NCBI GenBank assembly: GCA_020073485.1
Contig: JAIQFB010000012.1
Location: 62,001-126,000 of the forward strand
DNA from: Terriglobia bacterium
Lineage (GTDB): Bacteria > Acidobacteriota > Terriglobia > Acidiferrales > UBA7541
Length of the DNA stretch: 64,000 nucleotides
Reading direction: 5' to 3'
Numbering within the stretch: position 1 is the first letter of the stretch; each line of letters starts with the position of its first letter. Shown here in pieces: positions 1 to 64,000 of the stretch. The notes beneath the pieces were generated by a model that did no database searches, was not told where the DNA came from, and saw only the letters and a list, made by a program, of their open reading frames with translations. Made by a program: the position numbers and the translations under genes.

Positions 1-402
1 GCTTACTGGTACGGCGCGGACATGGAAGCGTGCCTGGAGGTGCAGGGCGGCGCGCCGGATTTCGCGGTGGCGCAGAAAGTGCGCGTCACCGGGCATTTGG
101 GAAAGCGCGAAGTGTCGCATACGGCGGTGGTGACGGCGGTGCAGCAGGCGCGTCTATTCGAATGGCGTTTCGAAGACCGCTACGGCGTGAAGGGCCTGGA
201 GCGCTGGGAGATCGAACGGCTGCGCGTACGGTCTCCGGAGATCGCGCCGAAAACGATCGTACGGATGCACAGCGCGTACAGGATGCCCGGCCTGTTGGGG
301 AAGGCCATGGACTGGCTTCTGACGCGCCACGCGGTCGCCAGGCGCAACCAGGACTATCTGGCGCGGCTCAAGCGCTATGCAGAGCATGGCGAGCTGGAAT
401 GA
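1..402 (+). CDS. SRPBCC-like (polyketide cyclase/START fold) protein, 5' end missing
   Basis: The reading frame is open from base 1, so the gene begins before the window; the visible 133 codons end at a TGA. The pattern VVTAVQQARLFEWRF, then YGVKGLERWEIE, then a hydrophobic MPGLLGKAMDWLL helix and a basic C-terminal helix resembles the C-terminal half of SRPBCC-fold proteins, which bind small hydrophobic ligands. No catalytic residue can be assigned. The assignment rests on pattern only, since half of the fold is outside the window. It precedes the CPBP protease gene by only a few bases and may be co-transcribed with it. Confidence 0.55.
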   Translation, partial: AYWYGADMEACLEVQGGAPDFAVAQKVRVTGHLGKREVSHTAVVTAVQQARLFEWRFEDRYGVKGLERWEIERLRVRSPEIAPKTIVRMHSAYRMPGLLGKAMDWLLTRHAVARRNQDYLARLKRYAEHGELE

Positions 403-406
403 ATTC

Positions 407-1354
407 ATGACCTTCGAAAAAAAACCGGAACCGCAAGCGAACCCAAGATCACTGCTCGCGCCGCCCGGCGGCACCATCGACGGCCCAAAGGCCATCTTCT
501 GGAACGAACGCGAACTGCGGGCCGGGTGGCGGCTGCTCATTTACCTGCTGCTTTTTGTGACGCTTGCTTCCGCTGCAGTTTATCTGACGATTGCGCTTCA
601 TTTCCCGCAAGTAATGCGGGGAAACATTACGGCCCCGGCCATGCTGGTGCAAGAGGGCGTGGGAGCGATCGCCGCGATGGCTGCGGCGGCAATTATGGGA
701 GCGCTCGAACAACGGGATTTCGGCGTTTACGGGCTTCCCGGCGCGGGGGCGTTCGGCGAACGATTCTGGCAGGGCGTGGTGTGGGGAATCGTCATGATCG
801 CGGCGATGATTTTCCTGATCCGGCTGTTCGGCGGGTTTTCATTTGGGGAAATGGCGCTGCAGGGGGGCGCGGTTTGGCGTTACGCGCTGCTCTGGGCTCT
901 GGTGTTTCTGTGCGTGGGTTTCTTCGAGGAATTTCTTTTTCGCGGCTACGCGCAATTCACTCTCGCCAGCGGACTTGAATTTTGGCCTGCAGCCACGATG
1001 CTGTCCGCGTCATTCGGCCTTCTTCACCTCGGCAATGGAGGGGAAGACAAGGTGGGCGCGGCGAGCGTGTTTGTGATGGGCATGTTTTTCTGCCTGACGC
1101 TGCGGCGCACCGGAAATTTGTGGTTCGCGGTGGGGCTGCACGCGTCGTTCGATTGGGGCGAGACGTTTTTGTTTTCGGTGCCCAATAGCGGCATCGTCGC
1201 GCCGGGGCATTTGCTGAATTCTTCGTTCCACGGCCCCGCGTGGCTCACCGGCGGCACGGTCGGACCGGAAGGCAGCGTCATGGCGTTCGCGGTGCTCGCG
1301 CTTACGGCCGTGATTTTCAGCCGGGTGTATCCGCCGAGGGAAGATCGGCAGTAG
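407..1354 (+). CDS. CPBP family intramembrane glutamic endopeptidase (Abi/CAAX-protease like)
   Basis: A 315-residue multi-pass membrane protein with the three CPBP motifs: FFEEFLFRGY (the EExxxR pair), FGLLHLGNG (FxxxH) and GLHASFDW (HxxxD/N). These form the glutamate and histidine active site of prenyl-protease-like and bacteriocin-immunity-like membrane proteases. The substrate cannot be inferred. The hydrophilic N-terminus is followed by about eight hydrophobic segments. The ATG at 407 is chosen because GGA sits 8 bases upstream; ATGs at 377 and 386 are in frame but overlap the previous gene and lack a ribosome-binding site. The TAG stop lies inside the left arm of a palindromic repeat. 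Confidence 0.88.
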   Translation: MTFEKKPEPQANPRSLLAPPGGTIDGPKAIFWNERELRAGWRLLIYLLLFVTLASAAVYLTIALHFPQVMRGNITAPAMLVQEGVGAIAAMAAAAIMGALEQRDFGVYGLPGAGAFGERFWQGVVWGIVMIAAMIFLIRLFGGFSFGEMALQGGAVWRYALLWALVFLCVGFFEEFLFRGYAQFTLASGLEFWPAATMLSASFGLLHLGNGGEDKVGAASVFVMGMFFCLTLRRTGNLWFAVGLHASFDWGETFLFSVPNSGIVAPGHLLNSSFHGPAWLTGGTVGPEGSVMAFAVLALTAVIFSRVYPPREDRQ

Positions 1355-1427
1355 GAAAGGCTTCAGCATGTCTGGTTTTGATTCTCCTCGTCAATCACCA
1401 AAACCGACAGGCTGAAGCCTGTCCTAC
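1351..1427. repeat. REP/BIME-like palindrome, GGCTTCAGCC family, two arms
   Basis: Left arm 1351-1380 (GTAGGAAAGGCTTCAGC...) and right arm 1399-1427 (...GGCTGAAGCCTGTCCTAC) are imperfect inverted copies of about 29 bases. Each arm contains its own small palindrome around GGCTTCAGCC. The outer ends read GTAG and CTAC, as in REP elements. The first TAG is the stop codon of the CPBP gene. It could also work as a transcription terminator hairpin. Confidence 0.8.
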
Positions 1428-1467
1428 CGTAACCGTCGCGCCGTTTTCAATTTTTCCCTAGCCTCAT

Positions 1468-1576
1468 GTCGTCATTCCGAGCCTGCTGTTGGCGAGGAAT
1501 CCCTCTTGGGTTCGTGGGCGCACACAAAGAAAGAGGGATTCCTCGGGCCAAAGGCGGGCCCTCGGAATGACGGCGA
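1468..1576. repeat. Large inverted repeat, TCATTCCGAG family (imperfect copy)
   Basis: Left arm from 1469 (TCGTCATTCCGAG...GAGGAATCCCTCTT) and right arm ending near 1573 (AAGAGGGATTCCTCG...CTCGGAATGACGGCGA) are complementary with a few unpaired bases. A second, perfect copy of the same element lies at 19956-20051. It sits between a plus-strand gene end and the 3' end of tyrS, so both genes converge on it. Confidence 0.8.
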
Positions 1577-1637
1577 TGAGAGTGGGTCACGGAATGCGAA
1601 ACGTGCTCAGCGCGGATCGATGGAAGTGCGGAAAAAC

Positions 1638-2873
1638 CTACTCCACAATCACGCGCAGGAATTTCTTTTTTCCGGCGCGCAATAAGAATTCGCGCGGCGT
1701 GCCGAGGTCGACGTCCTTCTTCACGTCGGAGATTCGTTCGCCATCGAGTTCCACGCCGCCCTGTTTCACCAAGCGGTCCGCTTCACTGCGCGAAGGCGCG
1801 AGCTGCAGTTCGACCAGCAGCGCGGTCAGGCGCTTCGCCGGGCCGGCCGGAATCTTGCGCGCGGGCGCTTCGTCCGGCGCCTCGCGGTCGCGGAACACGC
1901 GCTGGAATTCGGCGGCGGCTTTTTCTCCGGCCTCGGCGCCGTGAAATCCGGCGATGATTTCCTGCGCCAGCGACATTTTTACGTCCATGGGATGGAGCGC
2001 GCCGGATTTCACTTTCGCGGCGAGCGCCGCAATTTCCTCCGGCGTGTGGTCGGTCACCAGATCGAAGTAGGGCCACATCATATCGTCCGAGACCGACATC
2101 ATCTTGCCGAACATCGTCGACGGCGGCTCCGTGATGCCCACGTAATTGCCCAGCGACTTCGACATTTTGCGCTGGCCGTCCAGGCCCACCAGGATCGGCA
2201 TGGTCAACGCCACCTGCGAGGGCTGCCCGTACTCGCGCTGAATTTCGCGGCCCACCAGCAGATTGAATTTCTGCTCGGTGGCGCCCAGCTCGACGTCCGC
2301 CTCAAGCGCGACCGAATCGTAGGCCTGCAGCAACGGGTAGAGCAGTTCGTGGATGGAGATGGGCAGATTGCCCGCGAGGCGCGAGCGAAAATCCTCGCGT
2401 TCGAGCATGCGCGCCAGGCGGTAACGCGCGCACAGGCGGATCATGTCGTGCCCGGTCAGCTTGCCGAGCCACTCGGAGTTGTAGCGCACCTCCGTATTTT
2501 CCCGGTGGAGAATCTTGTAGACCTGTTCGAGGTAGGTCTTCGCGTTGGCGTCCACTTGCTCGCGCGTCAACGGCGGACGTGTTTCTGATTGCCCGGTGGG
2601 ATCGCCCACCATGGCCGTGAAATCGCCGACCAGAAAAATCGCCGTGTGGCCCAGGTCTTGAAAATGTTTCAGTTTGCGCAATACGACGGTGTGGCCCAGA
2701 TGCAGGTCGGGCGCTGTCGGGTCCACACCCAGTTTCACGCGCAGGGGTTTTCCTGTTTTGATAGAAGATTCGAGCTTCGCCTTTAAATCCTCCTCGCGAA
2801 TAATCTCCGCCGCGCCCTTGCGCAGGTACGCGAGTTGCTGGTCCACGGGCTGAAAATGTTTTTTCGTCGTCAT
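1638..2873 (-). CDS. tyrS: Tyrosyl-tRNA synthetase
   Basis: A 411-residue class I aminoacyl-tRNA synthetase that charges tRNA-Tyr. The first signature is [18 protein letters not shown] (HIGH-type HLGH) and the second is KMSKSLGN (KMSKS loop). A C-terminal S4 RNA-binding domain begins around residue 340 ([31 protein letters not shown]). The length and the [13 protein letters not shown]-terminus match the shorter bacterial TyrS (TyrZ-like) group. The ATG overlaps the purN stop as ATGA, so translation is probably coupled to purN. Confidence 0.97.
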
Positions 2874-3493
2874 GATGGATTTGCGAGCTTGATCACGCGG
2901 CGCCCCTCGATGCGGTAGCGGCCCGAGAGAACCAGCCGCACGGCTTCGGCGTAAATACGGTGCTCCTCGGCGAGAATGCGCGCGGAAAGCGATTTGTCGG
3001 TATCGTCATCGCGCACAGGAACCACCGCTTGCACCAGAATCGGCCCGGCGTCCAATGTTTCGTCCACCAGATGCACCGTGCAGCCGCTGAATTGCACGCC
3101 GTATTCCAGCGCTTGCCGCTGCGCCTCCAGGCCCGGAAACGATGGCAGCAGCGACGGATGAATATTCAGGATGCGCTGCGGAAACGCGGCCACAAAATAA
3201 GGAGAAAGCAGGCGCATGAATCCCGCGAGGCACACCAAGTCCACATTCGCTTTGCGAAGCTCCGCCACAACCAGCGTGTCGTAGGCCTCGCGCGGCAGGC
3301 CCTTCGAGGGAATCGCCTTCGCCGCAATCCCGCGCGCCGCTGCGCGCGTCAGCCCCGGAGCGTCTTCCCGGTTGCTGATTACGATGGCGATTTCCGCGCC
3401 GGGAATGCGCCCGGCCGCAATCTGATCGGCCAGCGCCTCGAAATTCGATCCTCGCCCGGACAACAGCACTCCAATGCGATGCGGCATAAGCAA
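2870..3493 (-). CDS. purN: Phosphoribosylglycinamide formyltransferase
   Basis: A 207-residue GART enzyme that transfers a formyl group from 10-formyl-THF to GAR in purine synthesis. The N-terminal [16 protein letters not shown] binds the phosphoribosyl group. [13 protein letters not shown] and [20 protein letters not shown] contain the catalytic Asn and His, and [19 protein letters not shown] carries the catalytic Asp. The length fits the family (about 200). A second in-frame ATG at 3487 is equally possible. It is the upstream partner of tyrS (4-base overlap) and is separate from the pur operon at 7.5-14 kb. Confidence 0.96.
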
Positions 3494-3760
3494 AAGACGT
3501 TAGCATAACCGCGCGGCGCATCCAACCGGGGCTTTGCCGCGATCACGCAAATTCACGCCTCGATTTATCCCTTCTGAATGTGCCACTCCCGGGCAGCACC
3601 CCAAAACCGTCCCTCAGAACAGGTGTTTCCATCCCCTTTCCGGGTTAATCTAGTTCCCTACGAAGAGACAATTTCACGCGGCGTTTGTCTTCCCCCTTCG
3701 AGGATTGGGTTTACAAAGGATTGGCGATTTTTTGAACCTCGCGCCGGCGGTGACAAACAA

Positions 3761-5920
3761 ATGCCCATGACTCTCAAGCGGCCAGCCCTCAGTCTTGCGC
3801 TGCTTTCCGCACTGGTGTTCGCGATGTGGGGGTGCGTCGGCACGGCTTCCAAATCGACAACCACGAATCCGAACGCCCCGACGATCACGGCGCAGCCCGC
3901 GAACCAGTCGGTCACCATCGGGCAAACCGCTACTTTTTCCGTCGTGGCTGCGGGCACCGCGCCCCTCGCTTACCAGTGGCAGAAAAATAATACGAATATT
4001 TCAGGCGCAACATCCGCCAGCTACACGACGTCTGCGACGGTTTCCGGCGATAACGATGCGAATTTTCGCGTGATCGTCTCGAACTCGGCCGGCAGCATCA
4101 CCAGCAGTTCGGCAATATTGACGGTCCTGGCGCTTCCGGTTGCTCCCAGCATCGCGACGCAACCGGCCAATCAGGCCGTGAACGCCGGGCAAATTGCGAC
4201 ATTCTCTGTGGTGGCCGCGGGAACCGCGCCATTCACCTACCAGTGGCAGAAAAATAATACGAATATTTCAGGCGCGACGTCCGCCAGCTACACGACGCCG
4301 GCGACCACTTCCGCCGACAACGGCGCGACTTTCCGCGTGGTCGTCACCAACTCCGTGAACAGCATCACCAGCAATTCGGCAACGCTGACCGTCAATGCGG
4401 TCGTGGCCGTCGGGACCGATGTCACCACGTTTCACAACGACAATCTGCGCACCGGACAGAATCTCACCGAAACTACATTGACGCCGGCGAACGTAAAGTC
4501 GCAGACCTTCGGCCTGCTCCGAAACCTTTCCGTGGACGGCAAAGTAGACGCCGAACCTCTCTACCTGTCAAAGCTTTTGATAAACGGGGGCGTGTCGAAC
4601 GTCGTGTTCGTCGTGACCGAACACGACTCGGTCTACGCATTCGATTCCGATACCGGCGCGCAGTTGTGGAAAGTCTCCCTGCTCGGTTCGGGCGAGACCA
4701 CCAGCGATAGCCGCAATTGCGGCCAGGTTTCTCCCGAGATCGGCATCACGTCCACGCCGGTGATCGACCGCGCGGCCGGCCCGCATGGAACGATGTATGT
4801 GGTTGCCATGTCCAAGAACGGATCGACGTATTTTCAGCGCCTTCACGCGCTTGACGTCACCACCGGCGCCGAACTCCTCGGCGGGCCCATGGCAGTGCAG
4901 GCCACATATTCCGGCACGGGCGCGAACAGTTCCGGCGGGCAAGTGATTTTCGATCCCAAGCAATACAAGGAGCGCGCGGGCCTGCTTCTGCTGAACGGCG
5001 TGATCTATACGAGTTGGGCGTCGCATTGCGACATCAATCCGTACACTGCCTGGATCATCGGCTATAGCGCGGCGACCCTGGCGCAAACCAGCGTGCTCAA
5101 TCTCACTCCAAACGGCAACGAAGGCTCGATCTGGCAGAGCGGAGGCGGGCCTGCGGCCGATGCGCAGGGCAACATCTACGCCTTGATTGCCAACGGCACT
5201 TTTGAAACCACGCTCGATACGAATGGATTTCCCAACAAGCAGGACTACGGCAACGCGTTCGTGAAAGTTTCCACCACCAACGGCGTGCTTCAGGTGGCCG
5301 ATTATTTCAACATGTCGAACACGACGAACGAATCGAATACGGACGCTGATCTGGGTTCTGGTAATGCCATGGTGCTGCCCGATGCGAACTTTGGCGCCGC
5401 CGGAACGCTACACCTGGCCGTGGGCGCGGGGAAGGACGGACATCTGTACGTCGTGGACCGCAACAATCTGGGGAAGTTCAACCCATCGGCAAACAACGTG
5501 TACCAGGATCTCCCCGGCGTATTGCCAAACGGAGTGTGGGGAGTGCCCGCGTACTTCAACAGTACGGTCTATTTCTGCGACGTGAATGACACTCTGAAAT
5601 CTTTCGCCATCGCCAACGGCAGACTTTCCACCACACCTATGCATACGGCCGCGTCGTTCACATATCCCGGAGTGCTCCCCAGCATTTCGGCCAGCGGAAG
5701 CTCCAACGGAATAGTCTGGGCGATTGAAAATACCGGCACCGCGGTTCTGCACGCGTTTTCGGCGAGCGACCTGACGCAGGAGCTATACAACAGCAATCAG
5801 GCCGCCAATAGCCGCGACCACTTCGGCAGCGGCAACAAATTCATCACGCCGATGATCGCCGACGGAAAAGTGTTTGCCGCGACGACGAACAGCGTGGCCG
5901 TCTTCGGCCTGCTGCCGTAG
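3761..5920 (+). CDS. Lipoprotein with two Ig-like domains and a PQQ-like beta-propeller
   Basis: A 719-residue exported protein. The N-terminus (MPMTLKRPALSLALLSAL..., Cys at about residue 26 after AMWG) looks like a lipoprotein signal peptide. Two tandem Ig-like domains of about 85 residues follow (ITAQPANQSVTIGQTATFSV and a near copy), then a propeller with VVTEHDSVYAFDSDTGAQLW-type blades. PQQ/quinoprotein-like propellers may be enzymes or adhesion scaffolds, and no catalytic residues can be assigned. The ATG at 3761 is chosen because GGTGA lies just upstream and the signal peptide starts there; the open frame reaches back to 3578. The two Ig domains share almost identical DNA near 3971 and 4238, a sign of recent internal duplication. 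Confidence 0.85.
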   Translation: MPMTLKRPALSLALLSALVFAMWGCVGTASKSTTTNPNAPTITAQPANQSVTIGQTATFSVVAAGTAPLAYQWQKNNTNISGATSASYTTSATVSGDNDANFRVIVSNSAGSITSSSAILTVLALPVAPSIATQPANQAVNAGQIATFSVVAAGTAPFTYQWQKNNTNISGATSASYTTPATTSADNGATFRVVVTNSVNSITSNSATLTVNAVVAVGTDVTTFHNDNLRTGQNLTETTLTPANVKSQTFGLLRNLSVDGKVDAEPLYLSKLLINGGVSNVVFVVTEHDSVYAFDSDTGAQLWKVSLLGSGETTSDSRNCGQVSPEIGITSTPVIDRAAGPHGTMYVVAMSKNGSTYFQRLHALDVTTGAELLGGPMAVQATYSGTGANSSGGQVIFDPKQYKERAGLLLLNGVIYTSWASHCDINPYTAWIIGYSAATLAQTSVLNLTPNGNEGSIWQSGGGPAADAQGNIYALIANGTFETTLDTNGFPNKQDYGNAFVKVSTTNGVLQVADYFNMSNTTNESNTDADLGSGNAMVLPDANFGAAGTLHLAVGAGKDGHLYVVDRNNLGKFNPSANNVYQDLPGVLPNGVWGVPAYFNSTVYFCDVNDTLKSFAIANGRLSTTPMHTAASFTYPGVLPSISASGSSNGIVWAIENTGTAVLHAFSASDLTQELYNSNQAANSRDHFGSGNKFITPMIADGKVFAATTNSVAVFGLLP

Positions 5921-5936
5921 TGAGCGCCGCGAACGG

Positions 5937-6269
5937 CTACAGTTTTCCCCAGAAGGCAAACGTCACCGCTCCCATCAGGAACAGGAACGAGACCGCGTAA
6001 TTCCATTTAATCGTTTCGCCGAGATAGAGCCAGGCGAAGACCACGAACACGCAGAGCGTGACAGTTTCCTGGATGATTTTCAGCTGAAACGCCGTGAATT
6101 CGCCGTACCCGATGCGGTTCGCCGGAACCTGAAAACAGTATTCCAGAAACGCGATCATCCAGCTCACGACGATGGCGGTGATCAGCGGCGCATTGCGGTG
6201 TTTCAGGTGGCCGTACCACGCGATGGTCATGAAAATGTTGGAGCAAATGAGAAGAAGGATGGTTGTCAT
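5937..6269 (-). CDS. DUF486 / DMT-family small membrane protein
   Basis: A 110-residue integral membrane protein with four predicted helices (starting ILLLICSNIFMTIAWYGHL and ending FLFLMGAVTFAFWG). AWYGHLKHR, VSWMIAFLEYCFQVPANRIGY and LKIIQETVTLCVFVVFAWLYL match the DUF486 family, a drug/metabolite-transporter relative of unknown substrate. The length is typical. It converges on the preceding propeller gene with 16 bases between them and stands alone as a unit. Confidence 0.88.
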   Translation of the reverse strand: MTTILLLICSNIFMTIAWYGHLKHRNAPLITAIVVSWMIAFLEYCFQVPANRIGYGEFTAFQLKIIQETVTLCVFVVFAWLYLGETIKWNYAVSFLFLMGAVTFAFWGKL

Positions 6270-6326
6270 GGCGCGGAAATCGTATCACGGCGGCAAAACG
6301 GATTGAATTGGCGCGCCGACGGAATA

Positions 6327-6950
6327 TTACAATTTTCGCACGACCAGCGTCCCTGCAATCATGTCATGCAGGGCCTGCTTCTTTTCCGTGAACCCGGCCA
6401 TGATGTAACCGATGAACAGGGGAATCAGTGAGGTAATGATCTTCGAGAAGAACCGGCCGGTGGCGTGGCCGAAGGACAGCCTTCGGCCTTCGAGGTCGGT
6501 CACGCGAAGAGACATCGCTGCTTTGCCGAATGTCCCCTGTCGCTCGGAACTTTCCATTCCCGCGAAGTACAGCCATTGCAAAGCTATGAAAAAAAGCATC
6601 GCGAGCAGGAATACCAAAAACATCGGCCCGAAAATGGCGGCGGCTACTCGCGGGTCGACAGCGTGCGAGTCGCCAACGCGGCGGTGCATCATCAGGCCGA
6701 ATCCGCCGAACATGACGAACAGGACCATGACCACCAGCCCAAACGGAATTCCGAGGATCGCGCCATCAATCAAATACGCGACAAAGCGAAGCCAGAATCC
6801 CCCATAAGACATAGGCCTTGAAACATTCCCTACCGAGGGAGAAGCAAGTGCGTCCTGCGTGGCGGGAGCGGCAACTCCAACCTCCTGCCCGCAGCCCTGG
6901 CAAAAGCGGTTCCCCTCTTGTACATTCTGGCCACAGCGTGTGCAGAACAT
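6327..6950 (-). CDS. Zinc-ribbon plus RDD family membrane protein
   Basis: A 207-residue protein. The N-terminal zinc ribbon MFCTRCGQNVQEGNRFCQGCG has the CxxC-x10-CxxC pattern. A linker follows, then an RDD domain from about residue 47 (SYGGFWLRFVAYLIDGAIL with the conserved Arg and Asp, and GTFGKAAMSLRVTDLEGRRLSFGHATGRF). About four membrane segments are visible. RDD proteins are linked to membrane transport or ion exchange, but the role here is unknown. The combination of zinc ribbon and RDD is common in bacteria. Confidence 0.88.
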   Translation of the reverse strand: MFCTRCGQNVQEGNRFCQGCGQEVGVAAPATQDALASPSVGNVSRPMSYGGFWLRFVAYLIDGAILGIPFGLVVMVLFVMFGGFGLMMHRRVGDSHAVDPRVAAAIFGPMFLVFLLAMLFFIALQWLYFAGMESSERQGTFGKAAMSLRVTDLEGRRLSFGHATGRFFSKIITSLIPLFIGYIMAGFTEKKQALHDMIAGTLVVRKL

Positions 6951-7056
6951 TTTCGCCTCGCTCTCCGCCGCCCGGTGGCAGCGTCCTCGCGTCGAACGAT
7001 GGTGCTTTATATCGCGTGCGACCGCTCAGGTCAATCGAAGGGACGGCTGGGATTAT

Positions 7057-7130
7057 GTAGGACAGGCACTCTTGCCTGTCCCTTACAGCTCGGCAAGGCT
7101 GGCGCGGACAGGCAAGAGTGCCTGTCCTAC
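7057..7130. repeat. Perfect inverted repeat with GTAG/CTAC ends (GGACAGGCACTC core)
   Basis: Two 25-base arms (7057-7081 and 7106-7130) are exact reverse complements, separated by 24 bases. Each arm is itself nearly palindromic (GGACAGGCACTC / TTGCCTGTCC). The ends are GTAG and CTAC, as in REP/BIME elements. It lies in the divergent intergenic region between the RDD gene and the Cdd1-like gene. Confidence 0.85.
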
Positions 7131-7172
7131 CGCGTCTTGCCAATCGGAATCTAGGAGGCGTATAGTCGGCGA

Positions 7173-7466
7173 ATGAACAAGGCGAAGATAAAACGAAAAG
7201 AAGATCGCGCCTTGCGTGACCTCATCTCCATCGGTCCCGCCATGGTTCGCGATTTTAAGTTGCTGGGCGTCAAATCGGTGGCGGAACTGGCGCGGCAGAA
7301 TCCCCAGAAACTTTACGAAAAGCTTTGCCGGATCACCGGCACGCGGCAGGATCCCTGCGTGCTGGACACGTTCCGCGCGGGCGTCGCGCAGGCCCGCAAT
7401 CCGCGATTGCCGGCGGAGCAATGCCAGTGGTGGTACTGGAGCCGGAAGCGCAAAGCGGAGGGTTGA
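7173..7466 (+). CDS. Cdd1-like helix-hairpin-helix protein (pathogenicity-locus family)
   Basis: A 97-residue protein. LRDLISIGPAMVRDFKLLGVKSVAELARQNP is a helix-hairpin-helix segment; KLYEKLCRITGTRQDPCVLDTFRAGV and the terminal CQWWYWSRKRKAEG match the Cdd1 (PF11731-type) family, which ends in a WWxW motif. Family members are small, probably DNA-binding, and have no established role. An AGGAGG lies at 7153-7158, rather far (14 bases) from the ATG. It is flanked on both sides by REP-like palindromes. Confidence 0.8.
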   Translation: MNKAKIKRKEDRALRDLISIGPAMVRDFKLLGVKSVAELARQNPQKLYEKLCRITGTRQDPCVLDTFRAGVAQARNPRLPAEQCQWWYWSRKRKAEG

Positions 7467-7473
7467 GGTTTTG

Positions 7474-7553
7474 AGTAGCGTAGGCTTCAGCCTGCGCGGT
7501 TTAAATGGCACACGTGCGAGATCTCAACCGCGCCGGCTGAAGCCTACGCCACT
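7474..7553. repeat. REP/BIME-like palindrome, GGCTTCAGCC family, two arms
   Basis: The left arm 7475-7501 (GTAGCGTAGGCTTCAGCCTG...) and right arm 7526-7552 (...CGGCTGAAGCCTACGCCAC) are inverted copies of 27 bases with few mismatches, separated by 24 bases. It lies between the convergent 3' ends of the Cdd1-like gene and purM, so it may terminate both. Confidence 0.85.
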
Positions 7554-7557
7554 AGAC

Positions 7558-8601
7558 CTAAAACGGCAATTTCCCGGTGTACAGCACTTGCGGCTTGCGC
7601 GGGTCGGCGCGGCGGACCTGGCCGATACGATAGAATTTCTCGCGTCGGCGCTTCAATTCGGTTTCCACGGCTTTGTGGTTTTCCACCGGCAGCACCAGGA
7701 TCATTCCCACGCCCATGTTGAACGTCTGGAGCAGTTCATCGCGCTCGAGTTTGCCGAGTCCCGCGAGGTAGGAAAAAATCGGCGGCACGGGCCACGAACC
7801 GAGCTCGATTTCCGCCTGCACGCCGCGCGGCAGCACGCGCGGCAAATTCCCGGTGATGCCGCCGCCAGTGATGTGCGCCATGCCGCTAAGCCACCCGCTC
7901 GCGACCGTGTGCTTCAGCATGGGCCAGTAGCAGCGGTGCGGGCGCAGCAACTCCGCGCCGATTTTGTTGCTGATTTCCGCGACGTAGGTTTCCGGCTGCA
8001 GGCCGGCGTGGTCGAAGACCAGCTTGCGCGCCAGCGAGTAGCCGTTGGTGTGCAGGCCGGTCGAAGGCAGCGCCAGAAGCAGATCGCCGGGCTTCACCGC
8101 GCTGGTTTTTTTCAGGCTGGCGCGTTCCATCACGCCGACAATGAAACCGGCCAGATCGTATTCCCCCGGCGCATAGAAGCCAGGCATTTCGGCGGTTTCG
8201 CCGCCGATCAGCGCGCAGCCGGCGGCGTGGCAGGCGCGCGCCATGCCCTCGACCACCTGTTCGACAATATTCGGATCCATCTTGCCCATGGCAAGGTAAT
8301 CCAGGAAAAACAGGGGCTCCGCGCCCAGCGTCAGAATGTCGTTGACGCAATGATTCACCAGGTCTCCGCCGACGGTCGAGTGAATGCCCGCGGCCATGGC
8401 GACTTTCAGCTTGGTGCCGACGCCGTCGGCGCTCGAGACCAATACCGGCTCTTTCCATTTCTTATCCAGCGCGAAGAGTCCGCCGAACGAGCCGATTCCA
8501 CCGATCACACCCGGCGTAAATGTGCGCGAGGCCAGGCGCCGGATGCGCTGCTTGGCCTGATCGGCGAGCGAGATGTTCACACCTGCTTCCGCGTAGTCCA
8601 T
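7558..8601 (-). CDS. purM: Phosphoribosylformylglycinamidine cyclo-ligase (AIR synthetase)
   Basis: A 347-residue enzyme that closes the imidazole ring of AIR using ATP. The start MDYAEAGVNISLADQAKQRI matches PurM (Y-x-x-AGVD/N). VSSADGVGTKLKVA and NDILTLGAEPLFFLDYLA are the nucleotide and Mg sites, and HITGGGITGNLPRVLP is the family signature. The open frame reaches back to 8724, but the family start is the ATG at 8601, leaving a 67-base gap from lepB. It is the last gene of the purQ-purL-purF-lepB-purM run. Confidence 0.97.
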   Translation of the reverse strand: MDYAEAGVNISLADQAKQRIRRLASRTFTPGVIGGIGSFGGLFALDKKWKEPVLVSSADGVGTKLKVAMAAGIHSTVGGDLVNHCVNDILTLGAEPLFFLDYLAMGKMDPNIVEQVVEGMARACHAAGCALIGGETAEMPGFYAPGEYDLAGFIVGVMERASLKKTSAVKPGDLLLALPSTGLHTNGYSLARKLVFDHAGLQPETYVAEISNKIGAELLRPHRCYWPMLKHTVASGWLSGMAHITGGGITGNLPRVLPRGVQAEIELGSWPVPPIFSYLAGLGKLERDELLQTFNMGVGMILVLPVENHKAVETELKRRREKFYRIGQVRRADPRKPQVLYTGKLPF

Positions 8602-8668
8602 GAACGTGAGCTCTTTCTGCCGTGGCGAGAGGAGACGCGCGGCGTGCTCCTGCCGATTGGAAACGAAT

Positions 8669-9391
8669 TTAAAACACTTTGAAGATGCGGCGCCAGCGAA
8701 CGATGCTCGGGTGCAAGAAAACACTCAGGTACGTAGTCATCCGGTCGCGGACGTGTCCCGGATCCCAGGCTTCGCCCGGCGCGTCGATGGACATATACAC
8801 CAGAATCGGCGTGCCAATAATATTTTCGTTGGGCACGAATCCCCAGTACCGGCTGTCATAGGAATCGTCCCGGTTGTCGCCCATCATGAAATATTCGTGC
8901 GCGGGAACCGTGACCGGGCCGTAATTGTCGGTCGGGTTGGGAGGCGCCGCGCGGTACGGCTCATCCAGTTTCTTGCCGTTGATGTACACCACGCCTTCGC
9001 GAATTTCCAGGTTGTCGCCCGGCAAACCAATCAGGCGCTTGATGTAATCCGGCTTCTCGGGAAGGGGCGCAATGAACACAACGATCTGCTGGCGATGCGG
9101 CTCGCGCCACAGGCGCTCGTGCAGCGGCGTCATGGGCACCTCGGCGTTGTAGCCGAAGCGGCTCATGAGCAGGTGATCTCCGACGAGCAAGGTTCTTTCC
9201 ATCGATCCCGACGGAATCACGCGGGCCTGCACGATTGTTCCGGTGATGAACAAAAACGCCAGGATGACCCAGACCCAGGACAATACCTCGCGCAGGATGA
9301 TCTTGCCCAAGTCCGGCTTTGATTCCGCCGGCGCTTCGCGCGAACTCTCCTGGGGGTTCTCCGGGTTTTGAATTATCTCTTCACCGCTCAT
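8669..9391 (-). CDS. lepB: Signal peptidase I
   Basis: A 240-residue membrane serine protease that removes signal peptides from exported proteins. One N-terminal membrane segment (VLSWVWVILAFLFITGTIV) is followed by IPSGSMERTLLVGD with the nucleophile Ser63, YIKRLIGLPGDNLEI with the general base Lys118, and MGDNRDDSYDSRYWGFVP (box E). The ATG at 9391 is chosen because GGTGA sits 5 bases upstream; an upstream ATG at 9406 has no clear site. The start lies just inside the spacing after the purF stop, so lepB is probably translated from the purine operon mRNA. Confidence 0.95.
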   Translation of the reverse strand: MSGEEIIQNPENPQESSREAPAESKPDLGKIILREVLSWVWVILAFLFITGTIVQARVIPSGSMERTLLVGDHLLMSRFGYNAEVPMTPLHERLWREPHRQQIVVFIAPLPEKPDYIKRLIGLPGDNLEIREGVVYINGKKLDEPYRAAPPNPTDNYGPVTVPAHEYFMMGDNRDDSYDSRYWGFVPNENIIGTPILVYMSIDAPGEAWDPGHVRDRMTTYLSVFLHPSIVRWRRIFKVF

Positions 9392-9395
9392 TTTT

Positions 9396-13285
<3,890 letters not shown>

Positions 13286-13308
13286 GTTTTCGTTCGAGAT
13301 GATTCCTG

Positions 13309-13384
13309 GTAGCGCCAGCGTCCCGCCGACAGTTTCTCGGACCACAAACTCAGCGAAAGAATGCCGGTGAGACGCCGGCACTAC
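13309..13384. repeat. REP/BIME-like palindrome (GCCGGCGTCTC core) between purQ and purL
   Basis: The left arm starting at 13309 (GTAGCGCCAGCGTCCCGCCG) and right arm ending at 13384 (CGGTGAGACGCCGGCACTAC) are inverted copies with several mismatches. The right arm is itself a hairpin (TGCCGG...CCGGCA, 13362-13380). The ends are GTAG and CTAC. It lies inside the purine operon, after the purQ stop and before the chosen purL start. Confidence 0.7.
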
Positions 13385-13397
13385 ATAAAACCCGTGC

Positions 13398-14108
13398 TTA
13401 CGCCGAAACGCTGGCCCGCCGCGTGAGCGATTCGATCAACGACCGAAAAATCACCAGGCCGTCGTCCGAACCGAGCGCCGCTTCCACCGCGCGCTCCGGA
13501 TGCGGCATCAGGCCCACCACATTGCGCTCTTTGTTGCAGATGCCCGCGATGTTTGCGAGCGACCCGTTCGGATTCGCCGCAGCATCCTCGCGCCCGTCGG
13601 GCGTTGTGTAGCGGAACACGATCTGGTGATGGCGCTCGAGTTCCGCCAGCGTCGCTTCGTCGCAAAAATAATTTCCGTCGCCGTGCGCAATTGGAATTTG
13701 TAGCACTTGGCCGGGTTTGGCCGCGGCGGTAAACGGCGTGTCCGTGGTTTCCACGCGGATGTGCACCTGCCGGCAAACGAATCGCATCCCGGCATTGCGC
13801 TGCAGCACGCCCGGCAGCAGCCCCGCCTCGCACAGAATTTGAAATCCGTTGCAGATGCCCAAAACCAGGCCGCCCGCGTGCGCGAATTTTTCCACCGCGC
13901 GCATCACCGGAGAAAATCGGGCAATCGCGCCGGTCCGCAGGTAATCGCCATAGGAAAATCCCCCGGGCAGCACGATCGCGTCAAAGCCGGAAACGTCTTC
14001 GGATTGATGCCACAGGAATTCGACGGGCTGGTGGAGGACATGCCCGAGCGCATAGTACGCGTCGTGGTCGCAATTCGAGCCCGGAAACACGACCACACCA
14101 AATTTCAT
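13398..14108 (-). CDS. purQ: Phosphoribosylformylglycinamidine synthase, glutaminase subunit (PurQ)
   Basis: A 236-residue class I glutamine amidotransferase that supplies ammonia to Pur[20 protein letters not shown] is the family N-terminus. [19 protein letters not shown] holds the nucleophile Cys86, and [12 protein letters not shown] holds His203 and Glu205. The length is typical. It is the first gene of the minus-strand purine run. PurS, the third subunit of this type of complex, is not encoded next to it. Confidence 0.97.
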
Positions 14109-14359
14109 CGCGTGGAATCTCCCCTCGCATGGATTTTATCACAGGGCGCGCGGATATCTACGGCCCCCTGGAAGGAGCGGTGGTTTGCTTCGCACAAGCT
14201 TCAGGCTAGTCACCGGAAGCGCGGTTTTTCAGCCGCTAGCGAAGATTTGCTCCGGAGCACGCCTCCACCCGGAGGCGGGCACACGACAGGCGATTACCGC
14301 TGCGCCCTGCCGGAACTGGAGCGGTTAGAATCAAGAAACCGGAGCCTGAAGAACGCTCC

Positions 14360-14860
14360 TCAGTCCGCGCTTGCAGCCTGCGCTGCCGGATGACCGGACA
14401 TTTGTTCCTTCATCTTCTGTGCCATTTCCTTCGGCGTGGGCTCCGCAATATGCGTCGCGACCATCCACATGTAGCCCTCGGGATCGATCAGTGTTCCGGT
14501 GCGGTCGCCCCAGAACATATCCTTCACCTCTCCCTTGAGCGTGGCCCCGAGCTTTACGGCCTTGGCAACCGTCTTGTCCACTTTTTCCGTCAGGAGGTAC
14601 AACGACGTCGGCGAGGCGCCCAGTGCCTTCGCGCCGCGCGAACCCATCTGCGGCATTTCCGGTCCCAACATCAATGTCGTGCCGCGCAGCGTCAACTCGG
14701 CGTGGATGGCCTTGCCGTCCGGGCCATTCATGATTCCCCGTTTGGTAAAGCCGAATGCTTTTTGATAAAAGGCGGCTGCCGCTTTCACATCCGTCACCGT
14801 CAGCATCGCCGTTACCGCACCGTACTGCTTTTTATTGAGTGGATCGACTTTCTTTGCCAT
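14360..14860 (-). CDS. VOC family (glyoxalase/PhnB-like) protein
   Basis: A 166-residue vicinal-oxygen-chelate protein. AVTAMLTVTDVKAAAAFYQKAF is the first beta-alpha-beta unit and GTLIDPEGYMWMVATHI the typical end of the second. The ELTLRGTTLMLGPEMP segment resembles PhnB-like members. Metal ligands cannot be assigned safely. The ATG at 14860 is chosen for the AGGAG at 6-10 bases upstream; the open frame continues to 14953. It stands alone; the function is unknown. Confidence 0.85.
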   Translation of the reverse strand: MAKKVDPLNKKQYGAVTAMLTVTDVKAAAAFYQKAFGFTKRGIMNGPDGKAIHAELTLRGTTLMLGPEMPQMGSRGAKALGASPTSLYLLTEKVDKTVAKAVKLGATLKGEVKDMFWGDRTGTLIDPEGYMWMVATHIAEPTPKEMAQKMKEQMSGHPAAQAASAD

Positions 14861-15073
14861 GGCACTCCTTTTCTGAGGCGAGATTTCGAGCTGAATTTCG
14901 GAGGAAATTGCTCCTGTTGCTCCGCTCGCGGATAGCTCCGCGGCGGGGCACAAGGGTACTTCAATGAGAAACGTCCGGTCAACTTGGGAGTCGGTAACAC
15001 TGCATGTCTCGCCGGGCTGCCGCTGCGCCGGTGAAATTTTGGGAAATTACACGGGATTTCATTCAGACGGAAC

Positions 15074-15517
15074 TCATCGCGTTTTCAAGGAAAGCGAATC
15101 TCGGCCGGCGGCCGGCGCGAAGTTCCAGTCATCGGGTGGGTCGCTGACCGGCCAGAACTCGGGCGCGGGACTCATGAATTCGACTCCGATGTGCGTCAAG
15201 CCGCCATTGGCTGGCGTGGAATACACCACGCGAGCGGCCTGGTCGTCCCAGGTAGTCGGGTTCATGAGTAAGACCTGTTGCCCCAACTCGACTTTCGCAA
15301 ACAAAACCAAGAGAGCCCCGTGCGCATTGAAGGAAACGGTGAATGCCTCTTCCTTGAAGGGTTTTCGCTTGGGCGATTCTCCGCATACGAAAACCGGCAG
15401 GCCTCGTGACAGCCGCTGGCTGCGTCGATTCACGGAATTAGGTGTCGGAGCCACGGTTGAATTCCTTTCGGAGTACAACTCCAATATAGCTTTCGTGTCT
15501 TGTCTCTTGGGCGCCAT
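15074..15517 (-). CDS. PilZ-domain-like protein
   Basis: A protein of about 147 residues. RRSQRLSRGLPVFV resembles the RxxxR arm of PilZ domains that bind cyclic di-GMP. VSFNAHGALLVLFAKVELGQQVLLMNP fits the (D/N)xSxxG strand with Asn-Ala-His-Gly in place of the usual Asp-x-Ser-x-x-Gly, and GGLTHIGVEFMSPAPEFW is the characteristic last strand. The degenerate second motif leaves ligand binding uncertain. The start is uncertain: ATG at 15517 or GTG at 15535, neither with a strong site. Confidence 0.72.
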   Translation of the reverse strand: MAPKRQDTKAILELYSERNSTVAPTPNSVNRRSQRLSRGLPVFVCGESPKRKPFKEEAFTVSFNAHGALLVLFAKVELGQQVLLMNPTTWDDQAARVVYSTPANGGLTHIGVEFMSPAPEFWPVSDPPDDWNFAPAAGRDSLSLKTR

Positions 15518-15752
15518 GCATGGAAACGTTTCCACGGGACAAACTGCACTTCCGACCAGCTTACTTGGGTGACAGCCTGTTGAATGATTATTAAGGAATT
15601 GTTTTCGGAAGGCGAACGCCGGAATGCAGAGTGGCTAAAGGCCACGGGGACGCGCACTCGAACTGGCTCCCGCCACCGGGCACAACTGTAGAGACGATTA
15701 TTTGGATGGAGATTTTGCATCGCCCCGAAATGGGACGCTGGACCAAAAGTTA

Positions 15753-16004
15753 CTAGTGTCCAGAAACGCGCTTCGGCAACATGTGTCCCGGGCGGCGATG
15801 AAAGGCGAGATACGCCAGTATCATCACGAACGCCGATCCCAGGCCCACCGCAGCCGAGTCGAGGCCCAAGCCCAGAATCCCGGCGCCGAGCATGATCATG
15901 CCCAGCACCGCGAGATTTGCGCCTGCATATACTTCCAGTACGAGATCACCGATAACGAAGGAAATTGCACCCACAACGAGGCCCCAGTTCACCCAAACAG
16001 ACAT
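15753..16004 (-). CDS. Small membrane protein of unknown function
   Basis: 83 residues with two or three hydrophobic helices (WGLVVGAISFVIGDLVLEV, ANLAVLGMIMLGAGILGLGL and GLGSAFVMILAYLAF) and a short basic C-terminus. A strong site (GGAGGGA) lies 6-8 bases upstream of the ATG, which supports real translation. No family is recognised. It stands between PilZ and glmU, in its own unit. Confidence 0.65.
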   Translation of the reverse strand: MSVWVNWGLVVGAISFVIGDLVLEVYAGANLAVLGMIMLGAGILGLGLDSAAVGLGSAFVMILAYLAFHRRPGHMLPKRVSGH

Positions 16005-16124
16005 GGTTCGGTCCCTCCCTGGGAAAGTGGGCGCAGAATATCACCGGTTTAACCGGGGGGCAACAGTTTCATTCTGGCACGGGGTATGAAATGGTTACCC
16101 CATAAACGATTGGTAACTATTGAG

Positions 16125-16210
16125 GTAGCGAGGAAGCGTAGACTTCAGCCTGCGCGGTTCAAATGTTGCACGAGTAAGCTCTAACCCGCGCAGGCTGAAA
16201 CCTACGCTAC
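16125..16210. repeat. REP/BIME-like palindrome, GGCTTCAGCC family, two arms
   Basis: The left arm from 16125 (GTAGCGAGGAAGCGTAGACTTCAGCCTGCG...) and right arm 16183-16210 (...GCAGGCTGAAACCTACGCTAC) are imperfect inverted copies with GTAG/CTAC ends. The right end overlaps the glmU stop codon (TAG, 16207-16209 on the minus strand). Confidence 0.8.
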
Positions 16211-17664
16211 TTCTTCTTGGGGGAAATTTTGCGCTTTGCTTTCTTGCGGCTTCGCGATTTCGCGGGCTTTGCGATTGCCGCCAGTTCGCGACGCCGCATC
16301 TCGGCCCATCCGAGTTTGTTGACTTGCTGGCCGCGGGCGAGGCCGAGGGCATCGGGGGGCACGTTCTTGGTGATCACCGATCCAGCTCCCACGTACGCGC
16401 CGTCGCCGACGCGCACAGGGGCGACCAGCGCGGTGTCGCTGCCGATAAAGACGCCTTTGCCAATCGTGGTGGGATTCTTGTTCACGCCGTCGTAGTTGCA
16501 GGTGATCGTGCCCGCTCCAATGTTGGTGCCGCTGCCGACACGCGCGTCGCCCAGATAGGTCAGGTGCATGGACTTCACACCCTCGCCGAGTACGCTCTTT
16601 TTCACTTCCACGAAATTGCCGACGCGCGCGTTTTCTTCCAGGCGCGCGCCGTCGCGCAGATGCGCGAACGGGCCCACCTGCACGCCGCGCGAGAGGTGGC
16701 TGGCGGTCACGATGGAATAGGGCTTAACCAGCACACCGTCTTCGAGCACGGCGTCGGAAAGGATGCTGCCGGCGCGCACCGTGCAATTCTCGCCGATGCG
16801 CGTCTTGCCGAGCAGTTGCACGCCGGGCTCGATGCGCGTGTCCGCGCCGATCGTTACTTCCGGATCGATCAGGATTGTATCCGGCAATTCCAAGGTCACA
16901 CCCGCGTCCATCACGGCGGCGCGCTTGCGGCGGCGGAATACCGCGTCCACCGCGGCCAGATCGGCGCGCGTGTTGCATCCCAGGACTTCATCGGGATCGG
17001 CAGCCAGGACCGCCTGCACGTTTTCGCCCTTCTGCCGCAACACGGCGATGGCGTCGGTCAGGTAAAGTTCCTTATGCACGTTCTGCGGCTTGAGCGAAGC
17101 CAGGCACGGCCACAACTTGTCGAGCGAAAAGCAGTAGATGCTTGAATTGATCTCGTGGATCGCGCGTTGCTCCCCGGAGAGCGCGGAATCTTCCACGATG
17201 GCCGCGACCGAGCCGTCTTCGCGGCGCACGATGCGGCCGTACCCGGCCGGATTTTCGATTTCCGCGGAAAGGATGGTCGCGGCGGCGCCCGATTCCCGGT
17301 GCGCTGCAGCCAGAGCGGCAAGCGTTTCGGTGCGAATCAGCGGCGCGTCGCCCGGCAGCAATATGGCGAACTTCACGCGCGCGGGGATTGCGCGCCGCGC
17401 CACCTGCATGGCGTGGCCGGTGCCGCGCTGCGGCTGCTGCAACGCCGTCTCGACGCCCAACGGCGCGACCGCTGACGTTACGTCCTCAGCCTGATGGCCA
17501 ACCACCGCAATAATTTCCCGCGCTTTCAGCGGCTGGCAGGCGCGCACCACATGCTCGACCAGAGGACGCCCTCCGGCGCGGTGCAGCACCTTGGCCAGCG
17601 CGGATTTCAGGCGCGTGCCCTTGCCAGCGGCCAGGATCACGATTGCGATGTCGGGGTTAGCCAT
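16207..17664 (-). CDS. glmU: Bifunctional UDP-N-acetylglucosamine pyrophosphorylase / glucosamine-1-phosphate N-acetyltransferase
   Basis: A 485-residue two-domain enzyme that makes UDP-GlcNAc for peptidoglycan and LPS. The uridyltransferase domain begins IVILAAGKGTRLKSALAKVLH (the GxGTRMxS-type nucleotide loop). The C-terminal left-handed beta-helix contains ARVGNFVEVKKSVLGEGVK, LGDARVGSGTNIGAGTITCNYDG and KNPTTIGKGVFIGSDTALVAPV. It ends in an unusual Lys/Arg-rich tail (about 20 residues). The ATG at 17664 fits the family start; the frame is open to 17733. It lies directly downstream of lpxC. Confidence 0.96.
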   Translation of the reverse strand: MANPDIAIVILAAGKGTRLKSALAKVLHRAGGRPLVEHVVRACQPLKAREIIAVVGHQAEDVTSAVAPLGVETALQQPQRGTGHAMQVARRAIPARVKFAILLPGDAPLIRTETLAALAAAHRESGAAATILSAEIENPAGYGRIVRREDGSVAAIVEDSALSGEQRAIHEINSSIYCFSLDKLWPCLASLKPQNVHKELYLTDAIAVLRQKGENVQAVLAADPDEVLGCNTRADLAAVDAVFRRRKRAAVMDAGVTLELPDTILIDPEVTIGADTRIEPGVQLLGKTRIGENCTVRAGSILSDAVLEDGVLVKPYSIVTASHLSRGVQVGPFAHLRDGARLEENARVGNFVEVKKSVLGEGVKSMHLTYLGDARVGSGTNIGAGTITCNYDGVNKNPTTIGKGVFIGSDTALVAPVRVGDGAYVGAGSVITKNVPPDALGLARGQQVNKLGWAEMRRRELAAIAKPAKSRSRKKAKRKISPKKK

Positions 17665-17773
17665 GCCGATATTGTCAGTGGTTCGCACCGGTTTGACAAT
17701 CCAGCGCAAGGCAAAGCGATGCGAAAGGAACACTTAATCCAACAAGCACAGCCGGATCGCGCCAGTTGCAGGG

Positions 17774-18682
17774 TCAATCCCCGGCCGGGGCTGAGGCCTC
17801 TATGGTGTGAGTCGGGCGATGCTCCGCGGGGGCTTCGTCGTACGTCTCGGTCCACAGCGTGGGATCGGCCAGCAAGCGGGTAACAAGCTGTGTGTGCAGC
17901 GCGTGGCCCGCTTTGTAGGCCTCGACGCGCGCCAGCAGTGGCCGGCCCACCAGGGCCAGGTCGCCGATTAGGTCCAGCGCCTTATGCCGCCCGAACTCAT
18001 CCGGAAAGCGCAGCGGGCCGTTCATCACTCCGTTTTCGTTCAGGACGATGGCGTTGTCGAGCGAGCCGCCGCGAATTAGGCCCATGCGGCGCAATCCCTC
18101 AAAATCCTGCACGAATCCGAAAGTCCTGGCCGGCGCCAGCATATTGCTGAACGATTCCCGTCCCACGCGCATCTCGACTTCCTGCACGCCCACCGCCGGA
18201 TTTGCGTATTCCACATAGCAGCGAACCTGAAAATCATTCGCCGGATAAATTCCGATGCGGCGGCCTCCATCGCTGAATTCGAGGGGCTTCACGACCTTCA
18301 GGTAGCGCCGTCGCTTCCGCAAGCGGCGAATTCCCGCCTGGCCCAGCATCTCAATAAACGGCTGCGACGACCCATCCAGGATGGGCAATTCCAGCGCGTC
18401 CAGCTCGATGTAGACATTGTCCACGCCGCAGGAATACAGGGCCGCCAGGAGGTGCTCGGTGGTGGAAAGCAGCACGCCCTTTTTCATCAAGCTTGTGGCA
18501 TAGCTGACTCGGGCGACGTTACGGACGTGCGCCTCGATCTCGAAATTGTCCAGGTCCACTCGACGGAAGACAATTCCCGTGTCCGCCGGTGCAGGCACCA
18601 GCCGCAGTTGAGACTTCACCGCAGTGTGAAGCCCGACTCCCTTGGTGGAAACCGACTTTTCAATCGTGGTTTGGTAAGTCAT
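17774..18682 (-). CDS. lpxC: UDP-3-O-acyl-N-acetylglucosamine deacetylase
   Basis: A 302-residue zinc deacetylase for the committed step of lipid A synthesis. KGVGLHTAVKSQLRLVPAPADTGIVFRR is the N-terminal domain. TTEHLLAALYSCGVDNVYIELDALE gives the first zinc His, and RHKALDLIGDLALVG gives His and Asp ligands. YKAGHALHTQLV carries the catalytic His. The ATG at 18682 is taken from family alignment; a GTG at 18703 is also in frame. No FabZ fusion is present. It is followed by glmU, whose product feeds this pathway. Confidence 0.96.
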   Translation of the reverse strand: MTYQTTIEKSVSTKGVGLHTAVKSQLRLVPAPADTGIVFRRVDLDNFEIEAHVRNVARVSYATSLMKKGVLLSTTEHLLAALYSCGVDNVYIELDALELPILDGSSQPFIEMLGQAGIRRLRKRRRYLKVVKPLEFSDGGRRIGIYPANDFQVRCYVEYANPAVGVQEVEMRVGRESFSNMLAPARTFGFVQDFEGLRRMGLIRGGSLDNAIVLNENGVMNGPLRFPDEFGRHKALDLIGDLALVGRPLLARVEAYKAGHALHTQLVTRLLADPTLWTETYDEAPAEHRPTHTIEASAPAGD

Positions 18683-19001
18683 GGAAAGGTCATATCGTAG
18701 CACTCCTTGGGCCTTCCAGTAAGCAGATTAGACCAATAAAATCAGGTAGTTGCAGACAATTGGTTAATAGTGTGTGGTAAAAAAGACACAAAATGGCATG
18801 ATTGCGTGGTTAAACTGCACCAGTTTGTGACAGTCACTCTTGGCAAGCGAACCTAGCGCCCGCGTTCAGGCGGGTTTGGAGACCGCTAGACAATACCCGC
18901 CTGAACGCGGGCGCTACGTTACCCAAAACCAGGCTCTTACTCGGAGCGCTACTTGTGTCCACCTCCGGTAAAGCTTAAGATAATTTGCTGAGACTTCCCT
19001 G
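18683..19001. other. Intergenic region between lpxC and lipA
   Basis: A divergent 319-base gap that must hold the promoters of both lpxC and lipA. No coding frame is convincing. The only structured element is the perfect inverted repeat at 18854-18916. The part next to lpxC is AT-richer (18720-18800), which fits promoter sequence, but no clear -35/-10 pair could be fixed by eye. Confidence 0.5.
18854..18916. repeat. Perfect 22-base inverted repeat (TAGCGCCCGCGTTCAGG core)
   Basis: Arms 18854-18875 and 18895-18916 are exact reverse complements with a 19-base spacer. Each arm starts or ends in TAGCGCC / GGCGCTA and contains a CCCGC...GCGGG inner hairpin. The design (two REP-like hairpins facing each other) matches the other palindromes of the window, but the core sequence is different. 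Confidence 0.8.
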
Positions 19002-19934
19002 ATGGCGTCGCCATTCCATATCGTTTCGAATTCCGTCCCGGTCACGCCTGCCGGGGTTTCCCTGGACCCAGCTGCGCATCCTCGCCCGGATTGGCTGCGC
19101 GTCAAATTTTTCAATGGTCCGAATTACCAGGAACTGAAACGCATCATGCGCACGCTCGGCCTGAACACCGTGTGCGAAAGCGCGCGGTGCCCCAACATGG
19201 GCGAGTGCTGGGAAAATCGCACGGCGACGTTCATGATTCTGGGAAACATCTGCACGCGCGCGTGCGGGTTTTGCGCCGTGCCATCGGGAAAGCCCGCGGC
19301 GCCTCCGGACGAACTGGAGCCGGAGCGCGTGGCCGAAGCCGCCGAGCGCATGGGTTTGCGCTATGCCGTGGTGACATCCGTGAATCGCGACGACCAACCC
19401 GACGGCGGCGCCGCCATTTTCGCCCGCACGATCCAGGAAATTCACGCGCGTATTCCGGCCTGCAAGGTGGAAGTTCTCATCCCCGATTTTCGCGGGGACT
19501 GGAAGGCGCTCGAAACCGTGATTGCCGCGGGGCCTGAAGTCTTGAACCACAACACGGAAACCGTACCGCGCCTGTATCACGAAGTGCGCAAGGGCGCGAT
19601 CTACGGCAGGTCGCTCGAGCTTCTGCGCCGGGCGAAACTGCTTGCGCCGGAAATGCCCACCAAGACCGGGCTGATGCTGGGCCTGGGCGAAACGCGCGAG
19701 GAAGTCCTTGCGGCGATGCAGGACCTGGCTGCGCAGGGCACCAACATCCTGACGCTGGGGCAGTACATGCAGCCCACACGCGAGCATCTACCTGTCGTAC
19801 GCTTCGTTCACCCCGATGAATTCGCGGAATACAAAACGCTGGGCGAGCAAATGGGTTTTGCGCACGTAGAATCGGGTCCTCTGGTGCGTTCCTCGTATCA
19901 CGCCTTCGAGCAGGAAGCCGCCGCGCACGTTTAA
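19002..19934 (+). CDS. lipA: Lipoyl synthase
   Basis: A 310-residue radical-SAM enzyme that inserts two sulfurs into octanoyl groups on E2 and GcvH proteins. Both Fe-S clusters are visible: CESARCPNMGEC (auxiliary cluster, CxxxxCxxxxxC) and CTRACGFCAV (CxxxCxxC, SAM cluster). MLGLGETREEVLAAMQDL, LTLGQYMQPTREHLPV and the C-terminal GPLVRSSYHA (auxiliary cluster Ser) match LipA. No lipB is nearby. Confidence 0.97.
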   Translation: MASPFHIVSNSVPVTPAGVSLDPAAHPRPDWLRVKFFNGPNYQELKRIMRTLGLNTVCESARCPNMGECWENRTATFMILGNICTRACGFCAVPSGKPAAPPDELEPERVAEAAERMGLRYAVVTSVNRDDQPDGGAAIFARTIQEIHARIPACKVEVLIPDFRGDWKALETVIAAGPEVLNHNTETVPRLYHEVRKGAIYGRSLELLRRAKLLAPEMPTKTGLMLGLGETREEVLAAMQDLAAQGTNILTLGQYMQPTREHLPVVRFVHPDEFAEYKTLGEQMGFAHVESGPLVRSSYHAFEQEAAAHV

Positions 19935-19955
19935 TAATTTCTCGACGCTAAAATA

Positions 19956-20051
19956 TGCCGTCATTCCGAGCAAAGCGAGGAATCCCTCTGCGGTTCTTGC
20001 CTTGCGGGCCGAAAAAAAGAGGGATTCCTCGCTTTGCTCGGAATGACGGCA
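19956..20051. repeat. Perfect 34-base inverted repeat, TCATTCCGAG family
   Basis: Arms 19956-19989 (TGCCGTCATTCCGAGCAAAG...) and 20018-20051 are exact reverse complements of 34 bases, separated by 28 bases. An imperfect copy is at 1468-1576. It follows the lipA stop by 21 bases, so it could fold into a very stable hairpin at the 3' end of that mRNA. No flanking transposase or target duplication is seen. Confidence 0.9.
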
Positions 20052-20162
20052 TAACCCAAGAAACCCAACGCCGGAAGAGTCATTTGCCAGGCCTCCCTCC
20101 GCATCGACCGTTGAAATGGCGTAAGATTCTCTCCCATAATGTCTCCAAAGAGGAAAAATTAG

Positions 20163-22025
20163 ATGAGAACCGACCGGACTTGCGCCATCCCGTTGTTTGG
20201 TCTCGTGGTTTTCGCTTTCGCGCTTGGCGCAAGCTTGCCTCTTTCCGCGCAGACCGCCGCACCCGTTACCGGGGCGGACGTCTATCAAAAGCGCTGCGCC
20301 CGGTGCCACGACGAGGGCGTTTCCCGCGCGCCGGCCAGGCAAGTCCTGCAAACCATGTCCGCGGCGCGAATCCTGCGCACGCTTGATTTCGGCCTGATGA
20401 TGGCCGTGGCTTATCCGATGAAGCGCGAGGAGCGCGTGGCTGTCGCGAACTTTCTGGGAACCCCGGGAGATGATGCTCCGACGTCACCGAAGAATCCTTG
20501 CGCGGCGGGGATGCAGCCTCTTTCCGCGGCTTCTGCCGCAAACTGGGCGGGATGGAGCCCGGATCCTTCCAATAATCGTTACCAGAACGCCGAGCAGGCC
20601 GCGCTCGGCATGGCGCAGGTCCGGCATCTCAAATTGAAATGGGCTTATGGATTTGCAGGCGACGTCACTTCGTTCGCGGCGCCCACCGTGTTGAATGGAA
20701 CGCTTTTCGTCGGCAGCGCCGGAGGTCTTGTCCAGGCGCTGGACGCAAAAACCGGCTGTGTGCACTGGACATTTCCAGCCAACGGCCCCGTGCGCGCGGC
20801 TATTTTGCCGGTTCATAACGGATCTTCGTACACGCTCGTGTTCGGCGATCTGATCGGGTGGGTCTACGCGCTCGATGCAAAATCCGGGAAACTGGCGTGG
20901 AAAAAGAGGCTGGAGGAACACGAAGCCACCCGGTTGACCGGCTCGGCAGTGGCGCTAAACGGTATCGTTTTCATTCCCGCCGCGTCATGGGAAGAAACGC
21001 GTTCCACCGATCCGCAATATGAGTGCTGCACGTTTCGCGGGAGCGTCACGGCACTGCGCGTCCGGGACGGTTCGCTCGTTTGGAAATCGTACATGGTGGA
21101 CACGCCACAAAAGACCGGCACGAACAGCGTGGGAGTCCCGCAGTGGGGACCTTCCGGCGCCCCCATCTGGTCATCTCCCACCGTTGACACGAAGCGAGGC
21201 CTGCTCTACGTCACCACCGGCGACAATTACTCGGTTCCGGCGACCTCAACCAGCGACGCCGTGATTGCGCTCAACCTGAAAACGGGACGCATCGTGTGGA
21301 CGCAACAAACGTTAGCGAACGATGCATACACCTCGGCCTGCCGGAACAAGGGCGTCAATTGCCCCTCCACCAACGGGCCGGATTACGATTTCGGATCGTC
21401 GGCGTTGCTGGTTCACGCCCCGAACGGAAAGGAAATTCTGGTGGCCGGACAAAAATCCGGCGTGGTCCATGCGTTCGATCCGGACGCAAAGGGAAAACTT
21501 CTCTGGGAGACCCGCGTCGGCACGGGCGGCATTAACGGCGGCGTGCAATGGGGCATGGCCAGCGACGGACAAAAAGTGTATGCGGCCGTCTCCGATGTGT
21601 CCGCCGTCATGAACACCGCGGGCCCGGTCGGCGGCGCGACGTTTGATCCCGCCAAGGGCGGAGGCCTGACGGCGCTGCATCTGGAAGATGGTGCAACGGC
21701 GTGGTTCGCTCCCAGCCATCCATGCGATCCGCCGAAGCCCGGTTGCAGCCCCGGCCAGTCGGCCGCTCTGACCTTGATTCCCGGCGTGGTTTTTTCCCCA
21801 TCGCTCGATGGCCATCTTCGCGCGTTCAGCACCGAGGATGGCGAGATGGTCTGGGATTTCGATACGGCGACAACCTTTTCCACGGTGAACGGAGTTCCCG
21901 CCAACGGCGGCTCGATCGACGGCGCGGGCCCGGTGATTGCCGGCGGAATGGTGTTCGTCAATTCCGGCTACCCGCGCAACGGCGGCATGCCCGGCAATGT
22001 GCTGCTGGCGTTTGGGCCGGAGTAG
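20163..22025 (+). CDS. Secreted cytochrome c - PQQ-like propeller oxidoreductase (PVA-dehydrogenase-like)
   Basis: A 620-residue exported protein. The signal peptide covers about residues 1-30 (IPLFGLVVFAFALGASLPLSA). One c-type heme site CARCH (Cys45, Cys48, His49) follows. After about residue 115 comes a propeller of PQQ type (VGSAGGLVQALDAKTGCVHW, ALDAKSGKLAWK, TTGDNYSVPAT, FGSSALLVHAPNGKEIL). The order cytochrome then propeller and the NRYQN segment resemble polyvinyl-alcohol dehydrogenase-like quinoproteins, which oxidise alcohols in the periplasm. The substrate is unknown. Perfect 20-base inverted arms start at the last base of the stop codon. Confidence 0.85.
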   Translation: MRTDRTCAIPLFGLVVFAFALGASLPLSAQTAAPVTGADVYQKRCARCHDEGVSRAPARQVLQTMSAARILRTLDFGLMMAVAYPMKREERVAVANFLGTPGDDAPTSPKNPCAAGMQPLSAASAANWAGWSPDPSNNRYQNAEQAALGMAQVRHLKLKWAYGFAGDVTSFAAPTVLNGTLFVGSAGGLVQALDAKTGCVHWTFPANGPVRAAILPVHNGSSYTLVFGDLIGWVYALDAKSGKLAWKKRLEEHEATRLTGSAVALNGIVFIPAASWEETRSTDPQYECCTFRGSVTALRVRDGSLVWKSYMVDTPQKTGTNSVGVPQWGPSGAPIWSSPTVDTKRGLLYVTTGDNYSVPATSTSDAVIALNLKTGRIVWTQQTLANDAYTSACRNKGVNCPSTNGPDYDFGSSALLVHAPNGKEILVAGQKSGVVHAFDPDAKGKLLWETRVGTGGINGGVQWGMASDGQKVYAAVSDVSAVMNTAGPVGGATFDPAKGGGLTALHLEDGATAWFAPSHPCDPPKPGCSPGQSAALTLIPGVVFSPSLDGHLRAFSTEDGEMVWDFDTATTFSTVNGVPANGGSIDGAGPVIAGGMVFVNSGYPRNGGMPGNVLLAFGPE

Positions 22026-22090
22026 AACAGGCTTCAGCCTGTTGTTTTTTGAATGTACAGAGCGCCAGCCCAACAGGCTGAAGCCTGTTC
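22025..22090. repeat. Palindrome, GGCTTCAGCC family, perfect 20-base arms
   Basis: Arms 22025-22044 (GAACAGGCTTCAGCCTGTTG) and 22071-22090 are exact reverse complements, separated by 26 bases. The arm begins with the last base of the TAG stop of the propeller gene. It lies just upstream of the molybdate regulator promoter. Confidence 0.85.
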
Positions 22091-22117
22091 CACCAGACCA
22101 AATCATATAAATCCGTA

Positions 22118-22146
22118 TTGACTTATCAGATATAAGCACATATAAA
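22118..22146 (+). promoter_or_regulatory. Promoter of the molybdate locus with an internal operator-like palindrome
   Basis: TTGACT (22118-22123), a 17-base spacer and TATAAA (22141-22146) form a near-consensus sigma-70 type promoter. Inside the spacer, CTTAT-CAGAT-ATAAG (22122-22136) is a perfect 5-base inverted repeat. The predicted transcript start (about 22153) lies just before the TGGAGG site of the regulator gene, so the leader is very short. Autorepression by the HTH-TOBE protein is an inference from position. Confidence 0.65.
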
Positions 22147-22166
22147 TGTATCTTCTGGAGGCGCTC

Positions 22167-22577
22167 ATGCGTTCCGAGGAACTGCTCAGCCCGCGCGATG
22201 CCGCGCGCGCGCTGGGCATCAGCTATCCCACGCTCAAGCAGTGGATTTACAAAAAGAAACTCCGCAGCGTGCAGACCGCCGGAGGGCACCACCGCATTCC
22301 CGCGTCGGAGATCGAGCGCTATTTGCCGCGCACCGAGGAAAAGGACGTCTTCGCCGGACGCCGCGGCTTTCGCCGCATCAGCGGGCGGAATCAGCTGGTC
22401 GGCCGCATCGTGGAAGTCCGTTACAGCGGGTTGCTGGCGCAGATAAAACTCTCGATCGGCGGGCAGCGCATTTCCTCGATTATCACCGCGGACGCCGCGC
22501 GCGAAATGCGTCTGGCAAAGGGCCAGACCGCCGCCGCCCTCATTAAATCCACCGAAGTCATGATCGTGCGGGTGTGA
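22167..22577 (+). CDS. HTH (MerR/excisionase-type) regulator with molybdate-binding TOBE domain
   Basis: A 136-residue protein. LLSPRDAARALGISYPTLKQWIYKKKL is a winged HTH of excisionase/MerR type, followed by TAGGHHRIPASEIERYL, typical of that group. Residues 70-136 (RNQLVGRIVEVRYSGLLAQIKLSIGGQRISSIITADAAREMRLAKGQ... split here for length) form a Mop/TOBE fold that binds oxyanions such as molybdate. The ATG at 22167 is chosen because TGGAGG lies 5 bases upstream; an ATG at 22146 would fall inside the -10 box. It precedes modA by 16 bases, suggesting control of the transporter. Confidence 0.9.
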   Translation: MRSEELLSPRDAARALGISYPTLKQWIYKKKLRSVQTAGGHHRIPASEIERYLPRTEEKDVFAGRRGFRRISGRNQLVGRIVEVRYSGLLAQIKLSIGGQRISSIITADAAREMRLAKGQTAAALIKSTEVMIVRV

Positions 22578-22593
22578 CGTTGGACGTCGAAAC

Positions 22594-23406
22594 ATGAGAC
22601 GAATTCGCAGAGCCGCGCCCATATTGCTTGCCGCGCTGGCGTGGACCGTCCCACTGCCGGCGAGCGGCGCATCGCAGGCCGCCCGGAATTCATGCGGCAC
22701 GATCACCGTTGCCGCCGCATCGGATCTGAGCAATGCCATGAAGGAAATCGCGGCAAATTATGAGAAGGCCACCGGGTGCGCTGTGCGCGTGAGCACCGGC
22801 TCTTCCGGAAATTTTCTTTCGCAAATTGAAAACGGCGCGCCGTTTGACGTTTTTTTCTCCGCCGATATTGCCTATCCGAAAAAACTCGAAACCGAAGGGC
22901 TGGCCGCGCCGGGAAGCACGGTTCTCTATGCCGTCGGAAAAATTGTGTTGTGGGTGCGCAACGATTCGCGGCTGGACATTGCCAAAGGGCTCGCCGTGTT
23001 GCGCGATCCTTCCATCCAAAAAATCGCCATCGCCAATCCCCAACACGCGCCCTACGGACGCGCGGCCGAGCAGGCGCTTCGCGGCGCGGGGATCTATGAC
23101 GTCGTGAAGGACCGGCTCGTGCTGGGAGAAAACATTGCGCAGGCGGCGCAATTTGCCGAATCCGGAAACGCGAATGCCGGGATCGTCGCGCTATCGCTGG
23201 CGCAATCGCCACCCTTAAAGGATGAGGGACGTTATGCGGCGATTCCCGAGTCGTTGTACACGCGGATCGAGCAGGGCGCCGTGGTTCTGCGCGCGGCGCC
23301 AAATCCACAAGGGGCTCGGGCATTTCTCGATTACTTCAAAAGCCCGGAGGCCGTTGCGCTGCTGGCGCGATACGGATTCGTTTTGCCGGAGAATGAAAAA
23401 AAATGA
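22594..23406 (+). CDS. modA: Molybdate ABC transporter, periplasmic binding protein
   Basis: A 270-residue exported binding protein with a signal peptide (ILLAALAWTVPLPASGA). The mature start TITVAAASDLSNAMKEIAANYEKATG and VSTGSSGNFLSQIENGAPFDVFFSADIAYPKKL contain the Ser residues that hold the tetrahedral oxyanion in ModA. KIAIANPQHAPYGRAAEQALR is the hinge-side binding segment. Tungstate is an alternative ligand. It overlaps modB by 4 bases (ATGA). Confidence 0.95.
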   Translation: MRRIRRAAPILLAALAWTVPLPASGASQAARNSCGTITVAAASDLSNAMKEIAANYEKATGCAVRVSTGSSGNFLSQIENGAPFDVFFSADIAYPKKLETEGLAAPGSTVLYAVGKIVLWVRNDSRLDIAKGLAVLRDPSIQKIAIANPQHAPYGRAAEQALRGAGIYDVVKDRLVLGENIAQAAQFAESGNANAGIVALSLAQSPPLKDEGRYAAIPESLYTRIEQGAVVLRAAPNPQGARAFLDYFKSPEAVALLARYGFVLPENEKK

Positions 23407-24077
23407 ACTGGCAGGCGATTGCGCTTTCGCTCAAGCTCGCATTCTCCGTCGCGGCGATCCTGCTGGTCGCGGGCATGCCGATTGCTTACTGGGTGACGTT
23501 CTCGCGATGGCGCTGGAAATTCCTGGTCGAGGCCGTCGTCGCGCTGCCTCTGGTACTGCCCCCCACCGTGCTCGGCTATTACATTCTCGTGGGTCTGGGA
23601 CCGCGTAACCTTCCCGGCAGGCTCTGGCAATCGCTGTTCGGACACACGCTGCCATTCACGTTTGGCGGCTTGCTGGCCGCTTCCGTCCTGTACAGCCTGC
23701 CGTTTGCCGTGCAGCCGTTTTCCGCCGGGTTCGAATCGGTGGATCGCAGGCTGATCGAGGCGGCGTGGACGCTGGGCGCGTCGCGCCTAGCCACGTTTTT
23801 TCGCGTGATCCTTCCGCTCTCCGGTGCCGGCGCGGTCACCGGGGTGGTGCTGAGCTTCGCGCACACGATCGGCGAGTTCGGCGTAGTGCTGATGGTGGGA
23901 GGAAACATTCCCGGGGTGACACGCACCATTTCCATCGACATCTACGATCAGGCACAGGCGGGGAATTACGCCACGGCGAATCATACGGCCCTGCTGCTCC
24001 TGCTGTTTTCGTTTTTAGTTCTATCCGTTATTTACGGGGCTAATCGACGAGCGCTGAGCCTGTGGAGAAAGCTGTAA
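23403..24077 (+). CDS. modB: Molybdate ABC transporter, permease
   Basis: A 224-residue inner-membrane permease with about five or six helices. PPTVLGYYILVGLG and the EAAWTLGASRLATFFRVILPLSGAGAVTG loop (EAA motif that docks the ATPase) identify it, as does GEFGVVLMVGGNIPGVTRTISI, typical of ModB. Its start overlaps the modA stop, so translation is coupled. A 57-base gap with a REP-like hairpin separates it from modC. Confidence 0.95.
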   Translation: MNWQAIALSLKLAFSVAAILLVAGMPIAYWVTFSRWRWKFLVEAVVALPLVLPPTVLGYYILVGLGPRNLPGRLWQSLFGHTLPFTFGGLLAASVLYSLPFAVQPFSAGFESVDRRLIEAAWTLGASRLATFFRVILPLSGAGAVTGVVLSFAHTIGEFGVVLMVGGNIPGVTRTISIDIYDQAQAGNYATANHTALLLLLFSFLVLSVIYGANRRALSLWRKL

Positions 24078-24088
24078 CCTGGTGTCAA

Positions 24089-24114
24089 GTAGGGCAGGCT
24101 GAGGCCTGTCCTAA
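24089..24114. repeat. Single REP-like hairpin between modB and modC
   Basis: GTAGGGCAGGCTGAGGCCTG... is a one-arm copy of the GGCTTCAGCC-family element with a GTAG foot and a CTAAC end. It is the only structured feature in the 57-base modB-modC gap. A hairpin here could reduce modC expression relative to modAB or protect the upstream message; this is inference. Confidence 0.65.
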
Positions 24115-24134
24115 CTGTCGCACTCATAAAAACC

Positions 24135-25250
24135 ATGTCACTCGAAGTCGCGATTGAAAAACAGGTGCAGGACTTCCGGCTTTCGGTGCAATTCAAGGCG
24201 GATGGGCCGCCCCTCGGCCTGCTGGGCTCTTCGGGATCGGGCAAGACGATGACCTTGCGCGCGATCGCGGGCCTGGAGACGCCGGATCGCGGCAGGATCG
24301 TGCTTCACGGGCGGGTGCTGTTCGATTCCGACGAGGGCATCAACGTGCCGGCCCGGGCTCGCCGCATCGGCTTGCTCTTTCAGAACTTCGCGTTGTTCCC
24401 GCATTTGAGTGTTGCGGAAAATATCGCGTTCGGCCTGCGGCGGCTGCCACCGGAGGAGCGCAACCGCCGCGTGGCCGCGCAGCTTTCAGCGGCGCACCTT
24501 GAGGGCATGGAAAACCGCTACCCCGCCACGCTTTCCGGCGGCGAGCAGCAACGCGTGGCGCTGGCGCGCGCCCTGTCCATCGAGCCCGCCGCACTTTTGC
24601 TCGATGAGCCGTTTTCCGCGCTGGATACGCATCTGCGCAGCGCACTGGAGCGCCACCTTCGCGAGACGCTGGCGCACTACGGCGGATCGACGCTGTTCGT
24701 TAGCCACAATCTCGAAGAGGCCTACCGCGTTTGCGGGGAGCTTGTGGTCCTGGCGCAGGGAAGCACCGTGGCGCAAGGTCCGAAGGAAGAAATTTTTCGC
24801 CACCCGCCCACGCTTGAGGTCGCGCGCCTCACCGGGTGCAAGAATTATTCTCGCGCGCGCCGCGCCGCCGACGGCTCGATCGAAGCGCTCGATTGGGGCT
24901 GCAAACTTCGCGTGGCACAGCCGTTTGCCCAGCCGCCCGCGCACATCGCCGTCCGCGCGCACCACGTGCGTGTGCGCCCCGCGGGTGAATCCAAGCCGGA
25001 ACGCCGCGAAAATATTTTCTCCTGCCGGCTTGTGGCGATGACGGAAACGCCGTTTCGAGTCACGCTCGATCTGCGTGTTATTGGAAACATTGGAGGGAAC
25101 ATCGGGGGCCCCGCCGAAACAGCACCCGAAAGCGCGGGTTTTCAAATTCAGGCCGAAGTGTTCAAACAGGAGTGGGAAGCGTTCCGCGACATGCCGCAAC
25201 CCTGGCTGGTTGAGCTTGCGCCAGAGCGTGTATTTCTGCTGCCGGATTGA
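24135..25250 (+). CDS. modC: Molybdate ABC transporter, ATP-binding protein
   Basis: A 371-residue ABC ATPase. GLLGSSGSGKTMTLRAIAG is Walker A, LSGGEQQRVALARAL the signature, ALLLDEPFSALD Walker B and LFVSHNLEEAYRV the His switch. The region after about residue 230 holds an accessory regulatory domain (AHIAVRAHHVRVRPAGE) of TOBE type with a Gly-rich insertion (IGNIGGNIGG). The length fits ModC. It completes a regulator-modA-modB-modC set. Confidence 0.93.
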   Translation: MSLEVAIEKQVQDFRLSVQFKADGPPLGLLGSSGSGKTMTLRAIAGLETPDRGRIVLHGRVLFDSDEGINVPARARRIGLLFQNFALFPHLSVAENIAFGLRRLPPEERNRRVAAQLSAAHLEGMENRYPATLSGGEQQRVALARALSIEPAALLLDEPFSALDTHLRSALERHLRETLAHYGGSTLFVSHNLEEAYRVCGELVVLAQGSTVAQGPKEEIFRHPPTLEVARLTGCKNYSRARRAADGSIEALDWGCKLRVAQPFAQPPAHIAVRAHHVRVRPAGESKPERRENIFSCRLVAMTETPFRVTLDLRVIGNIGGNIGGPAETAPESAGFQIQAEVFKQEWEAFRDMPQPWLVELAPERVFLLPD

Positions 25251-25275
25251 AAATGCAAGGCATTGAGGGACGGAC

Positions 25276-25309
25276 TTCGGTGGCACAGGCTTCAGCCTGC
25301 GCCACCGAA
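25276..25309. repeat. Single REP-like hairpin, GGCTTCAGCC family, GTGG foot
   Basis: TTCGGTGGCACAGGCTTCAG... pairs with ...CTGCGCCACCGAA in a stem of about 15 bases. It uses a GTGG/CCAC foot in place of GTAG/CTAC. It lies between the convergent ends of modC and the porin gene and may terminate both. Confidence 0.8.
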
Positions 25310-25333
25310 AGCAATTTCGCATTGTGAGGGGAA

Positions 25334-26761
25334 TCAAAACTCCAGATGCAGGCGGACGCCAGGAACAATGACCGGGCCGCGATCGCGATTGTACCCCGGA
25401 TGATCGACATATTGCGCGTTGAGCGAAGCAAATATTCCTCGCCACACATGCAGCGCGTAGTACGCTTCCAGGATGTCCTCACGGGCGTAATTCAAATTGC
25501 CGTCTCCCAGCAGGAAGCCGGCGCCGCCGAGTTTTAGATATTCCTGGTGATCGCGCGAGATTCCATTAGAGACAAACGCGATCCCGGCGCGGTCCGACTT
25601 TCTTGCCGAGCCGAACCCTTTCGCGCCCACGCCGAATTGAATCGTGTCGTCCACTTCCGTGTAGGCGTACGACTCATGTTGCCCCTCGTTCCATCCCCAG
25701 CGCGCAAAGACGCCCGCCCAGGTATTCAGCGGCTGCTCGAGGTTGAAGCCAACCCCGTATTTGGTTGTGGTTTGCAGCGGATGGGCTGTGATGTCCGGCG
25801 CAGACGTCACGCCCGCCAGAAAATTGGCGATGGCTACGCGGTAAATTCCCATGTTGGCCTCGTTTGAAAAACCGAGCAGGCGAAGGACGCCCTCGCGATG
25901 CGGCACAACGGCGCCGTGCAATTCGAATTCGACATTTTCCGAATGCGCGCGTCCCAGATCCGCGTCCAGGTTGATGCCGTTTGCCACCTTGGGCATCAGG
26001 GCCTCCGCGAAGCGCAGCGCCCAGCGGCGATCGTCGTACTCGACCATGGCGGCATACGTGAAACCTCGCGTGTCGGCGGCGTAGTCATAAGCGCCGTTGT
26101 CGTCCACGGTCCAGTTCAGAAATTGAAAATTGCTGTCCGTCCCATAGGTGTTTGCATCGAAAAAATCCACGATGCTGAATTTGCCGAAACGAATTTCCAG
26201 CCGGCGTTCTGGGAGCTGTGTGAACAACGAAAAAGGCGTCCGTTCCGCGGCCACTTTCTTATGGCTGAGCGGAATCACCTGGTGCCACATCAGCCGGGCT
26301 ATGTAAGGGGCTTTGCTGAGCTGCGGGTTGCGGACCACATCCAGATTCGTAAAACCGGCAAGGCCCAGCGCTTCGCCGATCCCGTGCCCACCGGTCTCCT
26401 GAACGTCGAGAAGAACCTCCGACGTATTGCTGATTTCCAGCCCGGTGGGGAGCGTCAACACACGGGAACTGGCGTCCTGCGCCTGGGGCGATAAGCTGTT
26501 CGGGCCCTGATAGGGAGAGTGAAAATCCGGATGCCACTGGGAGATGAAGTTTGCCTGGCCCGCAATCCAGAAGCGGCTCGATTCGGAGTGCGGAAACAGG
26601 GTTGGAGTTTCCTCCGGTGAAGCGTCTCCTGGATCCGAAGTTTTTTGCGCCGGCGACGAATCGGTTGGCGCATTTTGGCAGTGCGCCGGGCGCGCGATGA
26701 CCAAACACACGAATAACACGCTCAAGAAAACAGGTCCGAATTTGGCGGCAGGTTTGTCCAT
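25334..26761 (-). CDS. OprB-like carbohydrate-selective porin
   Basis: A 475-residue outer-membrane beta-barrel candidate. A signal peptide (VFLSVLFVCLVIARPAHC) is followed by a low-complexity linker and a WIAGQANFISQWHPDFHSPY start. IRFGKFSIVDFFDANTYGTD, DTRGFTYAAMVEYDDRRWALRF and GLNFEQPLNTW-like strands, with a terminal aromatic residue (VRLHLEF), match OprB-type porins that pass sugars. The ATG at 26761 is chosen over the GTG at 26803 because the signal peptide begins there. No sugar uptake genes are adjacent. Confidence 0.82.
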   Translation of the reverse strand: MDKPAAKFGPVFLSVLFVCLVIARPAHCQNAPTDSSPAQKTSDPGDASPEETPTLFPHSESSRFWIAGQANFISQWHPDFHSPYQGPNSLSPQAQDASSRVLTLPTGLEISNTSEVLLDVQETGGHGIGEALGLAGFTNLDVVRNPQLSKAPYIARLMWHQVIPLSHKKVAAERTPFSLFTQLPERRLEIRFGKFSIVDFFDANTYGTDSNFQFLNWTVDDNGAYDYAADTRGFTYAAMVEYDDRRWALRFAEALMPKVANGINLDADLGRAHSENVEFELHGAVVPHREGVLRLLGFSNEANMGIYRVAIANFLAGVTSAPDITAHPLQTTTKYGVGFNLEQPLNTWAGVFARWGWNEGQHESYAYTEVDDTIQFGVGAKGFGSARKSDRAGIAFVSNGISRDHQEYLKLGGAGFLLGDGNLNYAREDILEAYYALHVWRGIFASLNAQYVDHPGYNRDRGPVIVPGVRLHLEF

Positions 26762-26881
26762 TTCCAATTTTACTTTGCTTTCCGCAACCGAAAAGTAAAT
26801 CACGGCGGAACTCGACGGCGGCGTGAACAGACGATGAATTTTGAGGGGCGCACTGGCGCGCGCGCCCCCAAATTCCGCGAA

Positions 26882-27091
26882 TTAGTCCTCGAAATGCGCA
26901 GCCAGGGCTTCGCCGCGGAGCGCCGCCAGATCCTCCTCATGTATCTTGACTCTGGATTCGAACAGGGTCATGTGCGGATCGATCCAAACGCGGATGAGCG
27001 GCGCATCGTCGCCATCGTGCGCCCGAATCCAGACGCAGTACAGCCCTTGCGACGGCACGATCCTGTTCACTATGTTGATCAGCTTCTTCAT
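26882..27091 (-). CDS. Small protein of unknown function
   Basis: 69 residues, soluble. KKLINIVNRIVPSQGLYCVWI, then an acidic stretch HDGDDAPLIRVWIDPHMTLFESRVK and LRGEALAAHFED. The ATG at 27091 is preceded by GGAGGGGACA, an excellent ribosome-binding site, which argues that it is expressed. No family is recognised. It lies between the porin gene and the CsoR/FrmR-type regulator, divergent from the latter. Confidence 0.6.
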   Translation of the reverse strand: MKKLINIVNRIVPSQGLYCVWIRAHDGDDAPLIRVWIDPHMTLFESRVKIHEEDLAALRGEALAAHFED

Positions 27092-27374
27092 TGTCCCCTC
27101 CATCGAATACACAGTCGTCCTCGCCCGGTGGAAAACGCCCGGTCCGGGACCACTTCTTCAAGCGGGGAGCATTGCCGCGATGATTCGACGGAGACCCGCT
27201 CGCTCAGCGGTTTTCCATGAGAGCGAACGGAAAAAACTGGAAGCGGGGTATGCTATGCTCGCTGCGCGTGGAGGCCCGGGAGGCGTCTGTAACCCGGAGG
27301 TTCCGGTTCATGCACTGGAATTTCCATGTGTTCGGTTTTCCTTTCGGGGCCTTGCATTGCGCCCCGGGCTTAGA
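27092..27374. other. Intergenic region upstream of the metal/formaldehyde sensor
   Basis: A divergent gap of roughly 280 bases between the 69-residue protein and the CsoR/FrmR-family gene. No coding frame with a convincing site is visible. It is followed by the operator-like palindrome at 27377-27393. Confidence 0.45.
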
Positions 27375-27376
27375 TA

Positions 27377-27393
27377 CCATACCCCCATAGGGT
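27377..27393. promoter_or_regulatory. Operator-like palindrome of the CsoR/RcnR/FrmR type
   Basis: CCATACCCCCATAGGGTAG has a C-tract flanked by inverted ATAC/GTA(G) halves. This resembles the G/C-tract operators (TAC...CCCCC...GTA) that CsoR-, RcnR- and FrmR-type repressors bind. It sits 12-28 bases before the ATG of the regulator, so autorepression is likely. The match is by eye. Confidence 0.6.
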
Positions 27394-27404
27394 AGTCAAC
27401 CAAA

Positions 27405-27671
27405 ATGCCGCATTTATCGAGAGAAAAACTGGACCTGGTCAACCGCACCAAAAAAATCGTGGGGCAGCTCGAGGGCGTCGAGCGCGCCCTGGGACAGGAC
27501 GAGCCCTGCTCGGACGTCCTGCAGCGCCTGGCCGCCGCGCGCGGCGCCATCAACAGCCTCATGGGCGAACTGATGGAAGACCACATCCGCAACCACATGC
27601 CGCGAAAGACAAAATCCGCCGAGGAAGCCGCCGACGATCTAATCGAGATTGTGCGAACGTATTTGAAATAA
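27405..27671 (+). CDS. Metal-sensing / FrmR-like transcriptional repressor (CsoR family, DUF156)
   Basis: An 88-residue all-helical repressor. MPHLSREKLDLVNRTKKIVGQ is the DUF156 start. Pro2, His3, Cys35 (DEPCSDVL), His60 and His64 (DHIRNHM) are all present, so the protein combines the Pro2/Cys35 pair of formaldehyde-sensing FrmR with the His set of Ni/Co-sensing RcnR. The end (LIEIVRTYLK) resembles FrmR. No adjacent formaldehyde dehydrogenase, efflux or metal gene points to the ligand. No clear ribosome-binding site precedes the ATG. Confidence 0.9.
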   Translation: MPHLSREKLDLVNRTKKIVGQLEGVERALGQDEPCSDVLQRLAAARGAINSLMGELMEDHIRNHMPRKTKSAEEAADDLIEIVRTYLK

Positions 27672-27703
27672 AGTTCCCGCGGGAAACTTCGTTGGGGAGG
27701 ATC

Positions 27704-28630
27704 CTACTTGCTTGCGGAAGGACCGACGGTGCCTTTCAGTTTCGCCAGTTCGCGCGCGAATTTCGCATTGGCCGGGAATTCGGCGACCAGCTGCTCGAAT
27801 TGCACGCGCGCCAGATTGAATTGCTTTTCGCGCATCGCCGCCAGGCCCAGCGTCAGTTTCGCGTATGGCCGCAGATAGTGGCCGCTTGCCGCGGTCATTT
27901 CCAGCTGTTGCATGCCCAGTACGCGGTCTCCGCGGAATCCCCCGAAGCGCAGGAAGAAACGTTTGTAAGCGGGCAGGCAGCCCATGATGTAGTTCGTCTT
28001 GCCCAGCGCCACATACGCGTCGGTCGCGCTGGGCGCTACTGCCAGCAGATTTTTCGCGACGCCATCGGCCTCGCGAATCAAGCGCAAGGTTTCCATCTGT
28101 TTTTTCTCGACCAGGCTGGAATAGTCGGCCTGCAAACCCGTGGCGATGGTCAGGGCGAATAATGCGTCGGCGTTATTGGGATCCGATTTCAGCCGCGCAC
28201 GCGCCAGGTCCTGCGCATGTTGAATTGCGCCGATGAACGCGTCGCGCGTTTGCGGGTCCGGAGGGCCGTCGATGCCGCCGAGCAGGCGGTTGTCATCGAG
28301 AAAAAATTCCGAAGTTAGTACTCCCTTGCGGTCAAACTCCTGAAACAGGTAACTTGCCGCCTCGGCCGCCGGGCCCAGCGCTTCATCGGGATGCCGATTT
28401 TCCCACGATTGAAATACCCCGCGCGCTTCCGGAAATTTCAGTTCGTACAGCAGGCGGAATCCCGCGTCGATTTCCGGCTGGCTGGAGAGCCGGATCGGGC
28501 CAATCGTGGACGCCTGAGGCAACGACTGCGCTCGCGCCGCTTGCGATCCCGCGCCTATTCCTGCCACGCCAATCACAAACAGCAGCCACCACACGGCCCG
28601 CGCCGTGCCATGTTTCCGGAATATTTCCAT
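27704..28630 (-). CDS. Secreted TPR-like protein
   Basis: 308 residues with a signal peptide or N-terminal anchor (AVWWLLFVIGVAGIGAGSQA). Helical repeats follow: EIDAGFRLLYELKFPEARGVFQSWENRHPDEA, DALFALTIATGLQADYS, ATDAYVALGKTNYIMGCLPAYKRFF and YAKLTLGLAAMREKQFNLARVQFEQLVAEFP (each split for reading). The pattern fits TPR or Sel1-like scaffolds. Partner and role are unknown. Confidence 0.75.
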   Translation of the reverse strand: MEIFRKHGTARAVWWLLFVIGVAGIGAGSQAARAQSLPQASTIGPIRLSSQPEIDAGFRLLYELKFPEARGVFQSWENRHPDEALGPAAEAASYLFQEFDRKGVLTSEFFLDDNRLLGGIDGPPDPQTRDAFIGAIQHAQDLARARLKSDPNNADALFALTIATGLQADYSSLVEKKQMETLRLIREADGVAKNLLAVAPSATDAYVALGKTNYIMGCLPAYKRFFLRFGGFRGDRVLGMQQLEMTAASGHYLRPYAKLTLGLAAMREKQFNLARVQFEQLVAEFPANAKFARELAKLKGTVGPSASK

Positions 28631-28949
28631 GTGCCTATCTTAGATGCAAATGACGAATCGAAGGCGGGTATCGGCAGGTAAAAAATTTGGCGGGTTGGGA
28701 AGCTCGCTCACGTACCCGATTTCTCGGGGCCGTCGTCCCCGCAGCGTAGCACCCAACCCACTGTGCCAATGATGGTGACATCCAATGGCTACAGCCTCAA
28801 TGGGCCGCTTGATTCATATTTTGGGGTACCCGGGTTTTAGTACGAGGTTTTGAGGCGCATGCTTATGATAAAACTAGGCTTATAGGAATGCAGAGCTATC
28901 GTCCAGGAGCTTGCGGGCGACATTTAGCCACGAATCCTGCCTGGGCGAA
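28631..28949. other. Intergenic region, no gene seen
   Basis: 319 bases between the 3' end of the propeller gene and the 5' end of the TPR gene. No open frame with a ribosome-binding site, no repeat element of the families listed and no tRNA-like fold was found. The promoter of the TPR gene should lie at its upper end. Confidence 0.4.
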
Positions 28950-30233
28950 TTATTCGACGACCGCGATTTTGTTCGGCGTGGAAAGCGGCATCCACAGTCG
29001 GCCTCGCGCGTCGCGCGCGATATTGCGGACCGAGGAATCGGGAGCCGGCATCGGAAAAGCGGTAAAGATTTCGACGCCGGGATTGAAACGCACCAGTTTG
29101 TTTGCGCCGCTCTCCTCGTACCAGATTTTTCCGGTGGAATCGAGCGCGATGCCATAGGGCTCGGAGTCCTTCCCGGACGGGCTGTCCCACATCTTGAATT
29201 TCTTGTCGGCCAGAGTCAGGCTTCCCAGGCGCCCGCCGCCGGAATCGGTGAAGTAAATCACGCCGCGCGCCGCGACCAGCCGCCGTGGGTGCATGTTGGA
29301 ACCGGGCGGGGTGTACTCGGTGATCGCGTCGGTCTCCGGATCCATACGGCCCAGTTTTTGCCCGGTCAGCTCACAAAACCACAAGCCACCGTCGTCGGCC
29401 GAAACCATTCCGTAGGGATGGGCGTTCTGCGTGGGCACGCTGAACTCCGCGATTTTTCCGGTGGCGACATCCAGCCGTCCGATCAGGTTTGAATCCTGCG
29501 AGGTGAACCAAAGCCCTCCGTCAGGGCCGAACACCGGCGTGTGCGGATCCTTCGCGCTTGGCGGGGTGAATTCAGTGATCGCCCCGGACTTGGCGTCCAC
29601 ACGGCCGATTTTTCCAGCGTAATTTTCGGTAAACCAGATGTTTCCGCGCGCGTCGGAGACCAGGCCGTGCGGACCGGAATCCGCGGTCGGCACTTTGTAC
29701 AGCTTCCATTCGTGCGTGTCGGGATTGAACCGCGCGATGTGGCCGCTCTGCTGAAGCGTGAACCAGATATTGCCGGACGGATCGACTGCCGGGTCATGCG
29801 GCAGCGCGCCGGACACCGGAACATCCCACGTGCGCATCGTGCCCTTGAGTTCGACGGCGGCCGCGGCCGGAGGCTGCTTGAACGTAAGCCTCAGTTTTAC
29901 GTTGGCCTCGCCGCCGGGCCGCACCATCACGTTGTGTTCCCACTCCGACCAAGCGTCGCCGGCCGACGCGCGCATTTCATAGAGCCCCGCTCGCAGCGGA
30001 CCGATTCGGAAATGTCCCTGGGCATCGCTGTGCAGAACGTGCGGCGTGCTCCCGTCGGCTGGCTGCCACAAAATCTGCGCCCCAGCGACCGGCGCGCCCT
30101 TGGCGTTGACAACTTCTCCCGTCAGGCTGCCCGGCTTGGCCGGCGCCACCTTCGGGTACTGCGCGCGCACGCCTGCGGACACAAGTGCAGCAGCGCAGAA
30201 AACGACAACAAGTTTTGGACCTACAAGCCGCAT
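28950..30233 (-). CDS. Secreted propeller protein, streptogramin-lyase (Vgb)-like, with carboxypeptidase-regulatory domain
   Basis: 427 residues. A signal peptide is followed by a CarboxypepD_reg-like domain at about residues 30-115 (GSLTGEVVNAKGAPVAGAQI, DAQGHFRIGPLRAGLYEMRA). A propeller follows whose blades repeat PHG..DARGNIWFTENYAGKIGR and GGLWFCELTGQKLGRMDPET. These blades match virginiamycin B lyase-like proteins. Environmental members are mostly of unknown function, so antibiotic resistance should not be assumed. It stands alone. Confidence 0.85.
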   Translation of the reverse strand: MRLVGPKLVVVFCAAALVSAGVRAQYPKVAPAKPGSLTGEVVNAKGAPVAGAQILWQPADGSTPHVLHSDAQGHFRIGPLRAGLYEMRASAGDAWSEWEHNVMVRPGGEANVKLRLTFKQPPAAAAVELKGTMRTWDVPVSGALPHDPAVDPSGNIWFTLQQSGHIARFNPDTHEWKLYKVPTADSGPHGLVSDARGNIWFTENYAGKIGRVDAKSGAITEFTPPSAKDPHTPVFGPDGGLWFTSQDSNLIGRLDVATGKIAEFSVPTQNAHPYGMVSADDGGLWFCELTGQKLGRMDPETDAITEYTPPGSNMHPRRLVAARGVIYFTDSGGGRLGSLTLADKKFKMWDSPSGKDSEPYGIALDSTGKIWYEESGANKLVRFNPGVEIFTAFPMPAPDSSVRNIARDARGRLWMPLSTPNKIAVVE

Positions 30234-30388
30234 TCCTGCGCGCCTCCAGAAGAAACCAACATTTCAATTTTACCTTGGGCAATGCGAAGCGGCTCTGCCG
30301 GATCGGCGCAATGAGGCGCGAAAGATACGGGGTGCAATGTCTAGATATAAAAGATTTTACCTCATCCTTAGATTGCAAAACCAATTCA

Positions 30389-30444
30389 CCACAGAGACAC
30401 AAAGAAAAAAGAAAATACATTTGTCTTTCTCTGTGCCTCTGTGG
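30389..30444. repeat. Inverted repeat CCACAGAGACACAAAG / CTCTGTGCCTCTGTGG
   Basis: The arms 30389-30409 and 30424-30444 pair over about 21 bases with three mismatches and a 14-base AT-rich loop. The sequence type (CACAGAGACACAGAG) differs from the GTAG palindromes. It lies between the convergent or tandem minus-strand genes and could fold as a terminator-like hairpin. Confidence 0.75.
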
Positions 30445-30461
30445 CTGATTTCTTCAGGGTT

Positions 30462-31433
30462 CTATTTTGCGGATAATTCGCGGGCGGGAGATTCGGCGGA
30501 AGCATTATTCAATTCGGCGCGGATGATTTCGATGGACTGCGACGGCGGGCCGATGTGGCGGTAGCGCGAGACCTCGGTGCGTTCATGGACGCCGAATCCA
30601 AAAAGAAATTTTCTCCCGTCCACGTCATAGGTATAGAGCGTTGGCAGCCACACGCCCGGCGCCACTTCCGACTGTTCCAGCACGAAATGTCCACCGCGAT
30701 AGATCTTTCCGGCGATTCCCGCGCCAAACGAGATGTCGCTGGTGATATCGCCCTCGAGCCGCGCAAATTGCGCCTGCGATTCGTCCACCCAAAGCGTGGC
30801 GTGTGCGTGGCCGAAGGCACTGGCAAAGCGGCTGGTCGGAACATAATTGGGTTCGGGATCGAGCAGGATTTTGTCGAGTGTGCGCGTGCCGTGCGGAGCG
30901 CCGGGATCGGGACGCGTTTCACGGCCCGCCCATTTCAAGCGAAATGCGTGGGAGGCGGAGTCCACCAGGTCCGACCGTTCATGTTGGCGCCTCTGGAACT
31001 TGATCATGTCCTGGTTGTAGCGGTCGTTGGGATGGATGGCGATATCGAGTGCGTCGACGGCACTCTGCAGCCAATGCCGGTAAATTTCCGGGGAGACAGG
31101 GACTCCGTTTTCCGCGAGCGGCAGCTTCATGGTGCCGGTTCCGGAAGGCAGGACGCGGTCGGTGCGGTCGGTCAGCACGCCGGAACTTCCATCCGGCTTG
31201 CGTGTGACCACGTGCTCGACGCGTTCGTATTCCTGCAGGGCGCGATCGTCCCGGTGCTGATTTTCGACGGCCCTGGCAATCAAGGCCTGGAGTTGCCCGT
31301 CTGTGGGCGCGGGGTTGGCTTCGACGATCAAGCGCTGCGCGTCGTCCGAAGCGCGCGCGCGCGGCGCCACGAGCCACGGCGCCACCGCGAGCATCGCAGT
31401 TCCCAACGCCACAACATAGCTTGCGCGAATCAT
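30462..31433 (-). CDS. Secreted protein of unknown function
   Basis: 323 residues with a signal peptide (ALGTAMLAVAPWLVAPRARA). The body contains LQEYERVEHVVTRKPDGSSG, RHWLQSAVDALDIAIHPNDRY, ATLWVDESQAQFARLEGDIT and APGVWLPTLYTYDVDGRKFLF. The succession of a sorting-protein-like beta sheet (weakly LolA/outer-membrane-lipoprotein-sorting-like) is only suggestive. No family is claimed. It is transcribed away from the TonB receptor. Confidence 0.6.
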   Translation of the reverse strand: MIRASYVVALGTAMLAVAPWLVAPRARASDDAQRLIVEANPAPTDGQLQALIARAVENQHRDDRALQEYERVEHVVTRKPDGSSGVLTDRTDRVLPSGTGTMKLPLAENGVPVSPEIYRHWLQSAVDALDIAIHPNDRYNQDMIKFQRRQHERSDLVDSASHAFRLKWAGRETRPDPGAPHGTRTLDKILLDPEPNYVPTSRFASAFGHAHATLWVDESQAQFARLEGDITSDISFGAGIAGKIYRGGHFVLEQSEVAPGVWLPTLYTYDVDGRKFLFGFGVHERTEVSRYRHIGPPSQSIEIIRAELNNASAESPARELSAK

Positions 31434-31747
31434 CGTTTGTCGGCCGGCGCGGAAAGCGTTCTGGCCCGCAATGCCGCACCCAATTGGATTCTACGGCCAA
31501 TCGCGCGGTTGCACCCCATGTTTCGCAAGTGTGAACAACGGCCGTGAATCAATCCGCACCGGCTGGCGAGCGGCCAAACAGCTCATGGTGGCGTCTTTCC
31601 CGGAGGCCGCCCGCTATCTGTAGATAGTATGCATCCAGTAATTAAATGCTTTTCACGCCTGTATTAACCTTCCATTCACAATTTCACGATCCACCTGTAA
31701 TAAGCGGCCTCTAGAGTCTGGCGCTACTTCAAACTGGAGGATTTGAC
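31434..31747. other. Divergent promoter region of the secreted unknown and the TonB receptor
   Basis: 314 bases with no convincing coding frame. It ends in CTGGAGG (31734-31740), the ribosome-binding site for the receptor gene. The stretch 31640-31700 is AT-richer than its surroundings and probably holds the receptor promoter, but no clean -35/-10 pair could be fixed. Confidence 0.45.
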
Positions 31748-34366
31748 TTGAAACGTTCATCGATGTTTTCGCAATGTTTGCTTTTGATTTTCTCTGGCCT
31801 CTTCTTGCTTGTGGCCGGTGCGGTGCAAGCATGCGCCCAGCAGAATGCCGGTGGGCTTGGCGGGACAGTGCTCGACCCGACCGGAGGCGCCGTCCAAGGC
31901 GCAACCGTGGTGGCCCGAAACGAATCGTCCGCTGCCGCAAACCGGACGGCCACCGATGCGGGTGGCAAGTTTTCCTTCACGAATCTGGCGATTGGCAATT
32001 ACACCTTGGAGGTCTCCACACCGGGATTTGCGCTGGCTAGCCGGTCGGGCGTGCACGTCACCGCCGACCGCGCCGAGGAGCTCACCTTTACCTTGACCCT
32101 CGGCAGCGTGAACGATGCCATCACCGTCGAGGCCAATACTTCGGGGTCCCTCGCGGCGCAGAACGCGCCAATGGATAGCGTGCTGGAGACCACCTCCGCG
32201 CGAACCGAAGTCACCCCGATTTTCGTTCAGAATTTCACGACTCCACTCGCCGATTTCGGCGAACTGGTGGCCATGGCTCCGGGAACCTTCAGCATCAGCA
32301 CCGACGGCGTCGGCTTGGGACAGGACAAGACGTACTTCCGGGGTTTTGCCGACGGCAACTATGACATTGACTTCGACGGCGTGCCCTTCTACGACACCAA
32401 CGATCCCACGCACCACACCTGGGCGTTCTTTCCCTCCCCGTGGGTCGGCAGCGTTGACTTTGACCGCAGTCCCGGAACCGCTTCCACCATCGGGCCCACG
32501 CCCTTTGGCGGGTCGATCCACTTGCTTTCGCCGACGATGGAAGTCTCTCCCGTGCTGCGAGCGACGGTCTCCTATGGCTCATTCCATACGATTCTGACCG
32601 ATGCCACTTTTGATTCCGGCTTATTCGGCGGGAAGAAATCAAATCTTTTGGTGGACGTCCAGCACATGCAGTCGTCCGGCTTTGAGACTTATAACTACCA
32701 ATATCGCAATGCCGGTTCGCTTAAGTACGTGTACAAGTTTTCCGAGAATAACGTTCTGACCGGATTCAGCGGGGTCGTCTGGCTGGACAGCAATACGCCG
32801 AACAACAACCCGATTCGCGCCCAGATCGACACATTTGGGTATAACTTCATGAACAGCAACGATTCCAACGCCGCCGAAATAACGCCGGTCACGGGAGCAT
32901 GCAACCAGTCTCATCCAGCCCTGGCAACGTGTCTTTACCCTCTCTACTATCAATTTTATACCTACCACATTCCGACGGATTTCGAATATGTGGATTGGTC
33001 AAAACAGTGGGGCAACGGCTGGCAAACCGATTTCAAACCCTATACCCTGAGCTATTACAACGCGCAGTTCTACAACAATCCGAAATACAATACCGATGGC
33101 ACGTTTAAATCCGGCGCAATTTCATCGACGAGCGCGGTCGACAAACTCAACAGCTATCGCAAGTACGGCGAAAATTTCGTCGTGAGCCAGGTCTCCAAGT
33201 ACGGCATCTTCCGGACGGGCCTATGGTATGAGTGGGCCACGACCAACCGGTATCAGATTCAGTCCAATCCTCTCACCCATGTGGATGTCACCCTGCCCAA
33301 CTTTCATGAAACCTTCTACACCAGCTCGTACCAGCCGTATGCGGAGTACGAGTTCCACGCCACACAGAAATTTACGGTTACGGCTGGATTCAAGTACGCG
33401 TACTTCAATCAGAACCTGACGCAATTTCAGGATCAAAGCAAGGTGGGCTGCCTGGCCCCGAAGGTGGGCGGCGTATGCGTGCCCAGCAATCCTCCTCTTT
33501 CCGTGAACCATGCCCAGGGATACAGCTCTTACCTGCCGTCGGTCGGCACCAATTACCATCTGACGAACACCTGGTCGCTCTACGGCCAGTACGGCAGAGG
33601 CACCAAAGTGCCGCCCAGCGCTGTATTCGACGTGACCGGCGGAAACGTGATTGATGCACCGCCTCCGACGGAAGTATCGACCTACCAGGGCGGCACGGTA
33701 TTGAAGCTCAAACATGTGACGCTGAATGCCGATGGGTACTACATCAAGTACCAGGGCGCTTTCACCTCGATTCCGGATACGAATAACTCCACCGGCTTCG
33801 ACTATGTCAATTCCGGCGACGCAATAAGCAAGGGCTTCGAGGCGGAAGCGAATATCTACATCACCAAAGGGATCAGCGTGTACTCCAACTTTACGGGTGG
33901 CAAGGCCTATTATTCCAGCCCGCAAGTTCCCAACAGCGTGGGTGTGCTGGCGGCCAATCCCAATTTCGGACGTCGGGTTGCAAATACTCCGACCAACACG
34001 GAATCCATCGGCGTCATGTACCAGCAGAAACATTTTGACGTTGGCATGTTTGATAAGCGCATTGGCCCGATGTGGAACGACCTGAGCCTTGCCAGCGGGG
34101 CCGTCGCCAGCCAGGTGATTCCCATCAACCCGTTCAGCCTCGCGAACTTTTACTTCAACTATATTGTCCGGAACGGCTCGCGTTTCGACCAAACCAAGTT
34201 CCGGCTGAGCGTCAACAACCTGTTCAATCAACGGGGCATCATTGGCGACCAGCAAACCGCCAACACCACGGCTACCTACGTACCAGGTAACAGCGATCAG
34301 TTGACGCTGTTGCCGGGACGCAGCATTGCGCTGACCGTTACGTTTGGCTTGTCCTCGAAGAGGTAA
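31748..34366 (+). CDS. TonB-dependent receptor with N-terminal carboxypeptidase-regulatory-like domain
   Basis: An 872-residue outer-membrane active transporter. A signal peptide (LLLIFSGLFLLVAGAVQACA) is followed by a CarboxypepD_reg domain (GGTVLDPTGGAVQGATVVA ... GNYTLEVSTPGFA). A plug with SVLETTSARTEVTPIFVQNF and RGFADGNYDIDFDGVPFYD comes next, then a long beta-barrel (SNLLVDVQHMQSSGFETYNY, TNTWSLYGQYGRGTKVPPSA). The end is GRSIALTVTFGLSSKR. Substrate is unknown and no SusD or ABC genes are adjacent. The start is TTG with GGAGG 7 bases upstream; ATG 31763 lacks such a site. Confidence 0.92.
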   Translation: MKRSSMFSQCLLLIFSGLFLLVAGAVQACAQQNAGGLGGTVLDPTGGAVQGATVVARNESSAAANRTATDAGGKFSFTNLAIGNYTLEVSTPGFALASRSGVHVTADRAEELTFTLTLGSVNDAITVEANTSGSLAAQNAPMDSVLETTSARTEVTPIFVQNFTTPLADFGELVAMAPGTFSISTDGVGLGQDKTYFRGFADGNYDIDFDGVPFYDTNDPTHHTWAFFPSPWVGSVDFDRSPGTASTIGPTPFGGSIHLLSPTMEVSPVLRATVSYGSFHTILTDATFDSGLFGGKKSNLLVDVQHMQSSGFETYNYQYRNAGSLKYVYKFSENNVLTGFSGVVWLDSNTPNNNPIRAQIDTFGYNFMNSNDSNAAEITPVTGACNQSHPALATCLYPLYYQFYTYHIPTDFEYVDWSKQWGNGWQTDFKPYTLSYYNAQFYNNPKYNTDGTFKSGAISSTSAVDKLNSYRKYGENFVVSQVSKYGIFRTGLWYEWATTNRYQIQSNPLTHVDVTLPNFHETFYTSSYQPYAEYEFHATQKFTVTAGFKYAYFNQNLTQFQDQSKVGCLAPKVGGVCVPSNPPLSVNHAQGYSSYLPSVGTNYHLTNTWSLYGQYGRGTKVPPSAVFDVTGGNVIDAPPPTEVSTYQGGTVLKLKHVTLNADGYYIKYQGAFTSIPDTNNSTGFDYVNSGDAISKGFEAEANIYITKGISVYSNFTGGKAYYSSPQVPNSVGVLAANPNFGRRVANTPTNTESIGVMYQQKHFDVGMFDKRIGPMWNDLSLASGAVASQVIPINPFSLANFYFNYIVRNGSRFDQTKFRLSVNNLFNQRGIIGDQQTANTTATYVPGNSDQLTLLPGRSIALTVTFGLSSKR

Positions 34367-34392
34367 GGGCCGGCCATTGTTTCATCCGGCCG
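34367..34392 (+). terminator. Possible terminator after the TonB receptor
   Basis: GGCCGG (34368-34373) and CCGGCC (34386-34391) pair across a 12-base loop immediately after the TAA stop. Only a short A/T stretch follows (AAAATTG), so the intrinsic terminator is weak. Confidence 0.4.
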
Positions 34393-34505
34393 AAAATTGA
34401 TTTGCGATTTCGGGTGCGGGCCCGCCGCCATGGGTTCGCACCCGGATTCATTTTCCAAGAATCCTCGAGCACGACGATGAAATGTTGCCTGATTGGATTT
34501 GCATC

Positions 34506-35780
34506 ATGACTAGACCGGAACGATTCCGCATTAGCAGGCCATTGCTTCTCTTCGCGATTTCTTGCTCGCTCCTGTCCCCCGCCGTTCCCTTACACGCCCA
34601 ATCGTTGACGTTCGCCTGGGTGGAATTAGGCGATGGAGGAAAAACGATCGCGCGAATCGTGGTGACCGATCCAGCGCAATGCCCACAAATTTTCATCGAT
34701 GCAGTGAAACATCCCATGACCCTCCGGCAACCGGTGCCTGCGGGATTTCGTCCCGCTTGCGAATTTGAGATTCCATCCGGCGCGAAAAGGGCGGCCATGA
34801 ATTCGCAGCCATTGATCCTCCCGAAGCCTGATCCGGACCGCGTGGTGGTCATTGGCGACACAGGCTGCAGAATCAAAGGCAAGCGCGTGCAGGATTGCAA
34901 CGATCCAGCCGTGTGGCCCTTCCTGAACATCGCCGCCGGCGTGGAAGCGGAAAAACCAGGATTAGTCATTCATGTGGGGGATTATCTCTACCGCGAAAGC
35001 CCCTGCCCGGCTGGATCGGAAGCGATGTGCGGCGGCACGCCTGCAGGCGACAATTGGGACGCGTGGAACGCCGACTTCTTTACTCCCGCGGCGAAGTTGC
35101 TGGCTGGAGCGCCATGGGTTTTCGCGCGCGGCAACCACGAGTCTTGCAACCGTTCCTGGCGAGGTTGGTTTTATTATCTCGACCCGCGGCCGTGGGACGG
35201 CGCGTGCCAAGAATATTCGGCGCCTTACGCCGTCAAGATGGGCGCTTTTGAGGCTGTGATCCTTGATACTTCCGCCATTCGGGAAGACGACCTGGATGAA
35301 AAACAAGTCGCGGCCTATGCCGCCGAACTTAACTCCCTCAAACCTGAGAAATCATGGCTGGTCAGTCACTATCCGTTTTGGGGATTCAAGACCGATCCTC
35401 ATGGAGGGCCACCTGTTTCTCTGACGATGTCTCTGCAAGCAGCTTGGGAAAACGCCGCTCCCAAGGGATACGACTTGATTCTCTCCGGCCACGTGCACCT
35501 GTTCGAGTATGTGAGCGTGGATCATGGCCGCCCGCCGCAACTGGTCGCCGGCGACGGCGGCACGGCCATGGCGGTTCCCATCCAGATGTCCATGAAAGGA
35601 GCTCAGATTCGCGGCGCAAGCGTGGTGGCGAGCCAAAGCCAGCAGCAGTTCGGCTATACCTTGATGACTTGGGCGGGAAAGATTTGGAAGTTGGAGTTAA
35701 GAAATCAACGCCGGGACGTATTGGTAAGTTGCACGGTGCCGGACAGCAGCGCCAGTTGCCAAGGCTCGGGCACGGACTAG
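34506..35780 (+). CDS. Secreted calcineurin-like metallophosphoesterase
   Basis: A 424-residue exported hydrolase with a signal peptide (RPLLLFAISCSLLSPAVPLHA). The binuclear-metal motifs are in order: VVVIGDTGCR (GDxG), VIHVGDYLYRE (GDxxY), FARGNHESC (GNHE), WLVSHYPFWG (His) and ILSGHVHLFEY (GHxH). Several cysteine pairs suggest disulfides in the periplasm. Phosphomono- or diester substrates cannot be told apart. The ATG at 34506 fits the signal peptide; ATG 34482 is possible. A terminator hairpin separates it from ftsH, which faces it. Confidence 0.9.
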   Translation: MTRPERFRISRPLLLFAISCSLLSPAVPLHAQSLTFAWVELGDGGKTIARIVVTDPAQCPQIFIDAVKHPMTLRQPVPAGFRPACEFEIPSGAKRAAMNSQPLILPKPDPDRVVVIGDTGCRIKGKRVQDCNDPAVWPFLNIAAGVEAEKPGLVIHVGDYLYRESPCPAGSEAMCGGTPAGDNWDAWNADFFTPAAKLLAGAPWVFARGNHESCNRSWRGWFYYLDPRPWDGACQEYSAPYAVKMGAFEAVILDTSAIREDDLDEKQVAAYAAELNSLKPEKSWLVSHYPFWGFKTDPHGGPPVSLTMSLQAAWENAAPKGYDLILSGHVHLFEYVSVDHGRPPQLVAGDGGTAMAVPIQMSMKGAQIRGASVVASQSQQQFGYTLMTWAGKIWKLELRNQRRDVLVSCTVPDSSASCQGSGTD

Positions 35781-35838
35781 ATTTCCTCTTTACTCGCGTC
35801 GCTCATAATCATTGCCCAAGACTCCCTTGATTCCGAAC

Positions 35839-35865
35839 ACACTCATGCGCTTTGCGCATGGGTGT
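35839..35865. terminator. Bidirectional terminator-like hairpin
   Basis: ACACTCATGCGC-TTT-GCGCATGGGTGT forms a 12-base stem with one mismatch and a 3-base loop. It lies between the convergent metallophosphoesterase and ftsH genes. There is no clear T-run, so it may work with Rho or as a simple insulator. Confidence 0.6.
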
Positions 35866-35906
35866 GAAATCAAAAAATCCTGCAATGAGAGATTAGAAGC
35901 TGCGTG

Positions 35907-37838
35907 CTAGCCCTTGCTGAAGCCGGGCGCGGGACGCAGCTCCGGGCGCGGAGCTTGCTTCGGTTCAGCGCCGGGAAGAGGCTGCGGCGGCGAAGGCGGA
36001 GTGGGGCGGACCTTTTCCGGCAGCGGCTTGTTTTCCAGCAGGAGTTTCAATTCCGCGGCGTCCAGGACTTCGCGGTCGAGCAACGCTTGGGCGATGCGCT
36101 CGAGCGTTTCCTTGTTGGTATCCAGGATGTTGTACGCGTTGTTGTAGGCCGTGGTGACGATGCGGTGCACTTCCTGATCGATGTGCACGGCGGTGTCTTC
36201 GGAAAAGTCGCGGTGCTGCGCGATTTCGCGGCCCAGGAAGATCGCTTCTTCCTTCTTGCCGAAGGCCAGAGGCCCGAGCGAGCTCATGCCCCAGTCGCAA
36301 ACCATCTTGCGGGCAATGTCCGTGGCGCGTTCGATGTCGTTGCCCGCGCCAGTGGTGATGTGGCCGAGGAAAATTTCCTCGGCGGTGCGGCCGCCCATCA
36401 GAACCGTGAGAGTCCCTTCGAGATACGTCTTCGTGTAAGTGTGCTTATCGTCGATGGGAAGCTGCATGGTCAGACCGAGCGCCATGCCGCGGGGAATGAT
36501 GGTGACCTTGTGCAGCGGATCGGTGCCGGGAGTCATCGCGGCAACCAGCGCGTGGCCCGCTTCGTGATACGCGGTGTTTTTCTTTTCCTCTTCGGACAGA
36601 ATCATGGATCGGCGCTCGACGCCCATCATGACCTTGTCCTTGGACATTTCAAAGTCGACCATGAAGACGAGCTTGCGGCCCTGGCGCGCCGCCCACAGCG
36701 CGGCTTCGTTCACCAGATTGGCCAGATCGGCGCCTGAAAAACCCGGCGTGCCGCGGGCGATTACCGAGAGATCCACGTCTTCCGAGAGCGGGACCTTTCG
36801 CGTGTGCACGCGAAGAATTTCCTCGCGGCCCTTGACGTCCGGACGGGCCACAACCACGCGGCGGTCGAAGCGCCCGGGGCGCAGCAGCGCCGGATCGAGC
36901 ACATCTGGCCGGTTGGTTGCGGCGATCAGGATCACGCCTTCATTTGATTCAAAGCCGTCCATTTCCACAAGCAGTGCGTTGAGCGTTTGCTCGCGTTCGT
37001 CGTGTCCGCCGCCGAGGCCCGCGCCGCGATGCCGGCCGACCGCGTCGATTTCATCGATGAAGATGATGCAGGGCGCATTCTTCTTGCCTTGCTCGAACAG
37101 ATCGCGCACGCGGCTGGCGCCGACGCCCACGAACATCTCGACGAAATCGGAGCCGGAAATCGAGAAGAACGGAACGTTCGCCTCTCCGGCAATAGCCCGC
37201 GCGAGCAGAGTCTTGCCCGTTCCCGGAGGGCCCACCAGCAGAACGCCCTTGGGGATACGCCCGCCGAGTTTCTGGAACTTTTGCGGGTCTTTCAAAAATT
37301 CGATAATTTCCTGCAGCTCTTCCTTGGCTTCGTCGGTTCCGGCAACGTCCTTAAACGTCGCTTTCTTCTGCTGCGCCGTCAGCAGACGCGCTCGCGATTT
37401 GCCGAAACTCATGGCCTTGTTTCCGCCGGCCTGCATCTGGCGCATCATGAAGATCCAGAACGCCACCAGCAACAGCAGGGGCGCCGCATTCACCAAAAAT
37501 GTAATCCAGTCCCCGCGCGTGACTTCCTTGACGTTGATCAGGACCTGCTTGTCCTGCAGCGTCTTGGCCAAGTCGGGAGAAGATTCCTTGAAAATCGTGG
37601 TGCGGAATTTCTTGGAGGGCTCGCGCCATTCGCCTTCCACTTCGTAGCTGTTGGGCGAAAGGTACAGGGTGACTTCCTTGACGTTGCCGCGCTCCACCTG
37701 CGCCATGAACTCGCTGTAGCTGGGTTCTTCCTCGCGCGCCGACTGGCCGCTCTTCGAGACCAGCGTCCAGAGCAGAACGCCCAGCATGATAATGAACAGC
37801 CAAAACATGATGGTTTTTAATGTCGAACTCGGGTTCAC
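35907..37838 (-). CDS. ftsH: ATP-dependent zinc metalloprotease FtsH
   Basis: A 643-residue membrane AAA protease that degrades membrane and short-lived cytosolic proteins (LpxC is a known substrate in enterobacteria). Two membrane segments (about 7-27 and 111-132) flank a periplasmic domain. [16 protein letters not shown] (Walker A, 203-210), [15 protein letters not shown] (Walker B), [21 protein letters not shown] (second region of homology, shown in part) and HEAGH (425-429, zinc) are visible. The start is GTG with GAGG 7 bases upstream. It follows tilS, a common gene neighbourhood. Confidence 0.97.
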
Positions 37839-38035
37839 GTCTTTACCTCACCTGCCGGATATTTCCGGCGCGCGACGCACTGGCAATTCCCGCGCGTCAA
37901 CATCCAGTATGCTGCTGAATCCACTCGGTCTTCCAACCCACGTTTACTGCCAATTAGTTAGATGCATCCCACGTGCCAAAGTTACCGTGGATTTGCGCAA
38001 GTCGCCGCCCCATCAAACGCGGCCTTTCGCAAGGC

Positions 38036-39559
38036 CTATCGCTTTCCAGGCGCCTTACGCAGATCCTGTTCGGCAATCAACAGTCCCGTTCGAGTCCCCG
38101 GACGAGGCGCAAATTCCTCGGCAACAGGATATCCGGAAGCCCAAACCAACTGCCCGGCGCTGGTCAACACGGGCCAGGCCGCGCGTGCGTCCTGAGGAAC
38201 GCGGGACTCAAGAAACAAGCGTTTCAGCTTTCGTGCTCGCCGGTGTCCGCGAGGACGGTACGAATCGCCCGGGCGCCAACTCCGAAGAGTAAGCGGCCAA
38301 CGGAGCCTCTCGAAGTCGAGCGCACCCCGGTGCTGGATAGTTTCGCCCGAGCCTGTAGGCCAGTCAATCACTTTCAATTCAAACCGGCGCCCGATTTCCC
38401 CCACGACAATATAGGACGTGTTCGACGGCCCGGGCGGCGCAATGGCATATTCGAATTCGCGGCCGTACAGCGCGTTTCCCGAGGCGGCCTTCGTTCGGGC
38501 AGAAACTCGAGCCGGGGAAAATACCAGCCGGTCGAAGACATGCCGGACGACAATTCCAGGAAGCTCGGCCCGCGCGCCGCTTTGGGATTTCTCCGCTAGG
38601 TCCAGGACATCCTGAACATGTTGCGCGGTCAGGTTGCTGCGGCTGCCCAGCAGTTCGGCGACAATCCGTCGCACCATGCGCCGGCTCAGAGCCATGGTGG
38701 AGGATGGCGGCGAACTCTGGGTGCGCCCCGCAGCCGCGCCGGGGCGGGCCAGCCCGGGAAGCGGCGAAAGCAGATCGCCGATCTTCAGTGTGATGTTTCC
38801 TTCGGAATCGCGGGAGGCAAGGGCCTGGAATCGTTCCTGCTCGAGAGACTGCCAAAAGGATTCCTCCTCGCGGGCATGGCCGGCCAGGCGCGCCAGGCGA
38901 TTCACGGTGTGTGGCTCGAAATTCTTGCGCAGCACGGGGAGAAGCTGGTGCCGGATCCGCGCGCGCATCCGCGAGGTGTCCCGGTTGGTGGAATCCTCGC
39001 GCCACGCGCGGCCCAGGCTTCGAAGGTATTCGCGGACCTCCTCGCGCCCGATCTCCAGGAGAGGACGGATCACGAGGCCGGACACGGGATAGATCCCCGC
39101 AAGGCCCGTAAGGCCAGTTCCGCGCAACATGTGCGCCAGCACGGTTTCCGCCTGGTCGTCGGCCGTATGTGCCACGGCGACGCCGTTCAATCCTTGCGCA
39201 GCCGCAACGGAAGTAAAGAACTGATAGCGCAAGCGCCGCGCACCGTCCTCGAGATTCCAGGCGTTGCGCCGCGCTTCACCGGCCACGTCCGCTCGGCCTG
39301 GAATAAATTCAAGATGGAATTCCGCCGCCAGATCCTTCACGAAGCGCTCGTCTTCATCCGCCTCGGCGTCGCGAAGCTGGTGGTGGAAATGGAGCACAAA
39401 AATGCCGATTCCGAGTTGCGCGCGCAGCTCGTTCAGCAGCAGCAGCAAAGCCACCGAATCCGCGCCGCCCGATACGCCCGCGCCAATCCGGTCTCCCGGC
39501 CGAATCATCCCGTGGCGGCGGATGGTTTCCAGCGTTCGTTTTGGAAGGTCGCGGATCAT
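38036..39559 (-). CDS. tilS: tRNA(Ile)-lysidine synthase
   Basis: A 507-residue PP-loop ATPase that converts C34 of the CAU anticodon of tRNA-Ile2 to lysidine. GVSGGADSVALLLLL (about residues 28-42) is the P-loop-like motif, and HFHHQLRDAEADEDERFV and VAVAHTADDQAETVL are typical of TilS. The C-terminal substrate domain ends with RRARKLKRLFLESRVPQ and GYPVAEEFAPRPGT. The ATG at 39559 is taken from the family start; the open frame continues to 39757 into the previous gene. It is 198 bases upstream of ftsH. Confidence 0.95.
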   Translation of the reverse strand: MIRDLPKRTLETIRRHGMIRPGDRIGAGVSGGADSVALLLLLNELRAQLGIGIFVLHFHHQLRDAEADEDERFVKDLAAEFHLEFIPGRADVAGEARRNAWNLEDGARRLRYQFFTSVAAAQGLNGVAVAHTADDQAETVLAHMLRGTGLTGLAGIYPVSGLVIRPLLEIGREEVREYLRSLGRAWREDSTNRDTSRMRARIRHQLLPVLRKNFEPHTVNRLARLAGHAREEESFWQSLEQERFQALASRDSEGNITLKIGDLLSPLPGLARPGAAAGRTQSSPPSSTMALSRRMVRRIVAELLGSRSNLTAQHVQDVLDLAEKSQSGARAELPGIVVRHVFDRLVFSPARVSARTKAASGNALYGREFEYAIAPPGPSNTSYIVVGEIGRRFELKVIDWPTGSGETIQHRGALDFERLRWPLTLRSWRPGDSYRPRGHRRARKLKRLFLESRVPQDARAAWPVLTSAGQLVWASGYPVAEEFAPRPGTRTGLLIAEQDLRKAPGKR

Positions 39560-39675
39560 CGAAAAAGCCTTACGCTGCGGATTCCCCTGCCTGCATGGTA
39601 ACAACTGCGGTGTGGGATGCACAAATCGGGCGCTACTTCCAGGGGGAGAGGAGAACCGCCAAGTCGGACGGGAAT

Positions 39676-40080
39676 TTAATGACCCGCCTGCTGTGCCATC
39701 AGCATGCGGGAATATTTGATGCGCCGGTCCAGCGCCACCGCGGCCACGTACGCGCACCCGCCGCGCTCGGTTTCAATCCACTGCAAGGCCGAGGGAGCGG
39801 CCCAGCTCAGCGCCATGCGGACCAGGCCGAGCATGTTGAAATAGGCCGAGAGCGCGCGAACCTGGGTCGAATCCCCGCCAGGCTCGGGACACAACGCCAG
39901 CAATTGTACCAGGCGCTTGAATTGATCTCCTCGCACCGTCCGCGACGTGATGCCGGAAATTTCCCGCGCCTGCTCGGACAGTTCGAGCCTTCGCGATGCC
40001 GCGATTACGGAATGGCAGTAGGAGACGAAGAACTGGAGCAGCGTCAGCAACGAAATTGCGAGGATTAATGCGGCGATCAT
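39676..40080 (-). CDS. Protein of unknown function with an N-terminal membrane segment
   Basis: 134 residues. An N-terminal helix (ALILAISLLTLLQFFVSYCH) is followed by an amphipathic helix (ASRRLELSEQAREISGITS) and a second hydrophobic region (LSAYFNMLGLVRMALSWAAP). No family is recognised. The ATG overlaps the stop of the preceding membrane-protein gene (ATGA), so the two are translated as a pair and may form a complex. A longer frame reading from 40572 is not used, because it would overlap that gene. Confidence 0.7.
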   Translation of the reverse strand: MIAALILAISLLTLLQFFVSYCHSVIAASRRLELSEQAREISGITSRTVRGDQFKRLVQLLALCPEPGGDSTQVRALSAYFNMLGLVRMALSWAAPSALQWIETERGGCAYVAAVALDRRIKYSRMLMAQQAGH

Positions 40081-40769
40081 TGATTGGGGGCGAGCACCCT
40101 CGCGGTGGCCATGCGCGCCTCTTCCGGAACCTTGATAAACGAGTAGGCCCACGAAACCGGCAGCCAGATGGCGATCAGTTGGAAATACTGCCAGATAAAA
40201 CTGCTGGGATACATATTCTTCAGTGCGTAGGTGCCTGCGAACGCGCTGAAATAGACGCCCAGGGCCAGGACCAGCTGCATCAACCGCGTCCTGTTTTCCC
40301 GCAATTTCATCATCGCGCCCCAGAGCAGATAGGTCAGCACGACCCCCACGAAATACAGGTTCTGGGAAAGTTCGTTGGCAAACCGGGTAATCAATCGGTC
40401 GCTGGAAGAGGCTACCATGTGATACGAGATCAGGGCCGTTCCTCCCAGCAGGAGCATCGCGCCGCCGCGCACCATCTTGCTCACGCCCATTTCCGAAAAG
40501 ACGTGCGAATAGAAACTCATTACCACGAAAAACAGGAAAATGGTCAACACCGCGTCGGAATAATAGTAGCAATACGCGTAGGCGTTGGACGTAAAGCCCG
40601 TGGCGGCGAGGACAAGATATCGCCCCGCACTGGTGGCCAGCGAAGCCAACAAATAAAGTACGATGGTGAAATGCTGGGTGAAAGCGCGCCTTTTAAGCAG
40701 AATTACGAGGCAGAATAATTCAACGAGGAAAATCGTTATCCAGATAAGGTAGTCGACTGGGCCCAGCAT
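40077..40769 (-). CDS. Multi-pass membrane protein of unknown function
   Basis: 230 residues with about seven hydrophobic helices (YLIWITIFLVELFCLVILL, YYYSDAVLTIFLFFVVMSFY, NLYFVGVVLTYLLWGAMM, LMQLVLALGVYFSAFAGTY and YFQLIAIWLPVSWAYSF). No known motif is visible. It is the first gene of a two-gene unit with the 134-residue protein (4-base overlap) and lies upstream of tilS. Confidence 0.72.
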   Translation of the reverse strand: MLGPVDYLIWITIFLVELFCLVILLKRRAFTQHFTIVLYLLASLATSAGRYLVLAATGFTSNAYAYCYYYSDAVLTIFLFFVVMSFYSHVFSEMGVSKMVRGGAMLLLGGTALISYHMVASSSDRLITRFANELSQNLYFVGVVLTYLLWGAMMKLRENRTRLMQLVLALGVYFSAFAGTYALKNMYPSSFIWQYFQLIAIWLPVSWAYSFIKVPEEARMATARVLAPNQ

Positions 40770-40818
40770 AAAAACTGTAGCCTCCGCGTGAACCCAGTCG
40801 CCTGCCAGGTATCACGCT

Positions 40819-41163
40819 CTAATTGATGCCCCCGCCGCCGCCCTTGAGCGGGGGAATCGGCCCACCGCCGTTTTGCGGAGGAATCGGCCCGCCGCCGTTA
40901 CGCGGAGGAATCGGCCCGCCACCATTCGCCCAAACACCGCTGCTGACGCTCTGCGGAGGAATCGGTCCGCCGCCATTACGCGGGGGGATCGGCCCACCGC
41001 CATTGCGCGGGGGAATCGGCCCGCCACCGTTTGCCCATATTGCAGGCGCCGAGAGACTTGAAGCAGAAAGCGTCGAGGCGTTTGCAGCCACGATGCTCCG
41101 AAGCCCCATGGCTCCAGTCAATACAAGTAACGCTAGAGCGACTACCGTTAGACACTTGGACAT
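40819..41163 (-). CDS. Small exported GGGPIPP-repeat protein
   Basis: 114 residues. A signal peptide (CLTVVALALLVLTGAMGL) and a short Ser/Ala linker precede six 9-residue repeats NGGGPIPP(R/Q/L), with two WA-NGGGPIPPR lead-ins and SVSSGV between two blocks of three. The tail is KGGGGGIN. The repeats are 27 bases each and very similar at the DNA level. An excellent site (GGAGGACGTAT) precedes the ATG. No function is known; it may be a surface or secreted peptide. Confidence 0.85.
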   Translation of the reverse strand: MSKCLTVVALALLVLTGAMGLRSIVAANASTLSASSLSAPAIWANGGGPIPPRNGGGPIPPRNGGGPIPPQSVSSGVWANGGGPIPPRNGGGPIPPQNGGGPIPPLKGGGGGIN

Positions 41164-41211
41164 ATACGTCCTCCGGACGGAAACTAACCCGGGGGAAGTA
41201 TATGTAGTTAT

Positions 41212-41226
41212 GTTCCAAAAAGGAAC
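41212..41226. promoter_or_regulatory. Inverted repeat GTTCC-AAAAA-GGAAC upstream of the GGGPIPP gene
   Basis: A perfect 5-base inverted repeat with an A5 centre lies 49 bases before the start codon of the GGGPIPP-repeat gene (minus strand). Its position fits an operator or a small hairpin near the promoter. No regulator is known for it. Confidence 0.4.
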
Positions 41227-41632
41227 AAAATTGTTACCGTGTGTCTAAACGATAAACACCTCTGGACAATTGCGCTGCGGGCTGTAATTTCCGCCCGCAC
41301 CCATATTCGAGTGGGCCTTAGTCCGGCCTCCGCTGGTTGCCCGCAGGATCTTTACCTGCCTGATCCCAAGCGGAGCAGCCACGGTTGCTTTGTCCACGTG
41401 TAGAGTAGGATTTGGGACCGGCGGGGTCAACGGTACATCAGTACTACTAGGACCTATATTGGAAGTCTTTTCTGCTCAATGAGATTGCCGGGAACTGCCG
41501 AGAATCGAAGCTGCCCGCTGAGTTTCTGAGGTCCAATTCGAGCGGTGATGGAGACCCTCGATCGTGTTCCCATTGGTTTCCCCGCTTGACAGTGATCCGA
41601 GCGCCTCCTTAGGATAGGAAGCTTCATTTTTC
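41227..41632. other. Intergenic region upstream of the tRNA, no gene seen
   Basis: About 400 bases with only short frames lacking start sites. It probably carries the promoter of the tRNA at its right end (AT-rich CTTCATTTTT just before the tRNA). No further structure was found. Confidence 0.45.
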
Positions 41633-41707
41633 GCCGGCGTAGCTCAGGGGTAGAGCGAGGGTCTCATAATCCCTAGGTCGTGAGTTCGAGTCTCACCGCC
41701 GGCACCA
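41633..41707 (+). tRNA. tRNA with CAT anticodon (tRNA-Met, or tRNA-Ile2)
   Basis: A 75-base cloverleaf with an encoded CCA end. The acceptor stem is GCCGGCG paired with CGCCGGC, then A-CCA. The D-arm is AGCTCAGGGGTAGAGC. The anticodon loop is CTCATAA (CAT) on a stem with one T-T at the base. The T-arm is GTGAGTTCGAGTCTCAC. CAT reads AUG as elongator Met; if C34 is changed to lysidine by TilS it would read AUA (Ile2). The sequence alone does not separate the two with certainty. Confidence 0.92.
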
Positions 41708-41864
41708 CTTGATTTTTGGCAGCGCGGCGCAAACCAGATTGCCGGACAGTGCGGGTATCCCCAAATAGTCCGAGACGAAAATTTGCCGCCATGCAAGCAT
41801 GCGGGACGGTACGGGCGCGACGGAATTTTTTTGATCACTCAGGTCTTTCCACAGGGAGCCGACA

Positions 41865-43550
41865 TTGGCAAAAATGACGGGTGGCGAATTTGTTGCGAAA
41901 TTTCTGAACGCGCAGGGGGTGGGCGCGATTTTCTTCGTTCCCACGATGCTGAGCCGCGCGCTGGCGGCCATGGACGACATGCCCATCAAGCGCGTCCTGA
42001 CGCACGGTGAAAAAGCCGCCGCATACATGGCCGATGGATACGCGCGCGCCTCGAAGCGTCCCGGAATCTGCGCGGCGCAGGCCGTGGGCGCGGCGAATCT
42101 TGCGGCGGGATTGCGCGACGCCTACATGGCGCACAGCCCGGTGATCGCATTGACCGGAGGCCGGTTCGGCCACCAGAAGTACAAGGTGAATTATCAGGAA
42201 TGCGACGATTACCCCACGTTCCACCAGATGACCAAGGCGAATTTTGAGGTCGATAGCGCGGGGCGATTGCCGGACCTGCTGCGGCAGGCGTTCCGCGAGG
42301 CGACCACCGGCACGCCCGGCCCGGTGAATCTGCTGATCGCCGGGAAAGAAGGCGACATCGAGGCGGACTCGGCGGACCTGGAATTGATCGCCGAGGAAAT
42401 GTACACGCGCGTTCCGGCGCACCGGCCGGCGCCGGAAGCGGCGCGCGTCGCCGAGGCACTGCGCATTCTGAAAGCGGCCGAAAGGCCCGTGATTGTAGTG
42501 GGCGGCGGCGCGCGATGGTCCGGCGCGGGCGCGGAAGTTTTGAAGCTCGCGGAAAAACTTTCGATTCCCGTGGCGGCCTCGCTCAATGCGTTTTCGCTGG
42601 TGCCGGATAATCATCCGCTGTTCATCGGCGTTCCCGGGACGTACTCGCGCTCCTGCACGAACAAGCTGTTGCGCCGCGCGGATCTGGTTCTCTACGTTGG
42701 CAGCCAGACCAGCGGCCAGGTCACGCACTTCTGGAAATTTCCAACGGCCGGGACTCCGGTCATCCAAATCGGAATCGATCCGAGCGATCTGGGCCGAAAT
42801 TATCCGAACAAAGTTTCCTTGCTGGGCGACGCGAAAGTGACTCTGCAAATGATGAATCAGGCGGCCGTCGCCGATGCTTCTCACACGGCGCGCATCGCAC
42901 CGTGGACCGCCGAAGCGAAAGCGGCGGTGAAGGAATGGCGTGCGGAAGTGGCGCCGTTCCGCGATTCCGATGCCGTGCCCATGCGTCCCGAACGCATTCT
43001 TGAGGAAGTCGGGAGCTGGTTGCCGGACGACGCCATCGTCGTGTGCGACACGGGCCACGCCGGGATGTGGTGCGCGCAGCAATTGTGGATCGACGATGAA
43101 AAGTCCTGGGATTTTATCCGGGCGTCCGGTTCCCTGGGCTGGGCTTTCCCGGCGTCGCTCGGCGCGAAAGTCGGCATGCCCAAAAAACCGGTGGTCTGCT
43201 TCACCGGCGACGGCGGCTTCTGGTATCACATGCAGGAACTGGAAACCGCGGTGCGCTGCGGAATTCCTACAGTCACGGTGGTTAACAACAACGACGCGCT
43301 GAACCAGGAAACCATGATTTTCCAGCATGCATACGGAGGAAAAGCGTCAGCCAAGTCGGGCGAGATGTGGCATTTCTCGAAAGTCGACTTTTCCGCGGTG
43401 GCTGAAAAAATGGGCGCGCTGGGAATTCGCGTCACCAAGCCCGGCGAGCTGCGTTCCGCCCTGGACCGCGCCATTTCCAGCGGCCGGCCCGCGGTGGTTG
43501 AAGTACTGAGCGACATCCAAGCGCTGGCTCCGAATCCGTGGGAAGGGTAG
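41865..43550 (+). CDS. Thiamine-pyrophosphate-binding enzyme (acetolactate-synthase-like)
   Basis: A 561-residue TPP enzyme. TMLSRALAAMDDMP and THGEKAAAYMADGYARAS contain the catalytic Glu that activates TPP, and FTGDGGFWYHMQELETAVRCG with VVNNNDAL is the GDG-x-NN TPP motif. It is built in three domains like acetolactate synthase, glyoxylate carboligase and related decarboxylases. The substrate-binding residues that would separate these are not clear. TTG at 41865 is the start because GGGAG lies 7 bases upstream; ATG 41874 is further away. It opens the catabolic region. Confidence 0.88.
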   Translation: MAKMTGGEFVAKFLNAQGVGAIFFVPTMLSRALAAMDDMPIKRVLTHGEKAAAYMADGYARASKRPGICAAQAVGAANLAAGLRDAYMAHSPVIALTGGRFGHQKYKVNYQECDDYPTFHQMTKANFEVDSAGRLPDLLRQAFREATTGTPGPVNLLIAGKEGDIEADSADLELIAEEMYTRVPAHRPAPEAARVAEALRILKAAERPVIVVGGGARWSGAGAEVLKLAEKLSIPVAASLNAFSLVPDNHPLFIGVPGTYSRSCTNKLLRRADLVLYVGSQTSGQVTHFWKFPTAGTPVIQIGIDPSDLGRNYPNKVSLLGDAKVTLQMMNQAAVADASHTARIAPWTAEAKAAVKEWRAEVAPFRDSDAVPMRPERILEEVGSWLPDDAIVVCDTGHAGMWCAQQLWIDDEKSWDFIRASGSLGWAFPASLGAKVGMPKKPVVCFTGDGGFWYHMQELETAVRCGIPTVTVVNNNDALNQETMIFQHAYGGKASAKSGEMWHFSKVDFSAVAEKMGALGIRVTKPGELRSALDRAISSGRPAVVEVLSDIQALAPNPWEG

Positions 43551-43615
43551 GCGGGCAATCTCGCGGCCGCCAAATGAAAACTACGGAAGATTTCCCAGGG
43601 TGAGAGTTTCCGCCG

Positions 43616-45790
43616 CTATTTGCTATCCGGCAGCGTGAACACATACAGCGTGTTCCCGTTTCCCGGATAGTGAACGTCGGGCAAGATCGTGCGCGGCACG
43701 TTGCGCGGGCTGCCGCCGCCAAGGCCCGTGGTGACGGCGACGTATTGTTTGCCACCAATGCTGAACGTCACGGGAAAACCTTGCACGGAGGTTCCCAGGC
43801 GCGTCTGCCAGATCGTCTTGCCGGTATTGATGTCGACGGCGCGAAAAGTGCGGTTGAGGTCACCGACAAACGCGATGCCTCCGGCCGTGGACAGCACCGC
43901 GGTGAGAAACGACGGCCGCTGCTGCACGTTCCACACTTCCTTCATGGTCTTCACGTCAAACGCGGCGAGCCGCCCCACGTTGCCGTCCGTGCCGGGCATT
44001 TCGTAAAAGCGCCGGTCGCCCATGGTTCCGCCCGACCCTTCGGTGAATTCCACTTTCCGTCCGGACATTTCCATGCAGCTCTGGCTGAGCGGAATGATCA
44101 GGCGCTCGCTGGCCGGATCGTAGCTCATGGCCTGCCAATTGTGCCCGCCTTCGGTGCTGGGGCACACCGGCGTCCACTTGCCGATTTCCTGCTCCAGGAT
44201 GTCGGGGCGGTAGGTCAGCTCGCCGGTCTTATGGTTGAGGTTAAAAATATTTTGAAAAACGGTTTCCCGGGCATCGATAAATTCGCCGGTCTTGCGGTCC
44301 AGTTTCCAGAGGATGCCGGTCTTGCCGATGGTAAAGAGCGTTTTGCGGTCGCCGATGTTCACCAGGACGCGCTCGTACACTTCGTCCATATCTAGCGTCT
44401 CGCCGGCCACGTGCTGGAAATACCAGGCCAGTTTTCCATCGCTAGGATGCAGCGCGAGCGTCGAACTCGAGTACAACGCCGCGCCCTTTGTGCCGCGGCT
44501 CACCTGCATCCACGGCTTGGCTTGGGCCACGCCCCAGTAGGTCAAATCGAGTTCCGGATCGTAGCTGCCGGTGATCCAGGTTTCCGCGCCCACGCGCAAC
44601 ATGTTCGGCAGATCGCCCCAGGAGTCGCCGCCGGGCTCGCCCGCGCGAGCCAGCGTATTGAAGCGCCAGAGAAGTTTCCCGGTTGCCGGATCGAATGAGC
44701 TGATGAAGCAGCCCTGATCTTTTTCCTGCGACTTGTAGCGGTCGCATCCGTTCTCGCCTTGAATCACCTGGCCGTGAATCACGATGGGCCCGCTGGAAGC
44801 TCCATAGCCTTTCGCTGTGTCGCCGGTCGTGGTCTCCCACACGGTCTTGCCGGTGCGCGCGTCCAGTGCGAATAAATGCGCGTCGGTCGTGGCCGCGAAT
44901 ACTTTGTCCTGATAAATGGCCATGTTGCGCATGGCGCCGGTTCCGCCGGGGACATTGCGCGGCGGCCGCAGGTGGTTCTCCCAGATCAAATCGCCGGTGC
45001 GCGCGTCCAGCGCCTGCAGGATGTTGTCGGTGTTAATCAGGTAGATGATTCCGTTGTGGACCAGAGGCGTCGGTTCGTTCGCCGCCTGGCTGTCATTCAT
45101 GCTCCAGGACCACGCCAGCTGCAAATCCTTCACGTTGTCGCGATTGATTTGGGCCAGCGCGCTGTGATTCCATCCTTGGTAGCTGCCGCGCACGACCAGC
45201 CAGTCGGCGGGATCGGGTTTGAGCAGCATTGCGTCGGTCACCGGCAAGTAATTTTTCACTTCGCCGGCCACGGTGAGCCCAAGGCGCACGTTGCCGCCGC
45301 GCGCCGGGGTGGCGCCTTCTTCAGCTGTAGGGGTTCCTCCCGCCGATTGCGGCGAGGGCGAGGTATCGCCCGTAGCCACCGCGCCGATCGGTACAAGCGT
45401 CTCGGCCGTGAGCGCCTGCGCGCCCGCCGTTGCGCCATTCGCCTGCAAAACAAACGCAGCCAGATTGACGGCGTCCTGATCGCTGAGCGAGCCGGGATTG
45501 CTGAGCGGCATGGTCGTACGGATTTTCGTGACCAGGTCGCGCGTCGAACGGTTGCGCCAGGTATTCATGAAGTTGGGGCCGGCCAGCGGCAGCGCTTCAA
45601 ACGTGCCTTTCATGTTGGCGAGGTGGCAGGCGACGCACGTGGATTGATAGAGGGCGCGCCCGTCGTTCGCTTGCTGTGCGGTGAAGGGCCCGGTTCGCGC
45701 GGGTTGTTGCGCGGCAGCCATGCCGATACCGAGCGCAGCCGCCGCACCGCAAGCTAAAATTCCTAACGCTCTCGCTCGAAGCATCCTCAT
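43616..45790 (-). CDS. Cytochrome c-fused PQQ-dependent dehydrogenase
   Basis: A 724-residue exported quinoprotein. A signal peptide is followed by a cytochrome c domain with CVACH (Cys52, Cys55, His56) and a likely Met ligand in [16 protein letters not shown] propeller starts around residue 180 with [38 protein letters not shown] and [20 protein letters not shown]. These W-motifs are typical of PQQ alcohol/aldehyde dehydrogenases. The substrate is unknown. It is on the opposite strand to the TPP gene and ends 66 bases from it. Confidence 0.9.
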
Positions 45791-45819
45791 GGTGTTTGTA
45801 ATGACCTCGCTCAGGCATC

Positions 45820-45847
45820 GGTGGCACAGGCTGAAGCCTGTGCCACC
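45820..45847. repeat. Single REP-like hairpin, GGCTGAAGCC core, GTGG foot
   Basis: GGTGGCACAGGC-TGAA-GCCTGTGCCACC is a perfect 12-base stem with a 4-base loop. It has the GTGG/CCAC variant of the foot. It lies between the start of the PQQ gene and the CHRD gene. Confidence 0.85.
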
Positions 45848-45909
45848 AAATACCGTGTCCTGAAAATCTCACTACCGTGACGGGTCGTCCCATCCGTGTT
45901 CTCAGACAT

Positions 45910-46368
45910 TCATGGCAGCAGCCAGCCCCACAAATTTCCATCCGGCGCGCGCTCGGACTGGATCTGCACGTACAGCCGCTCGCTTTTGAGATCCGCGATC
46001 TGGTCCGGCGTCAATTCGAGCGTGCCGCTGATCTCGCCCTTGTCGGCCTTCGTAACGCTCAAATCCAGCCCCGCGATCACAGGCCCGGGAATGCCCTTTG
46101 GTGCGCGGTGAATTTGCGCCGTGGTTGCCGGTGAGCGCAATCCCGCAAACGTTCCCTGAATGGTGAGCTGTTTTCCGGAAAGCGTTGCGGTGAGCGAGCC
46201 CGATCCCGCGATCGTGGCCATCATCGACAAATCAATGGGGACGGGAGAAAGGCGCGCCTTGAATGTTTCTTTCTTCGGGCCGTCCTGGGCGCGGAACGGA
46301 TGAGGCAACAGCATCGCCGTGGTCGCAAGAAATACCACGAGCGCCACGCGTCCCGGCCGATTGGTCAC
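45910..46368 (-). CDS. Secreted CHRD-domain protein
   Basis: About 152 residues. A signal peptide (RVALVVFLATTAMLLPHPFRA) is followed by a CHRD domain: GSGSLTATLSGKQLTIQGTFAG, AQIHRAPKGIPGPVIAGLDLS and LYVQIQSERAPDGNLWGWL. CHRD domains, first seen in chordin, occur in bacterial secreted and surface proteins with unclear roles. The start is uncertain: GTG at 46368 (chosen), GTG 46383 or TTG 46407. It lies next to the PQQ dehydrogenase and may travel with it. Confidence 0.8.
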   Translation of the reverse strand: MTNRPGRVALVVFLATTAMLLPHPFRAQDGPKKETFKARLSPVPIDLSMMATIAGSGSLTATLSGKQLTIQGTFAGLRSPATTAQIHRAPKGIPGPVIAGLDLSVTKADKGEISGTLELTPDQIADLKSERLYVQIQSERAPDGNLWGWLLP

Positions 46369-46478
46369 AGTTTTTCTCTGCACAGGTCCCGTCCGCCAAA
46401 ATCCCAAATTTGAACCGCAAGTTTGCGCAGATCATACGCGGCAACCGGCATCAGTTCAAGCGGAGTCGCGGAAGTCGA

Positions 46479-46565
46479 GTGGCGCAAGCTTCAGCCTGTG
46501 GGTTTTGGTTGCTGCAAGATCGATCGTGCTCGAACTAAACCCCGCAGGCTGAAGCCTGCGCCACT
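46479..46565. repeat. REP/BIME-like palindrome, GGCTTCAGCC family, GTGG feet
   Basis: The left arm 46479-46506 (AGTGGCGCAAGCTTCAGCCTG...) and right arm 46537-46565 (...CAGGCTGAAGCCTGCGCCACT) are inverted copies with few mismatches. It lies between the CHRD gene start and the tcuB-like gene end. Confidence 0.8.
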
Positions 46566-46589
46566 AAGACCGGCACCGGAAATCACACT

Positions 46590-47702
46590 CTAGTGCCCGG
46601 CAACATTGCCCGGCTGGCCTTCTTCCATTTCATAGCGCATTACGGCAAGCGTCCGGTACACGGCGTGCACGAATTTGCCGTATGGCGCGGTGAGAAACAA
46701 CGAAGCGATGAAAGCGAGATGCAGCACCAGTAGACCGCCCATTGCTGAAGTCTCGCGAAGCACGAGCGTGAACATGCCGGTAAGCGCGACCATGCCCAGC
46801 GTGATCAAAAACACGTAATCCATCCCCGGCGCGCCCGCTCCCGCGGGGTCCGGATCGCTGCGCAGCTTGAACCAGATCAAGCCGCCGGTTCCGACGATCA
46901 GCGCCACGCCGCCCACCGCTCCGAAAATCACGGGCGCGCTGCCGAGCGCATACGGCGGCATCAGATGAAGAAGATCCTGGTAGATAAATGCCAGCGTCGT
47001 CGAAATGAAATCGCAGGTGAGTCCCCAGAAGGTCAGCGAGTGGTAGACGCGCCGCACGGAGGACGGCTTTTCGCCGGGATAGAAGCATCCCGGACCGCCG
47101 CCCTTGAGATAGCGCAGCCCGAGCGCCGCTCCCGCGGCCGTGGCGAATGCTTTGAATCCTCCCGGCTGCTGCAGCACGGTGCGCGTTTCCGACCAGAACT
47201 GTGCGCCGCCGCGCAGCCACACCGCGATCCCGTAAAAAAACAAAATGAGCCCGCCGGCCACCATCGCGAAATAGGGCACCACTTCGTAAAATGCTCCGGG
47301 CCCAAGATGCGCCGCGAACAAAGTGCCGGAAGGAATCAGCGCCAGAGAAAGAATAGCGACGAGCGCAATCGCCGCCGCGGCCAGGAAAACGGTCACGCTG
47401 CGATTCTTAAACGCGCGGCCGAGAAATCCCGGCCAGCTCAATCGCTCGTAGGTCTCGATGCGCGCCTCGGCCAGGATTTTTGGAATGTTGATCGCGAATT
47501 CATGCGGCGGCGTGTACATGCAGGCGTAGTAGCACGCGCGGCAGTCATGGCAGAGATTGGAAAGATAAAAAACGTCGCCGCGCTGGAAATCGCGCCGCGT
47601 TTCGATCGCGCGAAACACGGGGCAATAGCCCTCGCAATAGCGGCACGCATTACAAATGATCAGCTGGCGGTTTGCTTCCTCGAAAACGTCAAGCCCGGGC
47701 AT
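46590..47702 (-). CDS. tcuB: TcuB-like (CitB) Fe-S and membrane electron-transfer protein
   Basis: A 370-residue protein. ICNACRYCEGYCPVFRA and CHDCRACYYACMYTPP are two ferredoxin-type cysteine clusters at residues 17-65. Six or so membrane helices follow (VFLAAAAIALVAILSLALI, YFAMVAGGLILFFYGIAVW, FWGLTCDFISTTLAFIYQ). This order is that of TcuB, which re-oxidises the FADH2 of TcuA and passes electrons to the quinone pool. Its start overlaps the tcuA stop by 14 bases. Confidence 0.88.
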   Translation of the reverse strand: MPGLDVFEEANRQLIICNACRYCEGYCPVFRAIETRRDFQRGDVFYLSNLCHDCRACYYACMYTPPHEFAINIPKILAEARIETYERLSWPGFLGRAFKNRSVTVFLAAAAIALVAILSLALIPSGTLFAAHLGPGAFYEVVPYFAMVAGGLILFFYGIAVWLRGGAQFWSETRTVLQQPGGFKAFATAAGAALGLRYLKGGGPGCFYPGEKPSSVRRVYHSLTFWGLTCDFISTTLAFIYQDLLHLMPPYALGSAPVIFGAVGGVALIVGTGGLIWFKLRSDPDPAGAGAPGMDYVFLITLGMVALTGMFTLVLRETSAMGGLLVLHLAFIASLFLTAPYGKFVHAVYRTLAVMRYEMEEGQPGNVAGH

Positions 47703-49098
47703 TCGCCGCCGCCTCTCTCCCGGCGATCTGCCCGAACACCGAGCCGATGGTCAGGCCAAATCCCCCGAGGTATCCCTTGGTCAAAATATTTCCGGACATG
47801 ATTTCTCCCGCCGCATGCACGTTCGGGAATGGCCGGCCGGATTGGTCCAGCACGCGCGCGCATTCATCCACCGCGACTCCCATGTACGTGAACGTGATTC
47901 CCGGCCGCAACGGCAACCCGTAGAAAGGCGGCCGGTCGATCGGCATGGCCCAGTTGCTCTTCGGCGGCGTCAGTCCCTTCGTCCCCACGCCGTCCAGCCG
48001 TTCCATGTGGATCTCCGTGTTCGCGGCAGAGGCGCGATTGTATTCCGTGACCGTCTCCGCAAACGTGCGTGCGTCGAGGCCCAGCTTCTCTGCGAGCGCT
48101 TCGAGCGTGTCGGCCCGGTACGGCTTGAACATCGGCGGAAGAAAACGGTCAATCGCCTTTGCGTCCACGATGCCGTAGGCAATTTGTCCCGGCTGTCCGG
48201 CGATCAGCGTTCCCCAGATCGCATAGCGCTTGGGCCAGATGTCCTGGCCTTCGTCGTAAAAACGGCGCGCGTCCCGGTTCACCACGATGCCGAATGGGAC
48301 CACGTCGAGGCGCGTCACAATTCCGCCATCAAATTTCGGCGCGCGCGCATCGACGGCGATGGCGTGAAACCCTTTCGGGTCGCCCATGGACTTTGCGCCG
48401 CATTTGAGAAGCGCGGCCAATAATTGGCCGTCGTTGTAGGCGGAGCCGCGAATGATGAAATTATCGGCCGCGTCGCCCCAGTGCCGCTTGAGCCATTCGA
48501 TGTTCGCTTCATATCCCCCGGCGGCAATCGCCACGGCGCCGCCGCGGATGACTTCTCCCGCGCCACCACTCGCACTTGCAAGCCGCACAGCGTCAAACCG
48601 GTTGTTCTCGATGACGAGCTCTTCCACCCGCGCGTTGTAGCGCACCTCGATCCCCATGCGCGCCGCCTCGCGGTAATACGTGTTGAGCATGGCCTTGCCG
48701 CCGCCCAGAAACCAGCGGTTCGTGCGCCCCAGATGCAGCGTTCCGGCCAGCGGCTGCTGCCAGTGCACGCCGTGCCCGCTCATCCACGCCGGCAGCAGGC
48801 TCGATTCGCGCACCGCGAGCTTGGCCAGATCCAGATTGGCGGGGCCTCCGGTTACTCCGATCAAATCCTGCAGGTGTTCCTCTTCCGAGTAAGGCCCGGA
48901 AAAAAACTGATCGGCGGCGGCGTGCGTGCACCGGATATTTCGCGTGTGTCTGGTGTTTCCCCCGCGCTCATTTTCCGGTGAACACTCCAGCACCAGCACG
49001 CGCGCCCCGGCCTCACGCGCGGAAATCGCCGCGCACAGCGCCGCGTTCCCGCCCCCCACCACGATAACGTCGTAGTTCTTCGACGTGTGTTTCTCCAA
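47689..49098 (-). CDS. tcuA: FAD-dependent tricarballylate dehydrogenase-like protein (TcuA)
   Basis: A 469-residue flavoprotein, the same length as Salmonella TcuA. YDVIVVGGGNAALCAAISAR is the FAD dinucleotide fold, and ERGGNTRHTRNIRC and GAVAIAAGGYEANIEWL are family motifs. The end includes TFTYMGVAVDECARVLDQSG and AAGEIMSGNILTKGYLGGFG. In Salmonella TcuA oxidises tricarballylate to cis-aconitate, but other dicarboxylic substrates are possible here. TTG at 49098 is chosen because GGAGG lies 8 bases upstream. The open frame reaches 49386 without a family match. Confidence 0.88.
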   Translation of the reverse strand: MEKHTSKNYDVIVVGGGNAALCAAISAREAGARVLVLECSPENERGGNTRHTRNIRCTHAAADQFFSGPYSEEEHLQDLIGVTGGPANLDLAKLAVRESSLLPAWMSGHGVHWQQPLAGTLHLGRTNRWFLGGGKAMLNTYYREAARMGIEVRYNARVEELVIENNRFDAVRLASASGGAGEVIRGGAVAIAAGGYEANIEWLKRHWGDAADNFIIRGSAYNDGQLLAALLKCGAKSMGDPKGFHAIAVDARAPKFDGGIVTRLDVVPFGIVVNRDARRFYDEGQDIWPKRYAIWGTLIAGQPGQIAYGIVDAKAIDRFLPPMFKPYRADTLEALAEKLGLDARTFAETVTEYNRASAANTEIHMERLDGVGTKGLTPPKSNWAMPIDRPPFYGLPLRPGITFTYMGVAVDECARVLDQSGRPFPNVHAAGEIMSGNILTKGYLGGFGLTIGSVFGQIAGREAAANARA

Positions 49099-49400
49099 AA
49101 ATATTTCCTCCGACTGGAATTGCCAAATGCGATTAGAAAGTATACCCCAGCGCCAAGTCAGCGGGTCCGATCGACTGCCCTGACCCGGGAATTGGCACCC
49201 GCCGGGCTCTTGCCCCCTGGCGCATCGGAATTTGTTTTTGCGTCCAGGCCGGAGCGGGAGTCCCGGCTTGACACTCGAATGCGCCGGGGATATGGTTCGC
49301 ACACGATCGCACGTAAGGCCGGAATTTCTCCAAGGACCGGACAGCCATGCACCATCCGGCAAATCCGCGCACAGCAGGAATTTCATCCGGGAGGTGTCCC

Positions 49401-49802
49401 ATGAAAAAAAACTTGAGAGCGCCGCTGGGCTTGCTGGTTGCCTTCCTGCTCTTTAGCGTCGCGGCGTTCGCGCATCACGGCGGTTCCGAATACGACACGA
49501 AGAATCTGGTGACACTGAAAGGCACGGTAACGGAATTTCACTGGGCCAATCCGCATTGCCAGGTTTTTGTCGACGTGAAGGACAATTCGGGCAAGGTCGT
49601 CAATTGGGCCATCGAAACACTCGCTCCGGCGGTCCTGAAACGCGCGGGCTGGAGCAAGGGGACGCTGCAAACCGGGGATCAGATCTCGATCACCTTCGCT
49701 CCCAGTGTGAGGGGCACTCCTGTGGGCATGATTCGCAAGGTCGTGCTTCCCAGCGGCAAGGAGCTGACAGGCGGCTCGATCGGCGAACTGCCGTCGCAAT
49801 AG
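49401..49802 (+). CDS. DUF6152 family secreted protein
   Basis: A 133-residue exported protein. The signal peptide (GLLVAFLLFSVAAFAHHGG) ends with the typical HHG. TLKGTVTEFHWANPHCQVFVDV and WAIETLAPAVLKRAGWSKGTL are the family core, and GDQISITFAPSVRGTPVGMI is an OB-fold-like strand pair. The role is unknown. GGGAGGTGTCCC precedes the ATG. It is followed by a SGVW-type protein, and the same pair occurs again at 62806-64000. Confidence 0.88.
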   Translation: MKKNLRAPLGLLVAFLLFSVAAFAHHGGSEYDTKNLVTLKGTVTEFHWANPHCQVFVDVKDNSGKVVNWAIETLAPAVLKRAGWSKGTLQTGDQISITFAPSVRGTPVGMIRKVVLPSGKELTGGSIGELPSQ

Positions 49803-49854
49803 CCTGCCGCTTGGCCGCGCCGCGAAAAAACCGGACCGCGAAAGGAGTTTCGAG

Positions 49855-50652
49855 ATGCGAAATTTCGTCGGGCGTTTGATCATCGCACTGGGAGCGTTAC
49901 TCGTTTTCTCCCTGATGGCGATTGCCCAGACCGCGCCACCTTCGCGCGCGGCCATGCCCGCCGCGAAGTCCGGAACATTCGACCCACACGATTTCTCCGG
50001 CGTGTGGAATCCGGCGCCCGGCATGCAGCCCAAGGGCGAGGTTCATCCGCTCGATCTGGGCGGACACCCGGATCCTCTCCCCCCTTTCAATGACGCGGGA
50101 CGCGCAAGATACCTGGCCAACAAGAAGTTCATCGACGCGGGAGACGTTCTGGATTGCGATCCGTACGGCACGGCGCGAAATTTCTTTACGCCGCGCCCGT
50201 TTGAAAATATTTATGCGCGCGACAGGCTGCTGCAGCACTTTGAGTATTATGACAACTGGCGCGAAATCTGGACGGACAAGCGCGATTTCCCGGACGACCT
50301 GGAACCGGACTTCATGGGCTACTCGATCGGAAAGTGGGAGGGAGACGTCTTCGTCGTCGAATCGCGCGGCTATAACGGCAAGCAGTTTCTCACCTGGCAG
50401 GGTTTCCCGCTCACCGAATCCATGCACCAGACCGAGCGATGGCAGCGCGTGGACCACGACACGCTGAAGATTGTCTTCACGTTTGACGATCCGGCGGTCT
50501 ACGCCAAGCCCTGGACCATCACCTATTTTTACAAGCTGACGAACTGGGCGCTGGACGCACACCCGTGCACGATTTCGGAACTGAAGAAATACGATGATGA
50601 CGTGAATCATCGCGACAACCTTCCAGGTCGCGACTACAAGCCGAAAAACTAG
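49855..50652 (+). CDS. Secreted SGVW-family protein of unknown function, DUF6152 partner
   Basis: 265 residues with a signal peptide (LIIALGALLVFSLMAIAQ). The HDFSGVWNPAPGM start and the SIGKWEGDVFVVESRGYNG, RWQRVDHDTLKIVFTFDDPAVYAKPW stretches (split here) define a large uncharacterised family. The same motifs (GRWEGDTLVIDTVGF, VDHDTLTIDTTIDDP) occur in the gene at 63266. No catalytic motif is known. AAGGAG lies 7 bases before the ATG. Confidence 0.82.
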   Translation: MRNFVGRLIIALGALLVFSLMAIAQTAPPSRAAMPAAKSGTFDPHDFSGVWNPAPGMQPKGEVHPLDLGGHPDPLPPFNDAGRARYLANKKFIDAGDVLDCDPYGTARNFFTPRPFENIYARDRLLQHFEYYDNWREIWTDKRDFPDDLEPDFMGYSIGKWEGDVFVVESRGYNGKQFLTWQGFPLTESMHQTERWQRVDHDTLKIVFTFDDPAVYAKPWTITYFYKLTNWALDAHPCTISELKKYDDDVNHRDNLPGRDYKPKN

Positions 50653-50671
50653 CGCGGATAAGGACACCTTG

Positions 50672-52279
50672 ATGGACCGGCGAATGTTCCTGGGGCGCGG
50701 CGCGCTTGCCGCAGCGGGACTCCTCACTAGCGGAGCGCTGGGCAGGGCGCTTCACGCCGAAGGCGTTGCGCCAAGTCCCGTCGTGTCCACCACCGCAGGA
50801 AAAGTACGCGGCGTTCGCCTCAACAACGTCCACGCCTTCAAGGGCGTTCCCTATGGAGATTCGACCGAGGGAGCGCGGCGGTTTCTTCCTCCGGCGAATC
50901 CAAAGCCATGGACCGGCGTGCGCGAGACGATTGCGCTGGGATACCGATCGCCTCACGGACCATCGACGCTGATTCCGGAAGTGGCGGCCATGGACCGGGA
51001 CGAACCGGTGGGCGAAGACTGCCTGGTCCTGAACGTCTGGACACCGGGCCTGGGCGGCGCGGGCAAACGGCCCGTGATGGTGTATGTGCACGGCGGCGGA
51101 TACGTGACCGGGTCGGGCGGCTACATCATGTACGACGGCGCGAATCTGGCGCGCAAGCACGACGTCGTCCTGATCACGCTCAATCACCGCCTCAACGTGT
51201 TCGGCTATCTGTACCTCGCCGAACTGGGCGGCGAGAAATATGCGAACGCGAGCAACGTGGGAATGCTCGACCTGGTCATGGCGCTCGAATGGGTGCGGGA
51301 CAACGTTTCGGCGTTTGGCGGCGATCCCGGCAACGTGACCCTGTTCGGACAATCCGGCGGCGCGGGGAAGATCAGCGCGCTGATGGCCATGCCCGCGGCC
51401 AAGGGACTTTTCCATCGCGCCATTGTGGAGAGCGGATCGGCGGTGAAGGGGAAAACCCGCGGCGAAGCGACTGCATGGGCGGAACAGTTTCTGCAACGCC
51501 TGGGCTTGAAGCCCGGGCAGATCGATCAGCTACAGAAGATGCCCGCGGAGCAATTGGTGGAGGCGATGGGAAGCGGCGGAGCCAATCCCTTGCTCGCGCT
51601 TGGCCCGGTGGTCGATGGGCGCACGCTGCCCGCGAACCCGTTCGATCCGGCCGCGCCGCAAATTTCGGCGAGCGTGCCGCTGCTGACCGGCACGGTCGAA
51701 ACCGAAGTGGCGTTCAATAGGAATCAGGAACTGGATCCGATCGATGACGCAACCTTGCGCGCGCGCGTGAAGCAAATCCTCCACGTGAGTGACGCCGAAG
51801 CGGATCGCTTGATCGGCGCGTATCGCAAGGGGCGTCCCGGCATCGGCAACATCGACGTGGAACTGATCTTGGCTTCGGACGTCATGTTTCGCGCGGGCGT
51901 GCTGACGCAGGCCGAACGCAAGGCCTCTCAGGCTGCGGCGCCGGTCTACATGTATTACTTCACCTGGAGATCGCCGGTGCGCGAGGGAAAGTTGAAGGCC
52001 TTCCATACACTGGAACTTCCGTTCGTTTTCGACAATGTCGATTTGGACGAAGCCATGACCGGCACGGGTCATGATCGCTATTTGCTCGCCGAAAGAATGA
52101 GCAACGCCTGGGCCGCCTTCGCGCGCAGCGGCAAACCGAACCACAAGGGTTTGCCGGATTGGCCGGCCTTCAATAATACGCAGCGCGCCACCATGATCTT
52201 CAACAACGAGTGCAATGTCCACAACGATCCGAATGGAGATGAGCGAATTGCGTTGCGGTCCGCGCAAGCCATAACATAG
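50672..52279 (+). CDS. Type B carboxylesterase with Tat-like signal
   Basis: A 535-residue alpha/beta hydrolase. DRRMFLGRGALAAAG is a twin-arginine-type signal, so export is likely after folding. TTAGKVRGVRLNNVHAFKGVPYG, EDCLVLNVWTPG and VYVHGGGYVTGSGG (oxyanion hole) match type B esterases. LFGQSGGAGKIS carries Ser228, with Gln in place of the usual Glu of GESAG. The catalytic His is likely in AFHTLELPFVF. ATG 50672 fits AAGGA at 7 bases. It directly follows the SGVW gene. Confidence 0.9.
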   Translation: MDRRMFLGRGALAAAGLLTSGALGRALHAEGVAPSPVVSTTAGKVRGVRLNNVHAFKGVPYGDSTEGARRFLPPANPKPWTGVRETIALGYRSPHGPSTLIPEVAAMDRDEPVGEDCLVLNVWTPGLGGAGKRPVMVYVHGGGYVTGSGGYIMYDGANLARKHDVVLITLNHRLNVFGYLYLAELGGEKYANASNVGMLDLVMALEWVRDNVSAFGGDPGNVTLFGQSGGAGKISALMAMPAAKGLFHRAIVESGSAVKGKTRGEATAWAEQFLQRLGLKPGQIDQLQKMPAEQLVEAMGSGGANPLLALGPVVDGRTLPANPFDPAAPQISASVPLLTGTVETEVAFNRNQELDPIDDATLRARVKQILHVSDAEADRLIGAYRKGRPGIGNIDVELILASDVMFRAGVLTQAERKASQAAAPVYMYYFTWRSPVREGKLKAFHTLELPFVFDNVDLDEAMTGTGHDRYLLAERMSNAWAAFARSGKPNHKGLPDWPAFNNTQRATMIFNNECNVHNDPNGDERIALRSAQAIT

Positions 52280-52405
52280 TCCCCAACACTTGCCTACGCT
52301 ACAAAATTCCCCTCGAAAATCGCAGGCGCTTTGCGAATGATTTCAGTACAATGCTCGATCGCATGAGCGCGGTCGGGCGACACGGAGTGGAACAAGGAGG
52401 AAGGG

Positions 52406-53389
52406 ATGGCGGGGACAGGGCAATCGGCGCGTAAACTGACGTTGGACGACATTCGCGCGGCGGCGGAGCGGCTGAAGAACTGGGGGCGCTGGGGAGCGAA
52501 CGACGAAATCGGCACGCTCAACTTCACGCGGCCGGAGGACATCGTCGCGGCGGCGCAGTTGGTGCGAAAAGGCCGCGTGATTTCGCTCGCGCTTCCCTAC
52601 GATCAGCACGGGCCGCAGGGTGGGAAGACGAAATATCCGGCCATGGGGCGGTTCAATCCCGTGCACCTGATGCTGCGCACCGGTACGGACGCCTATTCGG
52701 GCGTCCTGGATAGCCGAAAAATTCGCGGCTCGGACGACGTGATCATCATGCCGACCCAATGCGGCACACAATGGGACGGCCTGGGCCATATTTTTTACGG
52801 CGACCATATGTGGAACGGGTACGATTGCCGCACGGTGACGTCGGCGGGCGCGCAGAAATGCGGCATCGAAAAAACCGCGGATCGCATGGTGGGCCGCGGC
52901 GTGCTCTTCGACATTCCGCGCATGCTGGGGATGGAATATTTGCCCGACGCCTTCGCGGTCACGAACGATCTGCTCGACCAGGCCGAGCGCCACTTCGGCA
53001 CGAAAGTGGGGCGGGGCGATTACCTGATTGTGCGCACCGGACAAATGGAAGCGATGCTCTCGGCCAAGACGTGGGACGGCTATTCGGGCGGCGACGCGCC
53101 GGGCCTGGCGTTTGAGACGCTGGACTGGCTGCACGCCAAGCAGGTGGCGGCGATTGCCACCGACACCTGGGGCGCCGAAGTGCGGCCCAACGAATCGGAC
53201 GACGCCAACCAGCCGTGGCACTGGATTTCCATCCCGATCATGGGCCTGACGGTGGGCGAGATTTTCTTTTTGAAGGAACTGGCGAAGGACTGCGCCGAGG
53301 ATAAACGCTACGAGTTCATGTTTGTCGCGCCGGCGCTGCCGGTGACGGGCGCGGTGGCTTCGCCGGTGAATCCGCTGGCGATTAAGTAG
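52406..53389 (+). CDS. Cyclase-family metal hydrolase (KynB-like fold)
   Basis: A 327-residue protein of the putative cyclase family, which includes N-formylkynurenine and other amide or lactone hydrolases. The core metal motif reads PTQCGTQWDGLGHIFYGDHM (residues 116-135), a variant of HxGTHxDxPxH in which the first two His are Gln. GVLFDIPRMLG and GDYLIVRTGQMEAML are further family motifs, as is WISIPIMGLTVGEIFFL. AAGGAGG lies 5 bases before the ATG. The substrate is unknown. Confidence 0.87.
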   Translation: MAGTGQSARKLTLDDIRAAAERLKNWGRWGANDEIGTLNFTRPEDIVAAAQLVRKGRVISLALPYDQHGPQGGKTKYPAMGRFNPVHLMLRTGTDAYSGVLDSRKIRGSDDVIIMPTQCGTQWDGLGHIFYGDHMWNGYDCRTVTSAGAQKCGIEKTADRMVGRGVLFDIPRMLGMEYLPDAFAVTNDLLDQAERHFGTKVGRGDYLIVRTGQMEAMLSAKTWDGYSGGDAPGLAFETLDWLHAKQVAAIATDTWGAEVRPNESDDANQPWHWISIPIMGLTVGEIFFLKELAKDCAEDKRYEFMFVAPALPVTGAVASPVNPLAIK

Positions 53390-53544
53390 TGATTTGTAGG
53401 TCATGATTTGTAATTTGTGTTCAAGCGAAACTGCGAAGCAAGACACTCCGCGGACCAGTGCGCAAGAGATTTCAGAAACACAATTAAGGCAATTTAAATA
53501 TTGTGCAGACTCCGCTTGGGGCCTGCCGGAATGAGGACACGAAC

Positions 53545-55272
53545 GTGACGAACGCACCTGCTGGGAATTCCGAGAAGATTACGGTTTCACGGGCGCTGGC
53601 GAAAATGATTCGCGCGTACGGCGCCGAATATGCGTTTACGCTGACCGGCGCGCCCCAAAATCCGCACATCGACATGCAGAACCACGAAGGCATAAAAGTT
53701 GTTCTGGGGCGCAGTGAGCGGTCGGTCCTGGCCATGGCCGACGCCTATGCGCGCGTGACCGGCAAACCGACGTTCGGGTTCGTGCAGTTCGGCCCCGGCG
53801 CGACGTACCTGCCTGCGTCGATCATCGACGCCTTCTGGGCCTCCAGCCCGCTCATCTCCATCAGTGGCTCGACCACCACCAACACGCGCTACCGCTACGA
53901 GTATCAGGAACTTGAACAGACTTCGATGTTTTCTTCGATAACCAAGTGGGCCGGAGACCTGCCGGAGCCCGACCGCATTGCCGACGTCGTGCGCACGGCG
54001 GTGCGCGCGGCCGTGAGCGGGATGCCCGGGCCCACGTATCTGGGCATTCCGGCGAACTGGTTCGGCAAGCCCCTCACAACCCCTCCTGATATTTACGCGG
54101 AGCCCGCGTTCATGAAAACTCCCGCCTGCCGCGTTGCGCCGATGACCCCGGACGTGGAGCGCGCCATTGCGCTGCTTTCCGCCGCGGAAAAGCCCGTGCT
54201 GATTGCCGGCGGCGGCGTGATGCTTTCGGGCGCCTGGGCGGAGTTGACCGCTCTGGCCGAAGCGCTGAATATTCCCGTGGTCACGACCATGGCCGGAAAA
54301 GGAAGCATCGCGGACACGCATCCACTTTCGGTGGGAGCCTGCGGGCGCTATTCGCGCAAGGTGGCCAATGCCACGCTGGGTTCGACGGATTTTTGCCTGG
54401 CCATCGGCACCAAATTGAGTTCCATGGGCACCAACGTATTTCAATACCCGCGCAAGGGCACGACTATCGTGCACTTCGATCTCGATCCGAATTCGCTGGG
54501 GCGGACCTACCGCGAGGAGTTGTCGGCCGTCGCGGACGCGCGCGAGGCGCTGGTCATGCTGCGGGAAGCCGCGATTGCCGCGAAAGTGAATGGCAGCCGC
54601 TGGGCGGCGTGGACCAAGCAGGTCCAGGGATCGGTGGCCGCGTGGCTCGCGGATCTGGAACGCGAATCGCGCGAACCGATGTACGAAGGTCGGCTCAATC
54701 CCTACCACATCATGCGACTGATCGACCAGCACATCGGACCGGAAGATATGGTCGTGGCCGACACCGGCTACATGGCGGCGTGGGCGTCGACCGTGCTGCA
54801 GCAGAAAAAGGCCGGACGAAACACGCTGCGCGCGGCAGGCTCGCTGGGCTGGGCGTTTCCCGCGGCCTTCGGCGCGAAGCTTGCCGTCGGCCCGAAGCGG
54901 CGCGTATTCGCACTCAACGGAGACGGCGGCGCGGGCTATCACTTCACGGAACTTGAGACCGCCTTGCGCATGAAGACTCCCGTCATCCAAATCGTGCTGA
55001 ACAACTGCTCGCTGGCGTTCGAGTATCACGTGCAGAAATATGTGCACGAGGAGATGTGCCCGGAAGCGAGCGAGTTCCTCGACGTGCAGTTTGCCGACGT
55101 GGCCCGCGCCTTTGGCGCATTCGGCGAACGCGTCACCACGCCCGAACAATTCATCCCCGCGCTGCGCCGCGCGGAAGAGTCCGGCAAAGCCGCGATCGTG
55201 GAAGTGGCCATCAGCCGCGAACTGCCTCCGCCCGTGACGCGCTATGAAGCAGCCGGTCTGCGCAAGGTCTGA
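53545..55272 (+). CDS. Second thiamine-pyrophosphate-binding enzyme (acetolactate-synthase-like)
   Basis: A 575-residue TPP enzyme, clearly distinct from the one at 41865. VLGRSERSVLAMADAYARVTG carries the activating Glu (shown in full), and LNGDGGAGYHFTELETALR with IVLNNCSLAF is the GDG-x-NN site. LISISGSTTTNTRYRYEYQ is unusual in place of the family's FAD-binding region. GTG 53545 has GAGG 8 bases upstream; an earlier GTG at 53503 has none. It follows the cyclase gene and precedes the DUF6282 and aldolase genes. Confidence 0.87.
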   Translation: MTNAPAGNSEKITVSRALAKMIRAYGAEYAFTLTGAPQNPHIDMQNHEGIKVVLGRSERSVLAMADAYARVTGKPTFGFVQFGPGATYLPASIIDAFWASSPLISISGSTTTNTRYRYEYQELEQTSMFSSITKWAGDLPEPDRIADVVRTAVRAAVSGMPGPTYLGIPANWFGKPLTTPPDIYAEPAFMKTPACRVAPMTPDVERAIALLSAAEKPVLIAGGGVMLSGAWAELTALAEALNIPVVTTMAGKGSIADTHPLSVGACGRYSRKVANATLGSTDFCLAIGTKLSSMGTNVFQYPRKGTTIVHFDLDPNSLGRTYREELSAVADAREALVMLREAAIAAKVNGSRWAAWTKQVQGSVAAWLADLERESREPMYEGRLNPYHIMRLIDQHIGPEDMVVADTGYMAAWASTVLQQKKAGRNTLRAAGSLGWAFPAAFGAKLAVGPKRRVFALNGDGGAGYHFTELETALRMKTPVIQIVLNNCSLAFEYHVQKYVHEEMCPEASEFLDVQFADVARAFGAFGERVTTPEQFIPALRRAEESGKAAIVEVAISRELPPPVTRYEAAGLRKV

Positions 55273-55295
55273 CGCGGCGAATTGGATAGTCGTTT

Positions 55296-55324
55296 GTAGG
55301 GGCACGGCACTGCCGTGCCCCTAC
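55296..55324. repeat. REP-like hairpin with GTAG foot (GGGGCACGGCA core)
   Basis: GTAGGGGCACGGCA-CTG-... folds into a 13-base stem ending in GTAG/CTAC. A sister copy is at 61944-61971. It lies downstream of the TPP gene and before the secreted protein at 55494. Confidence 0.85.
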
Positions 55325-55493
55325 ATCCTGACCCCAGCCTCGCAATTCATACATAGCCGCGCTTCCGACAAATCTCCGCGTCCCTTGCCACCTTGTAATC
55401 ACCTCTGAACTCGCTCTGGCACTCCTCTCGCGATCGAAGTAACCTAGTTGGTGCCCGGACCGACGATATCGTTGGCAACAAGGCAGGTGCATC

Positions 55494-56186
55494 GTGAGAA
55501 GTCGCGGCAAAATGCTTTATGGTCTTTCATTCGGACTTCTGCTGGCCTGCGCCGGAATCCTGTACGCGCAGGGCTCTTCGAGCCGGTCGCTAATAGTCAA
55601 CGGGAAGCCCGCGGGGACGGTTGTGCAGTTCGGCGGGCATTCCTACATCGATCTGGAAACGGTCGCGCAGTTCACGAACGGGACGATCACCATTGAAGCG
55701 AATCGCGTCCTGCTCAGCATCGCGGGACTTGAGGCAGGTCCCGCTCCGGAATCGCGGCCGGCTGCTCCGCCGCCCCCTCCGGCGGGACTTTCCCGGGAAT
55801 TCGCGCGACAGGCGATCGCGGAATTGGCGGAAATGCGGGAATGGAGAGGAGCCATCGGCACGATCCTGGCGTACGGCGTGCCCGTGGTGGGAACCTGGCC
55901 GCAGGATTACCAGGATCGCGTGGGCGCGGACCTCAATCAACTGGCTGTGGCCGCGACAACCGCTTCCGATCGGGATGCGCTGCAGCTGCTCAGTAATGAG
56001 TTCGGCAATCTCGCGCGGTGGGCCGACGCAACGGTTGCTACTCGCAATTCCCTGAACGCCACCAAGACCGTAAGTCCCAACGCCATGCAAAACGATCCGG
56101 ACCTGAAAAAAATTTCCGATTGCAGCCAGTTTCTGAGCTCCATGCTCGTCAGCGGTACGTTTGCCGACGATCCCAGCTGCCACTAA
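55494..56186 (+). CDS. Secreted protein of unknown function with a copper-amine-oxidase-N-like domain
   Basis: 230 residues with a signal peptide (MLYGLSFGLLLACAGILYA). LIVNGKPAGTVVQFGGHSYIDLETVAQFTNG resembles the small N-terminal domain found in copper-amine-oxidase-like secreted proteins (xVNGxxxxxxxxxxxxGxxYxxLxxxA). A proline-rich linker and a helical region (FARQAIAELAEMREWRGAIG) follow. Two Cys near the end may form a disulfide. GTG 55494 or ATG 55512 are both possible starts. Confidence 0.7.
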   Translation: MRSRGKMLYGLSFGLLLACAGILYAQGSSSRSLIVNGKPAGTVVQFGGHSYIDLETVAQFTNGTITIEANRVLLSIAGLEAGPAPESRPAAPPPPPAGLSREFARQAIAELAEMREWRGAIGTILAYGVPVVGTWPQDYQDRVGADLNQLAVAATTASDRDALQLLSNEFGNLARWADATVATRNSLNATKTVSPNAMQNDPDLKKISDCSQFLSSMLVSGTFADDPSCH

Positions 56187-56451
56187 ACCGCGACTTCTTC
56201 CGCGGCATGTGTTTCCTCCTTCAATTCCAAATCGCAGCATCGCCCCTCCCTGCAGGAGTCCGAATGAATTTAGCCGCGGCTTCTAGTGAAACCTTCCGGC
56301 GATAAGGTATATTGGGGGCCTGCTGCCGTGCCGGTTGGGGCTCGAATCAGGAAATCCATTCGCGCAGGATGTACCAAGCGTGTTTCGACGAGTGCCGGGT
56401 TCGCCTTCCATGCCCGCCGGACAGACGATCCATCAGAAAGGAATATGCGAA

Positions 56452-57408
56452 ATGAGCGGAACGCCGACGAATCCGGGCTCTAGCGAAGGTGCGGCGGGAG
56501 CAAAAGCCGTGCCGGTTTCCGATGCGGCCTGGAAATGCATGCAGGGCGCCTATGACGTGCAGGTGCATGTGGCGCCGGACGTGATCGAGCGGCGCATCGA
56601 CGACCTGGATTTGGCGAAGGAATTTCTGGCGCACGGTATGAAGGGGTTCGTGCTGAAGTCGCACTATTTTCCGACCGCCGAGCGCGCGCACGTGGTTACC
56701 AAAGCCGTGCCTGGAATTTCCGCGTACGGCGCCATCACGCTGAATCATTCTGTGGGCGGGCTCAATCCCGTGGCTCTCGAACTTGCCGGACGCTCCGGCT
56801 GCAAGATGGTGTGGTTCCCGACGGTGGACGCGGCCAATGAGACGGCCGGGCGCCTCGACGGGCCCAACGTAAAACTACCCTTCTGGGCAAAGATCCAGCG
56901 CGAACTCGCGGCCACGGGAATCGCGCCTCCGCCGCTCACGGTGCTCGACGCCGCGGGAAAAATCTCGGCGACCGTGAAGCTCTGCATCGAACTGATCGCC
57001 AAACACAACATGATCCTGGCGACGGGACACCTGGGCCGAGTCGAGATTTTCGAGCTGGTAAAGACCGCGCGGCAAATGGGGACGCAAAGAGTCCTGGTCA
57101 CACACGCGGAATTTCCTTCGCAGAATCTCACCGCCGATGAGCAACGGCAACTGGCGGATATGGGCGCGTTCATCGAACATTGCTTCACCACCATGCACAC
57201 GGGAAAAGCCCCGTGGGACGGCGTGCTCGAGGCCATCCGCAAGGTTGGGCCCGAGCGCTGCGTCTGCTCGACCGATCTGGGCCAGACCATCAATCCTCCG
57301 GTCGCGGACGGGTTTGCGATGTTCGCGCAGAAACTTCTGGACGGCGGCTTCAGCGTCGATCAGATCCGGCGCATGACGGTGACCAATCCCGCCGCGCTGC
57401 TGCAATAA
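56452..57408 (+). CDS. DUF6282 family, amidohydrolase-like metal protein
   Basis: A 318-residue protein with a TIM-barrel pattern of His/Asp motifs: YDVQVHVAPDVIERR, FVLKSHYFPTAERAHVV, MILATGHLGRVEIFELV, VLVTHAEFPSQNL and VCSTDLGQTINPPVADGF. These resemble amidohydrolase-type metal ligands. DUF6282 has no established substrate. AAGGA lies 10 bases before the ATG at 56452; ATG 56410 is possible. The next gene is an aldolase-like protein 51 bases downstream, so both are probably in one operon. Confidence 0.85.
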   Translation: MSGTPTNPGSSEGAAGAKAVPVSDAAWKCMQGAYDVQVHVAPDVIERRIDDLDLAKEFLAHGMKGFVLKSHYFPTAERAHVVTKAVPGISAYGAITLNHSVGGLNPVALELAGRSGCKMVWFPTVDAANETAGRLDGPNVKLPFWAKIQRELAATGIAPPPLTVLDAAGKISATVKLCIELIAKHNMILATGHLGRVEIFELVKTARQMGTQRVLVTHAEFPSQNLTADEQRQLADMGAFIEHCFTTMHTGKAPWDGVLEAIRKVGPERCVCSTDLGQTINPPVADGFAMFAQKLLDGGFSVDQIRRMTVTNPAALLQ

Positions 57409-57459
57409 TTCGGGTGCGGGCTTTACTGGAAGCCCGCCGCAAGGGGAGACAGTTCAGCC

Positions 57460-58140
57460 ATGAAACCAAGAATCGTTAAGAACATTGAGCGGCCCGATCC
57501 GGCGCTGGCAAAAAAACTCGGCGAATTCGGCACGGCCACGGTGCACGAAGCGCAGGGCCGCACCGGCCTGATGCTGCCGTACATGCGGCCGATCTATCCG
57601 AGCGCGCGCATCGGGGCCCCCGCGGTGACCGCGGTCTGCCACCCGGGCGATAACCTGATGATTCACGCCGCCATCGAAGTGTGCAAGCCGGGAGACGTGC
57701 TGGTGGTGACCACGCTGGCGGATTCCACTGACGGAATGTTTGGCGAATTGCTGGCCACGTCGTGCCAGGCGCACGGAATTTCGGGCGTGGTTCTTCATGC
57801 CGGGTGCCGTGACGTCGCGGACCTGACCGCCATGCAGTTTCCCGTTTTCTCTCGCGCGATTTCCGCCATGGGCACGGTGAAGGAGACGCCCGGCTGGGTG
57901 AATATCGACGTCATTTGTGCCGGAGCGATCGTGCATCCGGGCGATATTATCGTTGGCGACGTGGACGGGCTCGTGGTCGTGCCACGGCAGGACGCCGAGG
58001 AAGTGGTTCGCGACTGCGAGGCGCGCATGGCCAAGGAAGCCAAGAACCGTGAGCGCCTGCGCGCCGGCGAATTGGGGCTGAACATGTATGGCCTGAAGGA
58101 AAAACTGAAAAATCTGGGCGTCGAGTGGGTGGAGAAGTAG
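57460..58140 (+). CDS. RraA-family aldolase, LigK / HMG-CHA aldolase-like
   Basis: A 226-residue protein. The N-terminus IERPDPALAKKLGEFGTATVHEAQGRTGLM and PAVTAVCHPGDNLMIHAAIE resemble LigK/GalC, the 4-carboxy-4-hydroxy-2-oxoadipate (and HMG) aldolases that make pyruvate and oxaloacetate. MFGELLATSCQAHG and GCRDVADL (Arg117 and Asp118) are the catalytic segments. The C-terminal LRAGELGLNMYGLKEKL is typical of these enzymes and not of RNase E regulators. AAGGGGAG lies about 12 bases upstream of the ATG. Substrate in this pathway is inferred only. Confidence 0.88.
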   Translation: MKPRIVKNIERPDPALAKKLGEFGTATVHEAQGRTGLMLPYMRPIYPSARIGAPAVTAVCHPGDNLMIHAAIEVCKPGDVLVVTTLADSTDGMFGELLATSCQAHGISGVVLHAGCRDVADLTAMQFPVFSRAISAMGTVKETPGWVNIDVICAGAIVHPGDIIVGDVDGLVVVPRQDAEEVVRDCEARMAKEAKNRERLRAGELGLNMYGLKEKLKNLGVEWVEK

Positions 58141-58149
58141 CACAGCTGC

Positions 58150-58821
58150 TCAAATGGCACTCAACCGCGCGGCAATCTCGCCTGCACTTCTTGCTTCCTG
58201 AAATAATCTTATCGCTGCAATGCCCGCGGCGCCGGCGTCGAGGCATGCGCGCGCATTTTCCAAATTAACACCGCCGATGGCCACCACCGGAATTTTCACC
58301 GCCGCGCACACTTCGCGCAATCGGTCCAATCCCTGGGGCGGGCCGAAGGCCGCCTTGGATGGCGTGGCGAACACCGGCCCGAAGAAAACGTAGTCCGCTC
58401 CGCCAAGTTCCGCTGCGCGCGCGGCCTCGAGCGAATGGCAGGACACGCCGATCAGGAAATCCCTCCTGCCGGATGAGCGCCGCCATTCCGCCACGGCTCC
58501 GAGCGGCAGGGATTTTTCTCCCAGATGAATTCCCGCCGCGTTCGCGGCCAGCGCCACGTCTAGCCGGTCATTCACCAGAATCCGCGCACCTGTCGATTGC
58601 GTGTCTTCCACCGCGCGCCGCACCAACCCAGTCAATTCACGCGCCTCCAAATCTTTTTCACGAATCTGGATCCACGTGGCTCCGGCTGCGGCCGCGTTTC
58701 GGATGGCTTCCCGCAGGCCGTGGAATGGAAGTTTCGCGGATGGGGCGGTGGAAGATTGCGGGCGCTGCAGGCCGTGACGGTCGGTCACGTAGCAGAGAAC
58801 GGGTTTACGTGTGGGAAGCAA
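58150..58821 (-). CDS. thiE: Thiamine-phosphate synthase
   Basis: A TIM-barrel enzyme of about 223 residues that joins HMP-PP and thiazole phosphate. LCYVTDRHGLQRPQ, ATWIQIREKDLEARELTGL, ARILVNDRLDVALAANAAGIHL and GVSCHSLEAARAAELGGADYVFFGP (the ThiE signature, partly shown) are present, with VVAIGGVNLENA near the end. No ATG is in frame near the start; TTG 58821 or TTG 58857 must be used. It overlaps the small membrane gene upstream, so it is in an operon. No TPP riboswitch is visible before it. Confidence 0.92.
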   Translation of the reverse strand: MLPTRKPVLCYVTDRHGLQRPQSSTAPSAKLPFHGLREAIRNAAAAGATWIQIREKDLEARELTGLVRRAVEDTQSTGARILVNDRLDVALAANAAGIHLGEKSLPLGAVAEWRRSSGRRDFLIGVSCHSLEAARAAELGGADYVFFGPVFATPSKAAFGPPQGLDRLREVCAAVKIPVVAIGGVNLENARACLDAGAAGIAAIRLFQEARSAGEIAARLSAI

Positions 58822-59047
58822 CGGAATCCGCGCGTCCCCGCAGCATGCTCCCGGCAAGAATAATATCCAGGGCGCCCAGACCAGTAACGGCGCCGCGCAC
58901 GGAAGGATGCAGCAGAATGGGAATCAAAGCAGGGTACTTGTCGAGAAAAAAATTATGGTCCCAATATCCCAGCCAGGGAACTAGCAGCAAGAGAACTCCG
59001 AGCAGGAATACATCGAGGCAAAGCAGCACGTGCAGAAAAGATTTCAT
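58805..59047 (-). CDS. Small membrane protein of unknown function
   Basis: 80 residues with an N-terminal hydrophobic helix (LHVLLCLDVFLLGVLLLLVPW) and a second one (VTGLGALDIILAGSML). The first helix has a Leu-rich core. No family is recognised. It lies 11 bases downstream of the large TPR gene and overlaps thiE, so it is the middle gene of a three-gene unit. Confidence 0.65.
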   Translation of the reverse strand: MKSFLHVLLCLDVFLLGVLLLLVPWLGYWDHNFFLDKYPALIPILLHPSVRGAVTGLGALDIILAGSMLRGRADSVASHT

Positions 59048-59058
59048 TCGGCGTGCGT

Positions 59059-61680
59059 TTAGCGGCCCTTCCCGAGAAGGGCGATGCGCTCGGAAACATC
59101 CCGGTAATCGATGTTCATCGCGTAGACCTGGGAAAAACTATTGTATGCCGCTGTCCGCTCGCCGGCCAGTTCCTGCGCCACTCCCAAATCGTACCGCAGC
59201 GCGAGAATGGATTCCTGATCCAGGCCCGGTGTCTTCAAGGCCCGCTCGTACCAAATTGCGGCGATTGCCGGCTGTCCCTTCTCCATGAACGCCAGGCCCA
59301 ACAGCGTACTACATTGCATGGCGTAACGAAATGCCGGTCCCTTGTCCGCCGCCTGCGCGACTTTCTGGAATTCGCTGATGGCTTCCTCGAGCAAGCCCAT
59401 TTCGCGGTAGGCGATTCCCAGATTGTAGTGCGTCTCCAGATCCTCGTCGTCCTTGTTCACTTCACCCAGCTCGGCGCGAAATTCCTCAAACAGGTCGCCC
59501 AGAGGTCCGTCCGTGGTGGCGTCGCGCCCGCGCGAAGCCGGCGCGGCTCCGCCATTGGAGGCTGTGGAATGCAGGACAGGTGCGCTGTCCAAAGAGGACG
59601 ATTGAGGCACCGCGTGATTTGCCGCGTGCGGCATTTCCTGCGGCAGGCCCAGATGTTCCGTCGCCGATTCCATGTCCGCGGCCAGGTCCGCAATCATTGC
59701 GTCCCCGGACAATGCTTCATTCCCGGCGGTTCCGGAAAGAGTTATAGGCTGCAGCTCGAGATCGAAGGCAGCAACCTCCTCGGCGACTTCTTCTTGCTGT
59801 CCTTCCGGAAGGCTTTGCGCCGCGGCTGCAGGAGTTGCCTGTGGCGCGGCGGCCAGCCCACTGGGCATTTCCTGTTCGATCGCCTCCTCCAATTGCTGGG
59901 AAAGCGCCGCCCATTCGTCCGACAAATCGACTTCGTGGACAGCCGATTCCACGGGCATGGGAATGCCCATCGGCGCGGCAGGTTCGGGCGCGGCGGGTTT
60001 GGCCTCGGCGGGCGCTTCCGCCACGGGTTCGTCGAGTTCCGCCTCAATCGTCGGGACGGCAAATTCCTCCGGGGAGCTCGCGGCGGGTTCGGCGGGAACG
60101 GCCGCGACTCCTGCCGGGGTGATTCCCGCGGCCTTCTGAAACCGTTTTCGAAACTCCGCGTAGCGCTCTGCTGCGGCGCGGTCCGAACGTTCCAGGGCAA
60201 CTTGTTCCAGTATCGTGGCCAGCTCAGCGGTGCGGCGATCGTTTCCTGCGCCCACCGAGAGATCCAGCAGCCGTTCGAGAATGGGCACATGCCGGGGAGC
60301 GCGCTCCAGGGCCGATTCCAGCAGGTCAATGGCTTTCTGCGTTAGGCCGTAGCTGGAAAACAGATCGACGTCGGTCAGGGCTTGCGTGACGTAGCGCTGC
60401 GTTTCTTCTTCCAGAGCCGGTTCCGAAGATGAGGCTGCCGCGGGGGCAGGTTCCGCGACCGTCGGATCGACTTTAACCGCTGGCGCCATTCCTCCGGTTG
60501 CCGGATCGAAACCCGTCTTGGCACACAAGCGCATGAACTTCCGGCGCGTGGTTTCGTCTTCGGGGGTGCGTTCCAAAAGCTGCTGGTAAGTGGCCACTGC
60601 CCGCGCATCGTTTCCTGCCGCTTCGTAGGCTTGCGCAAGCTGCGCCAGCGCATCCGGGAGCCGGAACGAATCGCTGGCCCGGCCATATAGATCCACCAGC
60701 CATTCCAGGGGCTCGATCTGGTCGGGACGTTTTTCCGCCAGGCGGGAGATGGATTGCGCGAGGGCTTCATGCTCGCCGGAATCGATCATGGTGTCGCGGA
60801 CCAGCGCCAGCATGTTCCGCGCGCGGTCCAGGTCGCCCGATTCGAGCAGGGCATTCGCGACGCGATACGCCACCGCATAGTGCTTCGGTTCCCGCGCAAA
60901 GACGCGTTCGGCAAGCCCGGCGGCTTTGTCCGCCTGGCCGCTTCCCAAATATTGCTCCAGCAAGATCGCCGTCATTTCGCCGCCCTCATCCTGGTCGGGT
61001 AGCGATTCCAGAAGACTCGCGGCGTCGGCGCTCTTGCCGGAAGCGGAAAGAGCGCGCACCTTCAGCAGGAAAGTCGCCTGGTGTGCGTGATCGAGCTGCA
61101 AAATCCGGTCGGCCAGGCGGAGCGCTTCCGCGTGATCGCCCTGATCGAGGACGCGCTGCATGGCGCTATGGAAGGTTTCGACGGCCTCTTTTTTCTGGCC
61201 CATCGAGAGATGCAATTCCGCCAGGCGCGTTTGCACGCGAAGATTATCGGGTTCGGCTTCCAGCAGTTTTCGCAGCAGGATCGCGGCCTGCGGCTGGCGT
61301 CCCGCTTTGAGGTGCACTTCCGCGAGTTGCAGATAAATGGGCCGCGCCTCGCTCAGCACTCCCTGCTGGACGTAGAGTTCTGCCAGGCGCTCCATCGGGC
61401 GGCTTTCCTCGGGCGCCAGCTTGGCGACCTTTTTGTAGATGGCGATGGCCTTGGTCGTGAACCCATCGTTCATGAAAATTTTTGCGAGCCGCTCGAAATA
61501 TTCCAGAGCCTGAAAGGTTTCTCCCTGCCGCACGAACAGGTCTCCCAGAGTCATCAGGGTGACCTGATCCTTGGGTTCGTTCTTCAGGATTTGCTGGTAT
61601 TCGGCGATGGCTTGAGGCAGTTTTCCCTGCTGGAGATATTTCTGCGCCGCGTCGAGATGCTTTGACTTGTTGTAGGCCAT
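59059..61680 (-). CDS. Large TPR-repeat protein with acidic Pro/Ala-rich linker
   Basis: 873 residues, cytosolic. MAYNKSKHLDAAQKYLQQGK begins a long series of TPR units over about residues 10-480 (AIAEYQQILKNEPKDQVTLM, PEESRPMERLAELYVQQGVL, AILLRKLLEAEPDNLRVQTR). A low-complexity linker rich in Pro, Ala and Glu follows (about 540-720), then more TPR units at the C-terminus. Long TPR scaffolds serve assembly or gliding complexes in some bacteria, but no partner is visible. ATG 61680 fits the family start; the frame continues to 61842. Confidence 0.85.
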   Translation of the reverse strand: MAYNKSKHLDAAQKYLQQGKLPQAIAEYQQILKNEPKDQVTLMTLGDLFVRQGETFQALEYFERLAKIFMNDGFTTKAIAIYKKVAKLAPEESRPMERLAELYVQQGVLSEARPIYLQLAEVHLKAGRQPQAAILLRKLLEAEPDNLRVQTRLAELHLSMGQKKEAVETFHSAMQRVLDQGDHAEALRLADRILQLDHAHQATFLLKVRALSASGKSADAASLLESLPDQDEGGEMTAILLEQYLGSGQADKAAGLAERVFAREPKHYAVAYRVANALLESGDLDRARNMLALVRDTMIDSGEHEALAQSISRLAEKRPDQIEPLEWLVDLYGRASDSFRLPDALAQLAQAYEAAGNDARAVATYQQLLERTPEDETTRRKFMRLCAKTGFDPATGGMAPAVKVDPTVAEPAPAAASSSEPALEEETQRYVTQALTDVDLFSSYGLTQKAIDLLESALERAPRHVPILERLLDLSVGAGNDRRTAELATILEQVALERSDRAAAERYAEFRKRFQKAAGITPAGVAAVPAEPAASSPEEFAVPTIEAELDEPVAEAPAEAKPAAPEPAAPMGIPMPVESAVHEVDLSDEWAALSQQLEEAIEQEMPSGLAAAPQATPAAAAQSLPEGQQEEVAEEVAAFDLELQPITLSGTAGNEALSGDAMIADLAADMESATEHLGLPQEMPHAANHAVPQSSSLDSAPVLHSTASNGGAAPASRGRDATTDGPLGDLFEEFRAELGEVNKDDEDLETHYNLGIAYREMGLLEEAISEFQKVAQAADKGPAFRYAMQCSTLLGLAFMEKGQPAIAAIWYERALKTPGLDQESILALRYDLGVAQELAGERTAAYNSFSQVYAMNIDYRDVSERIALLGKGR

Positions 61681-61999
61681 CTTCAGATGCTCTTCGCACT
61701 GTCCTCGGCCGGCAGAGGCGGAGTCGGACAGTGAACAGTTCGCGGTCGTTTCTGTTGTTGCCCGTCCAGACTGGTAACGAGCGCCTTTCCGAGCAGACGA
61801 GCCCTGCGGGCTGTATTGGCAGCCGCACAGGAAGGCGCACAATTTACGCTAGCACGCCCGAAAAACCGAAGTCAACGCAACGCATTGAAAAGCGTTCGAG
61901 GCAGTAATCATCTCTTTGGCGGGCTCTGGTTTCGGTGTCGACCGTAGGGGCACGGCACGCCGTGCCCCTACAAACCAAACATCGCCAAGATGCGCGGAA
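61681..61999. other. Intergenic region between rnhB and the TPR gene
   Basis: 319 bases with no convincing frame. The REP-like hairpin at 61944-61971 lies just downstream of the rnhB stop. The remainder should hold the promoter of the TPR-thiE unit. Confidence 0.45.
61944..61971. repeat. REP-like hairpin with GTAG foot (GGGGCACGGC core)
   Basis: GTAGGGGCACGGC-AC-GCCGTGCCCCTAC is a 13-base perfect stem with a 2-base centre. It is the sister of 55296-55324. It lies downstream of rnhB. Confidence 0.88.
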
Positions 62000-62665
62000 T
62001 CAGGAGTTTCCCCAGGAAGAAAGCGGCAAGCTGGTTTGCGTCGCTCCGGCCGCCCAGCAGGCGGCCTCGCGGACCGGGGCAAAGGAAAACCGGTGATGCG
62101 GCGAGGGTCCATGCACACGCAACGCGGCCAGATGAACGGGCGTGGCGTAACCCTTGTGCTGCGCTAGGCCATATTGCGGATAAATCAAATCCCATTCCGT
62201 CATCATGCGGTCGCGTTCGACTTTTGCGATGATCGATGCCGCGGCGATGGACACGGAAAGCGAATCCCCGTGAATCAGCGACCTCTGCTCGACCATCACG
62301 TCCAGCTGCATTGCATCCAACAGGAGATAATCGGGAGAAATTTTCAACTGGCTCAGGGCCTGGGTCATGGCCTGGCGGCTGGCCTGATAAATATTCCAGG
62401 CGTCGATGCGGCGAGCATCCACTTCCGCAATGGCCCACGCCAGCGCGTGCTCGCGGATGCGCAGCGCCAGCACCTCGCGGCGTTCAGCAGGAAGCTTTTT
62501 GGAATCGTCCAGGCCGACAATGCGGCGCTTCGGATCGAGGATCACAGCCGCGGCAACCACCGGACCAAACAAGGAGCCGCGCCCGACTTCGTCCAGGCCG
62601 GCAATTTTTTGCCAGCCGCACTTGCGCGCTTCGCGTTCGTACCGGGACGAGCACCGCTTGGGCAT
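62000..62665 (-). CDS. rnhB: Ribonuclease HII
   Basis: A 221-residue enzyme that removes ribonucleotides from DNA-RNA hybrids. GLDEVGRGSLFGPVVAAAVIL holds the catalytic Asp-Glu pair, DYLLLDAMQL the third Asp, and SIAAASIIAKVERDRMM the family motif. YPQYGLAQHKGYATPVHLAAL is also typical. ATG 62665 is taken from family alignment; the frame is open to 62761. It is transcribed towards the TPR gene. Confidence 0.96.
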   Translation of the reverse strand: MPKRCSSRYEREARKCGWQKIAGLDEVGRGSLFGPVVAAAVILDPKRRIVGLDDSKKLPAERREVLALRIREHALAWAIAEVDARRIDAWNIYQASRQAMTQALSQLKISPDYLLLDAMQLDVMVEQRSLIHGDSLSVSIAAASIIAKVERDRMMTEWDLIYPQYGLAQHKGYATPVHLAALRVHGPSPHHRFSFAPVREAACWAAGATQTSLPLSSWGNS

Positions 62666-62805
62666 CGCCGCGAATTTTAACACGGTCCTTAAGAATTCCG
62701 GCGGGCGCCTATTCGCCGGCGCGCGGGATCCGCACACAGCAGCGCAAAACCAAATTGACACGCACGCGAGGGACGTGGGACACTCCGGCCAACTTGAGGT
62801 ACTCC

Positions 62806-63201
62806 ATGAACATCAGATTCTTCCTAGCGTTCGTTGCGGTTCTGTTCGCGGTTTCCATTCCTCTGTTCGCGCACCACGGCGCTTCCATCTACGAATCCAC
62901 GAAATTGACGACTTTGAAAGGAATCGTGGTGGAATACAAATTCATGAACCCGCACACCGAATTGTCCCTGGACGTGAATGACGGCTCCGGCAAAACCCAG
63001 CGCTGGAGCACCGAGGCGGCCAGCCTGGTCACCATGTCACGGATGGGCTGGACCAGGGACATGTTCAAGCCCGGAGACCAAATCACGGTCACCGGCAACA
63101 TCGCGAAAAACGGAACTTACGCGATGCGCCTGCGAACTGTCCTCGCTCCCAACGGCAAACTCTACACCATCGATCGCGGCGAAGATTACGCGGGGCAATA
63201 A
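62806..63201 (+). CDS. DUF6152 family secreted protein (second copy)
   Basis: 131 residues. A signal peptide (FLAFVAVLFAVSIPLFAHHGA) precedes TLKGIVVEYKFMNPHTELSLDV and STEAASLVTMSRMGWTRDMFK. GDQITVTGNIAKNGTYAMRLR closes the domain. It is a diverged relative of the gene at 49401, with the same HHG mature start. The next gene, 64 bases downstream, is again a SGVW-type protein. Confidence 0.88.
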   Translation: MNIRFFLAFVAVLFAVSIPLFAHHGASIYESTKLTTLKGIVVEYKFMNPHTELSLDVNDGSGKTQRWSTEAASLVTMSRMGWTRDMFKPGDQITVTGNIAKNGTYAMRLRTVLAPNGKLYTIDRGEDYAGQ

Positions 63202-63265
63202 TCGGATTTCGCGAGCTAGGTAAAGGTACAACTTTTTCCGCCACGGATATTGAAGGAGCCAGAGA

Positions 63266-64000
63266 ATGCGCTATCGCTGGATTGGCGCGGTGTTCGCGGT
63301 CGTGCTGCTCGCTTGCTCGTTCATTTGGCTGCACCCGACCGGCAAGAAATCGTCCGTCGTTAAAGCGCAGGCGGCGCCCTCGGTGCCGGACATCTCCGGA
63401 GTCTGGCGGCGTTCGCGGCGCCCGCCGGATAACGCCCGCAAGTACACCATTTTTGAGCTGGCCATGTCGATCACGACCGAGGAGCCTTCCATGACGCCGT
63501 GGGGCATGGCCCGGTTCAAGGCCAACAAACCCAACTTCGGCCCCCGCGCCGTTCCGCTATCGCAGACCAACGACCCGGCGATGAAATGTTTTCCGCCCGG
63601 CGTGCCGCGCATCTACCTCATGCGCGCCGAACCGGTGGAGATCATGCAAGTCCCGGGGCGCGTGGTCATGCTGTTTGAATACGATCACTTTGTGCGGCAG
63701 ATTTACACGGACGGGCGCCCCCATGCCCAGGATCCGCCGCCGTCGTGGATGGGAGACGCGATCGGCCGGTGGGAAGGCGATACGCTCGTAATCGACACGG
63801 TCGGATTCAATGACATCAGCTGGCTCGATAACGTGGGCCATCCGCACAGCGACCAGTTGCACGTCGTCGAACGCGTGCGACGCGTCGACCACGACACGTT
63901 GACGATCGACACGACCATCGACGACCCCAAGACCTACGCGAAACCCTGGGGCGGGCATGCAGTCCTGGAATTAAAGCCGGATTGGAATCTGGGGGAAATG
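63266..64000 (+). CDS. Secreted SGVW-family protein, runs off the window end
   Basis: At least 245 codons, with no stop before base 64000. A signal peptide or anchor (IGAVFAVVLLACSFIWLH) is followed by PDISGVWRRSRRPP and VMLFEYDHFVRQIYTDGRPH. SWMGDAIGRWEGDTLVIDTV, RRVDHDTLTIDTTIDDPKTY and AKPWGGHAVLELKPDW define the family. AAGGAG is 7 bases before the ATG. It pairs with the DUF6152 gene as at 49.4 kb. Confidence 0.85.
   Translation, partial: MRYRWIGAVFAVVLLACSFIWLHPTGKKSSVVKAQAAPSVPDISGVWRRSRRPPDNARKYTIFELAMSITTEEPSMTPWGMARFKANKPNFGPRAVPLSQTNDPAMKCFPPGVPRIYLMRAEPVEIMQVPGRVVMLFEYDHFVRQIYTDGRPHAQDPPPSWMGDAIGRWEGDTLVIDTVGFNDISWLDNVGHPHSDQLHVVERVRRVDHDTLTIDTTIDDPKTYAKPWGGHAVLELKPDWNLGEM

Follow-up and report, generated by a model that had tools for sequence, protein, structure and literature searches.

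What is the perfect inverted repeat that lies just downstream of lipA, and what put it there? It lies in a stretch of 64,000 nucleotides (the window; positions 62001–126000 of contig 6) from a genome of 5.05 Mb in 46 contigs. A sequence-only reading of the window had described identical arms of 34 nt around a loop of 28 nt. The perfect arms and the 28-nt spacer were confirmed, but the arms (19954–19989 and 20018–20053) are complementary over 36 nt (100%). The element lies 25 nt past the lipA stop codon, and its arms have no GTAG foot and no RAYT beside them. That it belongs to a separate class from the GTAG-footed repeats of the window was borne out: its tag is CGTC, as in the second REP superfamily (PMC3733652). 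The answer that we consider likely is that the lipA element is a non-autonomous CGTC-REP dimer, which uses a trans-acting, Ssn-like GIY-YIG nuclease whose gene lies elsewhere in the genome, flanked on both sides by the same dimer. The parts of the locus are as follows.

19002–19934, plus strand: lipA, lipoyl synthase (ORF list; TIGR00510, 1.7e-116)
19954–20053, no strand: CGTC-REP head-to-head homodimer, the whole 36/28/36 inverted repeat (57 other complete dimers in the genome)
19960–20047: core of the homodimer, GTC...GAC
19959–19984, plus strand: left arm hairpin (from the sequence as read, the predicted fold and outer-stem covariation)
19959–19962, CGTC tag; 19963–19967, ATTCC stem; 19968–19969, GA; 19970–19976, inner hairpin GCAAAGC; 19977–19978, GA; 19979–19983, GGAAT stem; 19984, C: parts of the left arm
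19985–20022, no strand: tails CCTCT / AGAGG and the inter-hairpin spacer (CCTC...GAGG ends kept in nearly all copies; the middle varies)
20023–20048, minus strand: right arm, same hairpin as the left arm (CGTC tag read as GACG at 20045–20048 on the plus strand)
20163–22025, plus strand: downstream gene, a PQQ-type beta-propeller protein with a possible N-terminal cytochrome c domain

The predicted fold of the left arm is ...(((((..((...))..)))))., and the rare inner hairpin GCAAAGC is common to both arms. As single-stranded DNA the lipA-proximal stretch has a predicted folding energy of -49.9 kcal/mol, compared to -14.3 ± 2.4 for shuffled sequences (z = -14.9), and one long hairpin across the homodimer is predicted to be much more stable than its two arms folded separately, so that either form may be the one recognised.

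A further copy near 1.5 kb, which the same reading had called diverged and decayed, does exist. However, it is a heterodimer with two different inner hairpins.

1471–1571, no strand: core of the second CGTC-REP dimer, whose left arm has the inner hairpin GCCTGCTGTTGGC and whose right arm, on the minus strand, has GGGCCCGCCTTTGGCCC, both self-complementary
7057–7130, 7474–7553, 1351–1427, 16130–16213, 22022–22093 and 46478–46565: GTAG-type REP pairs, inverted repeats unrelated to the CGTC dimers, which mostly have GTAG/GTGG feet (GTAGGACAGGCTTCAGCC type)

The 1471–1571 dimer sits between a gene for a CPBP-family protein and the convergent tyrS. It is missing from the orthologous site in the sister species G301, where q602–823 of our genome is replaced by about 45 nt. 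The GTAG-type repeat that it adjoins (1351–1427) is missing there too.

Copy number was derived from motif searches of the genome, not from a full scan. A gapped half-motif had 74 matches and the broader half-motif GTCATTCC-N(0-22)-GGAATC found 174 arms, compared to none for either reversed control. From these searches, 58 complete two-arm elements, selected as tag-outside pairs, were extracted and compared. The genome holds roughly 60–90 copies of the CGTC-tagged hairpin pair, so the repeat is widely dispersed and not confined to the two copies first noticed.

The arms share one plan: a (C)GTC tag, an ATTCC/GGAAT stem, GA on each side of an exchangeable inner hairpin, and lastly C and CCTC. 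These GA..GA steps, which were not imposed in the extraction, frame the inner hairpin in 107/116 arms, and the base preceding GTC is C in 79% of the 116 flanks. The inner hairpin occurs as GCGAAGC, ACGAAGT, GCGGAGC, GCAAAGC, GGCATGTCTTTTGCC, GGCGCGCTTTTCGCC, ACCCGCTCCTGCGGGT, GGGCCCGCCTTTGGCCC and other variants, and 24 of the 28 distinct inner sequences are self-paired (4.3 expected). The two arms differ in 31/58 elements, and in about 20 of these the inner hairpins are quite unlike each other; if one long hairpin were all that mattered, this would not be expected. Tandem sheared G-A pairs are well established in nucleic-acid chemistry, and the facing GA/GA steps could form them. Outside the hairpins the flank consensus is A-rich, ends in CC and fades to background at about 22 nt. 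Since the consensus is at background beyond that point, we discarded the idea of a GTAG-like half-REP at the outer ends of the copies.

The stem pairs are maintained well beyond this genome. We scanned GTDB genomes with GTCATNNNGAGCGAAGCGANNNATC, in which complementarity of the two NNN triplets is not required. The triplets were fully complementary in 118/138 matches (permutation mean 40.7, maximum 57), and in 94/103 matches on viral contigs (24.5 expected); both counts ignore kinship. Nine different fully paired triplet combinations occurred in the GTDB scan, with covarying outer stems including TCT/AGA, CCT/AGG, TCC/GGA, TTC/GAA, GCT/AGC and CCC/GGG, and its records span at least 16 phyla, judged by record titles. 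One contig from the viral collection, IMGVR_UViG_2808606664_000001 (46.8 kb; loci L281, L243, L276, L280 and L297), has an unusual density of CGTC arms, with 11 arms in 2.6 kb at L281.

The sequence-only reading took the perfect conservation of the lipA arms as a sign of recent spread. Among elements in which both arms are short, the arms are identical in 27/38, and seven dimers have arms that share a non-majority variant, compared to 0.48 expected and a permutation maximum of 4. Thus, some process maintains the match between the arms of an element, and we infer that this is template switching in the hairpin. Because arms are homogenised in this way, the perfect arms at 19954–20053 are not by themselves evidence of youth. 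The 3′ region of lipA carries CGTC dimers in two species (that of G301, L350, has entirely different inner hairpins), a GTAG-type pair in one congener (G297, L353) and nothing in another (G299, L352). This intergenic site is a hot spot of REP exchange. The argument from the arms does not stand; recent turnover is nevertheless shown, by the compared sites that lack the element in G301.

Turnover was measured on 19 copies in our genome for which both flanks could be aligned to G301 (flank identities 79–92%). The orthologous site in G301 lacked the element in 16 cases, held it in full in two and in part in one. The CGTC element thus turns over fast, in a presence/absence comparison that cannot always separate gain from loss. 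At the cleanest sites, the distance between the aligned flanks was 158 nt in our genome and 6 nt in G301, or 173 nt and 10 nt, so that the unit gained or lost is about 150–165 nt. No target-site duplication was recognised at the compared sites.

What could move such a unit? No transposase family recurred among the neighbours of the GTDB and viral REP loci, and the sole lead was a single GIY-YIG gene flanked on either side by REPs. Our own genome has a gene in this arrangement.

C24:52389–52694: P0001, GIY-YIG gene (PF01541, 1.7e-13)
C24:52246–52334 and C24:52717–52805: near-identical REP dimers on either side of P0001

The other three of the four GIY-YIG genes in the genome have no CGTC hairpin nearby. 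P0001 encodes a small, single-domain GIY-YIG protein of 102 aa, whose fold is fixed by Pfam and PDB profile matches. Its catalytic residues are conserved: across 28 homologues Y8, Y18, G20, R28, H32 and N84 are invariant and E65 nearly so.

With P0001 as query, homologues were collected in four sets: 297 phylum genomes, 61 relatives, viral contigs and a plasmid collection. A single-sequence GIY-YIG search of the viral contigs found none, while an alignment search found 16. Paired CGTC hairpins within 400 bp of the gene occurred at 1.53/kb in the phylum set (0.027 in shuffled sequence, 0.06 at 700–1500 bp), 2.08/kb in the relatives (0.026 and 0.03) and 0.52/kb in the viral set (0.009 and 0.11). 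The value for the named plasmid-collection records was 2.84/kb (0.047 shuffled); these loci reach only 700 bp out and hence give no far control. In three of the four sets, flank hairpins are 50–80 times commoner than in shuffled sequence. With the strict motif, 14/29 homologues of the phylum set and 11/14 viral homologues had no flank REP, and most homologues in the relatives set with only 32–41% identity also lacked them.

Each flanked locus has its own hairpin variant, in Acidobacteriota, Cyanobacteriota, Bacteroidota and Proteobacteria including Neisseria. Examples are found in Planktothrix, Azospirillum, Aeromonas, Neisseria gonorrhoeae, Rhizobium, Shinella, Spirosoma and Photobacterium. 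In three genomes (G217, G202 and G120), the REP type dispersed over the genome is the type that flanks the GIY-YIG gene. Read from the sequences, the pairing of the GIY-YIG gene with CGTC REPs is both physical and cognate, in several phyla. The enzyme probably recognises and spreads the CGTC hairpins.

The nuclease gene and its REPs also come and go together. The unit is absent from the orthologous site of G301 (760 nt in our genome, 203 nt in G301), and G299 has it elsewhere, with homology to our locus confined to the REP plus the gene. Such genes can sit within conserved gene clusters: in Azospirillum lipoferum AZO_p3 (L426) the GIY-YIG gene is inserted between sufB and sufC, and in Sphingomonas paeninsulae (L434) a GIY-YIG match falls in an rnc-era stretch. 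At another locus (L316, 1420–1977, minus strand), the longest nuclease ORF runs through a REP dimer, and its beginning is translated repeat (..PSFRAKRGIPPSFPRSKNPRGIPRSARNDGG..). At REP-flanked nuclease genes the starts assigned by automatic annotation may be wrong, and ORFs made of translated repeat should not be taken for proteins.

How might the nuclease act? Neisseria has GIY-YIG nucleases, the Ssn proteins, which reportedly cleave single-stranded DNA at its NTS repeats and modulate natural transformation. If so, the principle of such a pairing has a precedent, and our contribution is to tie it to the CGTC-REP class, to describe the modular hairpin with its GA frame and to give evidence for turnover. 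Among the papers covered by our literature search, none links GIY-YIG to REPs. In our reading, the GTC foot and GA-framed hairpin would be bound by the nuclease on DNA made single-stranded by replication, transformation or cruciform extrusion, and the nuclease would cut next to the hairpin. Through repair or re-ligation, new intergenic sites would then receive a copied or moved REP, either by itself or together with the nuclease gene. Cleavage and mobilisation are the steps that we infer.

The same pairing could be read in another way, with the nuclease as a barrier or transformation-control enzyme (for defence or as a DNA-uptake filter), the REPs as its marks, and their dispersal as a by-product of some other process. 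The reported role of Ssn and NTS in Neisseria transformation agrees with this, as does the existence of REP-bearing genomes without a detected nuclease: none was detected in G301 (84 arms) or in G094 and G163 (39 each). These genomes count against a strict need for the nuclease; in them it was either lost once the REPs had spread, falls in an assembly gap or is dispensable. However, the nuclease gene and its REPs are absent or relocated between sister species and the gene is inserted in clusters such as sufB–sufC, so that the pair looks like a selfish unit. We therefore regard the barrier as unlikely, though it is the best of the alternatives.

It is improbable that the repeat is a structural RNA at the 3′ ends of genes (an mRNA stabiliser, attenuator or terminator) that is kept for regulation. 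Such an RNA would account for the position of the copies: as judged by a simple ORF caller, 49 of the 56 classified lie between co-directional (29) or convergent (20) genes and only seven between divergent ones, two further copies lie inside predicted reading frames, and most fall in the first 100 nt or so after a stop codon. The hairpin is also very stable. Yet a position 3′ of genes is equally expected from insertion under purifying selection, and the copies absent at 16 of the 19 orthologous 3′ ends in G301 do not point to a conserved function of those genes. No intrinsic terminator (a GC stem followed by a T-run) was found in 19800–20250 and no Rfam family reached its gathering score with the element. 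The lipA-proximal repeat is not a terminator, and the RNA 3′ end that had been suggested at the hairpin found no counterpart in the sequence. The microRNA models returned by the Rfam search scored far below their gathering scores and were set aside as hairpin noise. Effects of the element on lipA expression, if any, are secondary.

Least probable of all is mobilisation by an IS200/IS605-type Y1 (HUH) transposase (RAYT or TIRYT), as hypothesised for the movement of GTAG REPs by RAYTs (PMC3733652): the genome does have three Y1_Tnp genes, but none adjoins a CGTC hairpin dimer, two adjoin other palindromes (e.g. CACCCTT/AAGGGTG), and a survey in 2013 saw no CGTC repeat beside any tyrosine transposase (PMC3733652), so these enzymes were rejected as the mobiliser. 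The three genes are L101, L102 and L103, on C45, C7 and C28, and the short palindromes beside two of them (CCGCACCCTTG.. / AAGGGTGCGG; GACCCTTTG..) resemble neither REP type of the window.

We return to the preferred reading, in which the lipA element is a CGTC-REP dimer served in trans by the GIY-YIG nuclease. CGTC REPs occur in a wide range of bacterial phyla, and their mover was left open when the class was defined (PMC3733652). A GIY-YIG partner with matching variants in each genome makes that question directly testable, and ties a bacterial repeat that is very common to a single enzyme family. A broader proposal, which we put forward tentatively and hold at a little under even odds, is that the ‘transposases’ still missing from the CGTC-REP superfamily are, throughout it, GIY-YIG single-strand nucleases. 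REP systems of a third kind would then exist that have no relation to RAYTs: a nuclease gene would travel together with its hairpin marks, in the form of single-stranded DNA, between genes as well as across phyla, and the inner hairpins would be exchangeable within a constant GA/GA frame.

The element can be compared with three known systems. Like Ssn and NTS, a small single-domain GIY-YIG nuclease is paired with a dispersed, cognate hairpin repeat. The homologue in N. gonorrhoeae (L428) is itself flanked by GTCATTCCCGCGCAGGCGGGAATC repeats. P0001, known here from sequence, differs in being 52% identical to this homologue, and the window repeats differ in having GA-framed hairpins.

CGTC-tagged REPs were defined by Di Nocera, De Gregorio and Rocco in 2013 as having a CGTC tag, AT-first stems of 8–9 bp, loops of 4–5 nt, 3-nt tails and head-to-head dimers, with no transposase gene associated (PMC3733652). 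Members, among them Neisseria dRS3 and Rickettsia RPE-4 and RPE-6, come from five phyla, none of which is Acidobacteria (PMC3733652). The window family is alike in its short hairpins with a 3-nt tail, its unpaired tag outside the stem (CGTC, the alternatives being TGTC/CCTC; 19959–19962, and 20045–20048 on the minus strand) and its AT first pairs. The stem is ATTCC/GGAAT, the GA step and two inner base pairs, which in short arms makes nine steps including two G-A mismatches. It is also alike in lying 3′ of genes as homo- and heterodimers that are mainly head-to-head (78 tag-outside, compared to 21 tag-inside and 12 tandem, in the GTDB and viral loci), and in having no adjoining Y1 transposase, including at the three Y1_Tnp loci of our genome. 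The loop departs from the definition, being 3 nt (AAA/GAA) in short arms or replaced by inner hairpins of 13–17 nt, but some member families have other loop lengths (PMC3733652) and loop length is a variable rather than an excluding feature. The window family differs in its host, an acidobacterium, with relatives in the GTDB scan from Acidobacteria/Terriglobia. It also differs in a stem broken by the constant GA/GA step, in an exchangeable inner hairpin of 7–17 nt and in its GIY-YIG partner gene.

Compared to RAYT/TnpA-REP systems (GTAG REPs, BIMEs and REPINs), the family has neither a GTAG/GTGG foot nor a repeat-flanked RAYT. It shares with them short tagged hairpins in inverted pairs, a gene flanked by its own repeats and a repeat type that matches the enzyme of the same genome. 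The tag is CGTC rather than GTAG, and the enzyme is a GIY-YIG nuclease rather than a Y1 HUH transposase.
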